DNA from: Bacteroidota bacterium
GTDB lineage: Bacteria; Bacteroidota; Bacteroidia; UKL13-3
Direction of reading: 5' to 3'
DNA length: 64,000 bases
NCBI GenBank assembly: GCA_947477885.1
Contig: CANJUD010000005.1
Coordinates: forward strand, 124,001 to 188,000
Shown: piece by piece, positions 1 through 64,000 of the stretch
Layout of the letters: each line of letters starts with the position of its first letter
Position numbering within the stretch: the first letter of the stretch is position 1
Program-made: the position numbers and the translations under genes
The notes under the pieces: model-generated
What the model was told of the DNA's origin: nothing
The model's database searches: none
Seen by the model: only the letters and a program-made list of their open reading frames with translations

Positions 1-1
1 C

Positions 2-175
2 CATGGTTTCCACGTGCTAAGCGGTGTGGTATTAAATGTTATCATATATGTGAATGTAATTAAAGGCACTTACGATAAACGTGGGCATTATGAAATGATA
101 GAAAAAGTGGGATTGTATTGGCACTTTGTAGATTTGGTTTGGGTATTCGTATTTACCTTCTTCTATCTTATATAA
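2..175 (+). CDS. Cytochrome c oxidase subunit III, C-terminal end (partial)
   Basis: The window opens inside this gene; 57 residues and a TAA stop remain. The visible part has the HGFHVLSG stretch and the YWHFVDLVWVFVF ending on the last transmembrane helix, both typical of haem-copper oxidase subunit III. Subunit III is a membrane protein that stabilises the oxidase core and helps proton delivery. The following genes (subunit IV, then a SCO protein) confirm an aa3-type oxidase cluster running on the plus strand. The start lies upstream of the window. Confidence 0.93.
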   Translation, partial: HGFHVLSGVVLNVIIYVNVIKGTYDKRGHYEMIEKVGLYWHFVDLVWVFVFTFFYLI

Positions 176-229
176 TTCAAAAGGAATAATTTTTATAAAG
201 TATATATATTAATAATAAAATATTTTAAA

Positions 230-577
230 ATGGAACATACAGATCATTCAGCAGAACATACAGCCGAGCACCACGAAGAAGGACACGGCATTAATAAGAA
301 AACTATTTGGGTAACCTTTGGTATCCTTTCAGCCCTGACGCTTGTCGATTTTGCATTCTTCTTTAATATGGATGCAAGCATGAGCAGAAATCTTATATTT
401 GTTGCTTTGGGAATTATCAAATCATATTATATCGTGGGCATTTTTATGCACATGAAATATGAAGTTAAACGCCTTGCAGGAATTATATTATTACCATTTG
501 GTTTTATATTGGGTCTTGTCGCCGCACTATTATATGAAGGCGATCGCTGGAGCGTTATCAAATGGTTTGTTGAGTAG
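230..577 (+). CDS. Cytochrome c oxidase subunit IV family protein
   Basis: A 115-residue membrane protein with a His/Glu-rich N-terminus (about residues 1-22) and three predicted transmembrane helices (about 27-47, 53-75 and 83-105). Length, topology and position directly after subunit III match the prokaryotic COX IV (CyoD/CtaF-like) family, which helps assemble or stabilise the terminal oxidase. The second helix contains YYIVGIFMHMKYE, the pattern typical of the family. Translation starts at the first ATG, 54 bases after the subunit III stop, so both are probably cotranscribed. Confidence 0.88.
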   Translation: MEHTDHSAEHTAEHHEEGHGINKKTIWVTFGILSALTLVDFAFFFNMDASMSRNLIFVALGIIKSYYIVGIFMHMKYEVKRLAGIILLPFGFILGLVAALLYEGDRWSVIKWFVE

Positions 578-591
578 CCTCACCCCCAGCA

Positions 592-623
592 CCTCTCCGG
601 GTGGAGAGGGGAGTAAAACTCCC
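592..623. repeat. GC-rich double hairpin after the oxidase gene
   Basis: Two adjoining stem-loops: CCTCTCC/GGAGAGG with loop GGGT, then GGGAGT/ACTCCC with loop AAA. A related GAGAGGGGAGT..ACTCC block occurs at about 11476-11498 and a simpler CCCCTC/GAGGGG hairpin at about 35463-35480, so this is a dispersed intergenic element. There is no T-run, so a terminator role is uncertain. Confidence 0.55.
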
Positions 624-688
624 TACTGTTTTTATTGTATTTATCATTGTATAAATACAAATCACATTATAATATAAAGATTGCATTC

Positions 689-1387
689 ATGAACAGCAAA
701 CTATCTTCACGAATTGCAATTATTGCAATTATTGTATTACCCGTAGTATTATATTTTGTATTAAAGCAAGGAACAATTGTAACTGGCCATGTCCCAATAT
801 TGGGCGAGCGTGAATATGATGGTACAAAAAAAGATACCATATATCATACTGTTCCCCAATTCAAATTCACAGACCAATTGGGCAGACCTGTTACCGAAAA
901 AAACTTCGACGGACATATATATATTGCCAATTTCTTTTTTAGTACTTGCAAAGATGTATGCCCCAAAATGCAAGGGGTGGTGCATAGTATTTATGAAAAA
1001 TTTTGTGATACCACAGGCGGTAAAAATGCTGATCCTATTATAAGATTTATTAGCCATACGGTAGATCCAGAAACAGATACCGTTGCTCAATTAAAACGCA
1101 CTTCAGATGCATTAAATATAAATCCAAATCTTTGGTATTTGGTAACTGGTAGCAAACCCGATATATATGGTTTGGCCCAACGTGGTTATTTATTACCCAC
1201 AGGCGAAGACCCAAAAATTCCCGCCGATTCCCTCAAATTTTTTCACAGCCAAACATTGGTTCTCATTGACAAAGAAAAGCGTGTACGCGGTGCTTATGAT
1301 AGTTATGACCCGCTAGATATTGGCCGCTTGCAGGACGATGTGCGAATGCTGATGTATGAGTATAAAAAAATGGAAAAGAAGAAATAA
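689..1387 (+). CDS. SCO1/SenC family copper chaperone
   Basis: A 232-residue protein with one N-terminal membrane anchor followed by a thioredoxin fold exposed to the periplasm. The copper ligands of the family are visible: Cys87-x3-Cys91 in FFSTCKDVCPKM and a distal His186 in FFHSQTLVLID. SCO proteins deliver copper to the CuA site of cytochrome oxidase, which fits the oxidase genes just upstream. The ATG at 689 is preferred to one 54 bases upstream because it starts directly at the hydrophobic anchor; the longer N-terminus looks like translated spacer. Confidence 0.92.
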   Translation: MNSKLSSRIAIIAIIVLPVVLYFVLKQGTIVTGHVPILGEREYDGTKKDTIYHTVPQFKFTDQLGRPVTEKNFDGHIYIANFFFSTCKDVCPKMQGVVHSIYEKFCDTTGGKNADPIIRFISHTVDPETDTVAQLKRTSDALNINPNLWYLVTGSKPDIYGLAQRGYLLPTGEDPKIPADSLKFFHSQTLVLIDKEKRVRGAYDSYDPLDIGRLQDDVRMLMYEYKKMEKKK

Positions 1388-1414
1388 ATTCAGCATAACG
1401 AAATACATTTATTT

Positions 1415-1437
1415 AAATCCCGAAGGGATAATATTAT
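1415..1437 (-). repeat. Dispersed CCCTTCRGGGATTT hairpin repeat, copy 1
   Basis: On the minus strand this reads ATAATATTATCCCTTCGGGATTT. It matches the two plus-strand copies at 11373 and 11423 and the minus-strand copy at 54909 (consensus ATAATnTCACCCYTTCAGGRTTT). The core CCC-TTC-GGG is a small hairpin. Confidence 0.6.
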
Positions 1438-1472
1438 AAGCACCCTTCAGCCCCCTATATGCCGCGGCGAAC

Positions 1473-1497
1473 CGAATCCTGATTCCTGAATCCCGAC
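1473..1497 (+). repeat. Heptamer tandem repeat (CGAATCC type)
   Basis: Units CGAATCC, TGATTCC, TGAATCC and the start of a fourth (CGAC) follow one another with period 7. The same unit type recurs at 47908-47940 and, on the other strand, at 42583-42600. The rest of the 1388-1598 spacer holds only the hairpin repeat at 1415 and the topA promoter box. Confidence 0.6.
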
Positions 1498-1558
1498 AAC
1501 TTTCTCTTTTTTCCCACACAATTCCAAAACTTTTTTCTCAAACATTTCGCTTTGTTCT

Positions 1559-1566
1559 TAAGTTTG
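1559..1566 (+). promoter_or_regulatory. Putative -7 box for topA
   Basis: TAAGTTTG matches the Bacteroidota -7 consensus TAnnTTTG, 32 bases before the topA ATG. No TTTG is seen at the -33 spacing, so it is a partial match. Confidence 0.4.
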
Positions 1567-1598
1567 CGGGCTAAAGCCACTTAATAAAACACCAACAC

Positions 1599-3983
1599 AT
1601 GGCAAAAAACTTAGTAATAGTCGAATCACCAGCCAAGGCAAAAACCATAGAAGGCTACTTGGGTGCGGATTACAGCGTCACATCTTCTTTCGGGCATATA
1701 CGTGACCTTAGCAAAGAAGAGGAAGCTGTTGACATCGCAAATAATTTTAATCCCCACTACGAAGTGCCCGCAGATAAAAAAGATGTGGTAGCCCGATTGA
1801 AAAAAATGGCAAAGGAAGCCGACACCGTTTGGTTAGCAACTGACGAAGACCGAGAAGGGGAGGCAATCTCTTGGCATTTGGCCGAAGTGCTAGGACTTAA
1901 TATTGCTGCTACAAAACGTATTGTGTTTCATGAAATTACAAAACGTGCAATCCTGGAAGCAATAAAAACTCCTCGTACAATTGATGTTAATTTAGTGAAT
2001 GCCCAACAAGCCCGTCGTATATTAGACAGACTCGTTGGTTTTGAACTATCACCCGTGCTTTGGAAAAAAGTAAAGCCGAGTCTTTCTGCCGGCCGTGTGC
2101 AATCGGTTGCCGTGCGTTTGATTGTTGATAGAGAAAGAGAAATCCAAAATTTCACATCGAACTTCCAATTTAAAATTACTGCTGAGTTTACTTTAGATGG
2201 AGGCAAAAAATTACTAGCCGACCTTCCCAAAAGATATGATACCCGCGAGCAAGCGATGGCATTCTTAGAAGGCTGTAAAAATGCTGCTTATTCCATCGAG
2301 AACCTTGAAACAAAACCAGCCAAACGTTCGCCAGCTGCACCATTCACTACAAGTACGCTACAACAAGAAGCAGCTAGAAAACTAGGATTCCCAGTGGGCA
2401 TGACTATGCAGGTAGCGCAACGCTTATATGAAGCTGGGCATATCACTTATATGAGAACAGACTCGGTAAACTTGGGAGAGATGGCTATGGAAGCATCGAA
2501 AGCGGAGATTGGAAAAAGCTATGGTAAAGACTATTCTCATAGCAGAAAATATACTACCAAAAGTGTCGGAGCACAGGAGGCCCATGAAGCTATACGTCCA
2601 ACTTATTTTGAAAACAGTGAAGTAGAAGGCAGCAGCCAAGAAACAAAATTATATAGCTTGATTTGGAAACGTGCTATCGCATCGCAAATGAGTGATGCAC
2701 AATTTGAACGCACTGTTGCCACCATTAATATATCAACGCAAAAAGAAAAATTTACCGCAACAGGCGAAGTATTAAAGTTCGATGGTTTCCTAAAAGTATA
2801 TATGGAAAGCAAAGATGATGAAGAGGATGATGAAGCCACAGGCATGTTGCCACCGCTGAAAGTAGGCGAGATATTAAATCTAAATGAAATCAATGCAACC
2901 CAACGCTATGGCCGACCAGCACCACGATATACAGAAGCAAGTTTGGTGAAAAAATTGGAAGAGAATGGCATCGGTCGTCCTTCCACTTATGCTCCAACAA
3001 TTTCTACTGTTCAGAAACGTGGCTATGTGTTAAAAGAAGACAGACCAGGCAAAGAACGTGAGTTTGAAACGCTGACGCTAGCAAAAAATAATATTACCTC
3101 TTTAGTGAAAATGGAAAACTATGGAGCTGAAAAAAGCAAACTTTTCCCAAGTGATATTGGAACTGTGGTTACTGATTTCTTAATCAAACATTTCGACAAA
3201 ATAATGGACTACCAGTTCACTGCAAAAGTGGAACAGGAGTTTGACGAGATAGCAGAAGGCAAAGTGAAATGGCAACAAATGCTCAAAACATTTTATACTC
3301 CATTCCACGAAACTGTTATACTAACAACTGAAACTGCCGAGAGACAAAAAGGAGAAAGAGTATTAGGAACACATCCCACCACCGGCGAAAAAATTATTGC
3401 ACGTATCGGTCGCTATGGGCCACTGGTGCAGATTGGCGGAGAGGACGAAGAGCAGAAACCCAAATTTGCAAATCTGCGACAAGGGATGATGATAGAGACA
3501 ATGACCTTAGAGGAAGCTTTGGAATTATTCAAACTTCCAAGAATTGTTGGAGAATATGAAGGGAAAGAAATTAAAGCAAACACGGGAAGGTTCGGTCCGT
3601 ATTTGCAGCATGACGGTAAATTTATTTCTATACCAAAAACAGATGACCCGATGACGATTACGGATGAAAGAGCATTTGAATTGATAGAAGAAAAACGCAA
3701 AAAAGAAGCAGAAAGATTGATCAAAGCATTTCCTGAAAATCCGGATGTGCAATTGCTCAACGGCCGCTGGGGCCCCTACTTAGCCATAGGTAAAGAAAAC
3801 TATAAATTACCCAAAGGCTCAGATCCTAAAACAATGACCTTTGAAGATTGTATGACAATTGCAGAAAATGCCCCAGAAAAAACTGGAAAAAAAGCCGCAT
3901 TTAAAAAAGCAGAAGCACCCGTGAAAGCTGCACCCAAGAAAAAGGCAACTGCTAAAAAGAAAACCACACCTAAAAAGAAATAA
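1599..3983 (+). CDS. topA: DNA topoisomerase I
   Basis: A 794-residue type IA topoisomerase that relaxes negative supercoils by a transient 5'-phosphotyrosine break. The N-terminal TOPRIM domain has Glu9 and the Asp82-x-Asp84-x-Glu86 metal-binding motif; the catalytic tyrosine is Tyr284 in YMRTDS. C-terminal topoisomerase repeats follow from about residue 600 instead of Cys4 zinc fingers, as in other Bacteroidota. The protein ends in a Lys/Ala-rich tail from about residue 760, likely a non-specific DNA-binding extension. It starts at the first ATG, with the MAKNLVIVESPAKAKT start usual for the family. Confidence 0.97.
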   Translation: MAKNLVIVESPAKAKTIEGYLGADYSVTSSFGHIRDLSKEEEAVDIANNFNPHYEVPADKKDVVARLKKMAKEADTVWLATDEDREGEAISWHLAEVLGLNIAATKRIVFHEITKRAILEAIKTPRTIDVNLVNAQQARRILDRLVGFELSPVLWKKVKPSLSAGRVQSVAVRLIVDREREIQNFTSNFQFKITAEFTLDGGKKLLADLPKRYDTREQAMAFLEGCKNAAYSIENLETKPAKRSPAAPFTTSTLQQEAARKLGFPVGMTMQVAQRLYEAGHITYMRTDSVNLGEMAMEASKAEIGKSYGKDYSHSRKYTTKSVGAQEAHEAIRPTYFENSEVEGSSQETKLYSLIWKRAIASQMSDAQFERTVATINISTQKEKFTATGEVLKFDGFLKVYMESKDDEEDDEATGMLPPLKVGEILNLNEINATQRYGRPAPRYTEASLVKKLEENGIGRPSTYAPTISTVQKRGYVLKEDRPGKEREFETLTLAKNNITSLVKMENYGAEKSKLFPSDIGTVVTDFLIKHFDKIMDYQFTAKVEQEFDEIAEGKVKWQQMLKTFYTPFHETVILTTETAERQKGERVLGTHPTTGEKIIARIGRYGPLVQIGGEDEEQKPKFANLRQGMMIETMTLEEALELFKLPRIVGEYEGKEIKANTGRFGPYLQHDGKFISIPKTDDPMTITDERAFELIEEKRKKEAERLIKAFPENPDVQLLNGRWGPYLAIGKENYKLPKGSDPKTMTFEDCMTIAENAPEKTGKKAAFKKAEAPVKAAPKKKATAKKKTTPKKK

Positions 3984-3989
3984 CTGTAA

Positions 3990-4009
3990 TGACAGGTCGC
4001 GGCCTGTCA
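3990..4009. terminator. Hairpin after topA
   Basis: TGACAGG/CCTGTCA, a perfect 7-bp stem with a TCGCGG loop, lies 7 bases after the topA stop. It lacks a U-tract, so it may only stabilise the 3' end. The next gene starts 20 bases later. Confidence 0.4.
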
Positions 4010-4028
4010 CAACGATATAATATATAAT

Positions 4029-5000
4029 ATGATAGACGAACGTGAAATACATTCGTTGGTAAAATTGCTCGACGATCCCGATGCGGAAATATCTTCCCTC
4101 ATCGAACAGAAGCTGATGTCGTATGGCGGGCAAGTGGTGCCATTCTTAGAGACTGAATGGGAAACATGTTTCGATGCATTATTACAACAAAAATTAGAAA
4201 GTCTGATTAGTCGAATACAATTCGATATTGTGAAAATAGAATTGACTGCATGGTATGCAAATGATGGTGAAGATTTATTGGAAGGTGTTTTTTTAATTGC
4301 CAAATTCAAATATCCCGAACTTGAAAAACAAACACTTTCAAATCAAATTAATAAAATAAAGTTAGATGCTTGGTTGGAATTAAACTATGATTTATCTAGC
4401 TTAGAAAAAACAAAAATATTAAATCATGTTATATATGATTTATATGGTTTTCAATCGAACACACTGAGCTATCATTCACCCAATAATTCCTTTATCAATC
4501 AAGTGTTGGAGAGTCGCAGAGGCAATCCGGTTTCGTTGAGTGTAGTATATCAATTGGTGGCACATAGTCTAAATATTCCTATATATGGCGTTAATCTTCC
4601 ACAACATTTTGTATTGGCTTATCGTGATGATTCGGGATTGGAAACAATACATTCCATTCATGATAATGTTGACTTGGATAATTTAAATAAGGGTCAAATA
4701 TTATTCTATATAAATTCATTTAATCATGGTGCTATTTTGTCATTGAGCAATTTGGAGCAGTTTGTAAAACAATTGAATCTGGAATTAGACCCCAATTATT
4801 TTGTACCTTGCACCAATATAGAAATCGTGAAAAGGATGATGCGAAATTTATTGTTTTCTTATGCTCAAAACAAAGATAAAGATAATGAACAAGCTGTAAA
4901 ACAAATGCTCAATATATTGGGAGAGCCTGATATATCAGCGTTTGGCCGAAACTCGGAAGATAATGAAAATGATAATAACGAAGATGAGGAAGAAGAGTAG
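4029..5000 (+). CDS. SirB1/transglutaminase-like family protein
   Basis: A 323-residue protein related to the SirB1 (transglutaminase core 2) family. The recognisable core is around residues 155-205, with SRRGNPVSLSVVYQLVA and GVNLPQHFVLAY, the most conserved segments of the family. The N-terminal third is an acidic helical region and the C-terminus is a strongly acidic tail of Asn, Asp and Glu. No signal peptide is seen, so it is probably cytoplasmic. The biochemical role of SirB1-like proteins is not settled. It lies 45 bases after topA and may be cotranscribed with it. Confidence 0.8.
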   Translation: MIDEREIHSLVKLLDDPDAEISSLIEQKLMSYGGQVVPFLETEWETCFDALLQQKLESLISRIQFDIVKIELTAWYANDGEDLLEGVFLIAKFKYPELEKQTLSNQINKIKLDAWLELNYDLSSLEKTKILNHVIYDLYGFQSNTLSYHSPNNSFINQVLESRRGNPVSLSVVYQLVAHSLNIPIYGVNLPQHFVLAYRDDSGLETIHSIHDNVDLDNLNKGQILFYINSFNHGAILSLSNLEQFVKQLNLELDPNYFVPCTNIEIVKRMMRNLLFSYAQNKDKDNEQAVKQMLNILGEPDISAFGRNSEDNENDNNEDEEEE

Positions 5001-5003
5001 TAG

Positions 5004-5017
5004 TTCGCCGTGGCGAA
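5004..5017. repeat. Short palindrome TTCGCC-GT-GGCGAA
   Basis: A perfect 6-bp stem with a two-base loop just after the SirB1-like gene. A larger relative with an ATTCGC..GCGAAT core occurs at 55597-55622, so the motif recurs in spacers. Confidence 0.45.
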
Positions 5018-5038
5018 TCATCAATAAATATATATACA

Positions 5039-5572
5039 TTGTCAGTAATTGAAAACATAAAACAAACTATTGGCAGGTTCTACTTAATGCGGGACAGGGC
5101 AGAGAATGTGCAACGTTTCACACAGCATTTTAGCGAGGTAAAAACCATTGGTATATTATATGAAGCTACCCGTGAAAATATGGAGATGATAGGTAAGTAT
5201 GCCAACAGGTTACGCAACGAAGGAAAGACTGTTTTTATGCTGGGATATTTCCCCTACAAAGAACTTACGTTCGATGTAAATTTCACCATGCACTCGGAGT
5301 ATATACACCGCCAAAATCTAACTTGGACGGGACTTCCCAAGAGCGATGCAGGTATAAAATTTAAGAATGACGATTTTGATTTATTGCTCAATTTATATAA
5401 TAATGATGTGCTGCCATTATTCTATATATCATTACATTCAAAGGCGAAATTCAGAATTGGGAAATTCGAGAAAATAAATGTGCAGTTTTTTGATATGATG
5501 GTTGATATGAAAATACAACCTGAGCTTCCCGAACTTATTAAAGAAATTGATTATTTTATACATAAATTATGA
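5039..5572 (+). CDS. DUF6913 family protein
   Basis: A 177-residue soluble protein with no signal peptide. Its size, its start (SVIENIKQTIGRFYLMRDRA) and its position directly before dapA match the Bacteroidota DUF6913 family, for which no biochemical role is known to me. The only in-frame start that keeps the conserved N-terminus is TTG at 5039; the next ATG would remove about 16 residues. The stop overlaps the dapA start in an ATGA, so the two genes are translationally coupled, suggesting a link to cell-wall or lysine metabolism. Confidence 0.75.
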   Translation: MSVIENIKQTIGRFYLMRDRAENVQRFTQHFSEVKTIGILYEATRENMEMIGKYANRLRNEGKTVFMLGYFPYKELTFDVNFTMHSEYIHRQNLTWTGLPKSDAGIKFKNDDFDLLLNLYNNDVLPLFYISLHSKAKFRIGKFEKINVQFFDMMVDMKIQPELPELIKEIDYFIHKL

Positions 5573-6447
5573 GTTTTAATTATACAGGAACGGGCATTGC
5601 ATTGGTTACGCCGTTTACCGCAAACAACGAAGTTGACTTTGATGCACTGGGCAAATTGATTGACCATGTAATCAACGGGGGCGTAGAGTATTTGGTAGTA
5701 TTGGGTACTACTGGAGAATCAGCGACATTAAGCAAAGAAGAGAAGAAAAGTATATATAAGTTTGCCGTAGAAGCAAACAACAAACGTGTAAATATGGTTG
5801 CCGGTATTGGCGGAAACAATACTGCCGAACTTTTAGAAGCTGCGAATAATTTTGATTATAATGGATATGATGCGGTACTTTCTGTAAGTCCTTATTATAA
5901 TAAACCCAACCAAAACGGAATCTACGAACATTATAAAGCCTTTGCAAATAATAGTCCACTACCAGTTATTATATACAATGTGCCAGGCCGCACGGGCTGT
6001 AATATCATAGCCGAAACACAATTGCGTTTGGCTAATGATATCAGTAATATAGTTTGCACCAAAGAAGCATCCGGAATGTTTGAACAATGTATGGATGTTA
6101 TAAAAAACAAACCAGCAAATTTTAAAGTAGTATCAGGCGATGATGCGATAACCTTACCACTAATAGGAGCAGGAATGGATGGTGTAATATCTGTAATAGG
6201 AAATGCCTATCCCCGTCAATTCTCTGATATGGTAAGAGCAGCCCTCGCTAACGATTATGAAACTGCTAGAAATTTGCATTACAAAGTATATGAACTTAGC
6301 AAACAAATTTTTGCAGAAGGCAGCCCGGGTGGTGTGAAATATATATTAAAGAAACTAGGAATTTGTGGTGACGCAGTTCGTTTGCCATTATATAAAATTA
6401 GCCCCGCACTCGAGCAAAAACTAGATGCTTTGATGGCAGAAGTATGA
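5569..6447 (+). CDS. dapA: 4-hydroxy-tetrahydrodipicolinate synthase
   Basis: A 292-residue TIM-barrel aldolase that condenses pyruvate with aspartate semialdehyde, the first committed step of the lysine and diaminopimelate pathway. The Schiff-base lysine is Lys165 in IVCTKEASG, the catalytic tyrosine is Tyr136 in YNVPGRTG, and GTTGES is at 46-51. The length is normal for the family. Translation is coupled to the upstream DUF6913 gene by a 4-base overlap. Its end is followed by a long palindromic element. Confidence 0.96.
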   Translation: MSFNYTGTGIALVTPFTANNEVDFDALGKLIDHVINGGVEYLVVLGTTGESATLSKEEKKSIYKFAVEANNKRVNMVAGIGGNNTAELLEAANNFDYNGYDAVLSVSPYYNKPNQNGIYEHYKAFANNSPLPVIIYNVPGRTGCNIIAETQLRLANDISNIVCTKEASGMFEQCMDVIKNKPANFKVVSGDDAITLPLIGAGMDGVISVIGNAYPRQFSDMVRAALANDYETARNLHYKVYELSKQIFAEGSPGGVKYILKKLGICGDAVRLPLYKISPALEQKLDALMAEV

Positions 6448-6482
6448 TAAGGAATTTATATAGTGCTTCACCGGCCCCCCGC

Positions 6483-6607
6483 GTCATTCTGACGAGGAAC
6501 GAGGAAGAATCCCATCGAGTGTGTGCTCGGGAATTTAATCTTGTCGAGCACACATCAATGGGATTCTCCGCAGTCCCGAATGCATTCGGGATGCTCAGAA
6601 TGACGGC
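6483..6607. repeat. Long palindromic REP-like element
   Basis: A 125-bp imperfect palindrome. Outer arms CGTCATTCTGA/TCAGAATGACG pair, followed inwards by AGAATCCCAT/ATGGGATTCT and GTGTGCTCG/CGAGCACAC; a separate inner palindrome CCCGAATGCATTCGGG lies in the right half. Elements of this GTCATTCTGA type are widespread in Bacteroidota spacers. It happens to be open in one frame and would add a false 59-residue N-terminus to the next gene. Confidence 0.85.
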
Positions 6608-6620
6608 AGGTCTAAAAGCA

Positions 6621-8468
6621 ATGACGTTGTTGTTGTTGTTTTCTTTATTAACTCAAGTAGTATTTTCACAAAATGATAGTACTAGTGTGAAAAAATCAAA
6701 AACGATTCTTCGTGATGATCCCGTTAGTGGACAGCTATTTATAGAAATTAAAACGGATAATTTTAGCCATAATTATACTCAATCCTCCTATACTAGTGCT
6801 AATACTTTTTTGTATCCATATTTTGATAGATATGAAGTACTTTCTGGAACTATTTTTAAAAATATTCATAGTTCTGTAAAACCTTATTATAGACAAGATT
6901 ATTGGAACAATAAATTCTCTAATTCTTTATTTGATTCAATACCAATAGAGCTTAATTTAAGAGATAATTCAAATTTTTCTTATTTACGTAATGAAACAAT
7001 AGATGCTGACTTTCTTAGATTGAAAGGTACATTTAGATACAATGATAAAAAAATATTGAAGTACTTTTATAATTATTATACCTCTCAATTCTTAGGTATC
7101 GAACAAAAAGATTTCTCCATGTTCATCAATCCCGTCCTCAGCTTCGGTGTTAACAACGAAAATAAAAAAAGCAATCTCTTCACAAACACCAGAGGAATAG
7201 AGGTTCGTGGAGCTATCAGTAATAAAATCGGTTATTATACTTTCCTTACTGATAATCAAACTTACGAGCCCACCTATATCAATAATTATATAAACAATAA
7301 AAAAGGAATATTAGATACTACTGCAAATCCTGGAATTATGCCGGGCGTAGGTTATTTAAAATTTTTCAAGAATAAAAATAATGCTTACGATTATTTTATT
7401 ACCAGAGGTTATATAACATTTACTCCCGTAAAAAATGTAAACATGATGTTCGGTCACGATCGTAATTTTATTGGCAATGGCATACGTTCTTTAATACTAA
7501 GCGATTTCAGTCCTGACTACTTGCAACTGAAAATTAATACCAAAGTATGGCGATTTAATTACCTCAATATATTTGCTGAGCTCAACGATTATCAAAATAA
7601 CTTAAGTGGAAATTTGCCCGGTAAAAAGTATATGGCATTTCATCATTTGAGTATGAACTTAACCAAGAACTTTAATTTTGGTTTGAGTGAAACGGTCATC
7701 TTTGCGCGTAGTGATAGCAATGCTTCTAGGGGTTTTGATTTCAATTATTTAAACCCTGTTATATTTTATAGAAGTATAGAACAGAATAATAACTCCGCAG
7801 ATAATTCGATGATAGCAGCTGATTGGAAATGGAATTTTCTGAAACATTTCTCTTTTTATGGTCAGTTTGTTTTGGATGAATTTTTATTACATCATTTGGT
7901 AAAACAAGATGGATATTGGGCCAATAAATATTCTATACAAAGTGGATTGAAATATATTAATGTATTTAATATTAAAAACTTGGATTATCAGTTTGAGTTT
8001 AATATGATACGTCCGTATACTTATACGCATTTTAAAACTTCAACAGCCTATACAAATTATGGTCAGCCTATGGCACATCCCTTGGGTGCAAATTTGAGAG
8101 AACAATTACATATATTGCGTTATCAAGTGGCCCCTAGAATATATACAGCTTTCCGTTATATGTATGCCATGTATGGTGCTGACACAGGCGGAACCCATTG
8201 GGGGCAGAACATCTTCGTGGATTATCACAAGCGTCAATATGTAGGATACCCGCATTACGATTTGGGAAACACTATTGGCCAAGGTGTAAAAACCAATATA
8301 CAATATTTCGATTTTACTTTAACTTATATGCCTTGGCATAATTTGTTTGTGGAATTGAATTATATATATAGAAACCAAACGAGCACAGTGCCGAGTCAGA
8401 GTTTAAAATCAAGCATGCTCTACTTAAATTTGAGATTGAATTTACCCAAACGGGATATGTTGTTTTAA
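6621..8468 (+). CDS. Wzi-like outer-membrane beta-barrel protein
   Basis: A 615-residue secreted protein with a signal peptide (MTLLLLFSLLTQVVFSQ, cleavage after about residue 18) and a body of alternating aromatic beta strands. Segments such as GHDRNFIGNGIRSLILSDFSPDYL and NYLNPVIFYRSIEQNN resemble the capsule-assembly Wzi-like family of Bacteroidota, suggesting an outer-membrane barrel that holds surface polysaccharide. I chose the ATG at 6621 because the longer frame from 6444 only translates the palindromic repeat. It starts about 170 bases after dapA. The family call is moderately sure; the outer-membrane barrel is more certain. Confidence 0.75.
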   Translation: MTLLLLFSLLTQVVFSQNDSTSVKKSKTILRDDPVSGQLFIEIKTDNFSHNYTQSSYTSANTFLYPYFDRYEVLSGTIFKNIHSSVKPYYRQDYWNNKFSNSLFDSIPIELNLRDNSNFSYLRNETIDADFLRLKGTFRYNDKKILKYFYNYYTSQFLGIEQKDFSMFINPVLSFGVNNENKKSNLFTNTRGIEVRGAISNKIGYYTFLTDNQTYEPTYINNYINNKKGILDTTANPGIMPGVGYLKFFKNKNNAYDYFITRGYITFTPVKNVNMMFGHDRNFIGNGIRSLILSDFSPDYLQLKINTKVWRFNYLNIFAELNDYQNNLSGNLPGKKYMAFHHLSMNLTKNFNFGLSETVIFARSDSNASRGFDFNYLNPVIFYRSIEQNNNSADNSMIAADWKWNFLKHFSFYGQFVLDEFLLHHLVKQDGYWANKYSIQSGLKYINVFNIKNLDYQFEFNMIRPYTYTHFKTSTAYTNYGQPMAHPLGANLREQLHILRYQVAPRIYTAFRYMYAMYGADTGGTHWGQNIFVDYHKRQYVGYPHYDLGNTIGQGVKTNIQYFDFTLTYMPWHNLFVELNYIYRNQTSTVPSQSLKSSMLYLNLRLNLPKRDMLF

Positions 8469-8473
8469 TATAT

Positions 8474-9163
8474 ATGAAAACTGCAATTATTACAGGAGTT
8501 AGCAAAGGAATAGGCAAAGCATTATGCGGATTGCTATTATCCAAAAACTATAAAGTAGCTGGAATAGGCCAGCACAAGCCAGATTTTGACCACCAGCATC
8601 TTACTTTCGTAAAAGCCGATGTGAGAAATTATATAGAAGTGGCTGATGCAATTTTGCAAATAAAAACTATATATAATAATCAAATTGATGTATTAATTAA
8701 TAATGCAGGATTGGGATATTTTGGAAATTTAGAAGATATGCCAATCGAGCAATGGCATGAAATGTTCGACACCAATGTGGATGGAATTTTTTATACCTGC
8801 AAAGAGATTATTCCAGTAATGAAACAACAGCAAAGTGGACATATAATAAATATAGCATCCACCGCAGCACTGGAAGGAATGCCTCAAGTAGCGGCATACT
8901 GTGCCAGCAAATGGGCTGTGAAAGGCTTGACAGAAAGCCTCTGGCGTGAGTTGCGTGATTATAAAATAAAAGTGACTTGTGTATATCCAGGCTCTACCAA
9001 AACAGATTTTTTTAGAAACAGTCCAGGAATAAAACCACACGATTATATGTTGATGCCCGAAGATGTTGCGGCGATGATTGTGCATGCAATTGAAACCCCA
9101 GCCAATTTCCATCAAGTAAATTTGGAGGTGAGACCGCTGCAACCGAAGGGACCGAAACAGTGA
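8474..9163 (+). CDS. SDR family oxidoreductase
   Basis: A 229-residue classical short-chain dehydrogenase/reductase. The nucleotide-binding TGVSKGIG motif is at 8-14, NNAG at 76-79, and the catalytic residues are Ser129, Tyr142 and Lys146 (YCASK). The substrate cannot be told from sequence; this subgroup is often annotated as sepiapterin reductase-like or 3-oxoacyl reductase-like. It starts 5 bases after the Wzi-like gene and is likely cotranscribed. Confidence 0.9.
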   Translation: MKTAIITGVSKGIGKALCGLLLSKNYKVAGIGQHKPDFDHQHLTFVKADVRNYIEVADAILQIKTIYNNQIDVLINNAGLGYFGNLEDMPIEQWHEMFDTNVDGIFYTCKEIIPVMKQQQSGHIINIASTAALEGMPQVAAYCASKWAVKGLTESLWRELRDYKIKVTCVYPGSTKTDFFRNSPGIKPHDYMLMPEDVAAMIVHAIETPANFHQVNLEVRPLQPKGPKQ

Positions 9164-9202
9164 ATGATTTAATGATTTTTGATTGAATGATTTTATTTAA
9201 CG
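9161..9202 (+). repeat. Degenerate AT-rich heptamer repeat
   Basis: A run of GAATGAT, TTAATGA and ATTTTTGA-like words with approximate period 7, beginning at the stop codon of the SDR gene. It is weaker than the other heptamer tracts and could partly be chance in AT-rich DNA. Confidence 0.35.
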
Positions 9203-9259
9203 ATTAACAGAAAAGTTTCATCGGGCAATATTGTTAAGTTAAGGAAATTGTATTTTCTA

Positions 9260-9285
9260 TTGCCCTGCCCTTCAGGGCGGGGTAA
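9260..9285. terminator. Bidirectional hairpin between convergent genes
   Basis: TTGCCCTGCCC / GGGCGGGGTAA pair over 11 bp (two G-T wobbles) around a TTCA loop. It lies between the SDR gene and the convergent helicase gene and contains the CCCTTCAGGG core of a dispersed repeat. Confidence 0.5.
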
Positions 9286-9303
9286 TGGGAATAATAATGT
9301 ACA

Positions 9304-10623
9304 TCACTTAGCCACCTCAACCTTATATTTTTTTCCCTTCATTTTCTCTTCTTTTATATTGCCAAGAAGAACCCCAACTTTATTAGTTTTCACTGCCGCA
9401 AACGAATTAAAATCTTTTACTTCAATTAAACCAATATCATCTTTTCCTAGTTTACCTTTTTGTGAGAAAAACCCAACAATATCAATTTTATTGAGCTTAT
9501 TTTTTTTGCCACCACTTATATATATAGTTTTAAATTGTGGTTCATCGGGCAAATTATATTTTTTTGCAAGTTTTAGTACTTCTGTATTTTTATTAATATA
9601 TGATGGCAAAGTTTCATCTTTGGATATGATAATGTATGCTGTTCCCGATGCATGCATGCGGGCTGTGCGTCCGTTACGGTGTATGAATTCCTGCTCTTGC
9701 ACGGGGAGATGAAAATGTATCACATGTTTCATCTCTGGAATATCTAAGCCCCGTGCAGCCAAATCGGTAGTGACGAGATAATTTACACTTCCATTTCTAA
9801 ATTGTATTAGTGCACGTTCGCGATCATCCTGCTCCATGCCGCCATGGTAGAATGCTGCATGTATACCCTTGCCATTTAAATATTCAGTGGTGCGTTCGCA
9901 TGCATCACGGTGGTTGCTAAATATCAAAGCCGATTCAGAATTTACCGAACATAATAATTGGAACAAACTATATACTTTATCTCTGTCGTCCGACATCACC
10001 AATTTTATACTCAAACTTTCATTCAATTCATCTTTTTTGGGATTGAAATTTAATACAGTGGGTTTAGTTACTCCTGCAAAATCAGGAATTTGTATATTAG
10101 AAGTTGCAGAAACTAACACACGTTTTTTTAGGTTATTGAGTTTTATGATAATCTGCTCCATCTCTTCATGGAAGCCCATTTCAAGAGATTTGTCGAACTC
10201 GTCTAGTATTAAAGTGTGTATGTTATTTAGGGTGAAATTATTTCTTTGTATATGATCTAAAATACGGCCTGGTGTGCCAATCAAAACTGCTGGGGGAGTG
10301 CTTAGGTTCTTGGTTTCAATTTGTGTGGAGTGACCGCCATAGCATACATTCACTTTGAAACCGGTACTCATTTTTTTCCAAACTTGATCCAACTGCATCG
10401 CCAACTCTCTTGATGGCACTAGGATTAAACATTGTACGGCATTGATATTTGGTTTTAATAATTGTAATGCAGGCAGCATAAATCCCATTGTTTTACCTGA
10501 ACCTGTTGGGGCTACCAATAGCACTGTATCATCAGCAAGGATAGCCTTTACAGCTGCCTCCTGCATGGGTTTCAGAGATTCTATTCCTAAGTTTGAAAGT
10601 ATTTGTTGTTGCACTATTTCCAT
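9304..10623 (-). CDS. dbpA: DbpA-type DEAD-box RNA helicase
   Basis: A 439-residue ATP-dependent RNA helicase. Motif I APTGSGKT is at 38-45, motif Ia PSRELA at 70-75, GTPGR at 116-120, motif II at 141-144, SAT, the second RecA domain with TDLAARGLD, and HRNGRTAR. A DbpA RNA-binding domain occupies about residues 368-439; in E. coli DbpA this domain targets 23S rRNA during 50S assembly. Motif II reads DEFD rather than DEAD. The -7 box at 10628-10635 ends only 5 bases before the ATG, so the mRNA may be almost leaderless. Confidence 0.9.
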   Translation of the reverse strand: MEIVQQQILSNLGIESLKPMQEAAVKAILADDTVLLVAPTGSGKTMGFMLPALQLLKPNINAVQCLILVPSRELAMQLDQVWKKMSTGFKVNVCYGGHSTQIETKNLSTPPAVLIGTPGRILDHIQRNNFTLNNIHTLILDEFDKSLEMGFHEEMEQIIIKLNNLKKRVLVSATSNIQIPDFAGVTKPTVLNFNPKKDELNESLSIKLVMSDDRDKVYSLFQLLCSVNSESALIFSNHRDACERTTEYLNGKGIHAAFYHGGMEQDDRERALIQFRNGSVNYLVTTDLAARGLDIPEMKHVIHFHLPVQEQEFIHRNGRTARMHASGTAYIIISKDETLPSYINKNTEVLKLAKKYNLPDEPQFKTIYISGGKKNKLNKIDIVGFFSQKGKLGKDDIGLIEVKDFNSFAAVKTNKVGVLLGNIKEEKMKGKKYKVEVAK

Positions 10624-10627
10624 ACAG

Positions 10628-10635
10628 CAAAGGTA
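10628..10635 (-). promoter_or_regulatory. Putative -7 box for the helicase gene
   Basis: TACCTTTG on the minus strand matches TAnnTTTG and lies 5 bases upstream of the start codon, implying a very short or absent 5' leader. No -33 TTTG at the expected spacing was found. Confidence 0.4.
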
Positions 10636-10734
10636 CGAATAAAGGATTGAGGAAGAGAAATTTGTATTAAAATACGTGTGCAGTCAAACAAATAAATGCG
10701 TATTATTGTTTCAGTATTATATAAAATCATATAT

Positions 10735-11376
10735 ATGAAAGTAGAAATTTGGAGTGATGTGATGTGCCCATTTTGCTATATTGGGAAACGCAAATTTGAA
10801 ATAGGGTTGGAACAATTTGAGCATAAAAATGAAGTTGAAATTATATGGAGAAGTTTTCAATTAGATTCAAGTATACAAACAGATGCTACTAAAACTGTTC
10901 ACCAATTTTTGGCAGAGAGAAAAGGTATTAGCATGGAACAAGCTAAAGAGATGAATGATTGTGTATCCCTTGTTGCCAATGAGGTTGGCTTGATATATAA
11001 TTTTGATAACGCTATAGTAGCAAACTCATTCGATGCACATCGCTTTTCACATTTTGCAAAGCAAAAGGGATTGCAAAATGAAGCAGAAGAAATATTGTTT
11101 AAATCATATTTTACCGATGGGAAAAATACTGCTGATTATAATACACTAATCACTATTGGGAATGATATAGGTTTAGATGCTAATGAAGTAAAGCAAATGC
11201 TAGAAAATAACTTATTTACTGAAGAAGTAAAGTATGATATATATGAAGCCGAACAGTTTGGTATCAGTGGTGTTCCCTTTTTTGTGTTTGATAGGAAATT
11301 TGCGGTATCAGGTGCACAGAGCAGTGATGTTTTTTTACAGACATTGATTAAGGTTTGGGAGGATCGGGTGTTATAA
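10735..11376 (+). CDS. FrnE-like DsbA family oxidoreductase
   Basis: A 213-residue protein with a thioredoxin fold and a helical insertion. The CPFC redox motif is at residues 11-14 (SDVMCPFCYIGKR) and the cis-proline region is GISGVPFFVFD near residue 180. This pattern belongs to the FrnE/DsbA cytoplasmic thiol-disulfide oxidoreductases. No signal peptide is present. The ATG at 10735 is preferred over one at 10696 because the family begins directly with MKVEIWSDVMCPFC. It stands alone, divergent from the helicase gene. Confidence 0.88.
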   Translation: MKVEIWSDVMCPFCYIGKRKFEIGLEQFEHKNEVEIIWRSFQLDSSIQTDATKTVHQFLAERKGISMEQAKEMNDCVSLVANEVGLIYNFDNAIVANSFDAHRFSHFAKQKGLQNEAEEILFKSYFTDGKNTADYNTLITIGNDIGLDANEVKQMLENNLFTEEVKYDIYEAEQFGISGVPFFVFDRKFAVSGAQSSDVFLQTLIKVWEDRVL

Positions 11377-11445
11377 TGTCACCCCTTCAGGGTTTCAGTA
11401 TGGTTTATTTTTTTGAGGTAGAATAATGTCACCCCTTCAGGATTT
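11373..11445 (+). repeat. Two direct copies of the ATAATGTCACCCCTTCAGG repeat
   Basis: ATAATGTCACCCCTTCAG followed by GGTTT at 11373-11395, then the same word followed by GATTT at 11423-11445, spaced exactly 50 bases apart. Related copies are at 1415 and 54909 on the minus strand. The first copy begins at the FrnE-like stop codon. Confidence 0.75.
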
Positions 11446-11475
11446 ATTTATATTGATATACTGTCCTTATTCGAA

Positions 11476-11498
11476 GGAGAGGGGAGTCTTACTCCTTT
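11476..11498. repeat. GAGAGGGGAGT-ACTCC hairpin, second copy
   Basis: AGAGGGGAGT-CTT-ACTCC resembles the right half of the element at 592-623, with a 5-bp GGAGT/ACTCC stem. Confidence 0.4.
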
Positions 11499-11516
11499 AA
11501 AAATCAGGCGTCAGCC

Positions 11517-11600
11517 AAATCGTAAATCGTAAATCGTAAATCGTAAATCGTAAATCGTACATCGTACATCGTACATCGTACATCGTACATCGTACATGGT
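11517..11600 (+). repeat. Heptamer tandem repeat: 6 x AAATCGT then 5 x ACATCGT
   Basis: Twelve consecutive 7-bp units in 84 bp: six perfect AAATCGT, five perfect ACATCGT, and a final ACATGGT. The block switch from one variant to the other suggests expansion by slippage from two neighbouring variants. The array ends 4 bases before the stop codon of the convergent gene. The same AAATCGT unit recurs at 41234, 42732 and 44383. Confidence 0.97.
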
Positions 11601-11604
11601 TTTT

Positions 11605-12081
11605 CTACTTTATACTCTCCACTTCTTCCTTAAAATCAAACTGCAAATCCTCATGAAGTGTTTCAATTAATGAATGTATTTTCTTCAATTGTTGATCATA
11701 TAAATTTACAATCATCTGGCTTCTGTGATAAGGGATTCCCGAGTATTTCAGTTGCTTGCAGAAATGTATATAAAGCTCTGCAGTCAGGCCTTTGTCATTG
11801 ATGTATTTGCTATATTTTGAAATTAATCTGAGTGTTTTTCGCAAGCCTTTTTTTACAAAATATAAACTTGTTTGGCTTTTCAAACTCGTAATTTGTTCGA
11901 TAATTTCTAGCTTTACTTCTGCAATAAATTGAGTTTTATTGCCCGACTCAAATAGTAGGTACCCCAGTAATTCTTTATTGTCTTTTTTATATTTTGCTAG
12001 TCCAATGCATAATTCAATTAAATCTGCAGCAGGCAATATTTGCAGCTCTTTTTTTATTTCGTTGAGGCTAGCCGATTTCAT
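11605..12081 (-). CDS. Conserved hypothetical protein in polysaccharide gene cluster
   Basis: A 158-residue, mainly helical soluble protein with many Lys, Leu and Glu and no signal peptide or recognised motif. It overlaps the flippase stop by 4 bases, so it is probably translated with it. I do not recognise a function. Its stop lies 4 bases from the large heptamer array. Confidence 0.75.
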   Translation of the reverse strand: MKSASLNEIKKELQILPAADLIELCIGLAKYKKDNKELLGYLLFESGNKTQFIAEVKLEIIEQITSLKSQTSLYFVKKGLRKTLRLISKYSKYINDKGLTAELYIHFCKQLKYSGIPYHRSQMIVNLYDQQLKKIHSLIETLHEDLQFDFKEEVESIK

Positions 12082-13256
12082 TTTTGTATGATATTAATCT
12101 TCCTGTAAAACACACCCAGCAATATAATACTCGACACACCCAAAGCCACGTCGAACGACAAAGCTGCACCTTGCAATTCAAATTTGGGAATATATACATA
12201 ATTAAGCAATGCCGTAAGCACAAAGCCCAATATTGCCACCATATTATTATACTTAAATTCGCCTTTGCCAGCAAAATAGGCTGCTGGAACAAATGATAAA
12301 GAGCATAATATAATACCCGGAAATAAATAAATTAATTGCTGTTTTACATCGATAAATTGTTTGCCAAATACATATCCATAAGTTTCATTGGGAATAATAT
12401 ATAATACCAAACAACACATTCCTGTTATAATAAATGAAAGTAATATGGAGCGTTTGATACTGCTCTTATCTATCTGCCCACTTGCCACATTGCCGAGGTT
12501 GATAAATGCTATACTTTTTCCTGCCAACCAAACTGCCTCACCCAGTGCAATAGCCACAGAAAAGATTCCGAGAAAAGATTCATCTAAGAAAAAAGGTATC
12601 AAAAAATAACTCAAACGGTAATTCATCAATTGAAAAATATTGCTCAATTGTGAGTAGACGCCTTTAGCTAAAAAGTTGTTCAGTGATACAGTATTTGATA
12701 GGGCAGGGGTTTGTTCTCTATATAAGTAGCTATAGCCTATAATACTAGTGAGTAATAATGAACCTGCAAAACATATTAAATAAATGATGCCAGTAGGCTC
12801 TGTATAATAGCACGTTGAAGCAAAGAATGCCGCTTGAAGCGTAATACATATATTGTTTAATTTATTTACTTTCCCAATCTTGTTATGCCCTGTTAGAAGT
12901 ATAGAAAATGAAAGAAAAGAGACATTGACAAAAGCAATAATTGGTATATAGATACTTAAATTAAGTTGCTGGTAAAATATGTATATAATACCTACAGATA
13001 AAATGGAAAGAGATATATTGTATGCAAAAATATTTTTGAGTAAATGCCCATTATTATAGCGGCTGGCAAAATACACCAATGCAGGGCCGCCAAAGCATAA
13101 GCCTATCTGGGTGAGTAAATTGATGGCTGCAGTCCAATTGCTTATTTCGCCTCGGCCTTCCTTGCCTAGATAATGTGTAGTAAGCAAAATCAACAAAAAT
13201 GTGAGCAACATTGCCCACAATTTTGAAAGAAAAGTATAGGCTATATTTTTAAGCAA
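12078..13256 (-). CDS. Polysaccharide flippase (Wzx/MATE-like)
   Basis: A 392-residue integral membrane protein with about ten to twelve transmembrane helices and few charged residues. The N-terminal pattern (SKLWAMLLTFLLILLTTHYLGKEGRGEIS) is typical of the oligosaccharide flippase family, which moves lipid-linked sugar units across the inner membrane. It overlaps the upstream glycosyltransferase by 8 bases and the downstream small gene by 4, so the three are translationally coupled. Confidence 0.86.
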   Translation of the reverse strand: MLKNIAYTFLSKLWAMLLTFLLILLTTHYLGKEGRGEISNWTAAINLLTQIGLCFGGPALVYFASRYNNGHLLKNIFAYNISLSILSVGIIYIFYQQLNLSIYIPIIAFVNVSFLSFSILLTGHNKIGKVNKLNNICITLQAAFFASTCYYTEPTGIIYLICFAGSLLLTSIIGYSYLYREQTPALSNTVSLNNFLAKGVYSQLSNIFQLMNYRLSYFLIPFFLDESFLGIFSVAIALGEAVWLAGKSIAFINLGNVASGQIDKSSIKRSILLSFIITGMCCLVLYIIPNETYGYVFGKQFIDVKQQLIYLFPGIILCSLSFVPAAYFAGKGEFKYNNMVAILGFVLTALLNYVYIPKFELQGAALSFDVALGVSSIILLGVFYRKINIIQK

Positions 13257-14355
13257 GATTCAATTCTTTATATAGGTTGTTGAACATTTTGTTGATGGTA
13301 TTACTATCATACTTTGCTGAATAATTAGCAAAATTTATCGTGTATTTATTCTGAGCAAAATTAACGATTGCTTCGCATAATTCCTTATCGCTGTTTACCA
13401 AAACACCCAATTCAGGTTTCACCAATTCTTGAAATGAAATAATATCATTACATATAACAGGGCAATGTGTGGCCAAGGCTTCAAATACAGTCATACCTTG
13501 TGTTTCGTAAAGACTATAAGATATCAAAGCCGTAGCTTTCGACATTTTTTCTGCTACTTCTTGTTTGGGTATAATACCTTCTATAAATATATTTCTGTTC
13601 AACAATCCATGTTCTCTTGCCACTTTAATACAATCGTCTTTAGCGGGGCCATTTTCGCCATACATATATAATTTGTAATTGGGAATTTTTGGCAATGAAT
13701 CAATAAATGCTGAAACAATTTTAACACTTTGCTTTACTTCCGCAAAATTGGAAACATGGATAAAATATTTTTCTTTCTCAATCGATTTCGGAATATTATA
13801 TATAAAGTCATCTATTAAATTGGGTATAATTACAGGATCATTCGTAAAACTAAATAGTTGTTTTAAATCGGTTTCCAAATGCTGAGAAACACTGCTTATC
13901 CCAGATGCTTTTATAAACACTTGTTTTTCCAAAAAACGCAATCTAGGTTTATTAAGTTTGAGATAACGACTACTATGTTCTGTGATAATATAGGGAATTT
14001 TCTTTAATCCTTTGAGCAGCCAAGCTACTACGCCCACGGGCCAACCCACATGAACCTGTATAAATTTTGGTTTGCCATATTGCTTAAAAACCTGCAAACA
14101 ATAATTATAGTAAATTAAGAACTTGGTAATATCTGAATTGGGTTTAATTAGATATTTTGTGATATATAATATATTTCCATCAAGTACTTCTGAGTTTTTG
14201 AAATTCTGTTTTCGATCAATGAACTTAATATATATAACAATTACTTTATTATTGATACCGATAGATTCTATATGGCTTTTTACAAAATTACCCGATGTAG
14301 GTTCCACATAGTTTGGGAACCAAGAAGCAAGCATCAATATATAATCTCCTTTCAA
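13249..14355 (-). CDS. Glycosyltransferase family 4-type protein
   Basis: A 368-residue GT-B glycosyltransferase. The C-terminal domain carries the E-x7-E type motif of the retaining family (YETQGMTVFEALATHCPVI), and the N-terminal domain has the ASWFPN start and HVGWPVG stretch. It probably transfers an NDP-activated sugar onto a surface polysaccharide; donor and acceptor cannot be read from sequence. It is coupled to the flippase gene by overlap. Confidence 0.88.
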   Translation of the reverse strand: MKGDYILMLASWFPNYVEPTSGNFVKSHIESIGINNKVIVIYIKFIDRKQNFKNSEVLDGNILYITKYLIKPNSDITKFLIYYNYCLQVFKQYGKPKFIQVHVGWPVGVVAWLLKGLKKIPYIITEHSSRYLKLNKPRLRFLEKQVFIKASGISSVSQHLETDLKQLFSFTNDPVIIPNLIDDFIYNIPKSIEKEKYFIHVSNFAEVKQSVKIVSAFIDSLPKIPNYKLYMYGENGPAKDDCIKVAREHGLLNRNIFIEGIIPKQEVAEKMSKATALISYSLYETQGMTVFEALATHCPVICNDIISFQELVKPELGVLVNSDKELCEAIVNFAQNKYTINFANYSAKYDSNTINKMFNNLYKELNLA

Positions 14356-14358
14356 AAT

Positions 14359-15054
14359 TTATTCGGGCTTAAATAAAATTTTGTGCAACATATAACATCT
14401 TTTGATGGTCTCTATAATTTCATATTCAGAATTGGTAGCAACCATATTATAGGTTGGGCCACAAAAGTTCATAAATGAATCGAGAGCAGCTCCATACAAT
14501 CCAGAAATTTGATGTGCAACATCTCTGGTAAATACATCATTGATGGCATGTTTCTTTTCATCACGCTCAAATAATTCGTCTAGTTTTTTTAGTTCTCTGC
14601 CGTGTTTGCTATAATTATAATATAATAACGAGATTGGGCTCTGTATACCAGGCTTAGGCCTGTCAAGCACATAGCTCCACTCTTTTCTGCGTTCGTAGGC
14701 ATCTAATTTTTGAACACGTACGCTTCTGAATACAAATTCAGGAAATAACATGGGCACATCTTGTAAAAATATAATATTGTTTTTCCCAACCAATGAATCT
14801 ACTTGAAGTGTATCAGTATAATACCCCATTTTTTTTATTACCAACTGCTTATGGCTGGTATCGATTGTTAAATTGAATTCGCCATTATATGAAGAGATAG
14901 TACCCACATACAAACCACGAGGTACAACAATAGCCTGTACTACAGGTGTGCTATCAACAGCCCTTAGTAGTTTGCCTCTTATATATATTTGGCCGCTTAC
15001 TGGTAATGTGAATATCAGTAATAAAAATATATAATATAGTTTATTTTTTTTCAA
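14359..15054 (-). CDS. Secreted protein with carboxypeptidase-regulatory-like domain
   Basis: A 231-residue protein with a signal peptide (about 1-21, ending LPVSGQ) followed by a CarboxypepD_reg-like beta-sandwich at about 23-100 (IRGKLLRAVDSTP, YNGEFNLTI, KKMGYYTDTLQV). The C-terminal half is helical, basic and not recognised. Proteins of this build are common at the Bacteroidota cell surface. It lies 3 bases upstream of the glycosyltransferase and 10 bases after the fusion gene, inside one minus-strand transcription unit. Confidence 0.8.
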   Translation of the reverse strand: MKKNKLYYIFLLLIFTLPVSGQIYIRGKLLRAVDSTPVVQAIVVPRGLYVGTISSYNGEFNLTIDTSHKQLVIKKMGYYTDTLQVDSLVGKNNIIFLQDVPMLFPEFVFRSVRVQKLDAYERRKEWSYVLDRPKPGIQSPISLLYYNYSKHGRELKKLDELFERDEKKHAINDVFTRDVAHQISGLYGAALDSFMNFCGPTYNMVATNSEYEIIETIKRCYMLHKILFKPE

Positions 15055-15064
15055 AAATATATAG

Positions 15065-16600
15065 TTATAATTCTTTCAGTTCATATAAATCCAATCGGCG
15101 GTCTTTCCAGTTCAGCACGGTTCCGGTATTCCTTACGCGTTCAAGTGCTGCCAAGTCAAGGTCAGCTATAACGACGGTTTCGATATTGGTGTTACATTCA
15201 CCTGCTACTGCGTCGGGTGGGAAAGCAAAATCGCTGGGTGTATATATTCCTGATTGTGCATAGTTAATATCCATATTGTCAACCGATGGTATATTGCCAA
15301 TAGTGCCCGCAGTGCATACAAAAATTTGGTTCTCGATAGCCCTTGCTTGACTACAATATTTTACACGTTGAAATCCATGCTTCTCATCTGTACTAAAGGG
15401 AACAAATAATATCTTGGCTCCTTTCTGGCACGCTATTCTTGCCATCTCAGGGAACTCCACATCATAACATACATTGATAGCCACTTTTCCGCAATCGGTA
15501 TTCATTACATTTATTTCGGAACCCGCTTTCACACCCCACCATTTTTGTTCGTTCTGTGTGATATGTATTTTATACTGTCTTTCATAAGTTCCATCGCGTT
15601 TGAATAAGTATGCTATATTATATAAATCATCACCTTCCAATTGCAAATGTGTGCCTGCAATAATATTTATATTATATTCTAAACTTAAGCGTTTGAACAA
15701 ACTTATATAATCATCGGTATACTCATCCATCTTGCGTATACTATCTTCAGGACTCATGCCCCTGTAGTCGATTAGCGATAGTAGCTGGGTGGTAAATAGC
15801 TCAGGGAAAATACAAAAATCTGATTTATAGTTACTAGCCACATCGGTAAAATATTCGCATTGTTGGGCAAATTCATCGAATACCATAATTTTTCGTAACT
15901 CATATTGTATACAACAAACCCGCACTTTTTTCATCATCACTGAGCGTTCCGATTTGCTCTCAGGCGTGTAGTCAATATTTTTCCATTCTAATAGGCAAGC
16001 ATAACCTTCGCTTTCTATATCATTGGGAAGGTAATCTTTTATAATACGGCGTATTGCAAATCCTTGTGATAGTTGGAAGGTAAGCACTGGGTCTTTTATC
16101 TTTTTATCAATGACTCTTTTCACATACGCACGTACACCAAGCTTTCCAGAATGTATATGATAATTGGGCAATCTGCCACCAATCAAAATTTGCATGAGGT
16201 TTTTTTCTACACCCAAGTCCCTACGCATTTCATATAATCGGCGACCTATTTTAAGTCCTTGGTATTCGGGGTGTACCATGGCCTCAATACCATATAAAGT
16301 ATCCCCATCTTCATCATGGTTGGTAATATACCCTTTGTCGCATATCTCGTTCCAGGTGTGGTCATCATCATAATCATCCCAGTTAATAATAAGACTGGTG
16401 GCTGAACCTACAATCTCGCCTTCAAATTCAATAACCTGCAAGCCCTCAGGGAATATGTGGTACTGACTTTTCAGCATATCCATCGTCCATGGATCATTAT
16501 CGTGAAAACAAATTTGTGATAGTTTTATAATGTCCTGAAAATCGTCGGGAGTGGCCGTTCGTTGTATAATTACGGGCCTTTTACTAATGCGTTTTTTCAT
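15065..16600 (-). CDS. GNAT acetyltransferase-nitrilase fusion protein
   Basis: A 511-residue two-domain enzyme. Residues about 10-215 form a GNAT N-acetyltransferase (acetyl-CoA loop near EYQGLKIGRRLYE at 112-124). Residues about 225-500 form a carbon-nitrogen hydrolase with the catalytic triad Glu267 (FPELF), Lys344 (YKIHITQ) and Cys378 (NVCYDVEFPE). Fused GNAT/nitrilase proteins are known in many bacteria; their substrates are unclear, probably amides or acylated amines. It is the first gene of the minus-strand unit that continues to 11605. Confidence 0.93.
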   Translation of the reverse strand: MKKRISKRPVIIQRTATPDDFQDIIKLSQICFHDNDPWTMDMLKSQYHIFPEGLQVIEFEGEIVGSATSLIINWDDYDDDHTWNEICDKGYITNHDEDGDTLYGIEAMVHPEYQGLKIGRRLYEMRRDLGVEKNLMQILIGGRLPNYHIHSGKLGVRAYVKRVIDKKIKDPVLTFQLSQGFAIRRIIKDYLPNDIESEGYACLLEWKNIDYTPESKSERSVMMKKVRVCCIQYELRKIMVFDEFAQQCEYFTDVASNYKSDFCIFPELFTTQLLSLIDYRGMSPEDSIRKMDEYTDDYISLFKRLSLEYNINIIAGTHLQLEGDDLYNIAYLFKRDGTYERQYKIHITQNEQKWWGVKAGSEINVMNTDCGKVAINVCYDVEFPEMARIACQKGAKILFVPFSTDEKHGFQRVKYCSQARAIENQIFVCTAGTIGNIPSVDNMDINYAQSGIYTPSDFAFPPDAVAGECNTNIETVVIADLDLAALERVRNTGTVLNWKDRRLDLYELKEL

Positions 16601-16627
16601 ATATGGTTTTATCTAATAGATAATAGG

Positions 16628-16635
16628 CAAAGGTA
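16628..16635 (-). promoter_or_regulatory. Putative -7 box for the 16600-11605 unit
   Basis: TACCTTTG on the minus strand matches TAnnTTTG and lies 27 bases before the GNAT-nitrilase start. The expected -33 position falls at the edge of the perfect palindrome at 16649-16690, with no TTTG. Confidence 0.4.
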
Positions 16636-16648
16636 GAAAATAAATTTG

Positions 16649-16690
16649 AGATATGTGGTGTCAGGAGTTTCCACCTGACACCACATATCT
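16649..16690. repeat. Perfect 17-bp inverted repeat with 8-base loop
   Basis: AGATATGTGGTGTCAGG and CCTGACACCACATATCT are exact reverse complements around the loop AGTTTCCA. A partial second copy of loop plus arm (TTCCACCTGACGCCAC) follows at 16691-16706. It sits between divergent transcription units. The rest of the spacer up to 17116 includes a run of nine C and nothing convincingly coding. Confidence 0.93.
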
Positions 16691-17116
16691 TTCCACCTGA
16701 CGCCACGCGTGGATAAGTTTTTGCTGCGAAAAAATCAGGACGAAAGGCATCAAATTATTTTCCAATAGTAGGCAAAACGATTGTTCACAATTGCTTAATT
16801 ACCAGAGCGAAAATTTAATTTGGAGGGATATAGTTTACCACCTACAATTGCTTCACAAACAAACAAAATCTTTAAATGACCTTTACCCCCCCCCAAGCTA
16901 TCATATAAGTTGCTACTGCCAATTTTGGCGGGCATTTCATGGGTTTTTATTTGGGACAAACACCCTTCTATTTTTTATCTTTTTACACCAAGCAGCATTG
17001 CTGCCAGGGCCGAGGTGTTTGGTTTTCGGTTATGGAACAATTGCGGTCCCTTCTCTCGTTTTTCCTGTAGAAATTAAATACTTTTTTATAACCTATAAAC
17101 CAAAACAAATACGCTC

Positions 17117-19966
17117 ATGAAAAAAACAATTTCTTTAATTCGCAATTACCAGCATGCAACTATTGCTTCAAAAATGGTATCTTTGATATTATTTTTGATG
17201 ATTACACCTATTAGTAATACTTACGGACAACAATGTGTTAGCTCTACTGTACTTTATGAAACTTGCAACACTTCATTCATGATGAGTTCTCCTAGCAGCT
17301 CAGGTTATACTTACCTTTGGTATGAGTGTGATGCCAGCGGGAATAATGGGTCTTATATATCGGGTGGTTCCACTGGGTCACTTACAGTGTACCCTACTCA
17401 AACCACAACAAATGAAACCCATTATTACTATTATTGGGCACAGGATCAAGTTTCTCCTTATCCTATGGTATGCCAGTCGGGACTTATTACTTTGAAATAT
17501 GATTTTGATGTGATTATTGCTGATGTGAGCGGCACTTACACAGTTCAACCATATACAAGTCTTAGTTATACATACCAGTGGTATGCGGATTATGGTGCAG
17601 GGCCAGTACAAATTCCAGGGCAAACGGGCACCTCCTATACACCTACTCGGTCAGGGGCACATACTGTAATTCGAAGTTCTTCTACTTGTAGTAGTGGCAC
17701 ATCGAATGGAATAACATATTTTGCTCCCAATTCACAATGCAATTCCACTCCAACCACCCTTGCAACATGCAGTACTGCATATACCTTAAGTTATACACCT
17801 GCTTCAGGCTATGATGTTATATGGTACGAGTGTGATGCATATGGAGGAAGTGCTTCTGTACTGAATGGGGGGAGTCCTACTAATAATTTTACTGTGTATC
17901 CAGTAAATACATACCACAATCATACATACTATTATTTTTATGTTTGTACAGATGGTTTTGTTCCTTGCTCATCGGCGGTTATTACGCTTAAATATGATTA
18001 TGAATTAGATTTTAGCATATCGGGTTCCGTACCGTCTGCAGTTTTAACAATACAGCCTTATTCAAGTTATAATACTTATAGCAATTATCAGTGGTTTAGG
18101 AATGGGCATCTTATCTCTGGTGCCACAAGTAGTACTTATACTGCTACTTTGCCTGGTAATTATTATTTAATTGCTGATGCAAATAATTGTGGGCAAAGAA
18201 CTTCTTTAACAAATAACGTAGGTTGTGGAACAAATACTTATTCCGCGAATTATACATTTCCTACTGGAACTACTAATATCACTAGCGGGACAATAGAATT
18301 TGAAGGGACAATTACCATCCCAGAAGGTGCCGTTGTAAATATTTCGAACGCTACTATCCATATGAAACAAGATGCACAGATAGTTGTTGATAAAGCTGTA
18401 ACCAATAATGGAGGTATATTAAATATAGATAACACAATTATTTCAAGTTGTGGAACTTGGTATGGCATAGTGGTAGCTGGAGTTGATTCCAATTATGCAG
18501 GACTGAGTAAAAGTGCCACGCTAAGTTTAACTACTGTTCAAATATCAGATGCCAAAATTGGGGTATATGCATTTGACAATGCTTACATCGATATTGATGT
18601 AGGTACCTTCACAAACAATTATGTACATATACATATCGAAAGGTTTGCGGGATCGGGTGCCGGGAATACCTATATACAACATTCTGCATTTAGTAATTTA
18701 ATGTTAGTTTCCCCAACATTATCGGGCTCTGCGGTTTATCCTGTAACCTCTTTTCAATACCCATCATTTAGGCCTTTTGTATACTTATATCAGGCAAATA
18801 AATTTTATTTCACATCAAATAGTTATGTTTGTTTTAACCCTCCTAGTCGCAATCAAGTTGCAATTGTAAATTATGCTCCGACTACTACAAACACTAATTC
18901 AATGTATCTTGACGGTGAAAATTTAAGTGGGGATTTCCATACTGGTATATTGGCAGAAAATATAAAAAGCTTAAATGTATCAAATTCAACTAGTATAATT
19001 GGCGATATAGATAATGGTATTATTACGGAGAATGTATATTCTGTAGGTATTTACAATGCTGATATAAGAAACAATGTCACCCAAGGTGTAACAGGAATAA
19101 GAACAAGAAATACTATAAATGCTTATCATATCCAATATAGTTTTATCAAAAATTTTGTAAACGGGATTGAGTGTTATAATGAAACTGATATGGCCGGAGA
19201 TATTACCCAGAACTCAATTATCTCAAATACATATGGTATTGTAATGGCACCCATCTGCCATCCCGTAACAGGTAGTTGTGGTAACAATTCAAGTTACTAC
19301 GGTAGTAATACTAATATGCGGTTTATTTATATGAACTGCAATAAAATACTTGGTAATGATTGGGGTATCATAGGTGTGGGAGAATTAGAAGACCAAGGCG
19401 ACCAAAATGGATATGAATGGGGGACATTTTTTGATTATACTGTAGGAAATACGACCAGCACTTATGCTGATATAGCATGGTATAATAGTGCAAACCCAAT
19501 TACTTTTGTAGTTTATGATAGTACTGGTAATAATAATCAGTACGGAGCATATTATTTTCAATGGCCAAGTACTAGCACCACTATTGAATTGGATGGGAAC
19601 ACTGTAGCCTATAATGCAAATGATGCGGCGAGAGATGTGAGTCCAAATAAGGCATGTAGAGGTCAATTTAAAACAAACTCTTTTAACAGTATCAATTCCA
19701 ATATTGTTAATTCTCCCGCTAGAGTTGAAGTTTATCCAATCCCGTTTAATAGTATATTAAGTATAAAGCATACTAACATCAAATTTATAAATATAAGTAT
19801 TGTAGACATGACTGGAAAGATAATAATGAACACACAAAATAAAAATTCAGATATTACATTACTGAATACTGAAAATATTCCCACAGGTTTTTATTTTATA
19901 AGAATACAAGATTGCAATTCCGGTGAATTGATCAGTAAACAAAAACTAGTAAAAATGACTGATTGA
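17117..19966 (+). CDS. T9SS-exported beta-helix surface protein
   Basis: A 949-residue secreted protein. A signal peptide spans about residues 1-38 (ending NTYGQ). Residues about 40-370 contain two related Cys-rich Ig-like repeats (TYLWYECDASG and DVIWYECDAYG). Residues about 380-800 are a right-handed parallel beta-helix with many short Asn/Ile-rich rungs. The last 80 or so residues are a T9SS type A sorting domain (VEVYPIPFNSILSI, GFYFIRIQ). It is probably exported across the outer membrane and anchored or released there. The 3' end abuts the next large cargo gene. Confidence 0.88.
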   Translation: MKKTISLIRNYQHATIASKMVSLILFLMITPISNTYGQQCVSSTVLYETCNTSFMMSSPSSSGYTYLWYECDASGNNGSYISGGSTGSLTVYPTQTTTNETHYYYYWAQDQVSPYPMVCQSGLITLKYDFDVIIADVSGTYTVQPYTSLSYTYQWYADYGAGPVQIPGQTGTSYTPTRSGAHTVIRSSSTCSSGTSNGITYFAPNSQCNSTPTTLATCSTAYTLSYTPASGYDVIWYECDAYGGSASVLNGGSPTNNFTVYPVNTYHNHTYYYFYVCTDGFVPCSSAVITLKYDYELDFSISGSVPSAVLTIQPYSSYNTYSNYQWFRNGHLISGATSSTYTATLPGNYYLIADANNCGQRTSLTNNVGCGTNTYSANYTFPTGTTNITSGTIEFEGTITIPEGAVVNISNATIHMKQDAQIVVDKAVTNNGGILNIDNTIISSCGTWYGIVVAGVDSNYAGLSKSATLSLTTVQISDAKIGVYAFDNAYIDIDVGTFTNNYVHIHIERFAGSGAGNTYIQHSAFSNLMLVSPTLSGSAVYPVTSFQYPSFRPFVYLYQANKFYFTSNSYVCFNPPSRNQVAIVNYAPTTTNTNSMYLDGENLSGDFHTGILAENIKSLNVSNSTSIIGDIDNGIITENVYSVGIYNADIRNNVTQGVTGIRTRNTINAYHIQYSFIKNFVNGIECYNETDMAGDITQNSIISNTYGIVMAPICHPVTGSCGNNSSYYGSNTNMRFIYMNCNKILGNDWGIIGVGELEDQGDQNGYEWGTFFDYTVGNTTSTYADIAWYNSANPITFVVYDSTGNNNQYGAYYFQWPSTSTTIELDGNTVAYNANDAARDVSPNKACRGQFKTNSFNSINSNIVNSPARVEVYPIPFNSILSIKHTNIKFINISIVDMTGKIIMNTQNKNSDITLLNTENIPTGFYFIRIQDCNSGELISKQKLVKMTD

Positions 19967-19968
19967 TC

Positions 19969-22900
19969 ATGATAAGATATTTTTTAATATTTTTATTTAC
20001 ATCAATATGCCTTGCAGCTAATGCTCAAGAAGGCAATAATTGGGTATTGGGATTGTATGGAGGGGTTGACTTTAATAACAATCCTCCCAAAGTATTTAAG
20101 TCATCACTATTCGCTTATGACAGTAAAAAAAATCCGGGATTTGCTGAATATCCAGAATCAATTTCAGATTGCAACGGAAAATTATTATATTATATTGGGG
20201 GGGACAGCCTAATTTGGAACAAGGAGCATAAATTATTGCCTTCATATTCGCTGTTAAGATATAGATGCTTTAATAATTTTTTTGTGCCGGCACCTCTTAA
20301 TGATTCTTTTGTGTATCTATTCAGACTGAAAATTGCTGGGAATAAGAATAGTGGTTTGCAATATTCAATAATCAATAATTATTTGGACAGTGGAAGAGGT
20401 GACTTTGAAATGGGAGACCAAAAAGTGATGGATTCTGCTGGCTATTGTGCAGGTTTTATAAAACATAAAAACGATACTGATTATTGGATCCTTGTTAAAA
20501 CTAGCTTGTATACAATACATGCTTATTTACTTAGCAAAAAAGGTATTTCTAATACGCCAATAATTTCAAATTTTACAGCTAGCAATGGTTATAATGGTAT
20601 GTATGAGTACCACATACGTGCATCTAATAATGGTAAGTTTATTGTTTCCACTTTTGATGAAGACACTAATCAATATTTTTCATATAAATTATATAATTTT
20701 GACAGAGGCACAGGTATGTTGTCATACAATCAGGATATTATACCGTTTTCTGCAAAACATAAATCAAATGCACAATTTTCTTTTTCCCCCAATGATAGTA
20801 TTTTATATTGTATGACTGGCAAATATCCAAAATTAGATAGTACAGTTATCTATCAACTACCTGTTTACGACACTATTAAATTTACACAAGCTGTTCCTAT
20901 TTACGCAAATGATGGATTAGTAGTAAAATATAATAGCCCTGGCTCTCAATTAGGTCCAGACAATCGATTGTATCTTGGATTTTCAGCAGATTCTTCACGT
21001 CGTTCATTTAGTTATATTAAGTACCCTGATGTTTGGGGCAAAGAGTGTGAATTTGTTTTAGATGGTTTAACATTATTATCAGGCTCTTCTAATTATTCTC
21101 ATATTTTCCCATGCCATAGCTACCCCATAAAAAGAATAAACAACCGTTTTCAAGTAAAAGGAAGCAATGCTTGTGGTAGTGATAGCACGATACAATTTAC
21201 TGCAGATTCAGATAGTGCATTTAGTGCTTTTCGTTGGTATTTTGGAGATGGGGATAGTACAGACGGGAAGAGTGTTTCGCATACCTACAAAGCAGCAGGT
21301 AGTTATTATGTGAGGTTAGCTTGCACATTAGGGCCGTGCGGGTATAAGCAGTGGGTGGGAGATAGTGTTACGCTAAAACTAAAACCTATATTAACTTTCA
21401 ATACACAAAAGAATATAGCATGTGGTTATCAAACAGCAGATGTTAGTATTGCTTATAAATATACTGATACTTTGCATATAACATGGGGTGACGGAAAAGA
21501 TACTTTAATAATGGGAGGAAACAATAATATACTTGCCAATATAAAGTTACAACACATATATAATAAAAGTGGCAACTTTAATGTAGGTTGCAAAGTTTGG
21601 AATATTTTCTGTTATGATAGTGCAGCAACAACTTATAATATAACAATAGATACTATACCCAAAGCAAGTTTTAACGCAGATTATGTAACAAACTGTGGTG
21701 CAAAAGACATTGTACTCACAGATACTTCAAAATTTGATAGTGTTATAGTAAATCGTACTTGGCATATATACAAAGTTGGTGGCCTGGATACAACTATTAA
21801 TACAGGCACTATTAATAATTTGTCTTTCTTGTTTAATGATACAGGAGTATATTCTGCAAAATTAATTATGCAAAGTAAGCAGGGCTGTATAGATTCATTG
21901 GAGAAAATTAATTATATACAAATAAATCCATTGCCTGTAAGCAAAATAAGTGGCAAAACAAGTTGGTGCGGTACGGATTCGACTACGCTCACCGTAACAG
22001 GAGGCATGGGTTATATATGGAGCACGGGAGATACAACGGCATCTGTATTTTTAAAACCTGTAACATCAAACTATTACAGTGTTACGGTTACCAATAACTA
22101 TAATTGTTCTGTTAAAGATTCGGTATATATAAGTGTTGGCAAAATTGTAACACCCTATTTCACGCCCAATTATGCAAAAAGCTGCGGCAACAGCACCATC
22201 ACTCTCACAGATAGCAGCGGCATGGATAGCCTTATCCAACAAAGAAAATGGACTATATATTATCCAAATAATATCATAAAACAATATGATACTGTTACTA
22301 CTAATAAGTTAAAACTAATAGTACAGGATACTGGATACTATAATGCAAAACTTATATATATAACCAAACAGGGTTGTATGGATTCATTAACCAAAACAAA
22401 TGTATTTCGTATATTGCCACAGCCTGTTGTGTATATAGATAGTCCTAGCCATAACCCTTTGTGTTTTGGAGATAGTTTTATTCTCACTGCCAAACAGAAA
22501 GATATAAACTATCCACCGCTTGTAACATACAAATGGAATGCTGGACAGGTTGCCACACCAAGTATTAAAGTAGATACCGCAAACAGTTATTATGTGGCCG
22601 CTGTCAATACCTTTGGCTGCGGGGCACAGAGCAATACGGTAAAAATTAGTTTCTTGCCCCAGTTGTTTGTAAATATTAAAACAGCTAGTAACCGTTTATA
22701 TACCGTTACCACAAGACCTGTTGTGAGTTATACTTGGTATAAAGATAATGTGTTATATGATAGTACTTCATCCATTTACTACCCGCCCACGGGCAGGTAT
22801 ACTGTGCATGTGGTTGATGGGAATGGATGTGTGGCTAATAGTGGGTCGTTGTTTCACACGGGGGTGAACCAGATAGAGCAAAATGCAAACTTAATTCATG

Positions 22901-23163
22901 TATATCCGAATCCTGTGCATGATGTATTATATGTGGAGTGGCCCTCGCAGCCACGAATGACTCTAGTTGGCAATGGTGAGCGGGGTCGAACCATGACCAA
23001 CCAGTTAACCAGAGATATAACCATGTATGATATGATGGGAAGAAGCGTCTTACAGTTGGTTGGTGACAACACCAACCAAAAGCAGTTCCCAATTGGGCAA
23101 TTACCCAAAGGATTATATATACTTTCTGTTGGGGGAGAAAAAGTGAAGGTGCTAGTAGAGTAA
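19969..23163 (+). CDS. PKD-domain T9SS cargo protein
   Basis: A 1064-residue secreted protein with a signal peptide (MIRYFLIFLFTSICLAANAQ). The first 380 residues look like a beta-propeller or lectin-like region, followed by a clear PKD domain (FRWYFGDGDSTDGKSVSHTY) and repeated Cys-containing Ig-like modules with YIWSTGDTT and YKWNAGQVAT. The C-terminus is a T9SS type A domain (VYPNPVHDVLYVEW, GLYILSVGGEKVKVLVE). The sorting domain carries an odd insertion of about 24 residues encoded by a palindromic repeat. The ATG at 19969 is preferred to an in-frame TTG at 19963; it leaves a 2-base gap from the preceding cargo gene. Confidence 0.87.
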   Translation: MIRYFLIFLFTSICLAANAQEGNNWVLGLYGGVDFNNNPPKVFKSSLFAYDSKKNPGFAEYPESISDCNGKLLYYIGGDSLIWNKEHKLLPSYSLLRYRCFNNFFVPAPLNDSFVYLFRLKIAGNKNSGLQYSIINNYLDSGRGDFEMGDQKVMDSAGYCAGFIKHKNDTDYWILVKTSLYTIHAYLLSKKGISNTPIISNFTASNGYNGMYEYHIRASNNGKFIVSTFDEDTNQYFSYKLYNFDRGTGMLSYNQDIIPFSAKHKSNAQFSFSPNDSILYCMTGKYPKLDSTVIYQLPVYDTIKFTQAVPIYANDGLVVKYNSPGSQLGPDNRLYLGFSADSSRRSFSYIKYPDVWGKECEFVLDGLTLLSGSSNYSHIFPCHSYPIKRINNRFQVKGSNACGSDSTIQFTADSDSAFSAFRWYFGDGDSTDGKSVSHTYKAAGSYYVRLACTLGPCGYKQWVGDSVTLKLKPILTFNTQKNIACGYQTADVSIAYKYTDTLHITWGDGKDTLIMGGNNNILANIKLQHIYNKSGNFNVGCKVWNIFCYDSAATTYNITIDTIPKASFNADYVTNCGAKDIVLTDTSKFDSVIVNRTWHIYKVGGLDTTINTGTINNLSFLFNDTGVYSAKLIMQSKQGCIDSLEKINYIQINPLPVSKISGKTSWCGTDSTTLTVTGGMGYIWSTGDTTASVFLKPVTSNYYSVTVTNNYNCSVKDSVYISVGKIVTPYFTPNYAKSCGNSTITLTDSSGMDSLIQQRKWTIYYPNNIIKQYDTVTTNKLKLIVQDTGYYNAKLIYITKQGCMDSLTKTNVFRILPQPVVYIDSPSHNPLCFGDSFILTAKQKDINYPPLVTYKWNAGQVATPSIKVDTANSYYVAAVNTFGCGAQSNTVKISFLPQLFVNIKTASNRLYTVTTRPVVSYTWYKDNVLYDSTSSIYYPPTGRYTVHVVDGNGCVANSGSLFHTGVNQIEQNANLIHVYPNPVHDVLYVEWPSQPRMTLVGNGERGRTMTNQLTRDITMYDMMGRSVLQLVGDNTNQKQFPIGQLPKGLYILSVGGEKVKVLVE
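22966..23001. repeat. REP-like palindrome inside the T9SS sorting domain
   Basis: GTTGG..ATGGT and ACCAT..CCAAC form an interrupted stem around GAGCGGGGTCGA. The core GGTGAGCGGGGTCGAACCAT matches the reverse complement of the spacer sequence at about 42677-42696 (one base different). A second hairpin, TTGGTTGGTG-ACAA-CACCAACCAA, lies in the same exon at 23055-23078. Confidence 0.75.
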
Positions 23164-23225
23164 GTTATAAGTGAGTAACTACAGTGAAGAACGAGCTCTA
23201 ACAATATCCATCATTTCGCTTCAGC

Positions 23226-23260
23226 CTCTTACTCCTTATTCCTTACCCTTCCTCCTTATA
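23226..23260 (+). repeat. Heptamer-like TCCTTAN tract
   Basis: CTCTTAC, TCCTTAT, TCCTTAC, CCTTCCT, CCTTATA run in approximate 7-base register in the 92-base gap between two convergent genes, reaching the tag stop codon. Confidence 0.45.
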
Positions 23261-23825
23261 CTTCTTTATACCTAAAACATCCCACCAAATGATCATTCAC
23301 CATGCCAGCCGCTTGCATAAACGCATAACATATAGTTGGGCCCACAAACTTAAATCCGCGTTTACGCAAATCCTTGCTCATGGCTTCTGCTTCAAGAGTT
23401 TTGGCTGGAATATCCATCTGAGTTTTCAGTTTTTTGTTAATAGTTTTATATTTGGTAAATTGCCATATATATTTGGCAAAACTTCCATACTCTTTTTGTA
23501 TAGCTATAAACAATTGTGCATTGGTAACACTGCTATATACTTTTAACTTATTGCGGATAATTCCTTCGTTCTGCATCAGTTCATCTAGTTTTTTCTGGTC
23601 GAATTTCGCTACTTTTTTATAATCGAAATTGGCAAATGCTTTTCTAAAATGTTCCCTGCGATGTAATATAGTTTTCCAACTCAAGCCTGCTTGAAAAGCA
23701 TCCAATATCAAATATTCAAACAATAAAGTATCATCATGCACCGGCACGCCCCATTCTGTGTCGTGGTATGCTTCCATCAATGCATCACCTATGCACCAAG
23801 GGCATTTTGTCTTTTCCTTTTTCAT
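23256..23825 (-). CDS. tag: DNA-3-methyladenine glycosylase I
   Basis: A 189-residue base-excision repair enzyme that removes 3-methyladenine from alkylated DNA. The family signature CPWC-x8-EAYHDTEWGVP is at the N-terminus (Cys8, His20) and the C-terminus has DHLVGCFRY, giving the zinc ligands His and Cys. The length is normal. A -7 box TATTTTTG lies on the minus strand at 23851-23858, about 25 bases upstream. Confidence 0.95.
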   Translation of the reverse strand: MKKEKTKCPWCIGDALMEAYHDTEWGVPVHDDTLLFEYLILDAFQAGLSWKTILHRREHFRKAFANFDYKKVAKFDQKKLDELMQNEGIIRNKLKVYSSVTNAQLFIAIQKEYGSFAKYIWQFTKYKTINKKLKTQMDIPAKTLEAEAMSKDLRKRGFKFVGPTICYAFMQAAGMVNDHLVGCFRYKEV

Positions 23826-23850
23826 GAAATTTATATATATTTATTACCTA

Positions 23851-23858
23851 CAAAAATA
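23851..23858 (-). promoter_or_regulatory. Putative -7 box for tag
   Basis: TATTTTTG on the minus strand fits TAnnTTTG at a sensible distance from the tag ATG. No -33 element was found at the expected spacing. Confidence 0.4.
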
Positions 23859-23869
23859 TATATAAATTT

Positions 23870-23897
23870 CAAATTACGAATTATAAATTACGAGTGG
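23870..23897 (+). repeat. Heptamer repeat (CAAATTA/CGAATTA type)
   Basis: CAAATTA, CGAATTA, TAAATTA, CGAGTGG with period 7. Confidence 0.55.
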
Positions 23898-23926
23898 AGC
23901 TTACGCCTGATTATTATAATACCTGT

Positions 23927-23947
23927 GGTTGTGTCTTTTGACCAACC
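23927..23947. repeat. GGTTG-GTC hairpin repeat, copy 1
   Basis: GGTTG-(T)-GTC-TTTT-GAC-CAACC forms a two-part stem. The copy at 44464-44484 has the same shape with a T-A pair replaced by C-G. Both are preceded by a CGC(C)TGAT/CGCTCGAT..CCTGT flank. Confidence 0.7.
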
Positions 23948-23948
23948 C

Positions 23949-23986
23949 AATCCTTGGTCCTTGATCCTTGAATGTAATTCGTAATT
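23949..23986 (+). repeat. Two heptamer repeats in tandem
   Basis: AATCCTT, GGTCCTT, GATCCTT, then after GAAT two copies of GTAATTC, all with period 7. Confidence 0.6.
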
Positions 23987-24027
23987 CCTTTTAGGTTATA
24001 GGTTTTAAGATAAATTTTAAAAATGAA

Positions 24028-24058
24028 TTTGCCACTTTGCTAAAAGTCCTTATTTTTG
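24028..24058 (+). promoter_or_regulatory. Consensus promoter of the tRNA-Phe/tRNA-Gln/prs unit
   Basis: TTTG at 24028-24031, a 19-base spacer, then TATTTTTG at 24051-24058: an exact fit to the Bacteroidota -33/-7 consensus. Transcription would start about 26 bases before tRNA-Phe. Confidence 0.75.
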
Positions 24059-24083
24059 CAGTCCTTTTTTAGCAGAAAGGAAA

Positions 24084-24156
24084 GGTGCGGTAGCTCAGTT
24101 GGTAGAGCAAAGGACTGAAAATCCTTGTGTCGCCGGTTCGATCCCGGCCCACACCA
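24084..24156 (+). tRNA. tRNA-Phe (GAA)
   Basis: A 73-base cloverleaf: D-stem GCTC/GAGC, anticodon arm AAGGA-CTGAAAA-TCCTT with anticodon GAA, T-arm GCCGG-TTCGATC-CCGGC, discriminator A. CCA is partly encoded by the following CAC. The acceptor stem GGTGCGG/CCACACC contains one C-A mismatch at pair 5-68 where CCGCACC would pair perfectly. Confidence 0.95.
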
Positions 24157-24163
24157 CAAACAT

Positions 24164-24234
24164 TGCCCGATCGTCTAATGGCAGGACTTCAGATTTTGAT
24201 TCTGACTGTGTTGGTTCGAATCCAGCTCGGGCAA
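24164..24234 (+). tRNA. tRNA-Gln (TTG)
   Basis: A 71-base cloverleaf: acceptor TGCCCGA/TCGGGCA with the U1-A72 pair characteristic of tRNA-Gln, anticodon arm TCAGA-TTTTGAT-TCTGA with anticodon TTG, and T-arm GTTGG-TTCGAAT-CCAGC. It follows tRNA-Phe by 7 bases and is likely part of one precursor. Confidence 0.95.
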
Positions 24235-24252
24235 CTATAATACTAGCCATCA

Positions 24253-25233
24253 ATGATACAGCAAACCTCCAACCAAGTAAAACTGTTTTCGGGCACCAAT
24301 TCTCATTATCTTGCTGAACAAATTGCTGAGAAGCATGGCTCAAAACTTGGCAAGTTAAGTATTTTGCGTTTTGCCGATGGAGAATTCCAACCATCTATTG
24401 ATGAAACTGTTCGTGGTTGCGATGTGTTTTTTATACAGAGCACTTTTGCCCCTGCCGATAACTTAATGGAGATATTATTGTTTATTGATGCTGCTAAAAG
24501 AGCTTCGGCACACTATATAACTGCGGTAATTCCTTATTTCGGAATGGCCCGCCAGGACCGCAAAGACAAGCCCCGCGTATCAATTGGTGCTAAGTTAGTA
24601 GCAGATTTGTTGCATACCGCAGGTGCAAGCCGCGTAATGACTATGGACCTGCACGCCGGACAAATACAAGGATTTTTTGATATACCCGTTGACCACTTGG
24701 ATGCATCGGTTGTGTTTGTTCCTTATATAAAAAATTTAAATTTACCCAATCTTGTAATAGCTGCTCCTGATATGGGCGGCACAGGTCGTGCTCGTGTTTT
24801 TGCAAAAGCATTGAATGCCGATATGGTGATTTGTGACAAGGAACGTAAGCGTGCTAACGAAATTGCATCCATGACGGTGATAGGTGATGTAACTGGTGCC
24901 GACGTAGTATTGGTTGATGATTTAATAGATACAGGTGGAACACTTTCGCGGTCAGCACAAATGCTAATGGACCGAGGTGCCAACAGTGTGAGAGCCGTTT
25001 GTACACATCCAGTTTTATCGGGCAAAGCTTATGAAACAATTGCCAATTCTGTTTTAGAAGAATTAATTGTTTGCGATACTATTCCATTAAAGCAGCACGT
25101 AGATAAAATAAAAGTATTGTCAGTGGCTCCACTTTTTGCCAATGCGATTCGCTCGGTATATGAGCATACTTCTATTAGTTCGCTATTTGATATGAAAGGC
25201 AACCAAGTGCCGATTCAGCAGAATTTGGTTTAA
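24253..25233 (+). CDS. prs: Ribose-phosphate pyrophosphokinase
   Basis: A 326-residue class I PRPP synthetase that makes 5-phosphoribosyl-1-diphosphate from ribose 5-phosphate and ATP for purine, pyrimidine, His, Trp and NAD synthesis. The start KLFSGTNSHYLAEQIA, the flexible-loop region RQDRKDKPRVSIGAKLVADLL, and the PRPP-binding VLVDDLIDTGGTL are all present. It starts 18 bases after tRNA-Gln, so the promoter at 24028 probably drives both tRNAs and prs. Confidence 0.97.
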   Translation: MIQQTSNQVKLFSGTNSHYLAEQIAEKHGSKLGKLSILRFADGEFQPSIDETVRGCDVFFIQSTFAPADNLMEILLFIDAAKRASAHYITAVIPYFGMARQDRKDKPRVSIGAKLVADLLHTAGASRVMTMDLHAGQIQGFFDIPVDHLDASVVFVPYIKNLNLPNLVIAAPDMGGTGRARVFAKALNADMVICDKERKRANEIASMTVIGDVTGADVVLVDDLIDTGGTLSRSAQMLMDRGANSVRAVCTHPVLSGKAYETIANSVLEELIVCDTIPLKQHVDKIKVLSVAPLFANAIRSVYEHTSISSLFDMKGNQVPIQQNLV

Positions 25234-25311
25234 GGAATTATTTCTCTTTTTTTCTTAGTTTTATATTTCTGATTTCAGATTAAATATGCTATTGATATAA
25301 TATATGATGCG

Positions 25312-25412
25312 TATGCTGCGTGAGGGATAGAAGTGAAAAGCCCGCAGTGTAGGTTTCCGGAACGAGGACTTGTAACGGATAGCCCGACGCCTGCTTCAGG
25401 CGGCACGCCCAA
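25312..25412. other. Structured intergenic element (GGGATAG..GCCCG type)
   Basis: A GC-richer island in the AT-rich 25234-25530 spacer. It has GTGAGGGATAGAAGTGAAAAGC, a downstream echo ACGGATAGCCCG, and a terminal CGCCTG-CTT-CAGGCG hairpin. From memory, similar GAGGGATAG..CGGATAGCCCGAC blocks recur in Bacteroidota spacers, so it may be a dispersed structured element or small RNA. Identity is not established. Confidence 0.45.
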
Positions 25413-25484
25413 TTAATTTATACAATGATTATTTTTTATATGATATAATAATTTGTACTTTTGAAAAAAAATTAAAAACCCACA

Positions 25485-25512
25485 GGCAACCATTTTAAAA
25501 AATGAAGTCTAA
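25485..25512 (+). promoter_or_regulatory. Putative ECF-type promoter before the sigma gene
   Basis: GGCAACC at 25485-25491 and GTCTAA at 25507-25512 with a 15-base spacer resemble the GAACTT/TCTAA-type promoters read by ECF sigma factors and do not resemble the TTTG/TAnnTTTG house-keeping type. Transcription would start about 12 bases before the ATG, consistent with autoregulation. Confidence 0.5.
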
Positions 25513-25530
25513 CCTGCGTCTGAACGGAAA

Positions 25531-26085
25531 ATGAAAAATGCCACCGATGAAGAGCTGGTGCAGGGCTGCATACAAGGTAAGGAAAGCCATAGGCACGAGC
25601 TTTTTAAAAGATGGTTCGTGAGGCTTGGGGCTATATGTCGCCGCTATGCAATACACGATGATGAAGCTAAAGACTTGTTGCAAGAAAGCTTTATCAAAAT
25701 ATTTGACAACATAAGCCGATTCAGAAAAGAAAGTTCTTTGGCCACTTGGATGCATCGTATTACAATTAACCATTGTATTAGCGAACAAAAAAAACGCCTG
25801 AAACGTGGATGGATGACCCCACTGGACGGAGTAAAAGATGAAGGTGACATCCCTGAAATTGACGAGGAGACAGAGGAAGCAATTGGTCCAGATGCACTGC
25901 TTGAATTGTTGCGACAGTTGCCCAGTGGGTATAGGATGGTGATTAATTTATATGGAGTGGAAGGATATACCCATAAACAAATAGCAGCCCAGCTGGATAT
26001 AACAGAAGGCACCAGTAAAAGCCAATTGAATAAAGCAAGAAAATTGCTTAAGAAAATGATAGAAGAAACAAAAGTTAGAAATTAA
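25531..26085 (+). CDS. ECF (sigma-70 family) RNA polymerase sigma factor
   Basis: A 184-residue group IV sigma factor. Region 2 spans about residues 25-90 (HDDEAKDLLQESFIKIFDNI, then ATWMHRITINHCI) and region 4 about 125-178 (LPSGYRMVINLYGVEGYTHKQIAAQLDI, GTSKSQLNKARKLL). It is followed 10 bases later by a membrane-anchored barrel protein and then a T9SS cargo gene. The upstream ECF-like promoter suggests it transcribes its own operon. The inducing signal is unknown. Confidence 0.93.
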   Translation: MKNATDEELVQGCIQGKESHRHELFKRWFVRLGAICRRYAIHDDEAKDLLQESFIKIFDNISRFRKESSLATWMHRITINHCISEQKKRLKRGWMTPLDGVKDEGDIPEIDEETEEAIGPDALLELLRQLPSGYRMVINLYGVEGYTHKQIAAQLDITEGTSKSQLNKARKLLKKMIEETKVRN

Positions 26086-26095
26086 ATATATTATA

Positions 26096-27424
26096 ATGAG
26101 TACCTCAAATAAATCTATTGACCAATTGCTGAAAGACAAACTTTCAGATAATGGATTGGCATGGAATGATGGGGAATGGGCAGCTTTTAATGCCAAGTAT
26201 ACTGATGGGAAAAAGAAACGTGGTATAGCTTGTTGGAGTGCTAGTGTGAGTGGAGCTATATTGGTTTTAGGTTTTACTATATGGGGACTAAGTAAATGGG
26301 GGAATGAGCAAGCTAAAGTGGAATTACCAGTTGCTAATAACAGTAATAGTTCTATATCAAAACCAGAGAATGTTGGTTCTAATAATAACGCGGAAAATAG
26401 TTCGGTACAGGTGCAACCCAATTTTATTTCATCTCAGATACCTCAAGCAAATAATATATATAATAATCATATTTCGGTACCCCAAATTAAAGAGGATTTG
26501 GTTGTAGAAAAAGATATAGTACCTCGGAGTAATATTGTGGTAAATGAAGATAAGCAAAGTGAAGTTGCAGAGACAGCAAGTGATGCGGTAGAAGCAACTA
26601 AGCCTTTTGAAAATATTGTTTCAGATAACTTTGCCGTAACTCCCCCACCAATTATACCACCAGTTCCAGATTCGAACACCAAGCAAAGAATTGTGAAGAA
26701 GAAAAACCCTTCGAAAATTATATATTATATAGAGCCTTCTTTAGCCATTGGTTTTGGAATATTGGGTTCACAATCAATAGGTTATAATATCATATCCGCT
26801 AATAACCACAGTCGTGATTTTAGTGCTGCATATACCCATGGATTTGGAATGAATATGGGTATGAAGTTAAACAAACATATAAGTATAGAAACAGGAATTG
26901 CACAACAAACATTTACAGAAAACTATGCACGTAACTGGAGTGAAAATATAGCAGTATATACCAATAAAAGCTACAGGACACTTAAGGTTGATACGGCAAC
27001 AGGTAAAATAAATTCAGCACCGGTAACTACTACTAGCAGGCATGATAGCACGGTAAACCACACCGATAAAAGTATAAATATTTATTCCTATGTCCAAATT
27101 CCATTGATGGTATACTATCATACTTCATTGAATAAAAATTTTAGTATATTATTGGGGGCAGGCTCTTCGATTAATATAATGCAATTAAAAAATAGGAACG
27201 CAAATGAATTGTATGGTTATGATCCCACAGGAAATATGATTCAGCCCAAAATGTTTGCATCGGTTGCATTGAAAGTTGGACTTGAATGGAAGCCCCTTCC
27301 TAGATTATCGTTTACATTAAATGAAAGTATAACAATGGGTAAAGCCGATAACGATATATATAGAATAAAATTAAAACAATATGCCACACAAGTTGGTGCG
27401 CGTTTTTACATTATAAATAAATAA
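26096..27424 (+). CDS. Membrane-anchored protein with C-terminal beta-barrel-like domain, possible anti-sigma partner
   Basis: A 442-residue protein. Residues 1-42 are predicted cytoplasmic (with NDGEWAAFNAKY), a single membrane segment lies at about 45-66, residues 70-205 are an Asn/Glu/Pro-rich linker, and about 208-442 form strands typical of an outer-membrane barrel of the PorT/OmpW-like kind. One protein with both an inner-membrane helix and an OMP-like domain is unusual but is seen after ECF sigma genes in Bacteroidota. It may act as an anti-sigma factor that senses the envelope; this is inferred from position. Confidence 0.75.
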   Translation: MSTSNKSIDQLLKDKLSDNGLAWNDGEWAAFNAKYTDGKKKRGIACWSASVSGAILVLGFTIWGLSKWGNEQAKVELPVANNSNSSISKPENVGSNNNAENSSVQVQPNFISSQIPQANNIYNNHISVPQIKEDLVVEKDIVPRSNIVVNEDKQSEVAETASDAVEATKPFENIVSDNFAVTPPPIIPPVPDSNTKQRIVKKKNPSKIIYYIEPSLAIGFGILGSQSIGYNIISANNHSRDFSAAYTHGFGMNMGMKLNKHISIETGIAQQTFTENYARNWSENIAVYTNKSYRTLKVDTATGKINSAPVTTTSRHDSTVNHTDKSINIYSYVQIPLMVYYHTSLNKNFSILLGAGSSINIMQLKNRNANELYGYDPTGNMIQPKMFASVALKVGLEWKPLPRLSFTLNESITMGKADNDIYRIKLKQYATQVGARFYIINK

Positions 27425-27442
27425 AACAATATAAATAAAATC

Positions 27443-30088
27443 ATGAAATTAACATTACAAAAACTAATCACAATGTTATTGCTTGTAGCAGCATTTACCG
27501 TGGGTTCTAAAAAAGCCTCAGCACTTGGCTACTACGGAAATTTCGGTTACACCGCATCCGGATTAAAAGTTTCCTTCTACGATTCAACATATACTACATG
27601 GGGGTTCACCAAATGGCATTGGAGTTTTGGCGATGGAGATACCTCAACAACAAAAAACCCTGTTCACACTTATTTGCAGGGAGGAAGTTACAATGTGGTA
27701 ATGGTGGTATATGATAATGTATATAATTATTGGGATACGGTGAAGAAAACAGTAACCTTGGGTTATATGTCATTCGTATCTACATCGGTTACGCAGAACA
27801 ATACAAACCAATTGGCAAAAGGAAGTTCAAAAAATGAAATTCTAGGAATTAAAATTCAAATGTCTTCTACAGGTAAAGCAATACCGCTAACTAAACTGCG
27901 ATTAAATACCAAAGGGACTACAAATGTTGCAGATATTTCCAATGCGACGATATGGTATACTGGAAAGAGCTCCAGTTTTGCCACCACTACACAATTTGGA
28001 AGTGCGATTGCTGCCCCCAATGGGAATATGACCTTTAGCGGCTCCACAAATTTGTCGAATGGGTATAACTATTTTTGGCTCACCTATGATATAGATTCAG
28101 GAGCTACTACGTTAGATACTGCTGATGCTAAAGTTGATTCAGTGGTAATAAATACAATGAAACACGCACCTACAAATGGCAGTCCTTCCAGCTATAGAGT
28201 TATAAGCGATTGCAATGCTGATTATTCATATGTGAAAACATGGAAATCAGTAACTTTTACCAACCTAAGTACTTCAAGTAATCCGAGTACCGCATCTTAT
28301 TCTTGGGATTTTGGAGATGGAAATACCAGTACCCAACAATCGCCCACACACCAATATGCAAATAGTGGTACTTATAATGTTTCATTACTTATTGATAATT
28401 CAAGTGTGAGTTGTTACGATAGTATTAAAAAAAGCATCACCATCGATTCATGCTATGCTTCATTTGATGATTCTATAATAGGTTATGATGCAAAATTTTT
28501 AAATAATTCAAGCTGTGTGAATTCAGCAACAGCAACCTATGCGTGGGATTTTGGCGATAGCAGTGCTAATGATAGTTCATTAAATATTAAACATAATTAT
28601 TCGCAAAATGGTACTTATAATGTTTGCCTAACTATTTGGGATAATGGATGCACAAATACTTATTGCAAACAAATTACGATTAATGTAAAACCCTCGTGTA
28701 CTGCAAACTTCGACGATTCGAATGTAAACAATACTTATGATGTATACTTTACTGATTTAAGCACTAGCAGTGCAAGCAGTCTTAATTACAGTTGGGATTT
28801 TGGAGATGGATCTACATCAACACAACAAAACCCGATGCACAGTTATAGTACTTCAGGTACCTATAATGTTTGCTTAACTATTAGCGACGCAGCTACCAAT
28901 TGCAGCGATAAATATTGTGCTAATATTACCATCAGTGCTATCCAACAATCATGTCATGCAGATTTTTCTTATAGTATCAAAAAAAGAGTAGTTACATTTA
29001 CTGATTTGTGCAGCGGTATTAAAAGCTCCACTAACTACACTTGGGATTTTGGTGACAGCAGTAGCTCTACCAGTCGCAATCCCAAACATACTTATGCTAG
29101 TGATAATATATATAATGTATGCTTATATATACATGATAGCGATTGTACAGATACCATATGCAAGGCTTTTGTTATTACTACCAATTACACCATATCAGGT
29201 ACTATATATTTAGGAAATACTAGCACCACTGCCGATTATGGCAAAGTATGGGCGATACATTTTGACTCATCATCATCATCACTTGCAGCTTTCGATTCTA
29301 CACAAGTTGATTCATCAGGAAACTATACTTTAACTGTTCCCCCAAGTTATTACTTAGTGAAAGCAGCTTTGGAAAGTACCTCAAGTAATTACAGTAATTA
29401 TTTGCCAACCTATTATAATGACAAGCTACATTGGGATACCGCAAACCTCATTACTTTAAATGCCAATGTAACAGGTGTAGATATACATTTGATTGGCGGA
29501 ACTAATCCTGGAGGTCCTGGTTTTATTGAAGGATATACCAGCCAAGGTGCCAACAAAACCGGTGCAGTGGGCGATCCCGTTGCAGGTGTAGAGATTGTAT
29601 TATATAACGATCAAAATAAACCAATTGCTTATACTATTTCAAATGCTCAAGGGTATTTTAGTTTTAGTAATTTAAAATACGGAACTTATAGTATTCACCC
29701 AGAAATGTTGGGAAGATTAAGCACACCACTTACAGTTTCGCTAAGTGCGGCTAATCCTTTACAGAAAGGTATTGTAGTAGAAGTAAACAGATTCTATGTG
29801 AATGTAAACTATAATACTGCTATCGCGGCCCCCGCAATATCTATGATATATAATATGTATCCCAATCCTGCTTCAACTGTGTTGAATGTAATATTGGATG
29901 AAAATATAAAAAATAATTATGTAATACAGGTGTATGATATACAAGGCCGCAGCACCAATATAAATGCTCTTAAGGAAGGAAATAAAGCCCAACTCAATGT
30001 AGCATCGTTACCTTCAGGAGTGTATATTTTAAGCGTACAAACAAAAGAAGGTAATGTATATCGTCAAAGATTTACAAAAGAAAACTAA
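27443..30088 (+). CDS. Five-PKD-domain T9SS cargo protein
   Basis: An 881-residue secreted protein with a signal peptide (about 1-27). PKD domain 1 has WHWSFGDGDTSTTKNPVHTY. It is followed by a beta-sandwich like the BNR-neuraminidase N-terminal domain (KAIPLTKLRLNTKGTTNVADISN) and four more PKD domains (YSWDFGDGN, YAWDFGDSS, YSWDFGDGS, YTWDFGDSS). Then come a carboxypeptidase-regulatory/SdrD-like domain (GVEIVLYNDQNKP..GYFSFSNLKYGTYSI) and a T9SS type A sorting domain (MYPNPASTVLNV..SGVYILSVQTKEG). PKD modules act as spacers or carbohydrate/protein binders. It begins 18 bases after the barrel protein and may belong to the ECF regulon. Confidence 0.9.
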   Translation: MKLTLQKLITMLLLVAAFTVGSKKASALGYYGNFGYTASGLKVSFYDSTYTTWGFTKWHWSFGDGDTSTTKNPVHTYLQGGSYNVVMVVYDNVYNYWDTVKKTVTLGYMSFVSTSVTQNNTNQLAKGSSKNEILGIKIQMSSTGKAIPLTKLRLNTKGTTNVADISNATIWYTGKSSSFATTTQFGSAIAAPNGNMTFSGSTNLSNGYNYFWLTYDIDSGATTLDTADAKVDSVVINTMKHAPTNGSPSSYRVISDCNADYSYVKTWKSVTFTNLSTSSNPSTASYSWDFGDGNTSTQQSPTHQYANSGTYNVSLLIDNSSVSCYDSIKKSITIDSCYASFDDSIIGYDAKFLNNSSCVNSATATYAWDFGDSSANDSSLNIKHNYSQNGTYNVCLTIWDNGCTNTYCKQITINVKPSCTANFDDSNVNNTYDVYFTDLSTSSASSLNYSWDFGDGSTSTQQNPMHSYSTSGTYNVCLTISDAATNCSDKYCANITISAIQQSCHADFSYSIKKRVVTFTDLCSGIKSSTNYTWDFGDSSSSTSRNPKHTYASDNIYNVCLYIHDSDCTDTICKAFVITTNYTISGTIYLGNTSTTADYGKVWAIHFDSSSSSLAAFDSTQVDSSGNYTLTVPPSYYLVKAALESTSSNYSNYLPTYYNDKLHWDTANLITLNANVTGVDIHLIGGTNPGGPGFIEGYTSQGANKTGAVGDPVAGVEIVLYNDQNKPIAYTISNAQGYFSFSNLKYGTYSIHPEMLGRLSTPLTVSLSAANPLQKGIVVEVNRFYVNVNYNTAIAAPAISMIYNMYPNPASTVLNVILDENIKNNYVIQVYDIQGRSTNINALKEGNKAQLNVASLPSGVYILSVQTKEGNVYRQRFTKEN

Positions 30089-30111
30089 TTAGGATATAAG
30101 TTAGTGGTTTT

Positions 30112-30144
30112 AAAACGCCGTCCATTCGCGGTCGGCGTTTTTTT
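30112..30144 (+). terminator. Rho-independent terminator after the PKD gene
   Basis: AAAACGCCG / CGGCGTTTT is a perfect 9-bp stem with a 12-base loop, followed by a T-run (seven T in total). Confidence 0.85.
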
Positions 30145-30244
30145 GTGCCTTGCCCGTCATGCTATCCGTCGCGGCAAAAAGCGTGGCGGAAAATGATTTC
30201 TTGCAAATAATGAATTATTTCTAATGTATATAATACTTTAATTA

Positions 30245-30618
30245 CCTTCCACTATCTTTTCTCTCCATCGGCCACTATATTATAATCGCCTTGGGTAACT
30301 GTTAAAATAGTTTGTCCATTTTCTTCTTTCAAACTATAAGTAACTGTTAAATAATTTTCAGGAATATCTTCCATATTAGGATTGTTTGGGTCGAATACAG
30401 TATATACTAAAAGTTTATAAGGTTCTATATTTACTATATTACCTTTTACGGCCACAAAGTCTTTTCCCTCATATTCCATTCGCCACAATAGTTCACTTCC
30501 AACCTGCCAGTCAGAAACAGTTTCGCAGCCGAACATATACTTTTTTGTTTGCTCAGGGAGGGTTTACCAATGCATCCCACACATTGGAAGCTGAAGCATT
30601 GGTGGTGATGGTGTTTTT
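30245..30618 (-). pseudogene. Decayed AHSA1/SRPBCC domain gene
   Basis: The minus strand encodes most of an AHSA1 (START-like) protein, but in pieces. The N-terminal piece reads NTITTNASASNVWDALVNP in one frame, then hits TGA; the continuation PEQTKKYMFGCETVSDW to DYNIVADGEKR is in the next frame. Deleting one C in the ACCCTCCCTGAG region would join them. No ATG precedes the first piece, and the 3' end stops at GEKR although the family normally continues with a final helix (remnants DS.EG visible in another frame). I count at least three lesions, so the gene is not functional. Confidence 0.75.
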
Positions 30619-30660
30619 TTACGGTGAGAGGTTCTATGTTATTTTATATTTTTTTATTCT

Positions 30661-30712
30661 TGCCATCCTGAGCAGCCTGCACTGAGCGACAGCCGAAGCG
30701 GAGTCGAAGGAT
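30661..30712. repeat. REP-like element with GAGCG..CGGAGTCGAAGGA
   Basis: GCCATCCTGAGCAG..ACTGAGCGACAG..GAAGCGGAGTCGAAGGATTAATCTCAGC resembles the GTCATGCTGAGCGGAGTCGAAGCAT elements at 35421 and 44401. It belongs to the CTGAG..CGAAG palindromic family common in Bacteroidota spacers. Confidence 0.55.
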
Positions 30713-30755
30713 TAATCTCAGCAAATGTAACCCAATCTCTACAAATCAAAAAATT

Positions 30756-30787
30756 AAACAATTATTTGTTTTATTTTAAAACAATTA
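30756..30787. promoter_or_regulatory. Putative operator of the HTH-Panacea operon
   Basis: AAACAA-TTAT-TTGTTT at 30756-30771 is a perfect inverted repeat, and a half site AAAACAATTAG follows at 30777-30787. It covers the -33 TTTG of the promoter, so the Xre-type protein encoded downstream could repress its own transcription here. Confidence 0.5.
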
Positions 30788-30796
30788 GTATTTTTG
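30765..30796 (+). promoter_or_regulatory. Promoter of the HTH-Panacea operon
   Basis: TTTG (30765-30768), a 20-base spacer, and TATTTTTG (30789-30796) fit the Bacteroidota consensus nearly perfectly. The ATG lies 28 bases downstream. Confidence 0.65.
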
Positions 30797-30824
30797 TAAT
30801 TCTAATATATAACACCAGATAATC

Positions 30825-31625
30825 ATGAGCACCAAACTAACACAAAAAGTAATCGGCAGCAGGATAGCTGAACTCCGCAAGAAAAAAGGCTTATCTCAGG
30901 ATGATTTGGCCAAGCGTATAAAAATGTCACGACCATCATTGGCTCAAATAGAATTAGGAAATCGATGTGTAGATATTATGGAACTACATAGCTTGTCTAT
31001 GGTATTAGAGTTTTCACTGGACTATTTTATGTCGAAAGATTTTAATACGAAGGAGGAAATTGAAAGCAAACCTGAACCCAAATCGAAGAAAATGGAGGAA
31101 CGGATTTCTGTTCCCACACTCAATTTGAAGAAATTTAAAAATGTATTGTTATATATATTGGAACGCTGTGCAGGCAAACCCAATGTGGGCGAGACAGTGT
31201 TATACAAACTATTATACTTTGCCGATTTTAATTATTACGAAATATATGAAGAGCATTTAACCGGAGCTAAATATCGCAAACTTCCCTATGGCCCAGTCCC
31301 ACAAAAGTTGGATACCATTATAACCCAGATGCTAGAAAAGGGACAGATACAAAGAATCAAAACCAAATATTTCGACAAGCCCCAAACCCGCTATATCCCG
31401 CTCACCAAGGCCGATTTAACAGAACTAAAAGCCAGCGAAAAAGATGTAATAGATAAAGTGATTGAACAAATGGGCGATTGGTCTGCCACTACTATTAGTG
31501 AATATTCGCATGGCGATAAACCCTGGAAAGCATCGGAGGATAAAAGTGAAATAAATTATGAATTGGCTTTTTATAGAAGACCGCCTTATTCAGTAAGAAT
31601 ATATGAGGAGGATAAAAATGATTAA
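30825..31625 (+). CDS. HTH-Panacea (SocA/DUF4065) antitoxin-like protein
   Basis: A 266-residue two-domain protein. Residues about 8-65 form a Xre-type helix-turn-helix (IGSRIAELRKKKGLSQDDLAKRI..RPSLAQIELGNR). After a charged linker, about 105-235 match the Panacea/DUF4065 domain (GETVLYKLLYFADFNYYEIYE, KYRKLPYGPVPQKLD). Panacea domains neutralise many unrelated toxins in type II toxin-antitoxin systems. The gene overlaps the next one by 8 bases, and the promoter carries an inverted repeat suitable for autorepression. Function as an antitoxin is inferred from domain content and gene pairing. Confidence 0.82.
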   Translation: MSTKLTQKVIGSRIAELRKKKGLSQDDLAKRIKMSRPSLAQIELGNRCVDIMELHSLSMVLEFSLDYFMSKDFNTKEEIESKPEPKSKKMEERISVPTLNLKKFKNVLLYILERCAGKPNVGETVLYKLLYFADFNYYEIYEEHLTGAKYRKLPYGPVPQKLDTIITQMLEKGQIQRIKTKYFDKPQTRYIPLTKADLTELKASEKDVIDKVIEQMGDWSATTISEYSHGDKPWKASEDKSEINYELAFYRRPPYSVRIYEEDKND

Positions 31626-31965
31626 GTTTGATGAACTACAGGAGTTCAATAAAGACTTGAAGCAACTTTTGAAAAAGTATAGAACATTGAATGATGATTT
31701 AGAAGTTGTGAAACAAGATTTGAGAGATGAGCCAAAAGAAAATCCACCTTTCAGTTTTAGAATTGACAACTTGGGTTTGGAAACTTGTGTGATCAAAGTA
31801 AAAAAGATAGCTTGTAAATCTCTAAAAGGCCGAGGTGTAAATTCGGGTTTACGTCTGATTTACGCCTATTTTACGTCTGAGCAACGTATCACTTTTGTGG
31901 AACTTTATCACAAAAACGAGAAAGAACAAGAAGACCGTGAACGAATATTCAAACATTTTGTGTGA
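31618..31965 (+). CDS. RelE/ParE-like toxin candidate paired with the Panacea gene
   Basis: A 115-residue basic protein. Its second half (FRIDNLGLETCVIKVKKIACKS, LRLIYAYFTSEQRITFVELYHKNEKEQEDRERI) has the strand pattern and the YHKNEKE..RI ending typical of the RelE/ParE toxin superfamily, which includes ribosome-dependent mRNA interferases. The N-terminal 45 residues form charged helices. I chose the ATG at 31618 because GAGGAGG lies 8-14 bases before it and it gives an 8-base overlap with the antitoxin-like gene; an ATG at 31603 would add five residues. Toxin activity is an inference. Confidence 0.7.
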   Translation: MIKFDELQEFNKDLKQLLKKYRTLNDDLEVVKQDLRDEPKENPPFSFRIDNLGLETCVIKVKKIACKSLKGRGVNSGLRLIYAYFTSEQRITFVELYHKNEKEQEDRERIFKHFV

Positions 31966-32101
31966 GGGATATTTCACGTAATTTATTGACTACTTGTTTT
32001 ATTATATATAATTTTCGAGCACATTCATTAAACTTTACAAATATGTTTTAAGCAAGTTTTACAGAATTAATCAACATTGGCAATTTTTACACTTTCTAAC
32101 G

Positions 32102-32109
32102 TACGTTTG
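32102..32109 (+). promoter_or_regulatory. Putative -7 box of the 68-residue protein gene
   Basis: TACGTTTG matches TAnnTTTG, 25 bases before the ATG; a TTG at 32077-32079 lies upstream at a slightly long 22-base spacing. Confidence 0.4.
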
Positions 32110-32134
32110 CCATACAAATAAATTATAAAATAAA

Positions 32135-32341
32135 ATGGACGCAACAAAAATGATCAAGGCTTATTGCCTTACCACAAAAGAAAAAAATGTACCTATGCAA
32201 GATGCTGTAGTAAGCAAAACTGCTAAAGGTGGCTACATGGCAAAAGGACACGATGGCAAAGGCAACAAAATGGCCGCTATCATGGGCGAAGCCAAAGCAT
32301 TGCAAGCTATCAAAGATGGCGTTGCAAAAAAAGGATTTTAA
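32135..32341 (+). CDS. Small conserved protein, possibly DUF5679-related
   Basis: A 68-residue protein rich in Lys, Ala and Gly. The start IKAYCLTTKEKNVPMQDAVV followed by GGYMAKGHDGKGNKM resembles the DUF5679 zinc-ribbon pattern (AYCxxCKxK..M..GxxxxxGxCPxCG), but three of the four cysteine positions are replaced. The C-terminal 20 residues form a helix. It has its own -7 box and is followed by a strong terminator, which suggests a monocistronic and well expressed gene. Function unknown. Confidence 0.75.
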   Translation: MDATKMIKAYCLTTKEKNVPMQDAVVSKTAKGGYMAKGHDGKGNKMAAIMGEAKALQAIKDGVAKKGF

Positions 32342-32364
32342 TTCTAATCCAAGATTTAAAACAG

Positions 32365-32394
32365 AAAGGCCAGCTCAGTGAGTTGGCCTTTTTT
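32365..32394 (+). terminator. Strong rho-independent terminator
   Basis: AAAGGCCAGCT / AGTTGGCCTTT forms an 11-bp stem (one G-T pair) with loop CAGTG and a T-run, 24 bases after the stop of the 68-residue protein. Confidence 0.93.
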
Positions 32395-32452
32395 GTTATA
32401 TATGGTTTTAGCATTCGGGATCAAACCATATTCCCAAATTTTGTGGGTTTTT

Positions 32453-33112
32453 TTATCTAAAAATTTCATACCTAATAAGTGTGAGCAGATAAGTTCTTCT
32501 ACTCCAAGGGGCATTCAGTTGGTCTTTCATTATTTTTTGTTGAACTACGCCAATATCTTTTGCATAATAATTATAAGTAATGGTAATATTGTCTTTTGTA
32601 GTTTGTCGGGATACTTCTATAGCATCAAAATTACCAACTGGTGTTTTAATATTTATTGGATTTTTATATTGAATCGTATACGCATCAATATAATGGCTAT
32701 AGGCCGTATCTTCTTTGGGTTGTAATTTAAAATATGTTCTTCCATGGTCATCCACTAATTCACTATCTTTACCATTCATTAAATACTCTTCTACTATCCA
32801 CTTCATACTATCGCCTGGGTAGGCATGTGTAATATAATAAAAATAAGGGTCATAAATAGAGCAGCCATTTGCCCTTCTTTCCACAACCTGAACGATTTCC
32901 CTGCCCAAATAATGTAGGCTAGAATCGTATGCAACCGAATCAACCCTGTAAATCCAATTATTTGGCACTAGCATAGGATAATATTGTGCCGCACCCTTAT
33001 CATCAAAATCAGGCATACGAGAAAAACGGCTTTGATATTTACAAGGGTCTTTATTGCAAGCAGAAAAAAGCAAGCATAGCATTAAAGCATATATTATCTG
33101 TATCGTTCTCAC
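32453..33112 (-). CDS. Lipoprotein of unknown function
   Basis: A 219-residue protein with a lipoprotein signal peptide; the lipobox LFSAC places the lipidated cysteine at residue 19. The mature part is rich in Tyr and Asp and looks like a beta-rich periplasmic or outer-membrane-facing domain (NNWIYRVDSVAYD, FDAIEVSRQTTKDNITITYNYYAKDIGVV). Proteins of this type are frequent in Bacteroidota but have no assigned role. It overlaps the upstream barrel gene by 4 bases, so the two are coupled. Confidence 0.75.
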   Translation of the reverse strand: MRTIQIIYALMLCLLFSACNKDPCKYQSRFSRMPDFDDKGAAQYYPMLVPNNWIYRVDSVAYDSSLHYLGREIVQVVERRANGCSIYDPYFYYITHAYPGDSMKWIVEEYLMNGKDSELVDDHGRTYFKLQPKEDTAYSHYIDAYTIQYKNPINIKTPVGNFDAIEVSRQTTKDNITITYNYYAKDIGVVQQKIMKDQLNAPWSRRTYLLTLIRYEIFR

Positions 33113-33903
33113 TTCTTCTTCAAAAACTTAGGCACTGACAACTGATATTTATATGCCATATAGGCATAGCCAAATACTGGATAATATATTGCTTCATATA
33201 TACGATGGTTAATACTTAATCTATATTGTTGTTCCATTGCTGGCATCAAGTCTCTAGTATAACCAAAAGTCAAAGCGTTGTTTTTACCTAGGTAAAAATC
33301 ATTCTTGTATTCAGCATAGATTGAAAATGCAATTTTAGGTTTGTCTTTCAAATGATTTTCTTTATAATTAGGGCCGAAAATTAAAGGAATTGGTTCTGAC
33401 TTAGCTGGATTGTCAAAACTATTCCAAAAATACGCATTGCCACTACCCCATAATTGTTTTATTAGATAATTTATAGACATGCCGCCATAAAAAGCAATTC
33501 CTGAATTGTTCAATTGCCTATTATAAAATCGAATTAATAGGGGTATTTCTATGTAACTAAAATTCCAACCAGTACCTACTGACCCTACTACTGAATCAAA
33601 AAATTTATCCTGAATAAAATCAAATTTTTTATTCGTTATACGAAGGCCTGTTAGATAATATATTTTTTTGAATCTTGATTTATATTGAATTGAAAAGTAA
33701 TAGCCAGTGTGTTTATCATTTATATGATATAACCCTAAATTCTTTGGGTCTATAGGGTTGTTATGGATATCAAATATACTGTGGGGGTTATATAACTTAA
33801 TATAGCTTTTGTTTAGCCCCATCTCTATACTCAATGAAGATTGTTTGTTTTGAGCATTCAGGCCCAAGGAAGAAATTAAGAGAATGCCTATAATAAATCT
33901 CAT
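33109..33903 (-). CDS. Secreted outer-membrane beta-barrel-like protein
   Basis: A 264-residue protein with a signal peptide (about 1-17, LGLNAQ) and alternating strands with aromatic ends (GYYFSIQYKSRF, YYLTGLRITN, NALTFGYTRDLMP), as in PorT/OmpW-like barrels. Translation is coupled to the downstream lipoprotein, which may be its partner. Directly upstream is a remnant of another barrel gene, so this locus once held at least two. Confidence 0.75.
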   Translation of the reverse strand: MRFIIGILLISSLGLNAQNKQSSLSIEMGLNKSYIKLYNPHSIFDIHNNPIDPKNLGLYHINDKHTGYYFSIQYKSRFKKIYYLTGLRITNKKFDFIQDKFFDSVVGSVGTGWNFSYIEIPLLIRFYNRQLNNSGIAFYGGMSINYLIKQLWGSGNAYFWNSFDNPAKSEPIPLIFGPNYKENHLKDKPKIAFSIYAEYKNDFYLGKNNALTFGYTRDLMPAMEQQYRLSINHRIYEAIYYPVFGYAYMAYKYQLSVPKFLKKK

Positions 33904-33907
33904 AGAT

Positions 33908-34093
33908 CTATAAAGTTTTCCTCCATCTTAATGAAAAGGAAAGTCCATATATCCCACCTCTCATGGGATTATTACTTGTATTCCCATTCTCGTAAGTATC
34001 ATTGAATATATAAGTTCCTTCTGTTCCAGCACTATTAATAGTAGTCTTTTTTATAAAATGGAAAATTAAATTAAGAAACAAAGATATTTTTAT
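33908..34093 (-). pseudogene. C-terminal remnant of an outer-membrane barrel gene
   Basis: The minus strand is open for 61 codons without a start. The last 40 or so (NSAGTEGTYIFNDTYENG, GGIYGLSFSLRWRKTL, stop) look like the final hairpin and closing strand of an outer-membrane barrel. The stop at 33908-33910 lies 4 bases before the start of the intact barrel gene, the spacing expected in an operon. The 5' part is missing, so this is probably a truncated gene. Confidence 0.5.
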
Positions 34094-34201
34094 TTAGTTA
34101 GAAAACAATCTTTTATTTTTTTAGTAAAAAGATGAATCTAATCTCTAAGTCCCTAAAATTGATCAAATAGTTGCTTCGAATATGAATTTAGTTATCAACA
34201 A

Positions 34202-34473
34202 AACCATTCGTATCAATCATATAAATGAGATGGTATAAAACGGAACCATTTGCCTTAATCCTATAAATGGGATGACATAAAATGAAACCACTTGCTTCAA
34301 TCCCATAAACGGGATGGCATCAAACAGAACTGTTAGCCTCAATCTTTATGAAGGGACGACATAAAAATAAACTATTCGTATCAATCCTATAAATGGGATA
34401 AAATAAAATGGAACCATTTGGTTTAATCCCATAAACGAGACGGCATAAAACCTAACCATTGGCACTTGATACC
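34202..34473. repeat. 42-bp minisatellite, six units plus a partial
   Basis: Units start at 34202, 34244, 34286, 34328, 34370 and 34412, each exactly 42 bp, with a partial seventh from 34454. Consensus begins AACCATTYG, continues TCAATCCYATAAAYGGGATG and ends GCATAAAANGG. Each unit has a central ATCCC-ATAAAC-GGGAT type hairpin that is partly kept in diverged copies. On the minus strand one frame gives a 14-residue pattern (FYxIPFxGLxQMV) but two units contain stops and there is no start. Confidence 0.92.
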
Positions 34474-34477
34474 AATT

Positions 34478-34512
34478 ACTATATACTTTATACTTACTAC
34501 TATATACTAACT
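34478..34512. repeat. Heptamer repeat overlapping the atpG stop
   Basis: ACTATAT, ACTTTAT, ACTTACT, ACTATAT, ACTAACT: five units of exactly 7 bp. The atpG stop codon (minus strand, 34507-34509) lies inside the last unit. Confidence 0.85.
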
Positions 34513-35391
34513 AGCCATCGCAGCCGCACCACCCACAATCTCACTCAACTCCTTAGTAATAGATGCCTGACGTGCTTGGTTGTATTGCAGTTTCAGTTCA
34601 TTAATTAAGTCACCAGCATTCTCGGTAGCTTTATCCATCGATATCATACGGGCACCATGCTCTGATGCGAATGATTCGAGACAGGCTTTATATAATTGTG
34701 TTTTGAGCGAACGTGGAATTAAGTCTTCCAATATTTCTGTTTTATCAGGCTCAAATATATAATCGTTTTTACTTGTGGTAGCTCCAGCAGATTTTGTTTT
34801 AACTACAGGCAACATTTGTTCATTGGTAAGTATTTGCGTAGCTGCATTTTTAAAACCATTATATAATATTTCTACCACATCATATTCCTTATTGGCAAAT
34901 GATTGAAGTATCCATTCAGCAGCGGCAAAAGCACCATCTGAATTGAGGTTTTGAAACAAATCGCGGAAGTCGGTTATTTGTTTTATGTTTTTATATTTAT
35001 TAAAAAACTCCTGGCCTTTTTTACCAATAAACATCATATCCAATTTGCCGGCATCATATATATCTTTATACTTCTCAGTAATTAAAGTGCGGCCCATTTT
35101 GCCCACATTGGCATTGAAACCTCCACATAATCCGCGGTCGCTGGTAATGATAACCAATAATACTTTTTGTACTTTACGTTGACTGAAATAACTTTTCAAT
35201 TCAGGCGAATCAATATTATCACCCACGTTTTGCATAATACCTTGTAGCTTTTGGGCATAAGGTCTCATTTGCATAATAGCAGTTTGTGCCCTACGCAACT
35301 TGGTAGCACTCACCAATTTCATGGCCTTGGTAATCTGCTGTGTGCTGCTTACCGATTTGATGCGAACCCTTACTTCTTTTAAATTAGCCAC
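34507..35391 (-). CDS. atpG: ATP synthase F1 gamma subunit
   Basis: A 294-residue central-stalk subunit that rotates inside the alpha3beta3 hexamer. The N-terminal helix MANLKEVRVRIKSVSSTQQITKAMKLVSATKLRRAQ and the C-terminal ENAGDLINELKLQYNQARQASITKELSEIVGGAAA are the two most conserved parts of the family. The last gene of the operon here; atpD and atpC are not in the window, as is usual for Bacteroidota where they lie elsewhere. The stop codon sits in a heptamer repeat. Confidence 0.97.
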   Translation of the reverse strand: MANLKEVRVRIKSVSSTQQITKAMKLVSATKLRRAQTAIMQMRPYAQKLQGIMQNVGDNIDSPELKSYFSQRKVQKVLLVIITSDRGLCGGFNANVGKMGRTLITEKYKDIYDAGKLDMMFIGKKGQEFFNKYKNIKQITDFRDLFQNLNSDGAFAAAEWILQSFANKEYDVVEILYNGFKNAATQILTNEQMLPVVKTKSAGATTSKNDYIFEPDKTEILEDLIPRSLKTQLYKACLESFASEHGARMISMDKATENAGDLINELKLQYNQARQASITKELSEIVGGAAAMAS

Positions 35392-35420
35392 AGGTTATTT
35401 TTGATTTACGATTTTTTTAT

Positions 35421-35450
35421 TGTCATGCTGAGCGGAGTCGAAGCATACGA
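35421..35450. repeat. REP-like element in the atpA-atpG gap
   Basis: TGTCATGCTGAGCGGAGTCGAAGCATACGA. A near copy (TGTCATGTTGAGCGAAGGCG, AAACATACGA) is at 44401-44430. Both are preceded by GATTTACGATTT-type heptamers, so heptamer and REP travel together. A CCCCTC/GAGGGG hairpin follows at 35463-35480. Confidence 0.75.
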
Positions 35451-35510
35451 TTTGTTTTTATTCCCCTCTTAGAGAGGGGGTGTGCTTGGTTGTGTGTTAT
35501 ACTTCTTTTC

Positions 35511-37091
35511 TTATCCTTGGTAACTATGTAATAAATCTTTACAAACACTTTCCAAAACATCAGTTACAGTTTCATCAATTTTACCAGCTTTCAATGCTTT
35601 CAAAGTATCATTGTGTTTGGTATCCAACATTTGCAAATAGGCAGCTTCAAAATCACGAACTTTATCGGCAGGGATTGAGTTCAATAATCCTTTACTTCCC
35701 AAGTATACAATAGCTACTTGTTTTTCAACGGTCATTGGTGAGAACTGTCCTTGTTTCAAAATCTCCACATTACGAACTCCTTTGTTCAACACAGCTTTGG
35801 TAGCAGCATCTAGGTCAGATCCGAATTTAGAGAATGCTTCAAGTTCACGGTATTGTGCTTGGTCCAATTTAAGTGTACCAGCCACTTTTTTCATTGATTT
35901 AATCTGTGCATTACCACCCACACGACTTACAGAAATACCCACGTTAATAGCTGGACGCACACCTGAGTTAAACAAGTTGTTTTCCAAGAATATCTGTCCG
36001 TCAGTAATAGAGATTACGTTGGTGGGAATATATGCCGATACATCACCAGCTTGTGTTTCGATAATAGGAAGAGCAGTTAATGAACCACCTCCTTTTACCA
36101 AACTTTTTAATGAAGGAGGGAGGTCATTCATTTGCGAAGCGATTTCATTATTGGCAATAACTTTACAAGCACGCTCTAATAAACGACTGTGCAAATAGAA
36201 TACGTCACCAGGATAAGCCTCACGCCCCGGTGGGCGACGAAGTAATAAAGAAACCTCACGATAAGCAACAGCCTGTTTTGACAAATCATCATATACAATA
36301 AGTGCTGGACGACCTGTATCACGGAAAAATTCACCGATAGCGGCACCACCCATCGGGGCAAAGAATTGCATCGGTGCGGGGTCAGAAGCAGTAGCAGTTA
36401 CTACTACGGTATATGGCATGGCACCATTGTCTTCAAGTGTTTTCACAATCTGGGCAACAGTAGAACCTTTTTGTCCGATAGCTACATATATACAATAAAC
36501 TGGATTGCCAGCTTCGTAAAATTCTTTTTGGTTGATGATAGTATCAATCGCCACTGCAGTTTTTCCAGTTTGGCGGTCACCGATAATCAACTCACGTTGA
36601 CCACGACCGATTGGAATCATTGAGTCGATAGCTTTGATACCTGTTTGCAAAGGCTCTTTTACAGGCTCTCTAAAAATTACCCCAGGGGCTTTACGCTCCA
36701 GAGGCATTTCATAAAGTTCGCCAGTGATGGGTCCTTTACCATCTATAGGATTTCCGAGTGTATCCACTACACGGCCCAATAAACCTTCTCCTACTTTTAG
36801 CGAAGCAATTTTACCGGTACGTTTTACGGTATCACCTTCTTTTACATTTTCACTACTGCCTAGCAACACCGCACCCACGTTGTTTTCTTCAAGGTTAAGT
36901 ACAATACCACGTAGGTTGTTTTCAAATTCAATCAGCTCGCCGCTTTGAACTTTGGTAAGCCCATATATACGAGCAATACCGTCACCTATTTGCAATACAG
37001 TGCCTACTTCTTCAAGTTGCGATTCGCTTTTGAAGCCCGCAAGTTGTTCGCGGATAATGGCTGATACTTCGTCTGGTCTTATTGTTGACAT
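35511..37091 (-). CDS. atpA: ATP synthase F1 alpha subunit
   Basis: A 526-residue non-catalytic nucleotide-binding subunit of F1. The P-loop [19 protein letters not shown] is near residues 169-187, followed by [17 protein letters not shown], and the family signature [14 protein letters not shown] is near residue 370. Length and motifs are normal. It starts 12 bases after atpH. The 119-base gap to atpG carries a REP-like element. Confidence 0.98.
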
Positions 37092-37103
37092 GATTATAAT
37101 AGT

Positions 37104-37652
37104 TTATGAAATATGGACTTTGTTAAGTGTCTGTTTAATTTTGTTCAATTGGTTTGATATACTTGCATCATACAAACCATCTTCGGTACGTATGATTAAA
37201 CCACCGATAATATTTGAATCGACTGCGGTTTCGAGTATTATTTTTTTGCCAGTATTTTTCTGCAGATATGATTCTATTTCCGATTTTGGCTTATCGGCAA
37301 GAGCAACTGCTGTAGTTACTTTCACTTTGATAATGCCATTGATTACATTATATAAATCGGTAAATGAATTGCAGATATCCCATAATAAAGGTTCACGTTT
37401 CTTATCGATAACCATATTCAAAAACGTATATGTGGTATCACTTACTTTACCTTTATATATAGCATCGATAATAGCTGTTTTTTTACCACTATTAATAATG
37501 GGACTTTGCAGAACATTGCTCAAATCGTGATTGCTTATGAGTGAACCTACAATTAAATCGATATCAGCTTTCACTGCATCCAATTGTTTGTTGGCCACTG
37601 CCATGTCAATCAAAGATTTTGCATAACGACCTGATACCCTATGTGCTGCCAT
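37104..37652 (-). CDS. atpH: ATP synthase F1 delta subunit
   Basis: A 182-residue peripheral-stalk subunit connecting F1 with the b subunits. The N-terminus (RVSGRYAKSLIDMAVANKQLDAV) and the C-terminal segment (DSNIIGGLIIRTEDGLYDASISNQLNKIKQTL) carry the delta/OSCP pattern. It lies between atpF (6-base gap) and atpA (12-base gap). Confidence 0.95.
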   Translation of the reverse strand: MAAHRVSGRYAKSLIDMAVANKQLDAVKADIDLIVGSLISNHDLSNVLQSPIINSGKKTAIIDAIYKGKVSDTTYTFLNMVIDKKREPLLWDICNSFTDLYNVINGIIKVKVTTAVALADKPKSEIESYLQKNTGKKIILETAVDSNIIGGLIIRTEDGLYDASISNQLNKIKQTLNKVHIS

Positions 37653-37658
37653 TATATA

Positions 37659-38153
37659 TTAATTAAGATTAAGATGGTTAATATAATCGGCAATCAAAGC
37701 ATCTTGCTCAGGATTTGATTCCAATTTTTTGCGAAGAATTTTCTCAGCAATTTCTACCCCAATAGTGGCAGATAGATTTTTGAGTTCAGCCATCGCTGCC
37801 GATTTTTCTTTCTCGATACTGTCTTTTGCAGAGGCTATCATACGACGACCTTCTTCATCAGCCGATTTTTTCGCAGTGGCTACAATAGCATCACGCATTT
37901 CTTTGGCTTCTTTCAAAATCTTATCGCGTTCGATACTTGCTTCTTTCAACATTTTCTCGTTGTCAGCTTTGATGTTCTCCATCTCACGACGAGTAAGATC
38001 AGCAAGTTCGAGTGAGTCGGTGATTTTTTTCTCACGCTCATTTAATGCATTCAGAATTGGCTTCCACGCATATTTGCCCAGTATAAAGAGCAATATTAAA
38101 AATACTACGGTGGCCCATATTATAAGCCCCAACTCGGGTTTAACTAAATCCAT
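37659..38153 (-). CDS. atpF: ATP synthase F0 b subunit
   Basis: A 164-residue peripheral-stalk subunit with one N-terminal transmembrane helix (PELGLIIWATVVFLILLFILGKYAWKPI) and a long charged coiled-coil (about 40-160) typical of subunit b. It holds the stator between F0 and F1. It follows atpE after 110 bases. Confidence 0.96.
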   Translation of the reverse strand: MDLVKPELGLIIWATVVFLILLFILGKYAWKPILNALNEREKKITDSLELADLTRREMENIKADNEKMLKEASIERDKILKEAKEMRDAIVATAKKSADEEGRRMIASAKDSIEKEKSAAMAELKNLSATIGVEIAEKILRKKLESNPEQDALIADYINHLNLN

Positions 38154-38263
38154 TCTGGTTAAGTATTACTTGGTTTTGTTGTTAAAAAAAATTGTACTTG
38201 TATAAAGCCACAGGTGGAAAGCAGATGCAAACCACCCGTAACTTTTTAAAGATTTGTTGCAGA

Positions 38264-38536
<273 letters not shown>

Positions 38537-38586
38537 TTATTTAATTGTTAGTTATATTGAGTTTAAAATTATTTATTCTATATATA

Positions 38587-39684
38587 TTAATGGTGTGCTT
38601 CTTCATGGTGATGTTCCACTTTTGCTTGACCAAAATACATGGCGGCAAGAAGTGTAAATACATATGCTTGAAGGAAGGCAACCAATAGTTCCAAACAGTT
38701 CATCGCTAAGTTAAATGCTACTGATAATACCGTTACACCATAACCAAGAGGTTTGCTCATTTCGCCAAATATGAATATCAAACTAAAGAAGCCAAGTATA
38801 ATAATATGGCCTGCGGTAATGTTTGCAAACAAACGTATCATTAATACCAGGGGTTTTAAAAACACGCCCAATATTTCAATAGGCACTATAATGATATACA
38901 TTGGAATCGGCACCGGGGGAAGAAATATATGTTTCCAATAACCTCCATTAGTTGAAAAGGTTGTTATAATAAATACTAATAAAGCCAATACCATAGTAAC
39001 AGCTATATTGCCAGTTACATTGGCTCCGCCTGGAAACATCGGGATAAGTCCCATTAAGTTATTGATAAGAATAAAGAAGAATACCGTTAATAAGAAAGGC
39101 ATAAAACGGGCATATCTTTTTTCGCCGATAGAAGGTTTGGCTAAATCATCACGTATAAATAGTATAACTGGCTCAAGGAATGATTGCACTCCATATAATT
39201 TGCCTGAATTCTTTTTATAACGAGCTGCTGAATATAATACAGCTATCAATAATAAGAGAACACCCAATAGCATACTTGCTACATTTTTGGTGATTGACAA
39301 ATCATAGAATTTATGACCATCTTCAGCAACTATTTTTTTGTCTACTAATTTATAGCCTAAATGAGATGCGTGACCATGCTCAAAATGTGAAGATGAAAAA
39401 CATTCAACACCTTTTGATTCACTATATATAATAACAGGAAGTGAAATACTAACAGGGTGACCATTATAATCCCAAAGATGCCAATCATGACCATCCTTGA
39501 TGTGGTCGAAAATCATTTCGCCTGGTTTAAACTTGTCATTTGCTTTGGCATGGTGTTCTGCACCTGCTTCATGAGCGGGCTCATTTCCGGCCTTGGCAAC
39601 CGAAAATGTCGTGAAAAACACTAATACCCCAAAATATTTGAAGAATTTATTTACGAACTTTCTTGATTTAACGCTACTTTTCAC
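38587..39684 (-). CDS. atpB: ATP synthase F0 a subunit
   Basis: A 365-residue stator subunit that forms the proton channels. The essential arginine is in LMIRLFANITAGH; GLIPMFPGGANVTGNIAVT precedes it. Compared with E. coli it has a long N-terminal extension with a signal-like segment and a His-rich stretch (residues about 1-130), normal for Bacteroidota, and it ends in a His-rich tail (KVEHHHEEAHH). It overlaps the upstream small membrane gene by 11 bases. Confidence 0.96.
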   Translation of the reverse strand: MKSSVKSRKFVNKFFKYFGVLVFFTTFSVAKAGNEPAHEAGAEHHAKANDKFKPGEMIFDHIKDGHDWHLWDYNGHPVSISLPVIIYSESKGVECFSSSHFEHGHASHLGYKLVDKKIVAEDGHKFYDLSITKNVASMLLGVLLLLIAVLYSAARYKKNSGKLYGVQSFLEPVILFIRDDLAKPSIGEKRYARFMPFLLTVFFFILINNLMGLIPMFPGGANVTGNIAVTMVLALLVFIITTFSTNGGYWKHIFLPPVPIPMYIIIVPIEILGVFLKPLVLMIRLFANITAGHIIILGFFSLIFIFGEMSKPLGYGVTVLSVAFNLAMNCLELLVAFLQAYVFTLLAAMYFGQAKVEHHHEEAHH

Positions 39685-40081
39685 TGATTTCGTTCTTTTT
39701 TGAAAACGGTCGCAAGGTAGTTATCAAACTCATAATTTCAAATCCTGTGAATAAAATATTTAATAATAAATATGAAACCACAAAAGGAATATTAAGATGA
39801 ACACTCTTATCCCTAATAAATACAAGCCATACAGCCAATCCTCCCACGCTGAACATGAGGTGCAAGGTGAGCCCTGTCATGAATGCTTTGATGAAAAGTT
39901 TATTGTTTCTACCCACCCCCATCATGCTGATATAAAAAACAAGCAGCGTAATGAATAAGTAAAAAGCAATAGCTCCATAAATGGGTCGCATGTCCCACTT
40001 AGGCATTAACATTTGAATACCATAAACTATTGCATAACAAATTGCAGAAATAAGGATAATTTTCAGGGAAAATTTTTTCAT
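39674..40081 (-). CDS. Small membrane protein of the ATP synthase operon (DUF6168/AtpI-like)
   Basis: A 135-residue protein with four predicted transmembrane helices and a short charged tail. Its place directly before atpB matches the DUF6168 or AtpI-like proteins of Bacteroidota, thought to help c-ring assembly. I chose the ATG at 40081; the longer frame from a GTG at 40102 would read through a likely -7 box (CAACTTTG on the minus strand, 40090-40097). It overlaps atpB by 11 bases, so it is the first gene of the atp unit. Confidence 0.78.
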   Translation of the reverse strand: MKKFSLKIILISAICYAIVYGIQMLMPKWDMRPIYGAIAFYLFITLLVFYISMMGVGRNNKLFIKAFMTGLTLHLMFSVGGLAVWLVFIRDKSVHLNIPFVVSYLLLNILFTGFEIMSLITTLRPFSKKNEISEK

Positions 40082-40155
40082 CGGGGCTGCAAAGTTGCAC
40101 ACTTTTTTTTAAAAATAGTAGATAATAAATATTCTATAACGATTTTTGTCCCCAA

Positions 40156-41145
40156 ATGGATTGGTATAACAATTACAAAAAGAAAGTTTTTTATCGTGCT
40201 ACCGTGCGTTGGTTCAATAGGGTATCGTTGCCCGGCTTAGGCAAAGTGCCTATTGGAGCCATAGTGAAATATTTCACTTTTACCTTTCAGCATAATGATA
40301 TTAGTATGCGGGCATCGGCTATGGCTTTCAATTTTTTTCTAGCTTTGTTCCCAGCGGCAATATTCTTTTTCACTATGATAGCATTTATACCTATCCAAGA
40401 TTTGCACAAAGAGATTATGTCGTATTTAAGCACCATTATTCCTTCTACAGCATTTAAAGCCATTGAGCAAACGTTGACTGATGTGTTAAAGAACCAGCAT
40501 GGGGATTTATTATCATTGGGTTTCTTGTCAGCTATGCTTTTTTCAAGCAACGCTTTGTTCAATATGTTTAAAGCTTTCAATTTATATGATTCAGCAGACG
40601 AGCAGCGTTCGGAGATTAAGCGCAGGGGCCTTTCGTTATTGCTTACCCTGCTTTTATCATTTGCAGTAGTAGTAGCTATTACCTTATTTACCGTAGGACA
40701 ATATGGGATAAACTGGATGGCACGTAAACACTTACTTTCAGGTAATTTTGCCTATGGTACCTTGGTGGTAGTCAAATGGGCTTTCACTATTTTCTTATAC
40801 CAGTTTGTAATAGCAAGTTTATATTATTTTGGAAGTGCCGTAAAACGAAAATTTGTGTTGTTTAATCCGGGAGTAGTATTAGCCACGGTATTTACTATAA
40901 TTGCCACAGCATTATTTGCCTATTATGTAAATAATTTTAACTCCTATAATAAATTGTACGGTTCGATTGGAACTTTATTGGTAATTCTGTTCCTGATATA
41001 TTTCAATGCCTTAATTATATTATATGGGTATGAATTGAATGCAGGTCTCGAAAAACTAAAAGACAAAAAAGTAAGCCCCGAATCAATCACCGCTGAACAA
41101 TTAGAAACCCAAGTTGTTATAGAGAATGTACCAATAAAGGAATAA
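40156..41145 (+). CDS. YihY/BrkB family membrane protein
   Basis: A 329-residue inner-membrane protein with about six transmembrane helices. Hallmarks of the family are present: MRASAMAFNFFLALFPAAIFF near residue 55, the central KRRGLSLLLTLLLSF, and the final YNKLYGSIGTLLVILFLIYFNALIILYGYELNA. The family was once annotated as ribonuclease BN, which was an error; its transport or envelope role is unresolved. It is divergent from the atp operon. Confidence 0.9.
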   Translation: MDWYNNYKKKVFYRATVRWFNRVSLPGLGKVPIGAIVKYFTFTFQHNDISMRASAMAFNFFLALFPAAIFFFTMIAFIPIQDLHKEIMSYLSTIIPSTAFKAIEQTLTDVLKNQHGDLLSLGFLSAMLFSSNALFNMFKAFNLYDSADEQRSEIKRRGLSLLLTLLLSFAVVVAITLFTVGQYGINWMARKHLLSGNFAYGTLVVVKWAFTIFLYQFVIASLYYFGSAVKRKFVLFNPGVVLATVFTIIATALFAYYVNNFNSYNKLYGSIGTLLVILFLIYFNALIILYGYELNAGLEKLKDKKVSPESITAEQLETQVVIENVPIKE

Positions 41146-41150
41146 GGAAT

Positions 41151-41171
41151 TTAATGTTTAATGATTAATGG
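41151..41171 (+). repeat. Heptamer repeat (TTAATGN)
   Basis: TTAATGT, TTAATGA, TTAATGG with period 7, beginning 6 bases after the YihY stop codon. The same unit class appears at 42612-42639. Confidence 0.6.
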
Positions 41172-41173
41172 GT

Positions 41174-41230
41174 TGACGCTGTATTATTTAATAATAAATC
41201 ATACGTCAGCAATCCCGATAGCTATCGGGA
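41174..41230. repeat. Interrupted hairpin followed by an 18-bp perfect palindrome
   Basis: GACG..GTAT..ATTTA-ATAA-TAAAT..ATAC..GTC pairs over about 12 bp. It is followed by TCCCGATAGCTATCGGGA, a perfect palindrome at 41213-41230 of a type common in Bacteroidota spacers. Confidence 0.65.
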
Positions 41231-41233
41231 CTT

Positions 41234-41254
41234 AAATAGTAAATCGTAAATCGT
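41234..41254 (+). repeat. Heptamer repeat (AAATCGT)
   Basis: AAATAGT, AAATCGT, AAATCGT with period 7; the same unit as the 84-bp array at 11517. It ends 1 base before the ATG of the small gene at 41256. Confidence 0.75.
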
Positions 41255-41255
41255 C

Positions 41256-41429
41256 ATGTGGAATAAATTACTCGTCTACTTATATTTTCGGAAGCCTGCT
41301 CACACTGGCAATAAGCCTGATATTAATGTGCGGTTTATGCATGGGATGAACCGGATTTCAATTTTCATGTTCCTCATCGCATTGATTGTAATATTGGTTC
41401 GTTATGTGCTAAAAAATATCGAGTATTAA
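41256..41429 (+). CDS. Small membrane protein (DUF6728-like)
   Basis: A 57-residue protein, easily lost in automatic ORF filters. It starts MWNKLLVYLYFRKP, has a central INVRFMHGMNRISIFMF segment and one transmembrane helix (about 36-51, FMFLIALIVILVRYVL). This matches my recollection of the small Bacteroidota DUF6728 proteins, which share the LMHGINKISxxMF pattern. The coding frame is convincing because the pattern and length agree and it ends in TAA. Function unknown. Confidence 0.8.
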   Translation: MWNKLLVYLYFRKPAHTGNKPDINVRFMHGMNRISIFMFLIALIVILVRYVLKNIEY

Positions 41430-41470
41430 AATGTGGACTAAAATCTCTAACCGCTAACATAAATTAAGCG

Positions 41471-41478
41471 TATCTTTG
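41471..41478 (+). promoter_or_regulatory. Putative -7 box for the desaturase
   Basis: TATCTTTG matches TAnnTTTG, 28 bases before the desaturase ATG; the -33 region is weak. Confidence 0.45.
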
Positions 41479-41506
41479 CAACGCTTTTATAGCTATAATA
41501 AAAAAC

Positions 41507-42580
41507 ATGTCAAAAATTAAATTTGCCCAACAAGACAACCAATTTTTTAACACCTTGCGTGACAGAATCAATGGTTATTTCACACAAAATCATATTAATC
41601 CTACAGGTAACTGGAAACTTTATCTTAAAACAGGAATACTAATTGCCTCGCTTGGTTTCATATATTCATGGTTGGTTTTTTTTACCCCCTCTCAAGTTTG
41701 GTTAATCGTTTTGCTCTGCTCGGTTGGAGGACTGAATGTTGCAGCTATTGGTTTTAATGTGATGCATGATGGAGCTCACGGTAGTTACTCGCAAAATAAA
41801 GTGGTCAATGAAATTATGGCTCACTCATTAAATGTATTGGGAGGTAACTCTTTTTTATGGAAACAAAAACACAATCAAAACCACCATACCTATACCAATG
41901 TTGAAGGGATGGATGATGATATAGATATTAAACCCTTCATGCGTTTACATAAAGACCAAGAGCATAAGTGGTACCACCGTTTCCAACATATCTATTGCAT
42001 GTTTGCTTATGGGTTATTATATTTTTTCTGGGTTTTTTATCGTGATTTCAAAAAATATTTTACAGGTAAAATAGCCGAGAATACACCCATGAAAAAAATG
42101 GACATGGCAGAGCATATTAATTTCTGGTTATCTAAAATTGTTCATATTGCCATATTTTTTGTAATACCTTCTTATTATGTTGGTTTTGTAAATGTATTGA
42201 TTTGCTATAGTATAATGTCTTTTGTAAACGGAGTAATATTGGCTGTTGTGTTTCAATTGGCACATATTGTTGAAAATACAGAATTCATTACGCCAGTTTC
42301 TATGGACTCAAAAATTGAATCAAATTGGGCTGTTCACCAACTTGTAACTACTACCAATTTTGCCACAAAAAATCACGTACTTATATGGTTATTGGGCGGA
42401 CTTAATTTCCAAGTTGAACATCATTTGTTTCCTAAGATTAGTCATGTGCATTACCGCAAAATAAATAAAATTTTGATAGATACTTGCAAAGAGTTTGGCG
42501 TAGTATATAATGAGTACCCAACCATGACCAAAGCTTTCATCTCACACATGAGCCACATCAAAAGCCTAGGCAAAGCATAA
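41507..42580 (+). CDS. Membrane fatty acid desaturase (linoleoyl-CoA desaturase type)
   Basis: A 357-residue integral membrane di-iron desaturase that puts a double bond into acyl chains, likely adjusting membrane fluidity. The three His boxes are visible: HDGAHGSYS (about 88-96), HNQNHHTYTN (about 121-130) and QVEHHLFP (about 303-310). The Gln of the third box (QVEHH) is typical of front-end (delta-6/delta-5) desaturases. There are about four transmembrane helices. It is monocistronic with its own -7 box. Confidence 0.93.
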   Translation: MSKIKFAQQDNQFFNTLRDRINGYFTQNHINPTGNWKLYLKTGILIASLGFIYSWLVFFTPSQVWLIVLLCSVGGLNVAAIGFNVMHDGAHGSYSQNKVVNEIMAHSLNVLGGNSFLWKQKHNQNHHTYTNVEGMDDDIDIKPFMRLHKDQEHKWYHRFQHIYCMFAYGLLYFFWVFYRDFKKYFTGKIAENTPMKKMDMAEHINFWLSKIVHIAIFFVIPSYYVGFVNVLICYSIMSFVNGVILAVVFQLAHIVENTEFITPVSMDSKIESNWAVHQLVTTTNFATKNHVLIWLLGGLNFQVEHHLFPKISHVHYRKINKILIDTCKEFGVVYNEYPTMTKAFISHMSHIKSLGKA

Positions 42581-42582
42581 TT

Positions 42583-42600
42583 GGGAATCAGGATTCGAGG
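42583..42600 (-). repeat. Heptamer repeat (CGAATCC TGATTCC)
   Basis: On the minus strand CGAATCC, TGATTCC, CAA, the same order of variants as at 1473. It begins 2 bases after the desaturase stop. Confidence 0.5.
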
Positions 42601-42611
42601 AGGATTTAAGG

Positions 42612-42639
42612 GTTAATTATTAATTATTAATGGTTAATG
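42612..42639 (+). repeat. Heptamer repeat (NTTAATN)
   Basis: GTTAATT, ATTAATT, ATTAATG, GTTAATG: four units of exactly 7 bp. Confidence 0.7.
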
Positions 42640-42674
42640 GGCTGATAGTTATGAATGATGAATAATCAGGCGTC

Positions 42675-42706
42675 AGCAATGGTTCGACTCCGCTCACCAC
42701 TGCATA
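42675..42706. repeat. REP-like element (GGTTCGACTCCGCTCACC)
   Basis: GCAATGGT and ACCACTGC flank TCGACTCCGCTC as near-complementary arms. It is the spacer counterpart of the palindrome found inside the T9SS gene at 22966 and is preceded by the recurring words AATCAGGCGTCAGC (also at 11503 and 47830). Confidence 0.6.
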
Positions 42707-42731
42707 AGTAACCAGGCGTCGGCCACATCCT

Positions 42732-42759
42732 ACCTCGTAAATCGTGCATCGTACCTCAG
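42732..42759 (+). repeat. Heptamer repeat (ACCTCGT/AAATCGT/GCATCGT)
   Basis: ACCTCGT, AAATCGT, GCATCGT, ACCTCAG with period 7. It overlaps the stop codon of the convergent gene at 42756. Confidence 0.6.
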
Positions 42760-43451
42760 AACAAGCAACAACTATTCCTGCATCCCCTATACCAATGCAT
42801 TGGTCCTTTCTTAACATGCTTCCAAAGCGTTCCAAATCGTATAGAAATCCCACCTGTATAATTCATAGCGGTGAACTCATTAAAATAATCCCAGCGGGTT
42901 AAGTTGAGTCGATAGGTTAGTCCTGCAGAAATTCCAATCCAGTCATAAAATAGATAGATGCCGGTTATTCCAGTTTCAATTGGTGCGATAATTAAATTAG
43001 TGGTGAGCGTATCTTTAGACATTTTTAATATATGTCCGTTACCTAAGCCAATAGATAATGGAACCGCAAATTCCCAATGCTTCGTTTTGTAAAAAGTATA
43101 TTCAATTTTTGCAGCCAAATAATCAAAATTCACCACTCGTGCTTCTGTTCTTTCTATGGGTGTTCCTTTGTTTATTACTGCATCATATGGAGTTGAAAAC
43201 GCAGTTTTATAATAAGCCAAACCCAAGTCAACACGTCTAGCATAACTATACCCCACAAATGCCCCGAATACATTTGCTTTAAAACCATTCACCAAAGTAC
43301 TGCGTCCATCAAGATAGGCAGTAAGACTAGGCCTTTGTTTCATCGCTGATAAAAAGGTGTCTTTTAGTTTTAAAAATTCATGGTTTTGTGCAAAAGTGTG
43401 CGACAATGTGCAAACTATAATAATAATAATAATAAAGAATCTTGTTTTCAA
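42756..43451 (-). CDS. Secreted outer-membrane-like protein of unknown function
   Basis: A 231-residue protein with a signal peptide whose core is a run of isoleucines encoded by a trinucleotide repeat (43417-43434), cleaved near HTFAQ. The body has alternating strands (GFKANVFGAFVGYSYARRVDLGLAYY, GISAGLTYRLNLTRWDYF, GGISIRFG) like a small outer-membrane barrel. I placed the start at a TTG (43451) because upstream ATGs would overlap the divergent transketolase gene and precede the signal peptide. The Cys-rich end (RGCRNSCCLF) looks like read-through into the spacer repeat. Confidence 0.65.
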   Translation of the reverse strand: MKTRFFIIIIIIVCTLSHTFAQNHEFLKLKDTFLSAMKQRPSLTAYLDGRSTLVNGFKANVFGAFVGYSYARRVDLGLAYYKTAFSTPYDAVINKGTPIERTEARVVNFDYLAAKIEYTFYKTKHWEFAVPLSIGLGNGHILKMSKDTLTTNLIIAPIETGITGIYLFYDWIGISAGLTYRLNLTRWDYFNEFTAMNYTGGISIRFGTLWKHVKKGPMHWYRGCRNSCCLF

Positions 43452-43535
43452 AAAAAGCGGGAATAATTTGTGTGCAAATATCGGAATTAATACGCTTATA
43501 TAAAGTTTCAAATTGCCTAATTTCGCCACACAGTT

Positions 43536-44384
43536 ATGACAAGTAATATAAGAGAACTCAAAAGCATCGCATCTCAAGTTAGGCGTGATATAGTAAGAAT
43601 GGTGGCATCAGCAAAATCGGGTCATCCCGGTGGCTCACTCGGCTGTGCCGATTTTTTTACCGCACTCTATTTTGGGGTGATGGACCACAAACCCATTCCA
43701 TTTGATATTGATGGCAAAGGACAAGATATTTTCTTTTTATCAAACGGGCATATATCTCCGGTGTTTTATTCAGTGCTTGCACACAGTGGTTATTTCGATA
43801 AAAAAGAATTGGCAACTTTTCGTATGATTGATAGTCGCTTGCAGGGACATCCCACCACACACGAGCATCTGCCAGGTGTGCGTATCGCTTCGGGCTCATT
43901 GGGTCAAGGATTGTCGGTAGCCATTGGTGCAGCCACTGCCAAAAAATTAAATAACGATAACAAATTTGTATACTGCCTTTGCGGCGATGGCGAATTGCAA
44001 GAAGGACAAATATGGGAAGCACTCATGTTCGCCGGCCATAATAAAGTTGATAATTTGATATTGACCGTCGATGTAAACGGTCGCCAAATAGATGGTGATA
44101 CAAAAGATATCATGGGTTTCGAAAATCTGCGTAGCAAGTTTGAAGCATTCAATTGGAAGGTAATTGATATGGAAGGCAATGGTATGGACGATGTGATGAA
44201 CAAATTGCAAGAGGCAAAAACCATAAGTGGGCAAGGCATTCCCGTTTGTATATTAATGAAAACAGAAATGGGACAAGGTGTAAACTATATGATGGGCAGC
44301 CACAAATGGCATGGCATATTCCCCAATGCCGAGCAAACCGCCGATGCACTTTCACAGCTTGAAGAAACTTTAGGCGATTATTGA
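43536..44384 (+). CDS. Transketolase, N-terminal subunit
   Basis: A 282-residue thiamine-diphosphate-binding half of a split transketolase. The pattern SGHPGGSLGCADFFTALYF, the GSLGQGLSVAIGAA stretch, and the ThDP motif GDGELQEGQIWEALMFAGHNKVDNLILTVDVN are all present. The enzyme moves two-carbon units in the pentose phosphate pathway. Split transketolases need a C-terminal partner, usually the next gene; here the next gene is an acyltransferase, so the partner must be elsewhere. The end is intact (ETLGDY). Confidence 0.92.
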   Translation: MTSNIRELKSIASQVRRDIVRMVASAKSGHPGGSLGCADFFTALYFGVMDHKPIPFDIDGKGQDIFFLSNGHISPVFYSVLAHSGYFDKKELATFRMIDSRLQGHPTTHEHLPGVRIASGSLGQGLSVAIGAATAKKLNNDNKFVYCLCGDGELQEGQIWEALMFAGHNKVDNLILTVDVNGRQIDGDTKDIMGFENLRSKFEAFNWKVIDMEGNGMDDVMNKLQEAKTISGQGIPVCILMKTEMGQGVNYMMGSHKWHGIFPNAEQTADALSQLEETLGDY

Positions 44385-44430
44385 TGTACGATTTACGATT
44401 TGTCATGTTGAGCGAAGGCGAAACATACGA
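44383..44430. repeat. Heptamer plus REP-like element
   Basis: GATGT-ACGATTT-ACGATTT (the minus-strand reading of AAATCGT) overlaps the transketolase stop and runs straight into TGTCATGTTGAGCGAAGGCG..CATACGA, the same arrangement as at 35401-35450. Confidence 0.7.
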
Positions 44431-44463
44431 TGTAGCTGACGCTCGATTTTATGCAATGCCTGT

Positions 44464-44484
44464 GGTCGTGTCTTGTGACCGACC
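44464..44484. repeat. GGTCG-GTC hairpin repeat, copy 2
   Basis: GGTCG-(T)-GTC-TTGT-GAC-CGACC. Compared with 23927-23947, one stem pair changed from T-A to C-G while the fold is kept, so the RNA or DNA hairpin appears to be under selection. Confidence 0.7.
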
Positions 44485-44538
44485 ATATAGTGAGACCTGC
44501 CGCAGAGGGCGGATGCTATTCTAACCAATACTTAACAT

Positions 44539-45129
44539 ATTATATTTATCCAAGCTCCACTAAAATATTACCACCATCCCACAGCCATTATAGATGATGG
44601 TTGTATTATAGGAGAAGGCTCAAAAATTTGGCATTTTTGCCATGTGATGCCTGGCAGTATAATAGGAGATAATTGTATATTGGGACAAAATGTAATGATT
44701 GCTCCAGGTGTTATTTTAGGCGATGGTGTTAAGGTACAAAATAACGTTTCTATATATACCGGTGTAATTTGCGAAGACGATGTTTTCCTCGGACCCAGCA
44801 TGGTTTTTACCAATGTAATTAATCCCCGAAGTTTTGTTGAACGCAAAGAAGAATTTAAGAAAACTATTATTAAACGCGGAGCAACTATTGGTGCCAATGC
44901 AACTATACTATGTGGGAATAATATTGGTGCTTATGCAATGATAGGAGCAGGTGCAGTAGTAACAAAGAATATTCCCGACTATGCATTGGTAGTAGGTAAT
45001 CCAGCCAAGCAAATAGGTTGGGTGAGTAAACGCGGAATCAAATTAAATTTCGATAATGATAATAAAGCCACTTGTAATGAAGGGGGAGAGTTATATATAT
45101 TGAAAGATGGGTTGGTAAGTTTAGGTTAA
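44539..45129 (+). CDS. Hexapeptide-repeat acyltransferase (WbbJ-like)
   Basis: A left-handed beta-helix acyltransferase with the repeated hexapeptide pattern ([55 protein letters not shown]) and the [15 protein letters not shown] ending of sugar N-acetyltransferases for surface polysaccharide. The first ATG (44644) would remove about 35 conserved residues ([21 protein letters not shown]); the frame is open upstream to 44536 but offers only ATT (44539) or ATA as start. Either a rare AUU start is used or the start was lost. It lies near galE, fitting a polysaccharide role. Confidence 0.78.
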
Positions 45130-45264
45130 TATATAATAATTAATAAGAAAATACGTTATTGTTATAGTCTTTGCTAATCTGAATAAAAATATATAATAAT
45201 TCCAAATATTGCACTACTTAAGTCTTCCCTCAGGGGAGATATAGAGGGGCTAAATGCACAAAAA

Positions 45265-45652
45265 ATGAAAACCATTACTATCATACTTTTTCTGTTTTGT
45301 TCTTCAGTAGCATATTCATATAATCATCCCATACCATGACGCAGTGTTATATATCAATTGTAATCGCAGTATTGATACAATAGCATCGTTAAACATAAGA
45401 TTATTATGGGGAGATAAAAACAATTGTGGGTTGGATTTAATTTCCGTAGCATCAATTTTTACTACACAATATAGAACTGCAATTCAAATGGGGTATATAA
45501 AATCTGTTGATTTAAAACACATTTATAATCCTGAAGAGGAAATGGTGCTCAAGTAAATTGCTTGGCACACACTTTATGTATATTCTGGTCCTCTTGGTTT
45601 CAGCGATTTATTCAAATATAGAGCAGAGCCTGAAAAAGTCGAAGAGAAATAA
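45265..45652 (+). pseudogene. Decayed secreted protein gene
   Basis: MKTITIILFLFCSSVAYSYNHPIP is a clear signal peptide followed by TGA at about 45337. One base later in register the sequence continues as DAVLYINCNRSIDT, through an open segment to TAA at 45554-45556, and then reads on in the same frame as IAWHTLYVYSGPLGFSDLFKYRAEPEKVEEK to a second TAA. One frameshift plus one nonsense codon separate the three pieces, so this is a recently broken gene of about 128 residues. Family not recognised. Confidence 0.7.
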
Positions 45653-45713
45653 TAATTTCATTTTAAATACCATAAATTTGCAACTATAAATATCAGAATG
45701 AGTTGATTTCAGT

Positions 45714-45776
45714 CTGAGTTTATCGAAGACGGTCCCCAAGGATGACTACTAACCCTTCACCCTTCGATAAACTCAG
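45714..45776. repeat. Perfect 15-bp inverted repeat CTGAGTTTATCGAAG
   Basis: CTGAGTTTATCGAAG (45714-45728) and its exact complement CTTCGATAAACTCAG (45762-45776) flank a 33-base loop. This is the CTGAG..CGAAG palindromic family widespread in Bacteroidota spacers. It ends 24 bases before galE. Confidence 0.92.
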
Positions 45777-45800
45777 GATGGCAGTAGTTTAAAATATAGA

Positions 45801-46838
45801 ATGTCCAATAAAAAATATAAAATCCTCGTAACCGGTGGCATGGGCTATATAGGCTCCCACACCACCGTTGCACTCATTGCCCAAGGCTATGAAGTTGTTA
45901 TAGTTGATAATCTCTCAAATAGCCATGCTTTTATATTAGACCGTATTGAAAAGATTAGTGGCATTCGTCCGACGTATTATAATATGGATGTGTGCGATGC
46001 TGGGCAAATAGAAAAACTATTTGCAGAAAATAATGATATAGCGGGTGTAATACATTTTGCAGCATATAAAGCCGTCGGCGAGTCAGTGGCCGAGCCGCTC
46101 AAGTATTATCATAATAATATTGGTGGACTTGTTACCTTATTACAAGCCATGCAAAATCATAAAATAAAGAACATCGTATTCTCCTCTTCATGCAGTGTTT
46201 ACGGTAATGCTACGCAATTACCAGTTGATGAAAATTGTCCCCTGCAACCTGCAGAATCTCCCTATGGAAATACCAAAAGAATTTGCGAAGAGATATTAGT
46301 TGATACCACAAAAACAGGGACAGCTAATGTAATTGCTCTAAGATATTTCAATCCAATTGGTGCCCACGAATCAGGACTGATAGGGGAGTTGCCAATTGGT
46401 CAGCCCAGTAATTTAATCCCAGTTATTACGCAAACCGCTGCCGGACTCAGAGATATGATAACAGTTTTTGGCAATGATTATGATACGCCCGATGGCACTT
46501 GTATACGCGATTATATACACGTAGTGGATTTGGCAGATGCTCACGTAGCAGCAGTTGCACGACTTATAGAAAACAAACAATTACAACCCTACGAATTATA
46601 TAATCTAGGAACAGGCGAAGGAGTTTCCGTAAAACAAGCAATCGATACTTTTGAAGAAGCAATAGGTGTGAAGGCAAACCACCAATGCGGTTCACGCCGC
46701 GATGGTGATGTAGTCCAAATTTGGGCAGATTGCACCAAAGCAAATAGTGAACTTGGATGGAAAACAAAAATATCTTTAAGTGATGCAATGAAATCAGCAT
46801 GGAAATGGCAACAAAACTTAGTAAACAGTGGTCAGTAG
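45801..46838 (+). CDS. galE: UDP-glucose 4-epimerase
   Basis: A 345-residue extended SDR enzyme that interconverts UDP-glucose and UDP-galactose. The NAD-binding GGMGYIGSH is at 12-20, the catalytic SSSCSVYG and YGNTK motifs are in place, and the C-terminal NLGTGEGVSV and GWKTKISLSDAMKSAWKWQ are typical. It supplies galactose donors for surface polysaccharides. The last codons and stop (AGTGGTCAGTAG) are part of an inverted repeat with the following heptamer array. Confidence 0.96.
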   Translation: MSNKKYKILVTGGMGYIGSHTTVALIAQGYEVVIVDNLSNSHAFILDRIEKISGIRPTYYNMDVCDAGQIEKLFAENNDIAGVIHFAAYKAVGESVAEPLKYYHNNIGGLVTLLQAMQNHKIKNIVFSSSCSVYGNATQLPVDENCPLQPAESPYGNTKRICEEILVDTTKTGTANVIALRYFNPIGAHESGLIGELPIGQPSNLIPVITQTAAGLRDMITVFGNDYDTPDGTCIRDYIHVVDLADAHVAAVARLIENKQLQPYELYNLGTGEGVSVKQAIDTFEEAIGVKANHQCGSRRDGDVVQIWADCTKANSELGWKTKISLSDAMKSAWKWQQNLVNSGQ

Positions 46839-46852
46839 CTGAATCTGCCGTA

Positions 46853-46901
46853 TGACTACTGACTACTGACTACTGACTACTGACTACTGTTTACTGACCA
46901 C
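46853..46901 (+). repeat. Heptamer tandem repeat (TGACTAC)
   Basis: Five perfect TGACTAC units (46853-46887) followed by TGTTTAC and TGACCAC. The end ACTGACCACT is the exact complement of AGTGGTCAGT at the galE stop, so galE mRNA can close a hairpin across the array. Confidence 0.93.
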
Positions 46902-46906
46902 TATAT

Positions 46907-47710
46907 ATGGACCAAATATTATATTGTACTAACTACATCAAACAACGAGTCTCTTTTAAACCAGAGGTTGGTATTATACTGGGCACCGGTTTGGGAATGC
47001 TGGCTGATAAAATTGATATATATAAAACATTCGATTACCAGGATCTTCCGCACTTTGAAATTTCAACAGTAGAAACCCATCAAGGCAAGTTAATTTTTGG
47101 AACATTAGCTGGTAAAAATGTGGTCGCGATGCAAGGTCGTTTTCATTTTTATGAAGGTTATAATATGCAGCAAGTTACTTTCCCTGTGAGGGTGATGAAG
47201 ATGTTGGGTATTAAAAAATTATTTGTTTCTAATATATCAGGCGGATTAAATCCAAATTACAATTTGGCAGATATAGTTATTATAGAAGATCATATAAACT
47301 TGCAAACTCAAAATCCATTAACGGGAAAAAATCTCGAAGAATTCGGTCCACGTTTTCCGGATATGATAGAACCTTATAATAAACAAATGGTAAATCAAGG
47401 ATATGATATAGGAATGGAAGCAGGTTTCGCTATGCGCAAAGGTATTTATGTGAGTGTACCCGGACCAAATTTAGAAACAAAAGCTGAATATAAATTCCTG
47501 CGTATGATAGGAGCAGATTGTGTAGGCATGAGCACCGTACCTGAGGTGATAGTGGCAGCCCACATGGGCCTACCCGTGTTCGCCGCAAGTATCGTATCCG
47601 ATTTATGCTACGAGCCCAAACTGAAAAAAGCAAATATAAAAGACTTGCTAGAAGCCGCAGCACTAGGCGAGCCTAAGTTATCATATATTATAGAAAAGAT
47701 GCTGACATAG
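46907..47710 (+). CDS. Purine-nucleoside phosphorylase
   Basis: A 267-residue PNP of the trimeric (PNP-I) type, which splits inosine, guanosine and deoxy forms to base and (deoxy)ribose 1-phosphate in purine salvage. The phosphate-binding GIILGTGLG, GRFHFYEGY, and the base-binding GPNLETKAEYKFLRMIGADCVGMSTVPEVIVA are present. The ATG is 6 bases after the heptamer array, so the array lies in the leader or just before it. Confidence 0.94.
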   Translation: MDQILYCTNYIKQRVSFKPEVGIILGTGLGMLADKIDIYKTFDYQDLPHFEISTVETHQGKLIFGTLAGKNVVAMQGRFHFYEGYNMQQVTFPVRVMKMLGIKKLFVSNISGGLNPNYNLADIVIIEDHINLQTQNPLTGKNLEEFGPRFPDMIEPYNKQMVNQGYDIGMEAGFAMRKGIYVSVPGPNLETKAEYKFLRMIGADCVGMSTVPEVIVAAHMGLPVFAASIVSDLCYEPKLKKANIKDLLEAAALGEPKLSYIIEKMLT

Positions 47711-47907
47711 TTATTTTTTACATCCTATAAAAAGTAAAAGAGAATTTCGAACAAGGATTAACGATTTTTGATTTAGGAAGTTTTTATTCTTCTATATGCA
47801 AGTTAGTTCTTGTTGATATATGCATTATATAATCAGGCGTCAGCAACTTCAAAAATCTACATTCGTTAATCCTTGTTCTTAAATCGCATTGGTCTGCCGT
47901 ATGGCCC

Positions 47908-47940
47908 CAAATCCCAAATCCCGAATCCTGAATCCCGACC
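47908..47940 (+). repeat. Heptamer repeat (CAAATCC/CGAATCC)
   Basis: CAAATCC, CAAATCC, CGAATCC, TGAATCC, CGACC with period 7, ending 2 bases before the stop codon of the convergent gene. The other spacer sequence at 47711-47907 includes AATCAGGCGTCAGC and a loose GATTAAC/GATTTTT/GATTTAG tract. Confidence 0.75.
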
Positions 47941-47942
47941 CC

Positions 47943-50900
47943 TTATTTCCATTCCGGAAACCTCCCCGGAGTATGCGGAGCTTTCATACTATCCAATTGT
48001 TTTTCCAATTGCTCTAATTGTGCTTTCACTTCTTTCACTTTATTATATATAGTTGCAAATTTACTTTCACACACAGCAAGTTTATCTTCATAGGTAGTTG
48101 TTTGTTGGGCAGAGGTGCTCCACAAATTCCCTACTATATTTTCTACTGAACCCAACAATCCGGGCAAGGTCTCAAACTCTCTTCTGGCAAGACTTCCATC
48201 ACCATGCATCCACAAGCTTATCATATTTAATCCTTCTTCAATTTGAGTAACTTGTTTATATAAATTCTCATCAGTTGAATTGATTTGTAATAGTCCAGCT
48301 TTTATATATTTAACTCTGTTTTGCATTTCACCAGTATATTCATTTAAACCTTTTACAATTCTTCTAAATTCTGCAAGTCTATTATTAAACTGTTCTAGTT
48401 TATTTCTATCAACAGCCAATGATGAATTGTTTAAGGTTATAATATTAAATGGAATATCAGAACATAGTTTTGTAATTGTATTTCCCTGCACCAATTCTAC
48501 GCGGACTTGGTATTTACCTGGCATTGCCATCGGTCCGGTCTCGGCACTTTCGTAGGGGTTGTCAGGGTCAGGTTTGTAGAAATTGATAGGACTTGTTACT
48601 TCCGAATGTCCATCCCATACTATATTATATAATCCTTTTTTTGCATCTTGTTTCAGTTTGCGAACGATGTGATTTTGCATATCCGAAATTACTAAAACGA
48701 TATAAGCAGCTTCTTCTTTATCTTCCAATCTTATTGAATCTTCTGAGGGGTAATATACAGCTTGCTTTGCTTTTACTTTTTCTTTCTCAGCTTCCTTTCT
48801 TTTCTCTTTGATTGTATTGTAATCATCTTTTATATAATAACGGATACTTGCACCATTGGCGGGGTTTTCCGTATTAAAGAAATTCTCGCCTTGGAACGAT
48901 TTTCCCTTGTGTCCATAGGGTGTTGAGGGATTAAAGACCAAACCATCTTTGATAGGAAATATATGGGCAGACTCTTTCAAATTATCCGCATTTATTTTTT
49001 GTAATATACTATAATCATCTAGTACATAAAATCCACGTCCAAAGGTTGCAATCACTAAATCATTTTCACGTTTTTGTATAGCAATATCTTTTACACAAGT
49101 GATAGGCAAACCTCCCGATAATTTTATCCAATTACTTCCACCATCCAAAGTAAAGTATATACCAAATTCAGTTCCCACAAAAAGTAAATTTGCATTAACA
49201 TGGTCTTCAGCAACGCAATACGTAGAGCCTCGTTCAGGCAATCCTTTGGATATGTTCGTCCATGTTTTTCCTTTGTCATTACTCTTCATGATATAAGGTT
49301 TAAAATCACCATTTCTATGATTGTTAAAAATTGCATAAACAATGTTTTCATTATGCATCGATGCCGTAATATTTAATACCAAAGTTTTATCAGGGACATT
49401 ATTAAATATTTCTGTTCTTGTCCAATTTTTTCCGCCATCAGTTGTAGTTTGTATTAAGCCATCATCAGTGCCGGCATATAATAAATTTTCATTAATTGGT
49501 GATTCACTCAGTGCAGTAATATTGCCATATATAGAAGTACTTTGATTCTTAGCAACCGCGTCCATACTCCATATTCTGTCCATCACGGGCAATTTATTTC
49601 TATCAATTTTTCTTGTCAAATCTTCGCTAATTACTTGCCAAGTATTTCCACGGTCATCACTCTTAAATACTTTTTGTGCCGCAAAATATATACGGGTATT
49701 TGAAAAATTACTCATCAATAATGGAGCATCCCAATTAAATCTATATGCCGATTCTGCTCTTTGTTCTTGGGGTCTGATATCAATTGCTTCTCCTGATTTT
49801 TTGTCATATCTCACCAGGCCTCCATACTGCCATTGCGAATATATTATATTAGGGTCTTTGGGGTCTATTATAGTTTCAAATCCATCACCACCTACAGTAA
49901 CAAACCAATCGGCATTGGTGATGCCGGTAGCACTAATGGTGCGGGATGGACCACCCAAAGTATTATTGTCTTGCGTACCTCCATATATATTATAAAATGG
50001 TACAGCATTATCAACTGATACTTTATAAAATTGTGTAATAGATAAATTACTTTTATAGTCCCAAGTTTTAGCATTGTCCCAGGTTTCATATAATCCCCCA
50101 TCACATCCCATTAATATATGTTTTACGTTTGCTTTATCAACCCATATCGCATGATTATCTACATGCTTATTTTTTTCGCCCACTTTGTTAAATGTTTTGC
50201 CACCATCAGTGGTCATCATAGCCCAGGTGTCCATCGAATATACTTTTTCTTGGTTAACGGGGTCGGCAAAAATTTCGCAATAATAATTTCCTGCGGTGGA
50301 ATGACCGCTGCGTTTCTCCCAACTTGCACCACGATCGGTTGAGCGATAAAAACCTTTTTCATCTTCTGTGGCTTCTATAATAGCATATATATAATCCGTA
50401 TTTACAGGTGATATAGCAATGCTCGCACGGCCCATGTCTTCCGAAGGTAAACCGCTGGTAAGCTTGGTCCAAGTTTCTCCAAAATCTACACTTTTATATA
50501 TGGCCGATTCAGGTCCGCCACTAATAAATGTCCATTCGTGCCTGCGGCGTTGGTGTGCAGTAGCATATAATATATTGGAATGGCGTGGGTCTATATGCAC
50601 CTCATTGCAACCCGTATTTTCTGATATATATAATACCCGTTTCCATGTGGTGCCACCATCAGTTGTTTTATATATACCACGTTCGCCACCGGGGCTCCAT
50701 AGTGGGCCATAGGCAGCGACATATATTATATTACTATTGCTTGGATCAATTTCAATTTTTCCTATATGTTCCGATGTTTTCAATCCCATATTTTTCCACG
50801 ATTTTCCACCATCTTCCGATTTATATATTCCATCGCCATATCCTACTGCACGTTGATTATTATTTTCTCCAGTCCCAACCCAAATCGTATTTTCATTACT

Positions 50901-51248
50901 CGGATCTATAGCCACACAGCCTATAGAATAAGAACCCTGCCCATCGAAAATGGGTTTAAAACTAGTACCCGCATTGTCTGTCTTCCATACTCCGCCAGCA
51001 CCCGCAGCAATATACCATTGCGATTTATTATTCAGATTCACCGCAATATCAACAATCCTCCCCGATGTAACCGCAGGCCCCACACTTCTAAATTTTAGTG
51101 AACCATAAGTATCTTTATTATTGATAGGTTCTTTTTTCTCTTCTTTCTTCTCCTCAGGTTTAACGGGCTTGGCAGGCGTTGTAGAAGTTGTTTGAGCAAA
51201 TGTATATATAATACAAAAGTTTAAAATAATAGTAAATATTTTTTTCAT
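47943..51248 (-). CDS. Large secreted Asp-box beta-propeller protein (VPS10/sortilin-like)
   Basis: An 1101-residue secreted protein with a signal peptide (IIYTFAQ) and a Lys/Glu-rich linker. About ten Asp-box (BNR) motifs follow, for example YKSEDGGKSW, YKTTDGGTTW, YRSTDRGASW, FKSDDRGNTW and YFTLDGGSNW, spanning about residues 120-740 and building propeller domains. The 770-950 region has an FlgD-like segment (YNIVWDGHSE, PGKYQVRVELVQG), and the end is helical coiled-coil. Such proteins are often labelled glycosyl hydrolase, but no catalytic residues are evident. The function is unknown, probably extracellular binding. Confidence 0.87.
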   Translation of the reverse strand: MKKIFTIILNFCIIYTFAQTTSTTPAKPVKPEEKKEEKKEPINNKDTYGSLKFRSVGPAVTSGRIVDIAVNLNNKSQWYIAAGAGGVWKTDNAGTSFKPIFDGQGSYSIGCVAIDPSNENTIWVGTGENNNQRAVGYGDGIYKSEDGGKSWKNMGLKTSEHIGKIEIDPSNSNIIYVAAYGPLWSPGGERGIYKTTDGGTTWKRVLYISENTGCNEVHIDPRHSNILYATAHQRRRHEWTFISGGPESAIYKSVDFGETWTKLTSGLPSEDMGRASIAISPVNTDYIYAIIEATEDEKGFYRSTDRGASWEKRSGHSTAGNYYCEIFADPVNQEKVYSMDTWAMMTTDGGKTFNKVGEKNKHVDNHAIWVDKANVKHILMGCDGGLYETWDNAKTWDYKSNLSITQFYKVSVDNAVPFYNIYGGTQDNNTLGGPSRTISATGITNADWFVTVGGDGFETIIDPKDPNIIYSQWQYGGLVRYDKKSGEAIDIRPQEQRAESAYRFNWDAPLLMSNFSNTRIYFAAQKVFKSDDRGNTWQVISEDLTRKIDRNKLPVMDRIWSMDAVAKNQSTSIYGNITALSESPINENLLYAGTDDGLIQTTTDGGKNWTRTEIFNNVPDKTLVLNITASMHNENIVYAIFNNHRNGDFKPYIMKSNDKGKTWTNISKGLPERGSTYCVAEDHVNANLLFVGTEFGIYFTLDGGSNWIKLSGGLPITCVKDIAIQKRENDLVIATFGRGFYVLDDYSILQKINADNLKESAHIFPIKDGLVFNPSTPYGHKGKSFQGENFFNTENPANGASIRYYIKDDYNTIKEKRKEAEKEKVKAKQAVYYPSEDSIRLEDKEEAAYIVLVISDMQNHIVRKLKQDAKKGLYNIVWDGHSEVTSPINFYKPDPDNPYESAETGPMAMPGKYQVRVELVQGNTITKLCSDIPFNIITLNNSSLAVDRNKLEQFNNRLAEFRRIVKGLNEYTGEMQNRVKYIKAGLLQINSTDENLYKQVTQIEEGLNMISLWMHGDGSLARREFETLPGLLGSVENIVGNLWSTSAQQTTTYEDKLAVCESKFATIYNKVKEVKAQLEQLEKQLDSMKAPHTPGRFPEWK

Positions 51249-51266
51249 GGTAATAAATTATTGTTG

Positions 51267-51274
51267 CAAATGTA
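51267..51274 (-). promoter_or_regulatory. Putative -7 box for the propeller gene
   Basis: TACATTTG on the minus strand matches TAnnTTTG, 18 bases before the ATG. Confidence 0.4.
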
Positions 51275-51330
51275 TTTGATTTTTGGTTAAGGTTAGGACT
51301 GAAGTGGAATAATCTTGTTACAGAGCGAGT

Positions 51331-51417
51331 CGATGGTTGGTGTCCCCACTTCTAGTGTTCGGAAGATTAAAAACGTATATAAATCTTCCAAACGGTTATG
51401 GTGTCCCGCTAACCATT
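51331..51417. repeat. Complex palindromic element with GGTGTCCC words
   Basis: ATGGTT and AACCAT form outer arms, GGAAGATT/AATCTTCC an inner stem, and the word GGTGTCCC occurs in both halves. It lies in the 51249-51591 spacer between divergent genes; nothing else coding is seen there. Confidence 0.6.
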
Positions 51418-51591
51418 TTTACCAACTTGATTCGCAAAAATATGTGTTTATAGTCATTTAAAAAATAAGATTTATCTAAAGGCTATGAGTGAAAATTCTG
51501 GTTTACATGATGTTGAAATAAAAAGATAAATTCCGCATAAATTCTCGTCTTTATTTCCTTTATTTTGTGCAAAATTTTTAATACCCCCGAA

Positions 51592-53811
51592 TTGGAACCA
51601 GTAACCGTAGAAACCGCACAGCAGCTTGGTCTTAGACCTGAAGAGTTTGATAAAATATGTTCAGTACTTGGGCGTACCCCCAATTTTTGTGAGCTCAGTA
51701 TTTATTCCGTGATGTGGAGTGAGCACTGTTCGTATAAGAATAGTATTAAGTGGCTAAAAACGCTTCCCCGCGAAAGCGATAAGATGCTTGCCAATGCTGG
51801 CGAAGAGAACGCCGGGCTGATTGATGTAGGCAACGGATTGGCTTGCTGTTTTAAAATAGAAAGTCATAACCATCCTTCTGCTCTTGAGCCCTATCAAGGT
51901 GCCGCAACAGGAGTTGGAGGAATTAACAGAGATATATTTTCGATGGGTGCTCGTCCCATAGCTCAATTAAATTCTTTGCGTTTCGGTAATTTGGAAAACG
52001 AACGCACACAATGGTTGCTCAAAGGTGTGGTAAAAGGAATTGGCGATTATGGAAATGCATTTGGAATACCAACAGTAGGTGGCGAGGTTTATTTTGATGA
52101 TTGCTACCAAGTGAATCCTTTGGTAAATGCCATGAGTGTGGGTATTGTAGAACATGGAAAAACTTGTTCTGCAACTGCTTACGGCTTGGGAAATAAAGTA
52201 TATATTTTTGGTTCGTCAACAGGAAAAGATGGAATACATGGAGCAGCTTTTGCTAGCAAAAATATTTCAGAAGATTCAGTAAATGATTTGCCATCAGTGC
52301 AAGTAGGCGATCCATTTTGGGAGAAACTTATATTAGAAGCTACCTTAGAAATTATAGAAACCGGAGGTGTAATCGGATTACAAGATATGGGTGCAGCGGG
52401 CATCACCTGCAGCACCAGCGAAATGACAGCCAAAGGCGAATGCGGCATGGATGTGTGGCTCGATAAAGTTCCCACACGCCAGCCTGGAATGAAAGATTGG
52501 GAAATACTTTTATCTGAAAGTCAGGAAAGGATGTTGGTGGTGGTGAAGCAGGGATTTGAAAGAAAACTAGAAGAGATATTTGAAAAATGGGACCTCACTT
52601 ATAACCAAATTGGAGAGGTAACCGATGGGAAAAATGTTCGTTTCTATATGAACAATAATTTGGTTGCTGATATTCCCGCAGAGAGCCTTGTGCTAGGTGG
52701 TGGTGCTCCTGTATACGAACGTGAATATAGTGAGCCTGCATATATAAAAGAGATTGAAAAATTCAATATCGATAATATAAAAGATATAGAACTGAATGAT
52801 GAAAATTTGAAAAATATATTGGCAAAAATGTTAGCCAATCCCAATATCGCAAGCAAGCGTTGGGTATATAATCAATACGATTCTATGGTGGGCACTATTA
52901 CGCAAACTACCAATAAACCTAGCGATGCAGCCGTTGTGAAATTACGTGGTACGGATAAATCTATCGTAATGACTGTAGATTGTAATAGCAGATATGTGTA
53001 CAGTAATCCTTTACAAGGTGGTGCAATTGCGGTGGCAGAAGCTGCAAGAAATATAGTTTGTACCGGTGGTGTTCCGCTAGGTGTAACCAATTGCTTGAAC
53101 TTCGGAAATCCATATGTGCCCGGTGTGTATTGGCAGTTTGTAAATGCAGTTACAGGATTGGGCAATGCCTGCCGCAAATTTGGAACACCAGTAACCGGTG
53201 GCAATGTGAGTTTCTATAATCAATCGTCTGATGAGAATGCGGTGTTCCCCACACCCACTATTGGCATGATAGGTTTGATGGACTCTACCAACCACATGAC
53301 TCTAGATTTTAAAAATGCAAATGATACTATATATATAATTGGTCAACATCAAAATGATATAGGAAGCTCACAATATCTTGCAAAAGTGTTGGGAGTAGAA
53401 CAATCACCTTGTCCGCATTTTGATATAGATGAAGAGTATAATATACAACAGGAAGTAACAAGTATTATAGAAAATAAATTAATACAATCAGCCCATGATA
53501 TATCGGACGGTGGATTATTGGTATGCCTTATGGAATCAGCCTTTGCAAGTGGTTTAGGTTTTGAAGTTAATAAGGAAGCTAATATAAGAAATGATGCTTA
53601 TTTATTTGGCGAAGCACAATCGAGAGTGATTGTAAGTGTATCACAAAATAATATAGATAACTTTGAAAATCATTTGAAATCAAATAATATGTCTTTTTCT
53701 AAACTAGGCAAAGTGACTGCATCAGAAATTTCATTAAACAATATACAACTTGGTTCTGCAAAAAACTGGAAATTTATATATGATAACTCCATCGAAAATC
53801 ATTTAAATTAA
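51592..53811 (+). CDS. purL: Phosphoribosylformylglycinamidine synthase, small PurL type
   Basis: A 739-residue FGAR amidotransferase subunit for the fourth step of purine synthesis. The MWSEHCSYKNSIKWLKTLP, ESHNHPSALEPYQGAATGVGG and LQDMGAAGITCSTSEM segments identify the small form that works with PurQ and PurS, neither of which is nearby. All starts here are TTG; I prefer 51592 (EPVTVETAQQLG) because the alternative at 51565 overlaps a TATTTTG promoter-like box, which would place the transcript start downstream of it. Confidence 0.93.
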   Translation: MEPVTVETAQQLGLRPEEFDKICSVLGRTPNFCELSIYSVMWSEHCSYKNSIKWLKTLPRESDKMLANAGEENAGLIDVGNGLACCFKIESHNHPSALEPYQGAATGVGGINRDIFSMGARPIAQLNSLRFGNLENERTQWLLKGVVKGIGDYGNAFGIPTVGGEVYFDDCYQVNPLVNAMSVGIVEHGKTCSATAYGLGNKVYIFGSSTGKDGIHGAAFASKNISEDSVNDLPSVQVGDPFWEKLILEATLEIIETGGVIGLQDMGAAGITCSTSEMTAKGECGMDVWLDKVPTRQPGMKDWEILLSESQERMLVVVKQGFERKLEEIFEKWDLTYNQIGEVTDGKNVRFYMNNNLVADIPAESLVLGGGAPVYEREYSEPAYIKEIEKFNIDNIKDIELNDENLKNILAKMLANPNIASKRWVYNQYDSMVGTITQTTNKPSDAAVVKLRGTDKSIVMTVDCNSRYVYSNPLQGGAIAVAEAARNIVCTGGVPLGVTNCLNFGNPYVPGVYWQFVNAVTGLGNACRKFGTPVTGGNVSFYNQSSDENAVFPTPTIGMIGLMDSTNHMTLDFKNANDTIYIIGQHQNDIGSSQYLAKVLGVEQSPCPHFDIDEEYNIQQEVTSIIENKLIQSAHDISDGGLLVCLMESAFASGLGFEVNKEANIRNDAYLFGEAQSRVIVSVSQNNIDNFENHLKSNNMSFSKLGKVTASEISLNNIQLGSAKNWKFIYDNSIENHLN

Positions 53812-53823
53812 TACTATACCGCC

Positions 53824-53851
53824 CCCAATCCCCAATCCTATATCCCAAGTC
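53824..53851 (+). repeat. Heptamer repeat (CCCAATC)
   Basis: CCCAATC, CCCAATC, CTATATC, CCAAGTC with period 7 in the purL to next-gene gap. Confidence 0.5.
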
Positions 53852-53864
53852 ACAATACCCAAAA

Positions 53865-54533
53865 ATGTTTAGACTTCTAATATTATTTGCCTTCTTAACC
53901 TCATCAGCAACCTTGTTTGCCCAAAGCGATTACGAGATGTCTAGCTCACGATTGGCATTGGGATTGGATGCAAAAATATTTATAAAGAAGATTGGATTTG
54001 TTCCTGGGTTAACGGCACGTTATAGTTTTACTAATAATAATGGAGATGAAAATTGTTTCAGTGCTTCCTATTTTACTACAAACAAATTTAAGGATAATGT
54101 TCATCTGCAGGCTAGGGTAACTGGTACTTTGCCAGCAGCTTTTGATACAACAATATCATATAATGCGAGTTTTTTTTCATTGATGTATCATTATCACTAT
54201 TATATACAAGAAACCAAGTATGATGATGATTATGGTTTCTATTTAGCAGGTGCCGCAGGTATTACAAAGATGCAATATACACATACTAATAATTTACCTG
54301 ATTCAAGATATATAACACCCTATTCATATCGCGAATCAAAAGTTACGCTTTGTTTACAGGCCGCATATGGAGTGCATTATCAATTTTGGAGTAATATGCG
54401 TGTGATAGGAGAGGGCGGCCTCTATTATTTTTACGACAACCAAGCTGCACAACTAAATGAAAACCCGCACTATATTTCGTTTCAATTAATGGGTGGTATA
54501 GTTTTTGGTCTTGGTTCAAAGAATGGATTTTAA
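53865..54533 (+). CDS. Secreted outer-membrane-like protein
   Basis: A 222-residue protein with a signal peptide (LLILFAFLTSSATLFAQ). The mature part shows alternating strands with aromatic residues (VPGLTARYSFTN, CFSASYFTTN, YEVYG-like barrel ends, ISFQLMGGIVFGLGSKNGF), consistent with a small outer-membrane barrel. No family was recognised. It precedes a small periplasmic protein by 23 bases. Confidence 0.72.
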   Translation: MFRLLILFAFLTSSATLFAQSDYEMSSSRLALGLDAKIFIKKIGFVPGLTARYSFTNNNGDENCFSASYFTTNKFKDNVHLQARVTGTLPAAFDTTISYNASFFSLMYHYHYYIQETKYDDDYGFYLAGAAGITKMQYTHTNNLPDSRYITPYSYRESKVTLCLQAAYGVHYQFWSNMRVIGEGGLYYFYDNQAAQLNENPHYISFQLMGGIVFGLGSKNGF

Positions 54534-54556
54534 TTTAATATATTATATATAAACTT

Positions 54557-54910
54557 ATGAAAAAAATATACATTGTTTTACTATTGCTAACAGCTGCTGT
54601 GTCCTACAGTTCAGCTCAAACTGTTTCACCCGATTCAGCTAAGTATTTCGAGGATTCTATCGTTACCATCTGCGGACAAGTGGCAGGCACACATGTTACA
54701 AAAGCAGGAGTGATAATGCTAAATATCGGAGCGGACTATCCGAATGCACCCTTCGTTGTTGTTATATTCAAAGATGATGTAAAAAATTTCAAATACAAAC
54801 CTGCCGACTTTTTGAAAGGAAAGAATATATGCATCACAGGCAAAGTGGTAATCTTCAAAGAAAAACCAGAAATCATTGCAAAGAAATCGGAGCAAATTAA
54901 AATCCAATAA
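54557..54910 (+). CDS. Small periplasmic OB-fold-like protein
   Basis: A 117-residue protein with a signal peptide (about 1-20, VSYSSAQ). The mature 97 residues have the strand order of an OB-fold (VTICGQVAGTHV, VIMLNIGADYPNAPFVVVIF, FLKGKNICITGKVVIFKEKPEIIAKKSEQIKI), similar to small nucleic-acid or metal binding periplasmic OB domains of Bacteroidota. The role is unknown. Confidence 0.72.
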   Translation: MKKIYIVLLLLTAAVSYSSAQTVSPDSAKYFEDSIVTICGQVAGTHVTKAGVIMLNIGADYPNAPFVVVIFKDDVKNFKYKPADFLKGKNICITGKVVIFKEKPEIIAKKSEQIKIQ

Positions 54911-54932
54911 AACCCTGAAAGGGTGATATTAT
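54909..54932 (-). repeat. CCCTTTCAGGGTTTT hairpin repeat, copy 4
   Basis: The minus strand reads ATAATATCACCCTTTCAGGG followed by TTTT, matching the copies at 11373 and 11423. CCCT-TTC-AGGG is a hairpin with a downstream T-run on the minus strand. It fills the gap between two convergent genes. Confidence 0.65.
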
Positions 54933-55474
54933 TAGTAAGGATAATACGGCGATATCATCAAATACACAATCACCCCTGTAATGGTTACATATAACCAAAT
55001 AGGATAGGACCACCGCACCAGTTTCTTATGTTTTGCTACCTGCATTTGCAAGCCCCTGTGGAAACTTAATAATATAAGAGGTAACACTAACGCTGCTAAT
55101 ATGATATGGCTTGTCAAAATAAAATAGTATAATCCTTTTGTGGAGCTATCTTTGGGATAAATCGTGTCGCCAGCCAAATAATGATAAGTTATATAACTAA
55201 CCAAAAATAAAGCAGACAATAAAAAAGTAGTAATATTTATCTTTTTATGTGTTTGAATTTTCTTCCTTTTTATCATATATAAGGATAATAATAATAATAC
55301 CGTGCAAGTGCCGTTAATAATGGCATTGAGCAGCGGCAACATATAAACTGTTTTGAGTTGATCAACAGATAATGTAGGACGAGGAATTACTTTTTCATTA
55401 AGTATCACCACCACCACAAAAACAAAAATAGAAACCGCCATTACCAAGCGAAAAATTAATTTATCATTATTCAT
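54932..55474 (-). CDS. DUF420 family membrane protein
   Basis: A 180-residue protein with five predicted transmembrane helices and conserved His residues in the helices (ITYHYLAGD, TSHIILAALVLPLIL, YPIWLYVTITGVIVYLMI). This matches the DUF420 family, often found with cytochrome oxidase assembly genes (related to CtaM-like proteins). A role in haem-copper oxidase maturation is plausible but not shown; no such genes are adjacent here. Confidence 0.85.
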   Translation of the reverse strand: MNNDKLIFRLVMAVSIFVFVVVVILNEKVIPRPTLSVDQLKTVYMLPLLNAIINGTCTVLLLLSLYMIKRKKIQTHKKINITTFLLSALFLVSYITYHYLAGDTIYPKDSSTKGLYYFILTSHIILAALVLPLILLSFHRGLQMQVAKHKKLVRWSYPIWLYVTITGVIVYLMISPYYPY

Positions 55475-55596
55475 TATTATAATATATTAGAAGTAAAAAG
55501 AATATGGCAAAAATAGGGAACTAAAGCATACCATAGCAAATTTAATCCGCAATAGTATCTGTGAGAAAATACCCTTCAAAATTGAATTGTATCTTC

Positions 55597-55622
55597 TGTA
55601 TATTCGCTGCGGCGAATATACA
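55597..55622. repeat. Perfect 11-bp hairpin TGTATATTCGC
   Basis: TGTATATTCGC and GCGAATATACA are exact complements with a TGCG loop, upstream of glyA and divergent from the DUF420 gene. Confidence 0.8.
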
Positions 55623-55694
55623 ATCTGTGATAAAATAAGTAACAAATATTGAAATAGCAGTACTAAATTGCACCCCAATAAAGTATCATGCATC

Positions 55695-56969
55695 ATGCAA
55701 AGAGACCAAGTAGTATTTGATTTGATAAGCAAAGAATTGCATCGTCAACAAACAGGAATAGAACTTATTGCTAGCGAAAATTTTGTGAGTAAACAAGTAA
55801 TGGAAGCAATGGGTAGTTGCCTTACCAATAAATATGCTGAAGGATTACCCGGCAAACGTTATTATGGTGGATGCGAGGTGGTAGACCAAGTTGAGCAGCT
55901 CGCCATTGATAGACTTAAACAATTATTTGGTGCGGAATGGGCCAACGTGCAACCACACAGCGGAGCACAAGCAAATGCAGCAGTAATGCTTGCATGCCTA
56001 AAACCGGGAGACAATATTTTAGGGTTCGATTTAAGTCATGGTGGGCATTTAACACATGGTTCTTCAGTTAATTTTTCAGGCAAGTTATATAATCCCCATT
56101 TCTATGGAGTAGAACCTGAAACCGGACTTATTGATTTTGATAAAATTGAAACAATAGCTTTACAATGCAAACCCAAACTTATTATATGCGGAGCATCTGC
56201 ATACTCCCGCGATTGGAATTATATAAAACTACGTGAAGTAGCAGATAGGGTAGGAGCTTTGCTAATGGCTGATATCGCTCATCCCAGCGGTTTAATTGCT
56301 GCAAAATATTTGAATAATCCGTTACCACATTGTCATATAATAACTAGCACTACGCACAAAACTTTGCGTGGACCCCGTGGTGGTATTATAATGATGGGAA
56401 AAGACTTTGAAAATCCATGGGGCTTAACAACTCCAAAAGGTGAAATAAAAATGATGAGTGCAATATTAGATGGAGCTGTATTCCCAGGCACACAAGGCGG
56501 TCCACTGGAACATGTAATAGCAGGTAAAGCCATCGCATTTGGCGAAGCACTTACTGATGAATATAAAACTTATTGTGGTAACGTAATCAATAATTCCAAA
56601 TTCATGGCAGATGCGTTTGTGGGATTGGGATATAAAGTGATATCAAATGGAACCGAAAATCATATGATGTTAATCGACCTTCGTTCAAAAGATTTGAATG
56701 GGAAATTAGCAGAAAATACTTTAATAAAAGCAGGTATTACAATAAACAAAAATATGGTGCCTTTCGATGACAAATCCCCCTTTGTTACTTCAGGTATGCG
56801 CATAGGCACTGCAGCTATGACCAGCCGCGGTTTCGGGCCCGACCAATTTTTACAGGTAGCTCAGATGATCGACAATGTTATAATTAATAATGAGAACGAA
56901 AGTATAATAAGGAATGTGGGGCAAGAAGTAAAAAAACTAGCTTCTGAATTTCCATTGTATTCGTTATAA
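55695..56969 (+). CDS. glyA: Serine hydroxymethyltransferase
   Basis: A 424-residue PLP enzyme that interconverts serine and glycine with tetrahydrofolate, the main source of one-carbon units. The PLP lysine is Lys222 in [25 protein letters not shown] and [14 protein letters not shown] are typical. I chose the ATG at 55695 ([11 protein letters not shown]) because the upstream nine codons look like leader. A strong shared terminator follows. Confidence 0.97.
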
Positions 56970-56982
56970 TAATGGCATAAAA

Positions 56983-57011
56983 AAAACCTGCTAAGTATTT
57001 AGCAGGTTTTT
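56983..57011. terminator. Bidirectional rho-independent terminator
   Basis: AAAACCTGCTAA / TTAGCAGGTTTT is a perfect 12-bp stem with loop GTAT, with A-tract and T-tract on either side. It serves glyA and the convergent lipoprotein gene. Confidence 0.95.
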
Positions 57012-57032
57012 CATTCGATAAATATTTAGGAA

Positions 57033-57461
57033 TTATTTTTTAGTTAAAGTAAAAATTCCAGTCGAAGTAACGCCATTGTCTGTTTCTGTTGCAGTCCATT
57101 CTTGTTTGGTTTTTTCGTTAGTTTTAACAGTATATACCAAAGGCGTTTTATTGGGGCTTGGATTTGTTGCAGTAGCTGTTTCTATGGTAGTAATTGTAGT
57201 GGCAGTATTCGTCCATGTAAAATTAGTTACATCAGGAGTTGTTCCAATTAGCGTAATTGATGAAACACCGCTGCCATCACTATTGAATGTATAAGTGCCA
57301 CAATTGGTGAAGGGGATGTTAGTGCCAGATATTGTAGCATCAAGTCTGTCTATATTCCATGTGCCTTCCAATCTTCCCTTAAGTTGTTTTTCTTTTGAGC
57401 AACTAGCAAATACCATTGCGGCAAGCATTATTACTCCGGTAAATTTGATAAATTTTTTCAT
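57033..57461 (-). CDS. Lipocalin-like lipoprotein
   Basis: A 142-residue protein with a lipoprotein signal peptide (lipobox VFASC, lipidated Cys21). The mature domain (LKGRLEGTWNIDRLDATI, TYTFNSDGSGVSSI, WTNTATTITTIETA) has the repeated strands of the small lipocalin-like domains of Bacteroidota. Probably outer-membrane attached; the ligand is unknown. Confidence 0.8.
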   Translation of the reverse strand: MKKFIKFTGVIMLAAMVFASCSKEKQLKGRLEGTWNIDRLDATISGTNIPFTNCGTYTFNSDGSGVSSITLIGTTPDVTNFTWTNTATTITTIETATATNPSPNKTPLVYTVKTNEKTKQEWTATETDNGVTSTGIFTLTKK

Positions 57462-57555
57462 ATTAATTTGTTTTAAATTGAGTGGTTGTTTTTATTTTTA
57501 TTGAATTATCGTAGCTAAGTTAAAAGGTTCGAGCTTAACAAACCAAATATTTTTT

Positions 57556-59127
57556 TTAATTATCTAGTATCTTAAAGGCTTCTCTTATCTCAACAGGACT
57601 GGCAGCTTTAAACTCAACATGAATCTGAGGTTCGCCAATTGTGATGTCTTTTATAAAATAATAGGGTTGTCCTTTTTCATATTTAAGTACAACCAGTTTA
57701 GCCTGCAACCCTTTGGGAATAATCTTGTCCTTGGTGAAATCTTTACCTTCGGTGATTTGGGGCAATAACATATTTTCTTGTTTAAATACCAAATAAAAAT
57801 CTATATTTTTTTGAGGGGTGATATCCACACTCACATTTGTTTTTTCTTCTTTGCTGGAATAGAAACGGCCGAAATTAATCCATCCCAATTTGTTAGATGC
57901 TGCAAATGCCCAATTGGTCAAATCTCTATTACTTAATTGTGTGGCATTGTCTTTAATAAGTGCTCTCCAATTTTCAGCTATTAGCATTAATCCCAATTTG
58001 TCTTTTGGATTCTTAAAGTTATATCCCAAATTTCCAACAATACCCGTTTGTAATCTAGCAAAATCAGCTTCATCCATCATACACCCTGTTGGCGGTTTCA
58101 AAGGGTCTGATTTCTGTTTCCTCATTCCAAATACTCTAGCAATTTTGCAAAAGAATAAGGGGCATCTTTCACGAGGTTGGGCACCACAACCTACCCAGTC
58201 GCCTAGGTCTTTGCGAGTATAAGAATCAACAACGCTCATATTTTTTTGAAAGTCTTTCCAGTTAATGGCATTGCTTTCTGGATTGGAATTTTTCTCGCCT
58301 TTTTCACGCTCACCTTCAAATAACAAAGTGCTGCTTGGCATACGTTCGGTTTGCGGTATTAAAACTCCAATCTTCATTTTAGGTTTCAACTGTAAGCTCG
58401 CTCCATTTAAACTTGCAGTAATATATGCCATACCTGAAGTGCTAAGTGGTTTACCATTGCTGGTTGTGGTTAATCTATCGGCAAGCATATCACTGAATAA
58501 GAAATCTTCTCTAAGCACAATCTCAATGCAACCTTTTGTTTTGGCATTAACACCAGCAAAGGCACTTCCGGGAATTAAAAACAAAGTACCCTGTGGGCCA
58601 ACAATTACAGTATCTCTAAATGGCTTAATACAATGTTTAGTACCTGCACCATCATGCCAGCATTTATTCCAATAACTAAATACTGAATCGGGAGGTTTGC
58701 GGGTATAGTTCACTATAATATCTACACGACGGTTCATTCTTTTGCCGTCTTCTGTTTCATTGCTTGCTATGGGGGCATTTTCACCAAGTGAATTGGTAGT
58801 GATAAATTTCTCGTCAACCCCATTGGCTAACATTAACTCCTTAACTTTAAGTGATCTGTCTTCGCTCAATTTCTGATTTTTAATACTGTCACCGGTGGCG
58901 TCTGCATTTCCTTTCACAAATATTTGAAAACTAATGTATTGAGAAAGGGAGTCAATAATACTCATCACACTCATTTTTCCCGAATCGGTAAGTTCATATT
59001 TCCCCGATTCGAAGAAAATACTTTTTTGGTAGGTTGGGGGCGGGCTGCCTGGCTTTTTTTTGCCACCTTTTTGGGCCATACAAATCGAACTGATGGCAAG
59101 TAAAATAATGAGTAGATTTTTTTTCAT
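57556..59127 (-). CDS. OmpA family protein
   Basis: A 523-residue secreted protein with a signal peptide (about 1-18, SSICMAQ). An OmpA/MotB peptidoglycan-binding domain lies at about 33-142 (IFFESGKYELTDSGK, FQIFVKGNADATGDSIKNQKLSEDRS, SLGENAPIASNETEDGKRMNRRVDI). Here it is N-terminal rather than C-terminal. The remaining 370 residues are an unrecognised beta-rich region (about 150-300) and a second domain to the end. Likely attaches the outer membrane or a surface complex to the cell wall. Confidence 0.87.
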   Translation of the reverse strand: MKKNLLIILLAISSICMAQKGGKKKPGSPPPTYQKSIFFESGKYELTDSGKMSVMSIIDSLSQYISFQIFVKGNADATGDSIKNQKLSEDRSLKVKELMLANGVDEKFITTNSLGENAPIASNETEDGKRMNRRVDIIVNYTRKPPDSVFSYWNKCWHDGAGTKHCIKPFRDTVIVGPQGTLFLIPGSAFAGVNAKTKGCIEIVLREDFLFSDMLADRLTTTSNGKPLSTSGMAYITASLNGASLQLKPKMKIGVLIPQTERMPSSTLLFEGEREKGEKNSNPESNAINWKDFQKNMSVVDSYTRKDLGDWVGCGAQPRERCPLFFCKIARVFGMRKQKSDPLKPPTGCMMDEADFARLQTGIVGNLGYNFKNPKDKLGLMLIAENWRALIKDNATQLSNRDLTNWAFAASNKLGWINFGRFYSSKEEKTNVSVDITPQKNIDFYLVFKQENMLLPQITEGKDFTKDKIIPKGLQAKLVVLKYEKGQPYYFIKDITIGEPQIHVEFKAASPVEIREAFKILDN

Positions 59128-59210
59128 TTAGATTTTCAAAATTTGATGGGGCAAAAGTATAAGTAAAAACCTTTCGTTTGAAGAGCTTTTTGATTTAATA
59201 CAAAAATAAT

Positions 59211-59259
59211 GCAGTACGCGAACTCTCGACTAGCTGATTAAGAGTCAGCTGCTCTGCCA
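59211..59259 (-). pseudogene. tRNA-Lys (CTT)-like remnant
   Basis: The minus strand reads TGGCAGAGCAGCTGACTCTTAATCAGCT, i.e. the 3' half of a D-arm and an intact anticodon arm AGCTG-ACTCTTAAT-CAGCT with anticodon CTT. The T-arm is degraded (GAGTTCGCGTACTGC) and no acceptor stem is found. A CCCTA-TACC..GGTA..TAGGG palindrome follows upstream. It may be a decayed tRNA or an old integration scar. Confidence 0.45.
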
Positions 59260-59343
59260 TCCCTATACCTATCGGTAGAGCTAGGGAGTCATTTTTATAC
59301 TCGCAAATAAACAGTGTTCAATAGTTGCTGAACCTCTATTTTG

Positions 59344-59835
59344 TTAGCTTTTCATATTTGCAAACTGCAATGGAACACCAAAATCCTCAGTTCTGCAAAG
59401 TGAAATCACTTCTTGTAAGTCATCAATTTTTTTTGCCGTAACCCGAATCATATCATCCATAATGGCTGCCTGCACTTTAAGGCCGCTTTCCTTAATTTTC
59501 TTTATTATTTTTTTAGCAGTCTCCTTATCAATCCCTTCTTTTATTGGAACATTTTTTATTACAGTTTTGCCACTTGGTTCTATTTTTCCAGTCAAATCAA
59601 AACTCTTGGCATCCACTCCCTGTTTGATAGAACGTGAAATTAAGATATCAACAATTGCATCTACGTGCATGTCAATATCTGAGGTGATTTTAATAGAATT
59701 GCTCTTCTTGTCTAACTCGATAGATGAGTCGGAACCCCTTAAATCATAACGATTTAGAAGTTCTTTCCGGGCAACATTAATTCCGTTGTCAAGATTTTGA
59801 AAATCAGTTTTGTTGGTAATATCGAATGAGGCCAT
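59344..59835 (-). CDS. YajQ family nucleotide-binding protein
   Basis: A 163-residue protein of the YajQ family (DUF520), two ferredoxin-like domains. The start MASFDITNKTDFQNLDNGINVARKE, the NRYDLRG segment, and KKIKESGLKVQAAIMDDMIRVTAKKIDDLQEVI are typical. Family members bind cyclic di-GMP in Xanthomonas and nucleic acids or nucleotides elsewhere. I chose the ATG at 59835; a -7 box TATTTTTG (minus strand 59848-59855) lies directly before it, excluding the longer frame. Confidence 0.9.
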   Translation of the reverse strand: MASFDITNKTDFQNLDNGINVARKELLNRYDLRGSDSSIELDKKSNSIKITSDIDMHVDAIVDILISRSIKQGVDAKSFDLTGKIEPSGKTVIKNVPIKEGIDKETAKKIIKKIKESGLKVQAAIMDDMIRVTAKKIDDLQEVISLCRTEDFGVPLQFANMKS

Positions 59836-59866
59836 AATTTTTTTTTGCAAAAATATTGAAATAGAT

Positions 59867-59895
59867 GCAACCCTTTTTGCTTTTTTGAGGTCTTA
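59867..59895 (+). promoter_or_regulatory. Possible second ECF-type promoter
   Basis: GCAACC at 59867-59872 and GTCTTA at 59890-59895 (17-base spacer) resemble the elements before the sigma gene at 25485. It lies 9 bases before the MbnP-like start. The spacing differs by two bases, so confidence is low. Confidence 0.25.
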
Positions 59896-59904
59896 CCAAT
59901 TGAT

Positions 59905-60681
59905 ATGGGGAAACTAATTTACAATATATTGAATAGCAATGCATTGAAAATTTATTTTTGTTGCCTAATTTTGTTCAGTGCGAACTGTAAAATCGGAAAA
60001 GAAACAAATGGCACCGTTATCGTCCAATTCGACCACTATATTTCTTCGGAACCGCTTCAATACAAAAGCTCATTAAAATATTTTAATAAATCAGCCAATG
60101 CATATAATATCGGAGAATGTAGATATATAGTCGGCAAATTTGCGGTAACCCACACGAGTGATGTAGTTGATTATATAGATGGATATCGTATAGTAGATTT
60201 AGATGATCCACTTACTTTTAAAGTCCTTTTGCCCAATATTAAACCTGGTGATTATAAATCAATATCATTTTTGGTAGGTGTAGATACCGTTTCAAATAAT
60301 AATTATCTTGCCAATGGCAGCAAACCTGCTGGCCTCGAAAGCGACGTGTCGATGGATTGGTCGGGTATGGGTTTTAGGTTTGTAATATTGAATGGCGAGT
60401 ACTTGAAAGATTCAGCTACGCCTGCCAAATTACCTTATGGATACCATATAGGATTAAATGAAAATGTGAATTCATTTAATTTCCCCACCAATACTTTTAA
60501 TATAAATGGCAACGTGCGAACTGCAAATATTAAAGTTGATTTTGCCAAGTTTTTCGATGGGGCCAATCAATGGGATATTAGCAAAGCAGATTTAAATCAT
60601 TCAGAAAACAGCAAAAAGGCTGACACCCGTAAATTGGGACAAAATATAGGACAAATGTTTAGTTTAACTTCTATTAATTAA
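59905..60681 (+). CDS. MbnP-like copper-binding lipoprotein
   Basis: A 258-residue protein with a lipobox (FSANC, lipidated Cys28). The mature sequence (VIVQFDHYISSEPLQY, ANAYNIGECRYIVGKFAVTHTSDVV, GDYKSISFLVGVDTVSNN, GMGFRFVILNGEYL) follows the MbnP family, which binds copper and is partnered by a di-haem MbnH protein. The gene for such a protein follows after 2 bases. Likely in the periplasm-facing membrane. Confidence 0.83.
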   Translation: MGKLIYNILNSNALKIYFCCLILFSANCKIGKETNGTVIVQFDHYISSEPLQYKSSLKYFNKSANAYNIGECRYIVGKFAVTHTSDVVDYIDGYRIVDLDDPLTFKVLLPNIKPGDYKSISFLVGVDTVSNNNYLANGSKPAGLESDVSMDWSGMGFRFVILNGEYLKDSATPAKLPYGYHIGLNENVNSFNFPTNTFNINGNVRTANIKVDFAKFFDGANQWDISKADLNHSENSKKADTRKLGQNIGQMFSLTSIN

Positions 60682-60683
60682 AT

Positions 60684-61820
60684 ATGGGAAACATCTACAA
60701 AACATTGTTCTTGGCGGTTTTTATTTGGTTTGCATCATGTAGGATTGACAAACGTTTTGATAATTCAAATGGCAATCAAATCCTAACTCCTTATACACTC
60801 AATATACCTGCAGGAATTACTGCACCTGTAATACCAGCAGATAATCCTTTAACCGAAGAAGGAATTGCATTGGGCCGTAAGCTTTTTTACGATAAAATTC
60901 TTTCTGCCGACAATAGTCAAGCTTGTGCTACTTGCCACGATTTAAAATTTGGATTTACAGATAATAATAATTCGTTTAGTACAGGTATCGATAAAATAGT
61001 GGGAACTCGCAATGCTATGCCATTATTCAATCTCGATTGGAAAACACATGGGATGTTCTGGGATGGCCGCTCTCCTACTATGGAAACACAAGTATTGGGG
61101 CCCATTCAAAATCCCATTGAGATGCATCAAACTTTAGATGCTACTGTTGCCAAATTAAAAGCCCATCCAGAATATCCTAAACTATTTAAGCAAGTATTTG
61201 GTACTGCTAATATAACACCAGAAATGATTGGAAAAGCCATTGCCCAATTTGAGCGGACGATGCTGTCTTTTAATAGTACTTTTGACAGGAACAGATTGAG
61301 TTTAAGCCGTAACCTATCAATTAATCTGCAAAAAATTGCAAATGATACAAATGCCTTTCACAAAATATCAAGCTCGATTGAGCGTGGTATGGTGATATTT
61401 TATTCGCCTGATCCCACTTTAAGGTTTAGCGGTCACTGTTCGCATTGCCATGGTGCCAAAGCAAGTGGAAATGATATATTGTTTACAGATGACAGGTTTC
61501 ACAACAACGGCTTAGTAACTTCAGATTCGGGAAGGATGGCATTTACAAAAAATCCTTATGATAGAGGTTTCTTTATTACACCAAGTCTTCGTAATTTAGG
61601 ATTTACCGCACCTTATATGCACGATGGCAGTTTGAAAACACTTAAAGAAGTGATTGACCATTATACAAATGGGGTTCAAAATTTAAGTGACCCAACAACA
61701 AAAACTGATTTCTCAAAACCACTTCCACTTACCCAATCAGATAAAGATGATTTGCTAAATTTCCTATTATCATTAAACGATACTTCCTTCGCTGAAAACC
61801 CTGCTTTTAAAGCACCATAA
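60684..61820 (+). CDS. Di-haem cytochrome c peroxidase family protein (MbnH-like)
   Basis: A 378-residue protein with a lipobox (WFASC, Cys19) and two c-type haem motifs: C81-AT-C84-H85 and C252-SH-C255-H256. PLFNLDWKTHGMFWDGR, GPIQNPIEMHQT and PSLRNLGFTAPYMHDGSLKTLKEVIDHY are family hallmarks of bacterial cytochrome c peroxidases and MauG/MbnH proteins. Adjacent to MbnP, it probably oxidises a tryptophan of its partner as in methanotroph MbnPH; peroxidase activity is the alternative. Confidence 0.9.
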   Translation: MGNIYKTLFLAVFIWFASCRIDKRFDNSNGNQILTPYTLNIPAGITAPVIPADNPLTEEGIALGRKLFYDKILSADNSQACATCHDLKFGFTDNNNSFSTGIDKIVGTRNAMPLFNLDWKTHGMFWDGRSPTMETQVLGPIQNPIEMHQTLDATVAKLKAHPEYPKLFKQVFGTANITPEMIGKAIAQFERTMLSFNSTFDRNRLSLSRNLSINLQKIANDTNAFHKISSSIERGMVIFYSPDPTLRFSGHCSHCHGAKASGNDILFTDDRFHNNGLVTSDSGRMAFTKNPYDRGFFITPSLRNLGFTAPYMHDGSLKTLKEVIDHYTNGVQNLSDPTTKTDFSKPLPLTQSDKDDLLNFLLSLNDTSFAENPAFKAP

Positions 61821-61848
61821 TATTAATTTTTTATAGATACAAATGCAT

Positions 61849-61856
61849 TAAATTTG
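61849..61856 (+). promoter_or_regulatory. Putative -7 box for the final gene
   Basis: TAAATTTG matches TAnnTTTG, 60 bases before the ATG at 61917. Confidence 0.4.
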
Positions 61857-61916
61857 CCCCCTATTAAAAAAAAACAATTAAATCAAATTATCAATAAATT
61901 AACCTAATAAATTATA

Positions 61917-64000
61917 ATGTTCAGATTTACTCATTTCTCAAAAAAAGTCAAACTGATTTTCACAATCGGTTTGTTCGTGTTCGGAGCCATGTCTGTCGAC
62001 ACGGCCAATGCTCAATCACCCTGTACGCCTAGTGCCAATCAAAATGGCAGGTGCTGTGGTGCCAATTCACCCATAGGTTTGGGCACAGTTACTTTTGGTA
62101 GTTCCATTAGTAATACCAATTCCTACAATGCTAGCAAAAACTACTATGATTTTACCAATATCAGTGCATGCGTTACTGCGGGTAGTAGTTACTCAATGCA
62201 AGTAAATGCAGCTGGTAATAACTATGACCATGCTATTTGTGTATGGATTGACTGGAATGCAGATGGAACTTTTGCCAGTTCAGAAATCGTATTAAAAGAC
62301 AGTTTTGTAAATGCAGGCGGAAATGCTTCAGGTAATGTAAAGGTTCCATCTAGTCAAAGCAGCGGTATCTATCGTATGCGAGTAATGGGCGACTATTATG
62401 CTTATTATGCTTTCTCAAATCCTCCTCAATATAATCCTTGTCAAGGATATTATTCTGAGTACCAAGATTACACTATTAAAGTTGCCGCTACTTCAGGTAT
62501 TGATGTTACAGCGGTTTCAATTTCAAGCCCTTCTTCTAACAGCGTTCCTTTAAATCAAAATTTTGATATCGATATTATTGCTGGCAATCTTGCAGGCACT
62601 ACAATTGATACTGTGGAGGTAGGTTATCAGATTGATAATAACAGTGCAACCACAAAAACTATAACTGGTCTTGCTCTAGCATCTTGTGCTAATACTTCAG
62701 CGTTGAATATTACCACCACTGCTCAAATAACTACAGCTGGTAGCCATACTTTAAGAGTTTGGGTGAACAAACCCAATGGTGTTAACCCAGATGACAATCC
62801 AAATAATGATACAATTACTTCTTTTATTTGTACCTCTTTGGCGGGTAACTTTACCATCGATGCAGGCTCATCAGCATCGAACAGCAACTTTGTAGACTTT
62901 ACTTCAGCGGTTGATAAGATAAATAAATGTGGTATTAGTGGTGCGGTTAAGTTTACCGTTGCTTCTGGTACTTATACCGAGCAAATTGCAATTGGTGCTG
63001 TAAATGGTGCCTCGTCTACTAACACTATCACTTTCGACGGTGTTGATGCAAGCACACGTACAATTACTTCTTCTAGTTCAGGTGTTACCTTCAAATTTGA
63101 TGGTGCATCATATGTTACTGTTAAAAATCTGACCATCGAAAATACAGCCAGTTCTAATGCAATGGCTGTGCAATTAATGAATGTGTCAGAAAATAACTCA
63201 TTCGATAGTTGTATAGTAAAAATAACAAGTAACAACTACCCAAATATCGCTTTCGGTGGCTGTGATGCTACTTATTATAATACTGGCGATTTTGCAAATA
63301 ATACTACCATTGACAATTCTGAAATTTCGGGTGGTTATATGACAGTAGTTTTTAGCGGTGATTATAATAAGAGCAACTATAGTAATAAATTTAAAAATAC
63401 TTATATTCACGGTGGTGCTTACTATGGTGTGTATTTTATGTATCAAGATTCTGCGTTATTTCAAAACTGCGAAATCACAGCAAACAATGGCTATCCTATG
63501 ATGTGGCAAAATGTTAAATTGGCTGATGTTTTAAATAACGAAATCCACGGTGGATATTATGCTTTTTATTCTTATAATTTGAAAGAGTGTAATATTATAA
63601 ACAATGAAATGTATAACTCTCAGTATGCTACTTTTTATGCATATTATGGTACTACTGTGAATTTCTTCCACAATTCTATTTATAATGATTATAGTAGCAA
63701 CCCAATGGCTATGTATTTATATTCAGGCTCAGGTTGGGATGTTCGCAATAATATTTTTGCTACTGGTAGCAACTCAGGCTATGCATTTTACTGTAATACT
63801 GCAAACGTTCTTACCTCATGCGATTATAATGTATACTTTACAGGCATGAGTTCAAATTATGTATATATCGGCTCTGCATTTTCAAATCTTGCTTCATTAA
63901 CAGGCAATCCAAATGGAATGAATAGCAATATATTTGCTACTGCTCCATCGTTCTTAAGTATGTCTTCTCCTGTCGATCTTCATATTAGTTCAGCGTCAGC
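61917..64000 (+). CDS. Large secreted GEVED/beta-helix protein (partial at 3' end)
   Basis: An open frame of 694 codons from ATG 61917 to the window end without a stop; the rest lies beyond. A signal peptide covers about 1-33 (VDTANAQ). Residues about 60-200 are a GEVED domain (ICVWIDWNADGTF, IYRMRVMGDYYAYYAF, YSEYQDYTIKV). Residues about 205-305 are a CARDB/Ig-like domain (NFDIDIIAGNLAG, HTLRVWVNKPNGVNPDDNP), and from about 310 a right-handed parallel beta-helix with Asn/Tyr-rich rungs. A C-terminal T9SS sorting domain is expected outside the window. It is probably a surface protein. Confidence 0.9.
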   Translation, partial: MFRFTHFSKKVKLIFTIGLFVFGAMSVDTANAQSPCTPSANQNGRCCGANSPIGLGTVTFGSSISNTNSYNASKNYYDFTNISACVTAGSSYSMQVNAAGNNYDHAICVWIDWNADGTFASSEIVLKDSFVNAGGNASGNVKVPSSQSSGIYRMRVMGDYYAYYAFSNPPQYNPCQGYYSEYQDYTIKVAATSGIDVTAVSISSPSSNSVPLNQNFDIDIIAGNLAGTTIDTVEVGYQIDNNSATTKTITGLALASCANTSALNITTTAQITTAGSHTLRVWVNKPNGVNPDDNPNNDTITSFICTSLAGNFTIDAGSSASNSNFVDFTSAVDKINKCGISGAVKFTVASGTYTEQIAIGAVNGASSTNTITFDGVDASTRTITSSSSGVTFKFDGASYVTVKNLTIENTASSNAMAVQLMNVSENNSFDSCIVKITSNNYPNIAFGGCDATYYNTGDFANNTTIDNSEISGGYMTVVFSGDYNKSNYSNKFKNTYIHGGAYYGVYFMYQDSALFQNCEITANNGYPMMWQNVKLADVLNNEIHGGYYAFYSYNLKECNIINNEMYNSQYATFYAYYGTTVNFFHNSIYNDYSSNPMAMYLYSGSGWDVRNNIFATGSNSGYAFYCNTANVLTSCDYNVYFTGMSSNYVYIGSAFSNLASLTGNPNGMNSNIFATAPSFLSMSSPVDLHISSAS

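Follow-up and report, generated by a model that had tools for sequence, protein, structure and literature searches.

The window, a 64-kb stretch of the genome of a Bacteroidota bacterium, contains tandem heptamers at the sites listed in Table 1, the largest being an array (the focus array) between two convergent genes. TRF and an independent lag scan both place arrays where the original prediction, made from the letters alone, had put them; about half of those arrays have only two or three units and fall below the lag threshold used for counting, and the one at 42583 is very weak. The unit families include CAGTAGT/CAGTAAA, ACGATTT/ACGATGT, TTAATGG, AAGGAGT and GGATTCN, among others. The heptamer copies in the window all sit between protein genes, not in a 23S rRNA helix, and the only Rfam matches in the window are two tRNAs. 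None of the copies contains a gene for S23p/IVP, the protein encoded in intervening sequences (IVS) of 23S rRNA genes, nor does any other part of the 64 kb. That the arrays are all intergenic, as had been stated, is nearly right; the exceptions are the arm at 46820-46838, which supplies the stop codon of a galE-like gene, and the array at 44383, which starts on a stop codon. In a spacer of the window, a 42-bp (and 84-bp) tandem repeat of about six copies with 70% identity (34201-34460) lies beside a heptamer array of period 21.

Table 1. Heptamer arrays, heads and hinges in the window.
Feature	Position	Strand	Context
Short GAATCCT array	1474-1493	+	downstream of gene 689-1387
Head/hinge half AAAATCAGGCGTCAGCC	11500-11516	+	immediately before focus array
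Focus array (AAATCGT)6(ACATCGT)5ACAT	11517-11597	+	between convergent genes; largest in window
Imperfect CTTACTC array	23228-23258	+	convergent genes on both sides
AATTACG array, weak taken alone	23872-23893	+	repeat scan
TTGATCC/ATCCTTG array, then two GTAATTC units	23951-23971	+	
TATACTT/TATACTA array, 21-base order	34464-34508	+	
TTTAATG/TTAATGG array	41150-41170	+	runs into GTTGACGC head
TAAATCG array	41233-41254	+	behind CGTCAGC head and CCCGATAGCTATCGGG palindrome; arm family differs from 41150
TTAATTA/TTAATGG array	42606-42640	+	runs into GGGCTGATAG
GATGTACGATTTACGATTT array	44383-44401	+	begins on stop codon of transketolase-like gene (Pfam)
Left arm AGTAAACAGTGGTCAGTAG	46820-46838	+	last codon is stop of galE-like gene 45801-46838 (gene call, Pfam)
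Right arm (TGACTAC)n	46853-46902	+	behind hinge TGCCGTA
Hinge TGCCGTATGGC and CCCAAATCCCAAATCCCGAATCC array	47895-47936	+	just downstream of minus-strand gene 47943-51248
CCCCAAT, 2.3 units, weak taken alone	53823-53838	+	12 bp past a stop codon

A seven-base period in spacers

Arrays were counted at a lag score of at least 10 and compared with dinucleotide shuffles of the same spacers. The spacers of the window have seven period-7 arrays, against a mean of 0.07 in 30 shuffles. A further 620 kb of the same genome, in stretches picked without regard to arrays, has 33 spacer arrays of period 7, 35 of period 14 and 12 of period 21, with 0.33, 0.67 and 1.0, respectively, after shuffling. By contrast, periods 5, 6 and 8-13 give only 0-2 arrays in the spacers of this sample, near background, and just five period-7 arrays were counted inside genes in 528 kb. 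Thus, the excess at seven bases over shuffled spacers, whose absence from the genome would have refuted the original prediction, is found in the tested 684 kb (sample plus window) of the 3.1-Mb genome. The longer periods, 14 and 21, reflect an alternation of unit variants, which suggests that copying often shifts two or three units jointly. With a fixed period and a variable unit, the arrays do not represent one transposed sequence, and this part of the original prediction holds.

Inverted arms, hinges and S23p genes

Inverted complementary arrays pair around the conserved hinges GCTGACGCC and GCCGAATGGC. Of the 62 sites of the motif GCTGACGC in the sampled sequence, 60 lie in spacers. The motif is one-sided: a heptamer array abuts its 5' side in most of the contexts printed. 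At the second hinge, GCCGAATGGC, arrays abut in the opposite sense, and the two hinges combined give the arrangement array-GCTGACGCCGAATGGC-inverted array. A hinge specific to the genus is present; GCTGACGCCTGATT, the reverse complement of the head before the focus array, occurs 33 times in this genome, 24 times in G001, seven times in G002 and in none of the rest of the 58 relatives. Two side observations concern inverted sequences of other kinds. Positions 47749-47764 and 47863-47878 of the window form an inverted pair with a non-heptamer arm (GAACAAGGATTAACGA) and have the head GGCGTCAGC in common, and therefore this head joins other arm types too. Moreover, a separate palindrome family, AATATTTCGTCCC(G/T)ATGGGACT, forms spacer stems of up to 29 bp in this genome (L030 8942-9016, L060 8475-8601, L298).

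A pairing census covered 133 arrays in 100 of 570 spacers. An inverted-complement partner was found in the same spacer for 47 of the 133 arrays and a direct partner for three (score of at least 14). Inverted termini that form a stem, a trait of the IVS, are thus present in these 47 arrays, and the clearest pair of the window is formed by 46820-46838 with 46877-46895. Paired arms belong to one unit family, stems reach 31 bp, and folding yields near-perfect hairpins of 20-31 bp. The arms pair in unit order: when the order of units was shuffled in one arm, pairing dropped in 19 of 19 stems, and in every shuffle for 17 of them, a result that is supportive rather than independent in that these stems had already been selected for pairing. 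Because many strong arrays are the arms of inverted-repeat stem-loops with common hinges, they represent a class of dispersed elements and not free-standing repeats. The earlier reading as repeats of fixed period and free unit is correct in both respects and incomplete in leaving out these stem-loops.

S23p genes (PF05635; named four helix bundle protein, TIGR02436, in NCBIfam) are present in 54 of 58 relatives, and solved relatives of the protein are 2GSC and 2RLD, with five chains each. This genome has seven S23p loci, most with the same arm families as the spacer arrays, and in this genus 11 of 12 S23p loci have arrays, against a high array background there. In other Bacteroidia genera, the 200 bp beside S23p genes were scored at 36 loci, which are not fully independent by descent, with 416 random Bacteroidota genes as control. 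A score of at least 10 in the lag-7 family is reached at 16 of the 36 loci versus 21 of the 416 control genes (p=3e-10), while the neighbouring lags 6 and 8 reach it at one and three of the 36 loci; inverted flanks are present at 18 of 36 loci versus nine of 416 control genes. In another Bacteroidetes MAG (L150), heptamer arms surround a broken S23p-like reading frame. The dN/dS of S23p copies is 0.06-0.11, which indicates that the protein is maintained. As a separate observation on polarity relative to the S23p gene (loci L225-L297), G-rich arms predominate on the 5' side (21 of 27) and C-rich arms on the 3' side (15 of 21).

The association extends beyond the Bacteroidota. Heptamers flank 12 of 15 S23p loci on cyanobacterial plasmids, examples of the flanking units being AGTAGGG/TCCCTAC in Nostoc edaphicum, AGGGTGT/CTACACCC in Calothrix brevissima and ACAGGTG/CTGTCACC in Anabaena 90. 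More generally, an inverted partner exists for seven of 21 arrays in cyanobacterial plasmid spacers, and a direct partner for none. In Azospirillum lipoferum (L297), arms of the CAGAGGACGGATGA type surround S23p and Rfam places the locus inside a 23S rRNA gene; this locus is a canonical IVS with heptamer arms. Similarly, in the IVS of Coxiella burnetii, two or three tandem GACAGAT heptamers, depending on the strain, precede S23p, and the 28-bp terminal stem is cut by RNase III (PMC4990558). Some S23p genes of cyanobacterial plasmids (L282, L292, L290) are located inside CRISPR operons, which are of type I-D in two genera (S23p being flanked by cas6 and cas4) and of type III-B in a third genus (S23p being flanked by cas10 and cmr3).

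Between sister species, elements are gained and lost and their arms change in concert. At the focus site, the convergent genes are shared with G001 (protein identities of 70 and 77%), as is the head, but the array in G001 consists of about 14 perfect AAATCGT units instead of six AAATCGT and five ACATCGT units; thus, the element was inherited and its array rewritten. At the site orthologous to 41233-41254, G002 has a related but diverged sequence. Among 58 orthologous spacers, six have arrays in both species, nine in one species only and 43 in neither, and at orthologous sites the presence, unit family and length of arrays vary. Arm units are altered on both sides together (L073 5058 vs L103), the orientation of the hinge is inverted (L036 vs L212), or one arm is greatly lengthened (L067 vs L216; G002 L222 vs L073). 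The S23p gene varies as well. Between GldN-like and Cox15-like genes, G000 has the order arm-S23p-arm-hinge-arm, with an internal stop in S23p, and G002 also has S23p, while G001 has the hairpin alone (AGGAGTAAGGAGTAAGG-gccattcggcgtcagc-TCCTTATTCCTTATTCCTTA) and no S23p. G001 has a related S23p elsewhere, flanked by LutA- and RuvB-like genes, at a site without S23p in G000 and G002, and between PduO-like and IspG-like genes G000 has S23p and G001 and G002 have differing arrays without the gene.

Proposed origin and spread of the arrays

Based on these data, we suggest that the heptamer arrays probably form the stems of stem-loop elements of the IVS/S23p type that are dispersed in the genome, most copies here being gene-less. 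The anatomy of inverted heptamer arms and the association with S23p are well supported. In the mechanism that we propose, S23p would act in trans and spread or maintain a few coding and many gene-less copies. Arms would grow and shrink by slippage in steps of seven and would remain matched through hairpin-templated correction or through unequal exchange, with the result that the unit drifts and the period stays. The transcribed stem would presumably be an RNase III substrate, as in the IVS, and processing by this enzyme would make insertion in rRNA or 3' untranslated sequence tolerable. Candidates for what fixes the number seven are a binding step either of S23p or of the host polymerase. The genome has no PF00078 (reverse transcriptase) match, which argues against a retro-mechanism of the elements' own.

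Several observations count against such IVS-type elements. About two thirds of the arrays are without a good partner in the same spacer, including the focus array, for which a partner arm was looked for and none found; decay and independent slippage are both possible causes. At half of the S23p loci in other genera, no array reaches the threshold. The position of S23p in this genus is not simply in the loop but inside an arm, with arrays of the same orientation on both sides, an arrangement that would provide a simple recombination route to its loss. In a comparison of four S23p-free with four S23p-rich genomes, arrays were few overall and the difference was driven by one genome, so that absence of arrays from the S23p-free genomes could not be shown. 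Finally, the window is devoid of S23p genes, and the gain and loss seen here are between sister species, no transposition having been detected inside any single species.

Three other explanations have to be weighed against IVS-type elements. Under plain replication slippage, as proposed by Mrazek et al. 2007 (cited in PMC4679880), the stretch of template that the polymerase holds would favour units of seven, selection would clear genes of arrays, and pairing and S23p would be incidental. The differing array lengths in sister species and the many partnerless arrays fit this explanation; however, slippage predicts neither the predominance of inverted over direct partners (47 to 3), nor common hinges and matched unit order, nor the array enrichment beside S23p genes in other genera, and we regard it as unlikely. 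Alternatively, a Y1 transposase (RAYT/IS200-type) could have mobilised the elements as REP-like palindromes, with the heptamers secondary and the GGCGTC hinge perhaps a CGTC tag. This genome has four Y1 matches, CGTC-tagged REPs have been reported in Bacteroidetes (PMC3733652), and GGCGTC adjoins not only heptamer arms but also REP-like hairpins, e.g. ATGGTTCGACTACGCTCACCAC. Nevertheless, the Y1 genes inspected carry other palindromes on their flanks, e.g. AACCCCGAAGGGGTGACA, and on this ground mobilisation by Y1/RAYT was rejected; moreover, CGTC REPs have stems of 8-9 bp and no transposase (PMC3733652), the heptamer stems being longer and variable, and S23p loci elsewhere have heptamers but not the GGCGTC hinge. 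Altogether, we judge a Y1-driven origin improbable. Two copies of GTCACCCCTTCAGGG in the window (11375-11390 and 11428-11443) are akin to the palindrome AACCCCGAAGGGGTGACA, which flanks the Y1 gene at L098 10237-10701.

The placement of the arrays, mostly just past stop codons, would fit functional 3'-end hairpins kept by host selection for transcription termination or mRNA stability. In tandem spacers, the median distance from the upstream stop codon to the start of the array is 12 bp, and 26 of 44 arrays start within 20 bp; divergent spacers have arrays half as often (11% vs 21%). However, tolerance accounts for this placement equally well, and a conserved function is at odds with the variation at orthologous sites. 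A T-run lies beside the stem in only six of 31 heptameric hairpins, and most arrays are therefore not intrinsic terminators, an identity that was rejected; terminator-like sites between 41000 and 48200 of the window are at shuffle level. Host selection for a 3'-end function thus seems very improbable as the explanation of the arrays.

Known repeats and broader meaning

The heptamer excess as such, some Bacteroidetes included, and the IVS with S23p are already known. The original prediction knew of no established description of heptamer repeats in Bacteroidota, but such descriptions exist: TAACTGA arrays have been described in five Bacteroidetes, in spacers that also contain direct repeats of other heptamers (PMC4679880), and in most genomes rich in long simple repeats heptanucleotides are said to be the commonest class of these (Mrazek et al. 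2007, cited in PMC4679880). The elements studied here resemble the 23S rRNA IVS with S23p/IVP (PF05635, TIGR02436; Coxiella, PMC4990558) in the stem-loop of inverted termini, the heptamers in or beside the stem and the S23p of coding copies; they differ in lying between protein genes, mostly without S23p, and in their far longer arms and genus-specific hinge. The heptanucleotide STRRs of filamentous cyanobacteria and the GGGNATC repeats of Xanthomonas and Nostoc (PMC4692102) are likewise intergenic tandem heptamers of several units near stop codons, but were published as direct repeats or G-quadruplex formers, with no inverted pairing or S23p noted. Spacer heptamers with several unit sequences, the STRR trait, are present here, which does not imply common descent with the cyanobacterial arrays. 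Compared by description, the TAACTGA repeats of Beggiatoaceae, Cyanobacteria and the five Bacteroidetes (PMC4679880) are also spacer heptamers that vary among relatives and in part overlap stop codons; unlike the present arrays, they have one unit, lie mostly just upstream of start codons and were reported without pairing. REPs and the GTAG- and CGTC-tagged palindromes (PMC3733652) share the extragenic position downstream of genes, the inverted dimers and a conserved tag near the hinge, but are units of 20-40 bp without heptamers, and the GTAG class is linked to transposases of the RAYT kind. Avd of diversity-generating retroelements is a distant relative, S23p of Nostoc edaphicum matching NF033474 below the cut-off; by contrast with such retroelements, this genome has no reverse transcriptase match. 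In the literature, we found no link of heptamers to S23p beyond the Coxiella IVS paper (PMC4990558) and no description of spacer heptamers as paired arms of IVS-like elements across phyla.

More tentatively, we speculate that the heptamers of cyanobacteria, Bacteroidota and some Proteobacteria could be the arms of mobile hairpins that belong to a single ancient class. S23p, an Avd relative, would be its only protein, measuring the seven-nucleotide step and driving gene-less spread without a transposase or reverse transcriptase of its own; we consider this doubtful, if possible. Heptamers in cyanobacteria, Xanthomonas, Beggiatoaceae and a few Bacteroidetes have been reported separately and without an agreed cause, and a common origin is possible. 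Inverted heptamer arms with or without S23p would help to explain how a constant period is combined with a free unit. If true, the shared anatomy would also connect S23p, a widespread “four helix bundle protein”, to the heptamer puzzle and allow the role of this protein to be tested directly, and selfish hairpins would have a route to rewrite the 3' ends and stop codons of genes.
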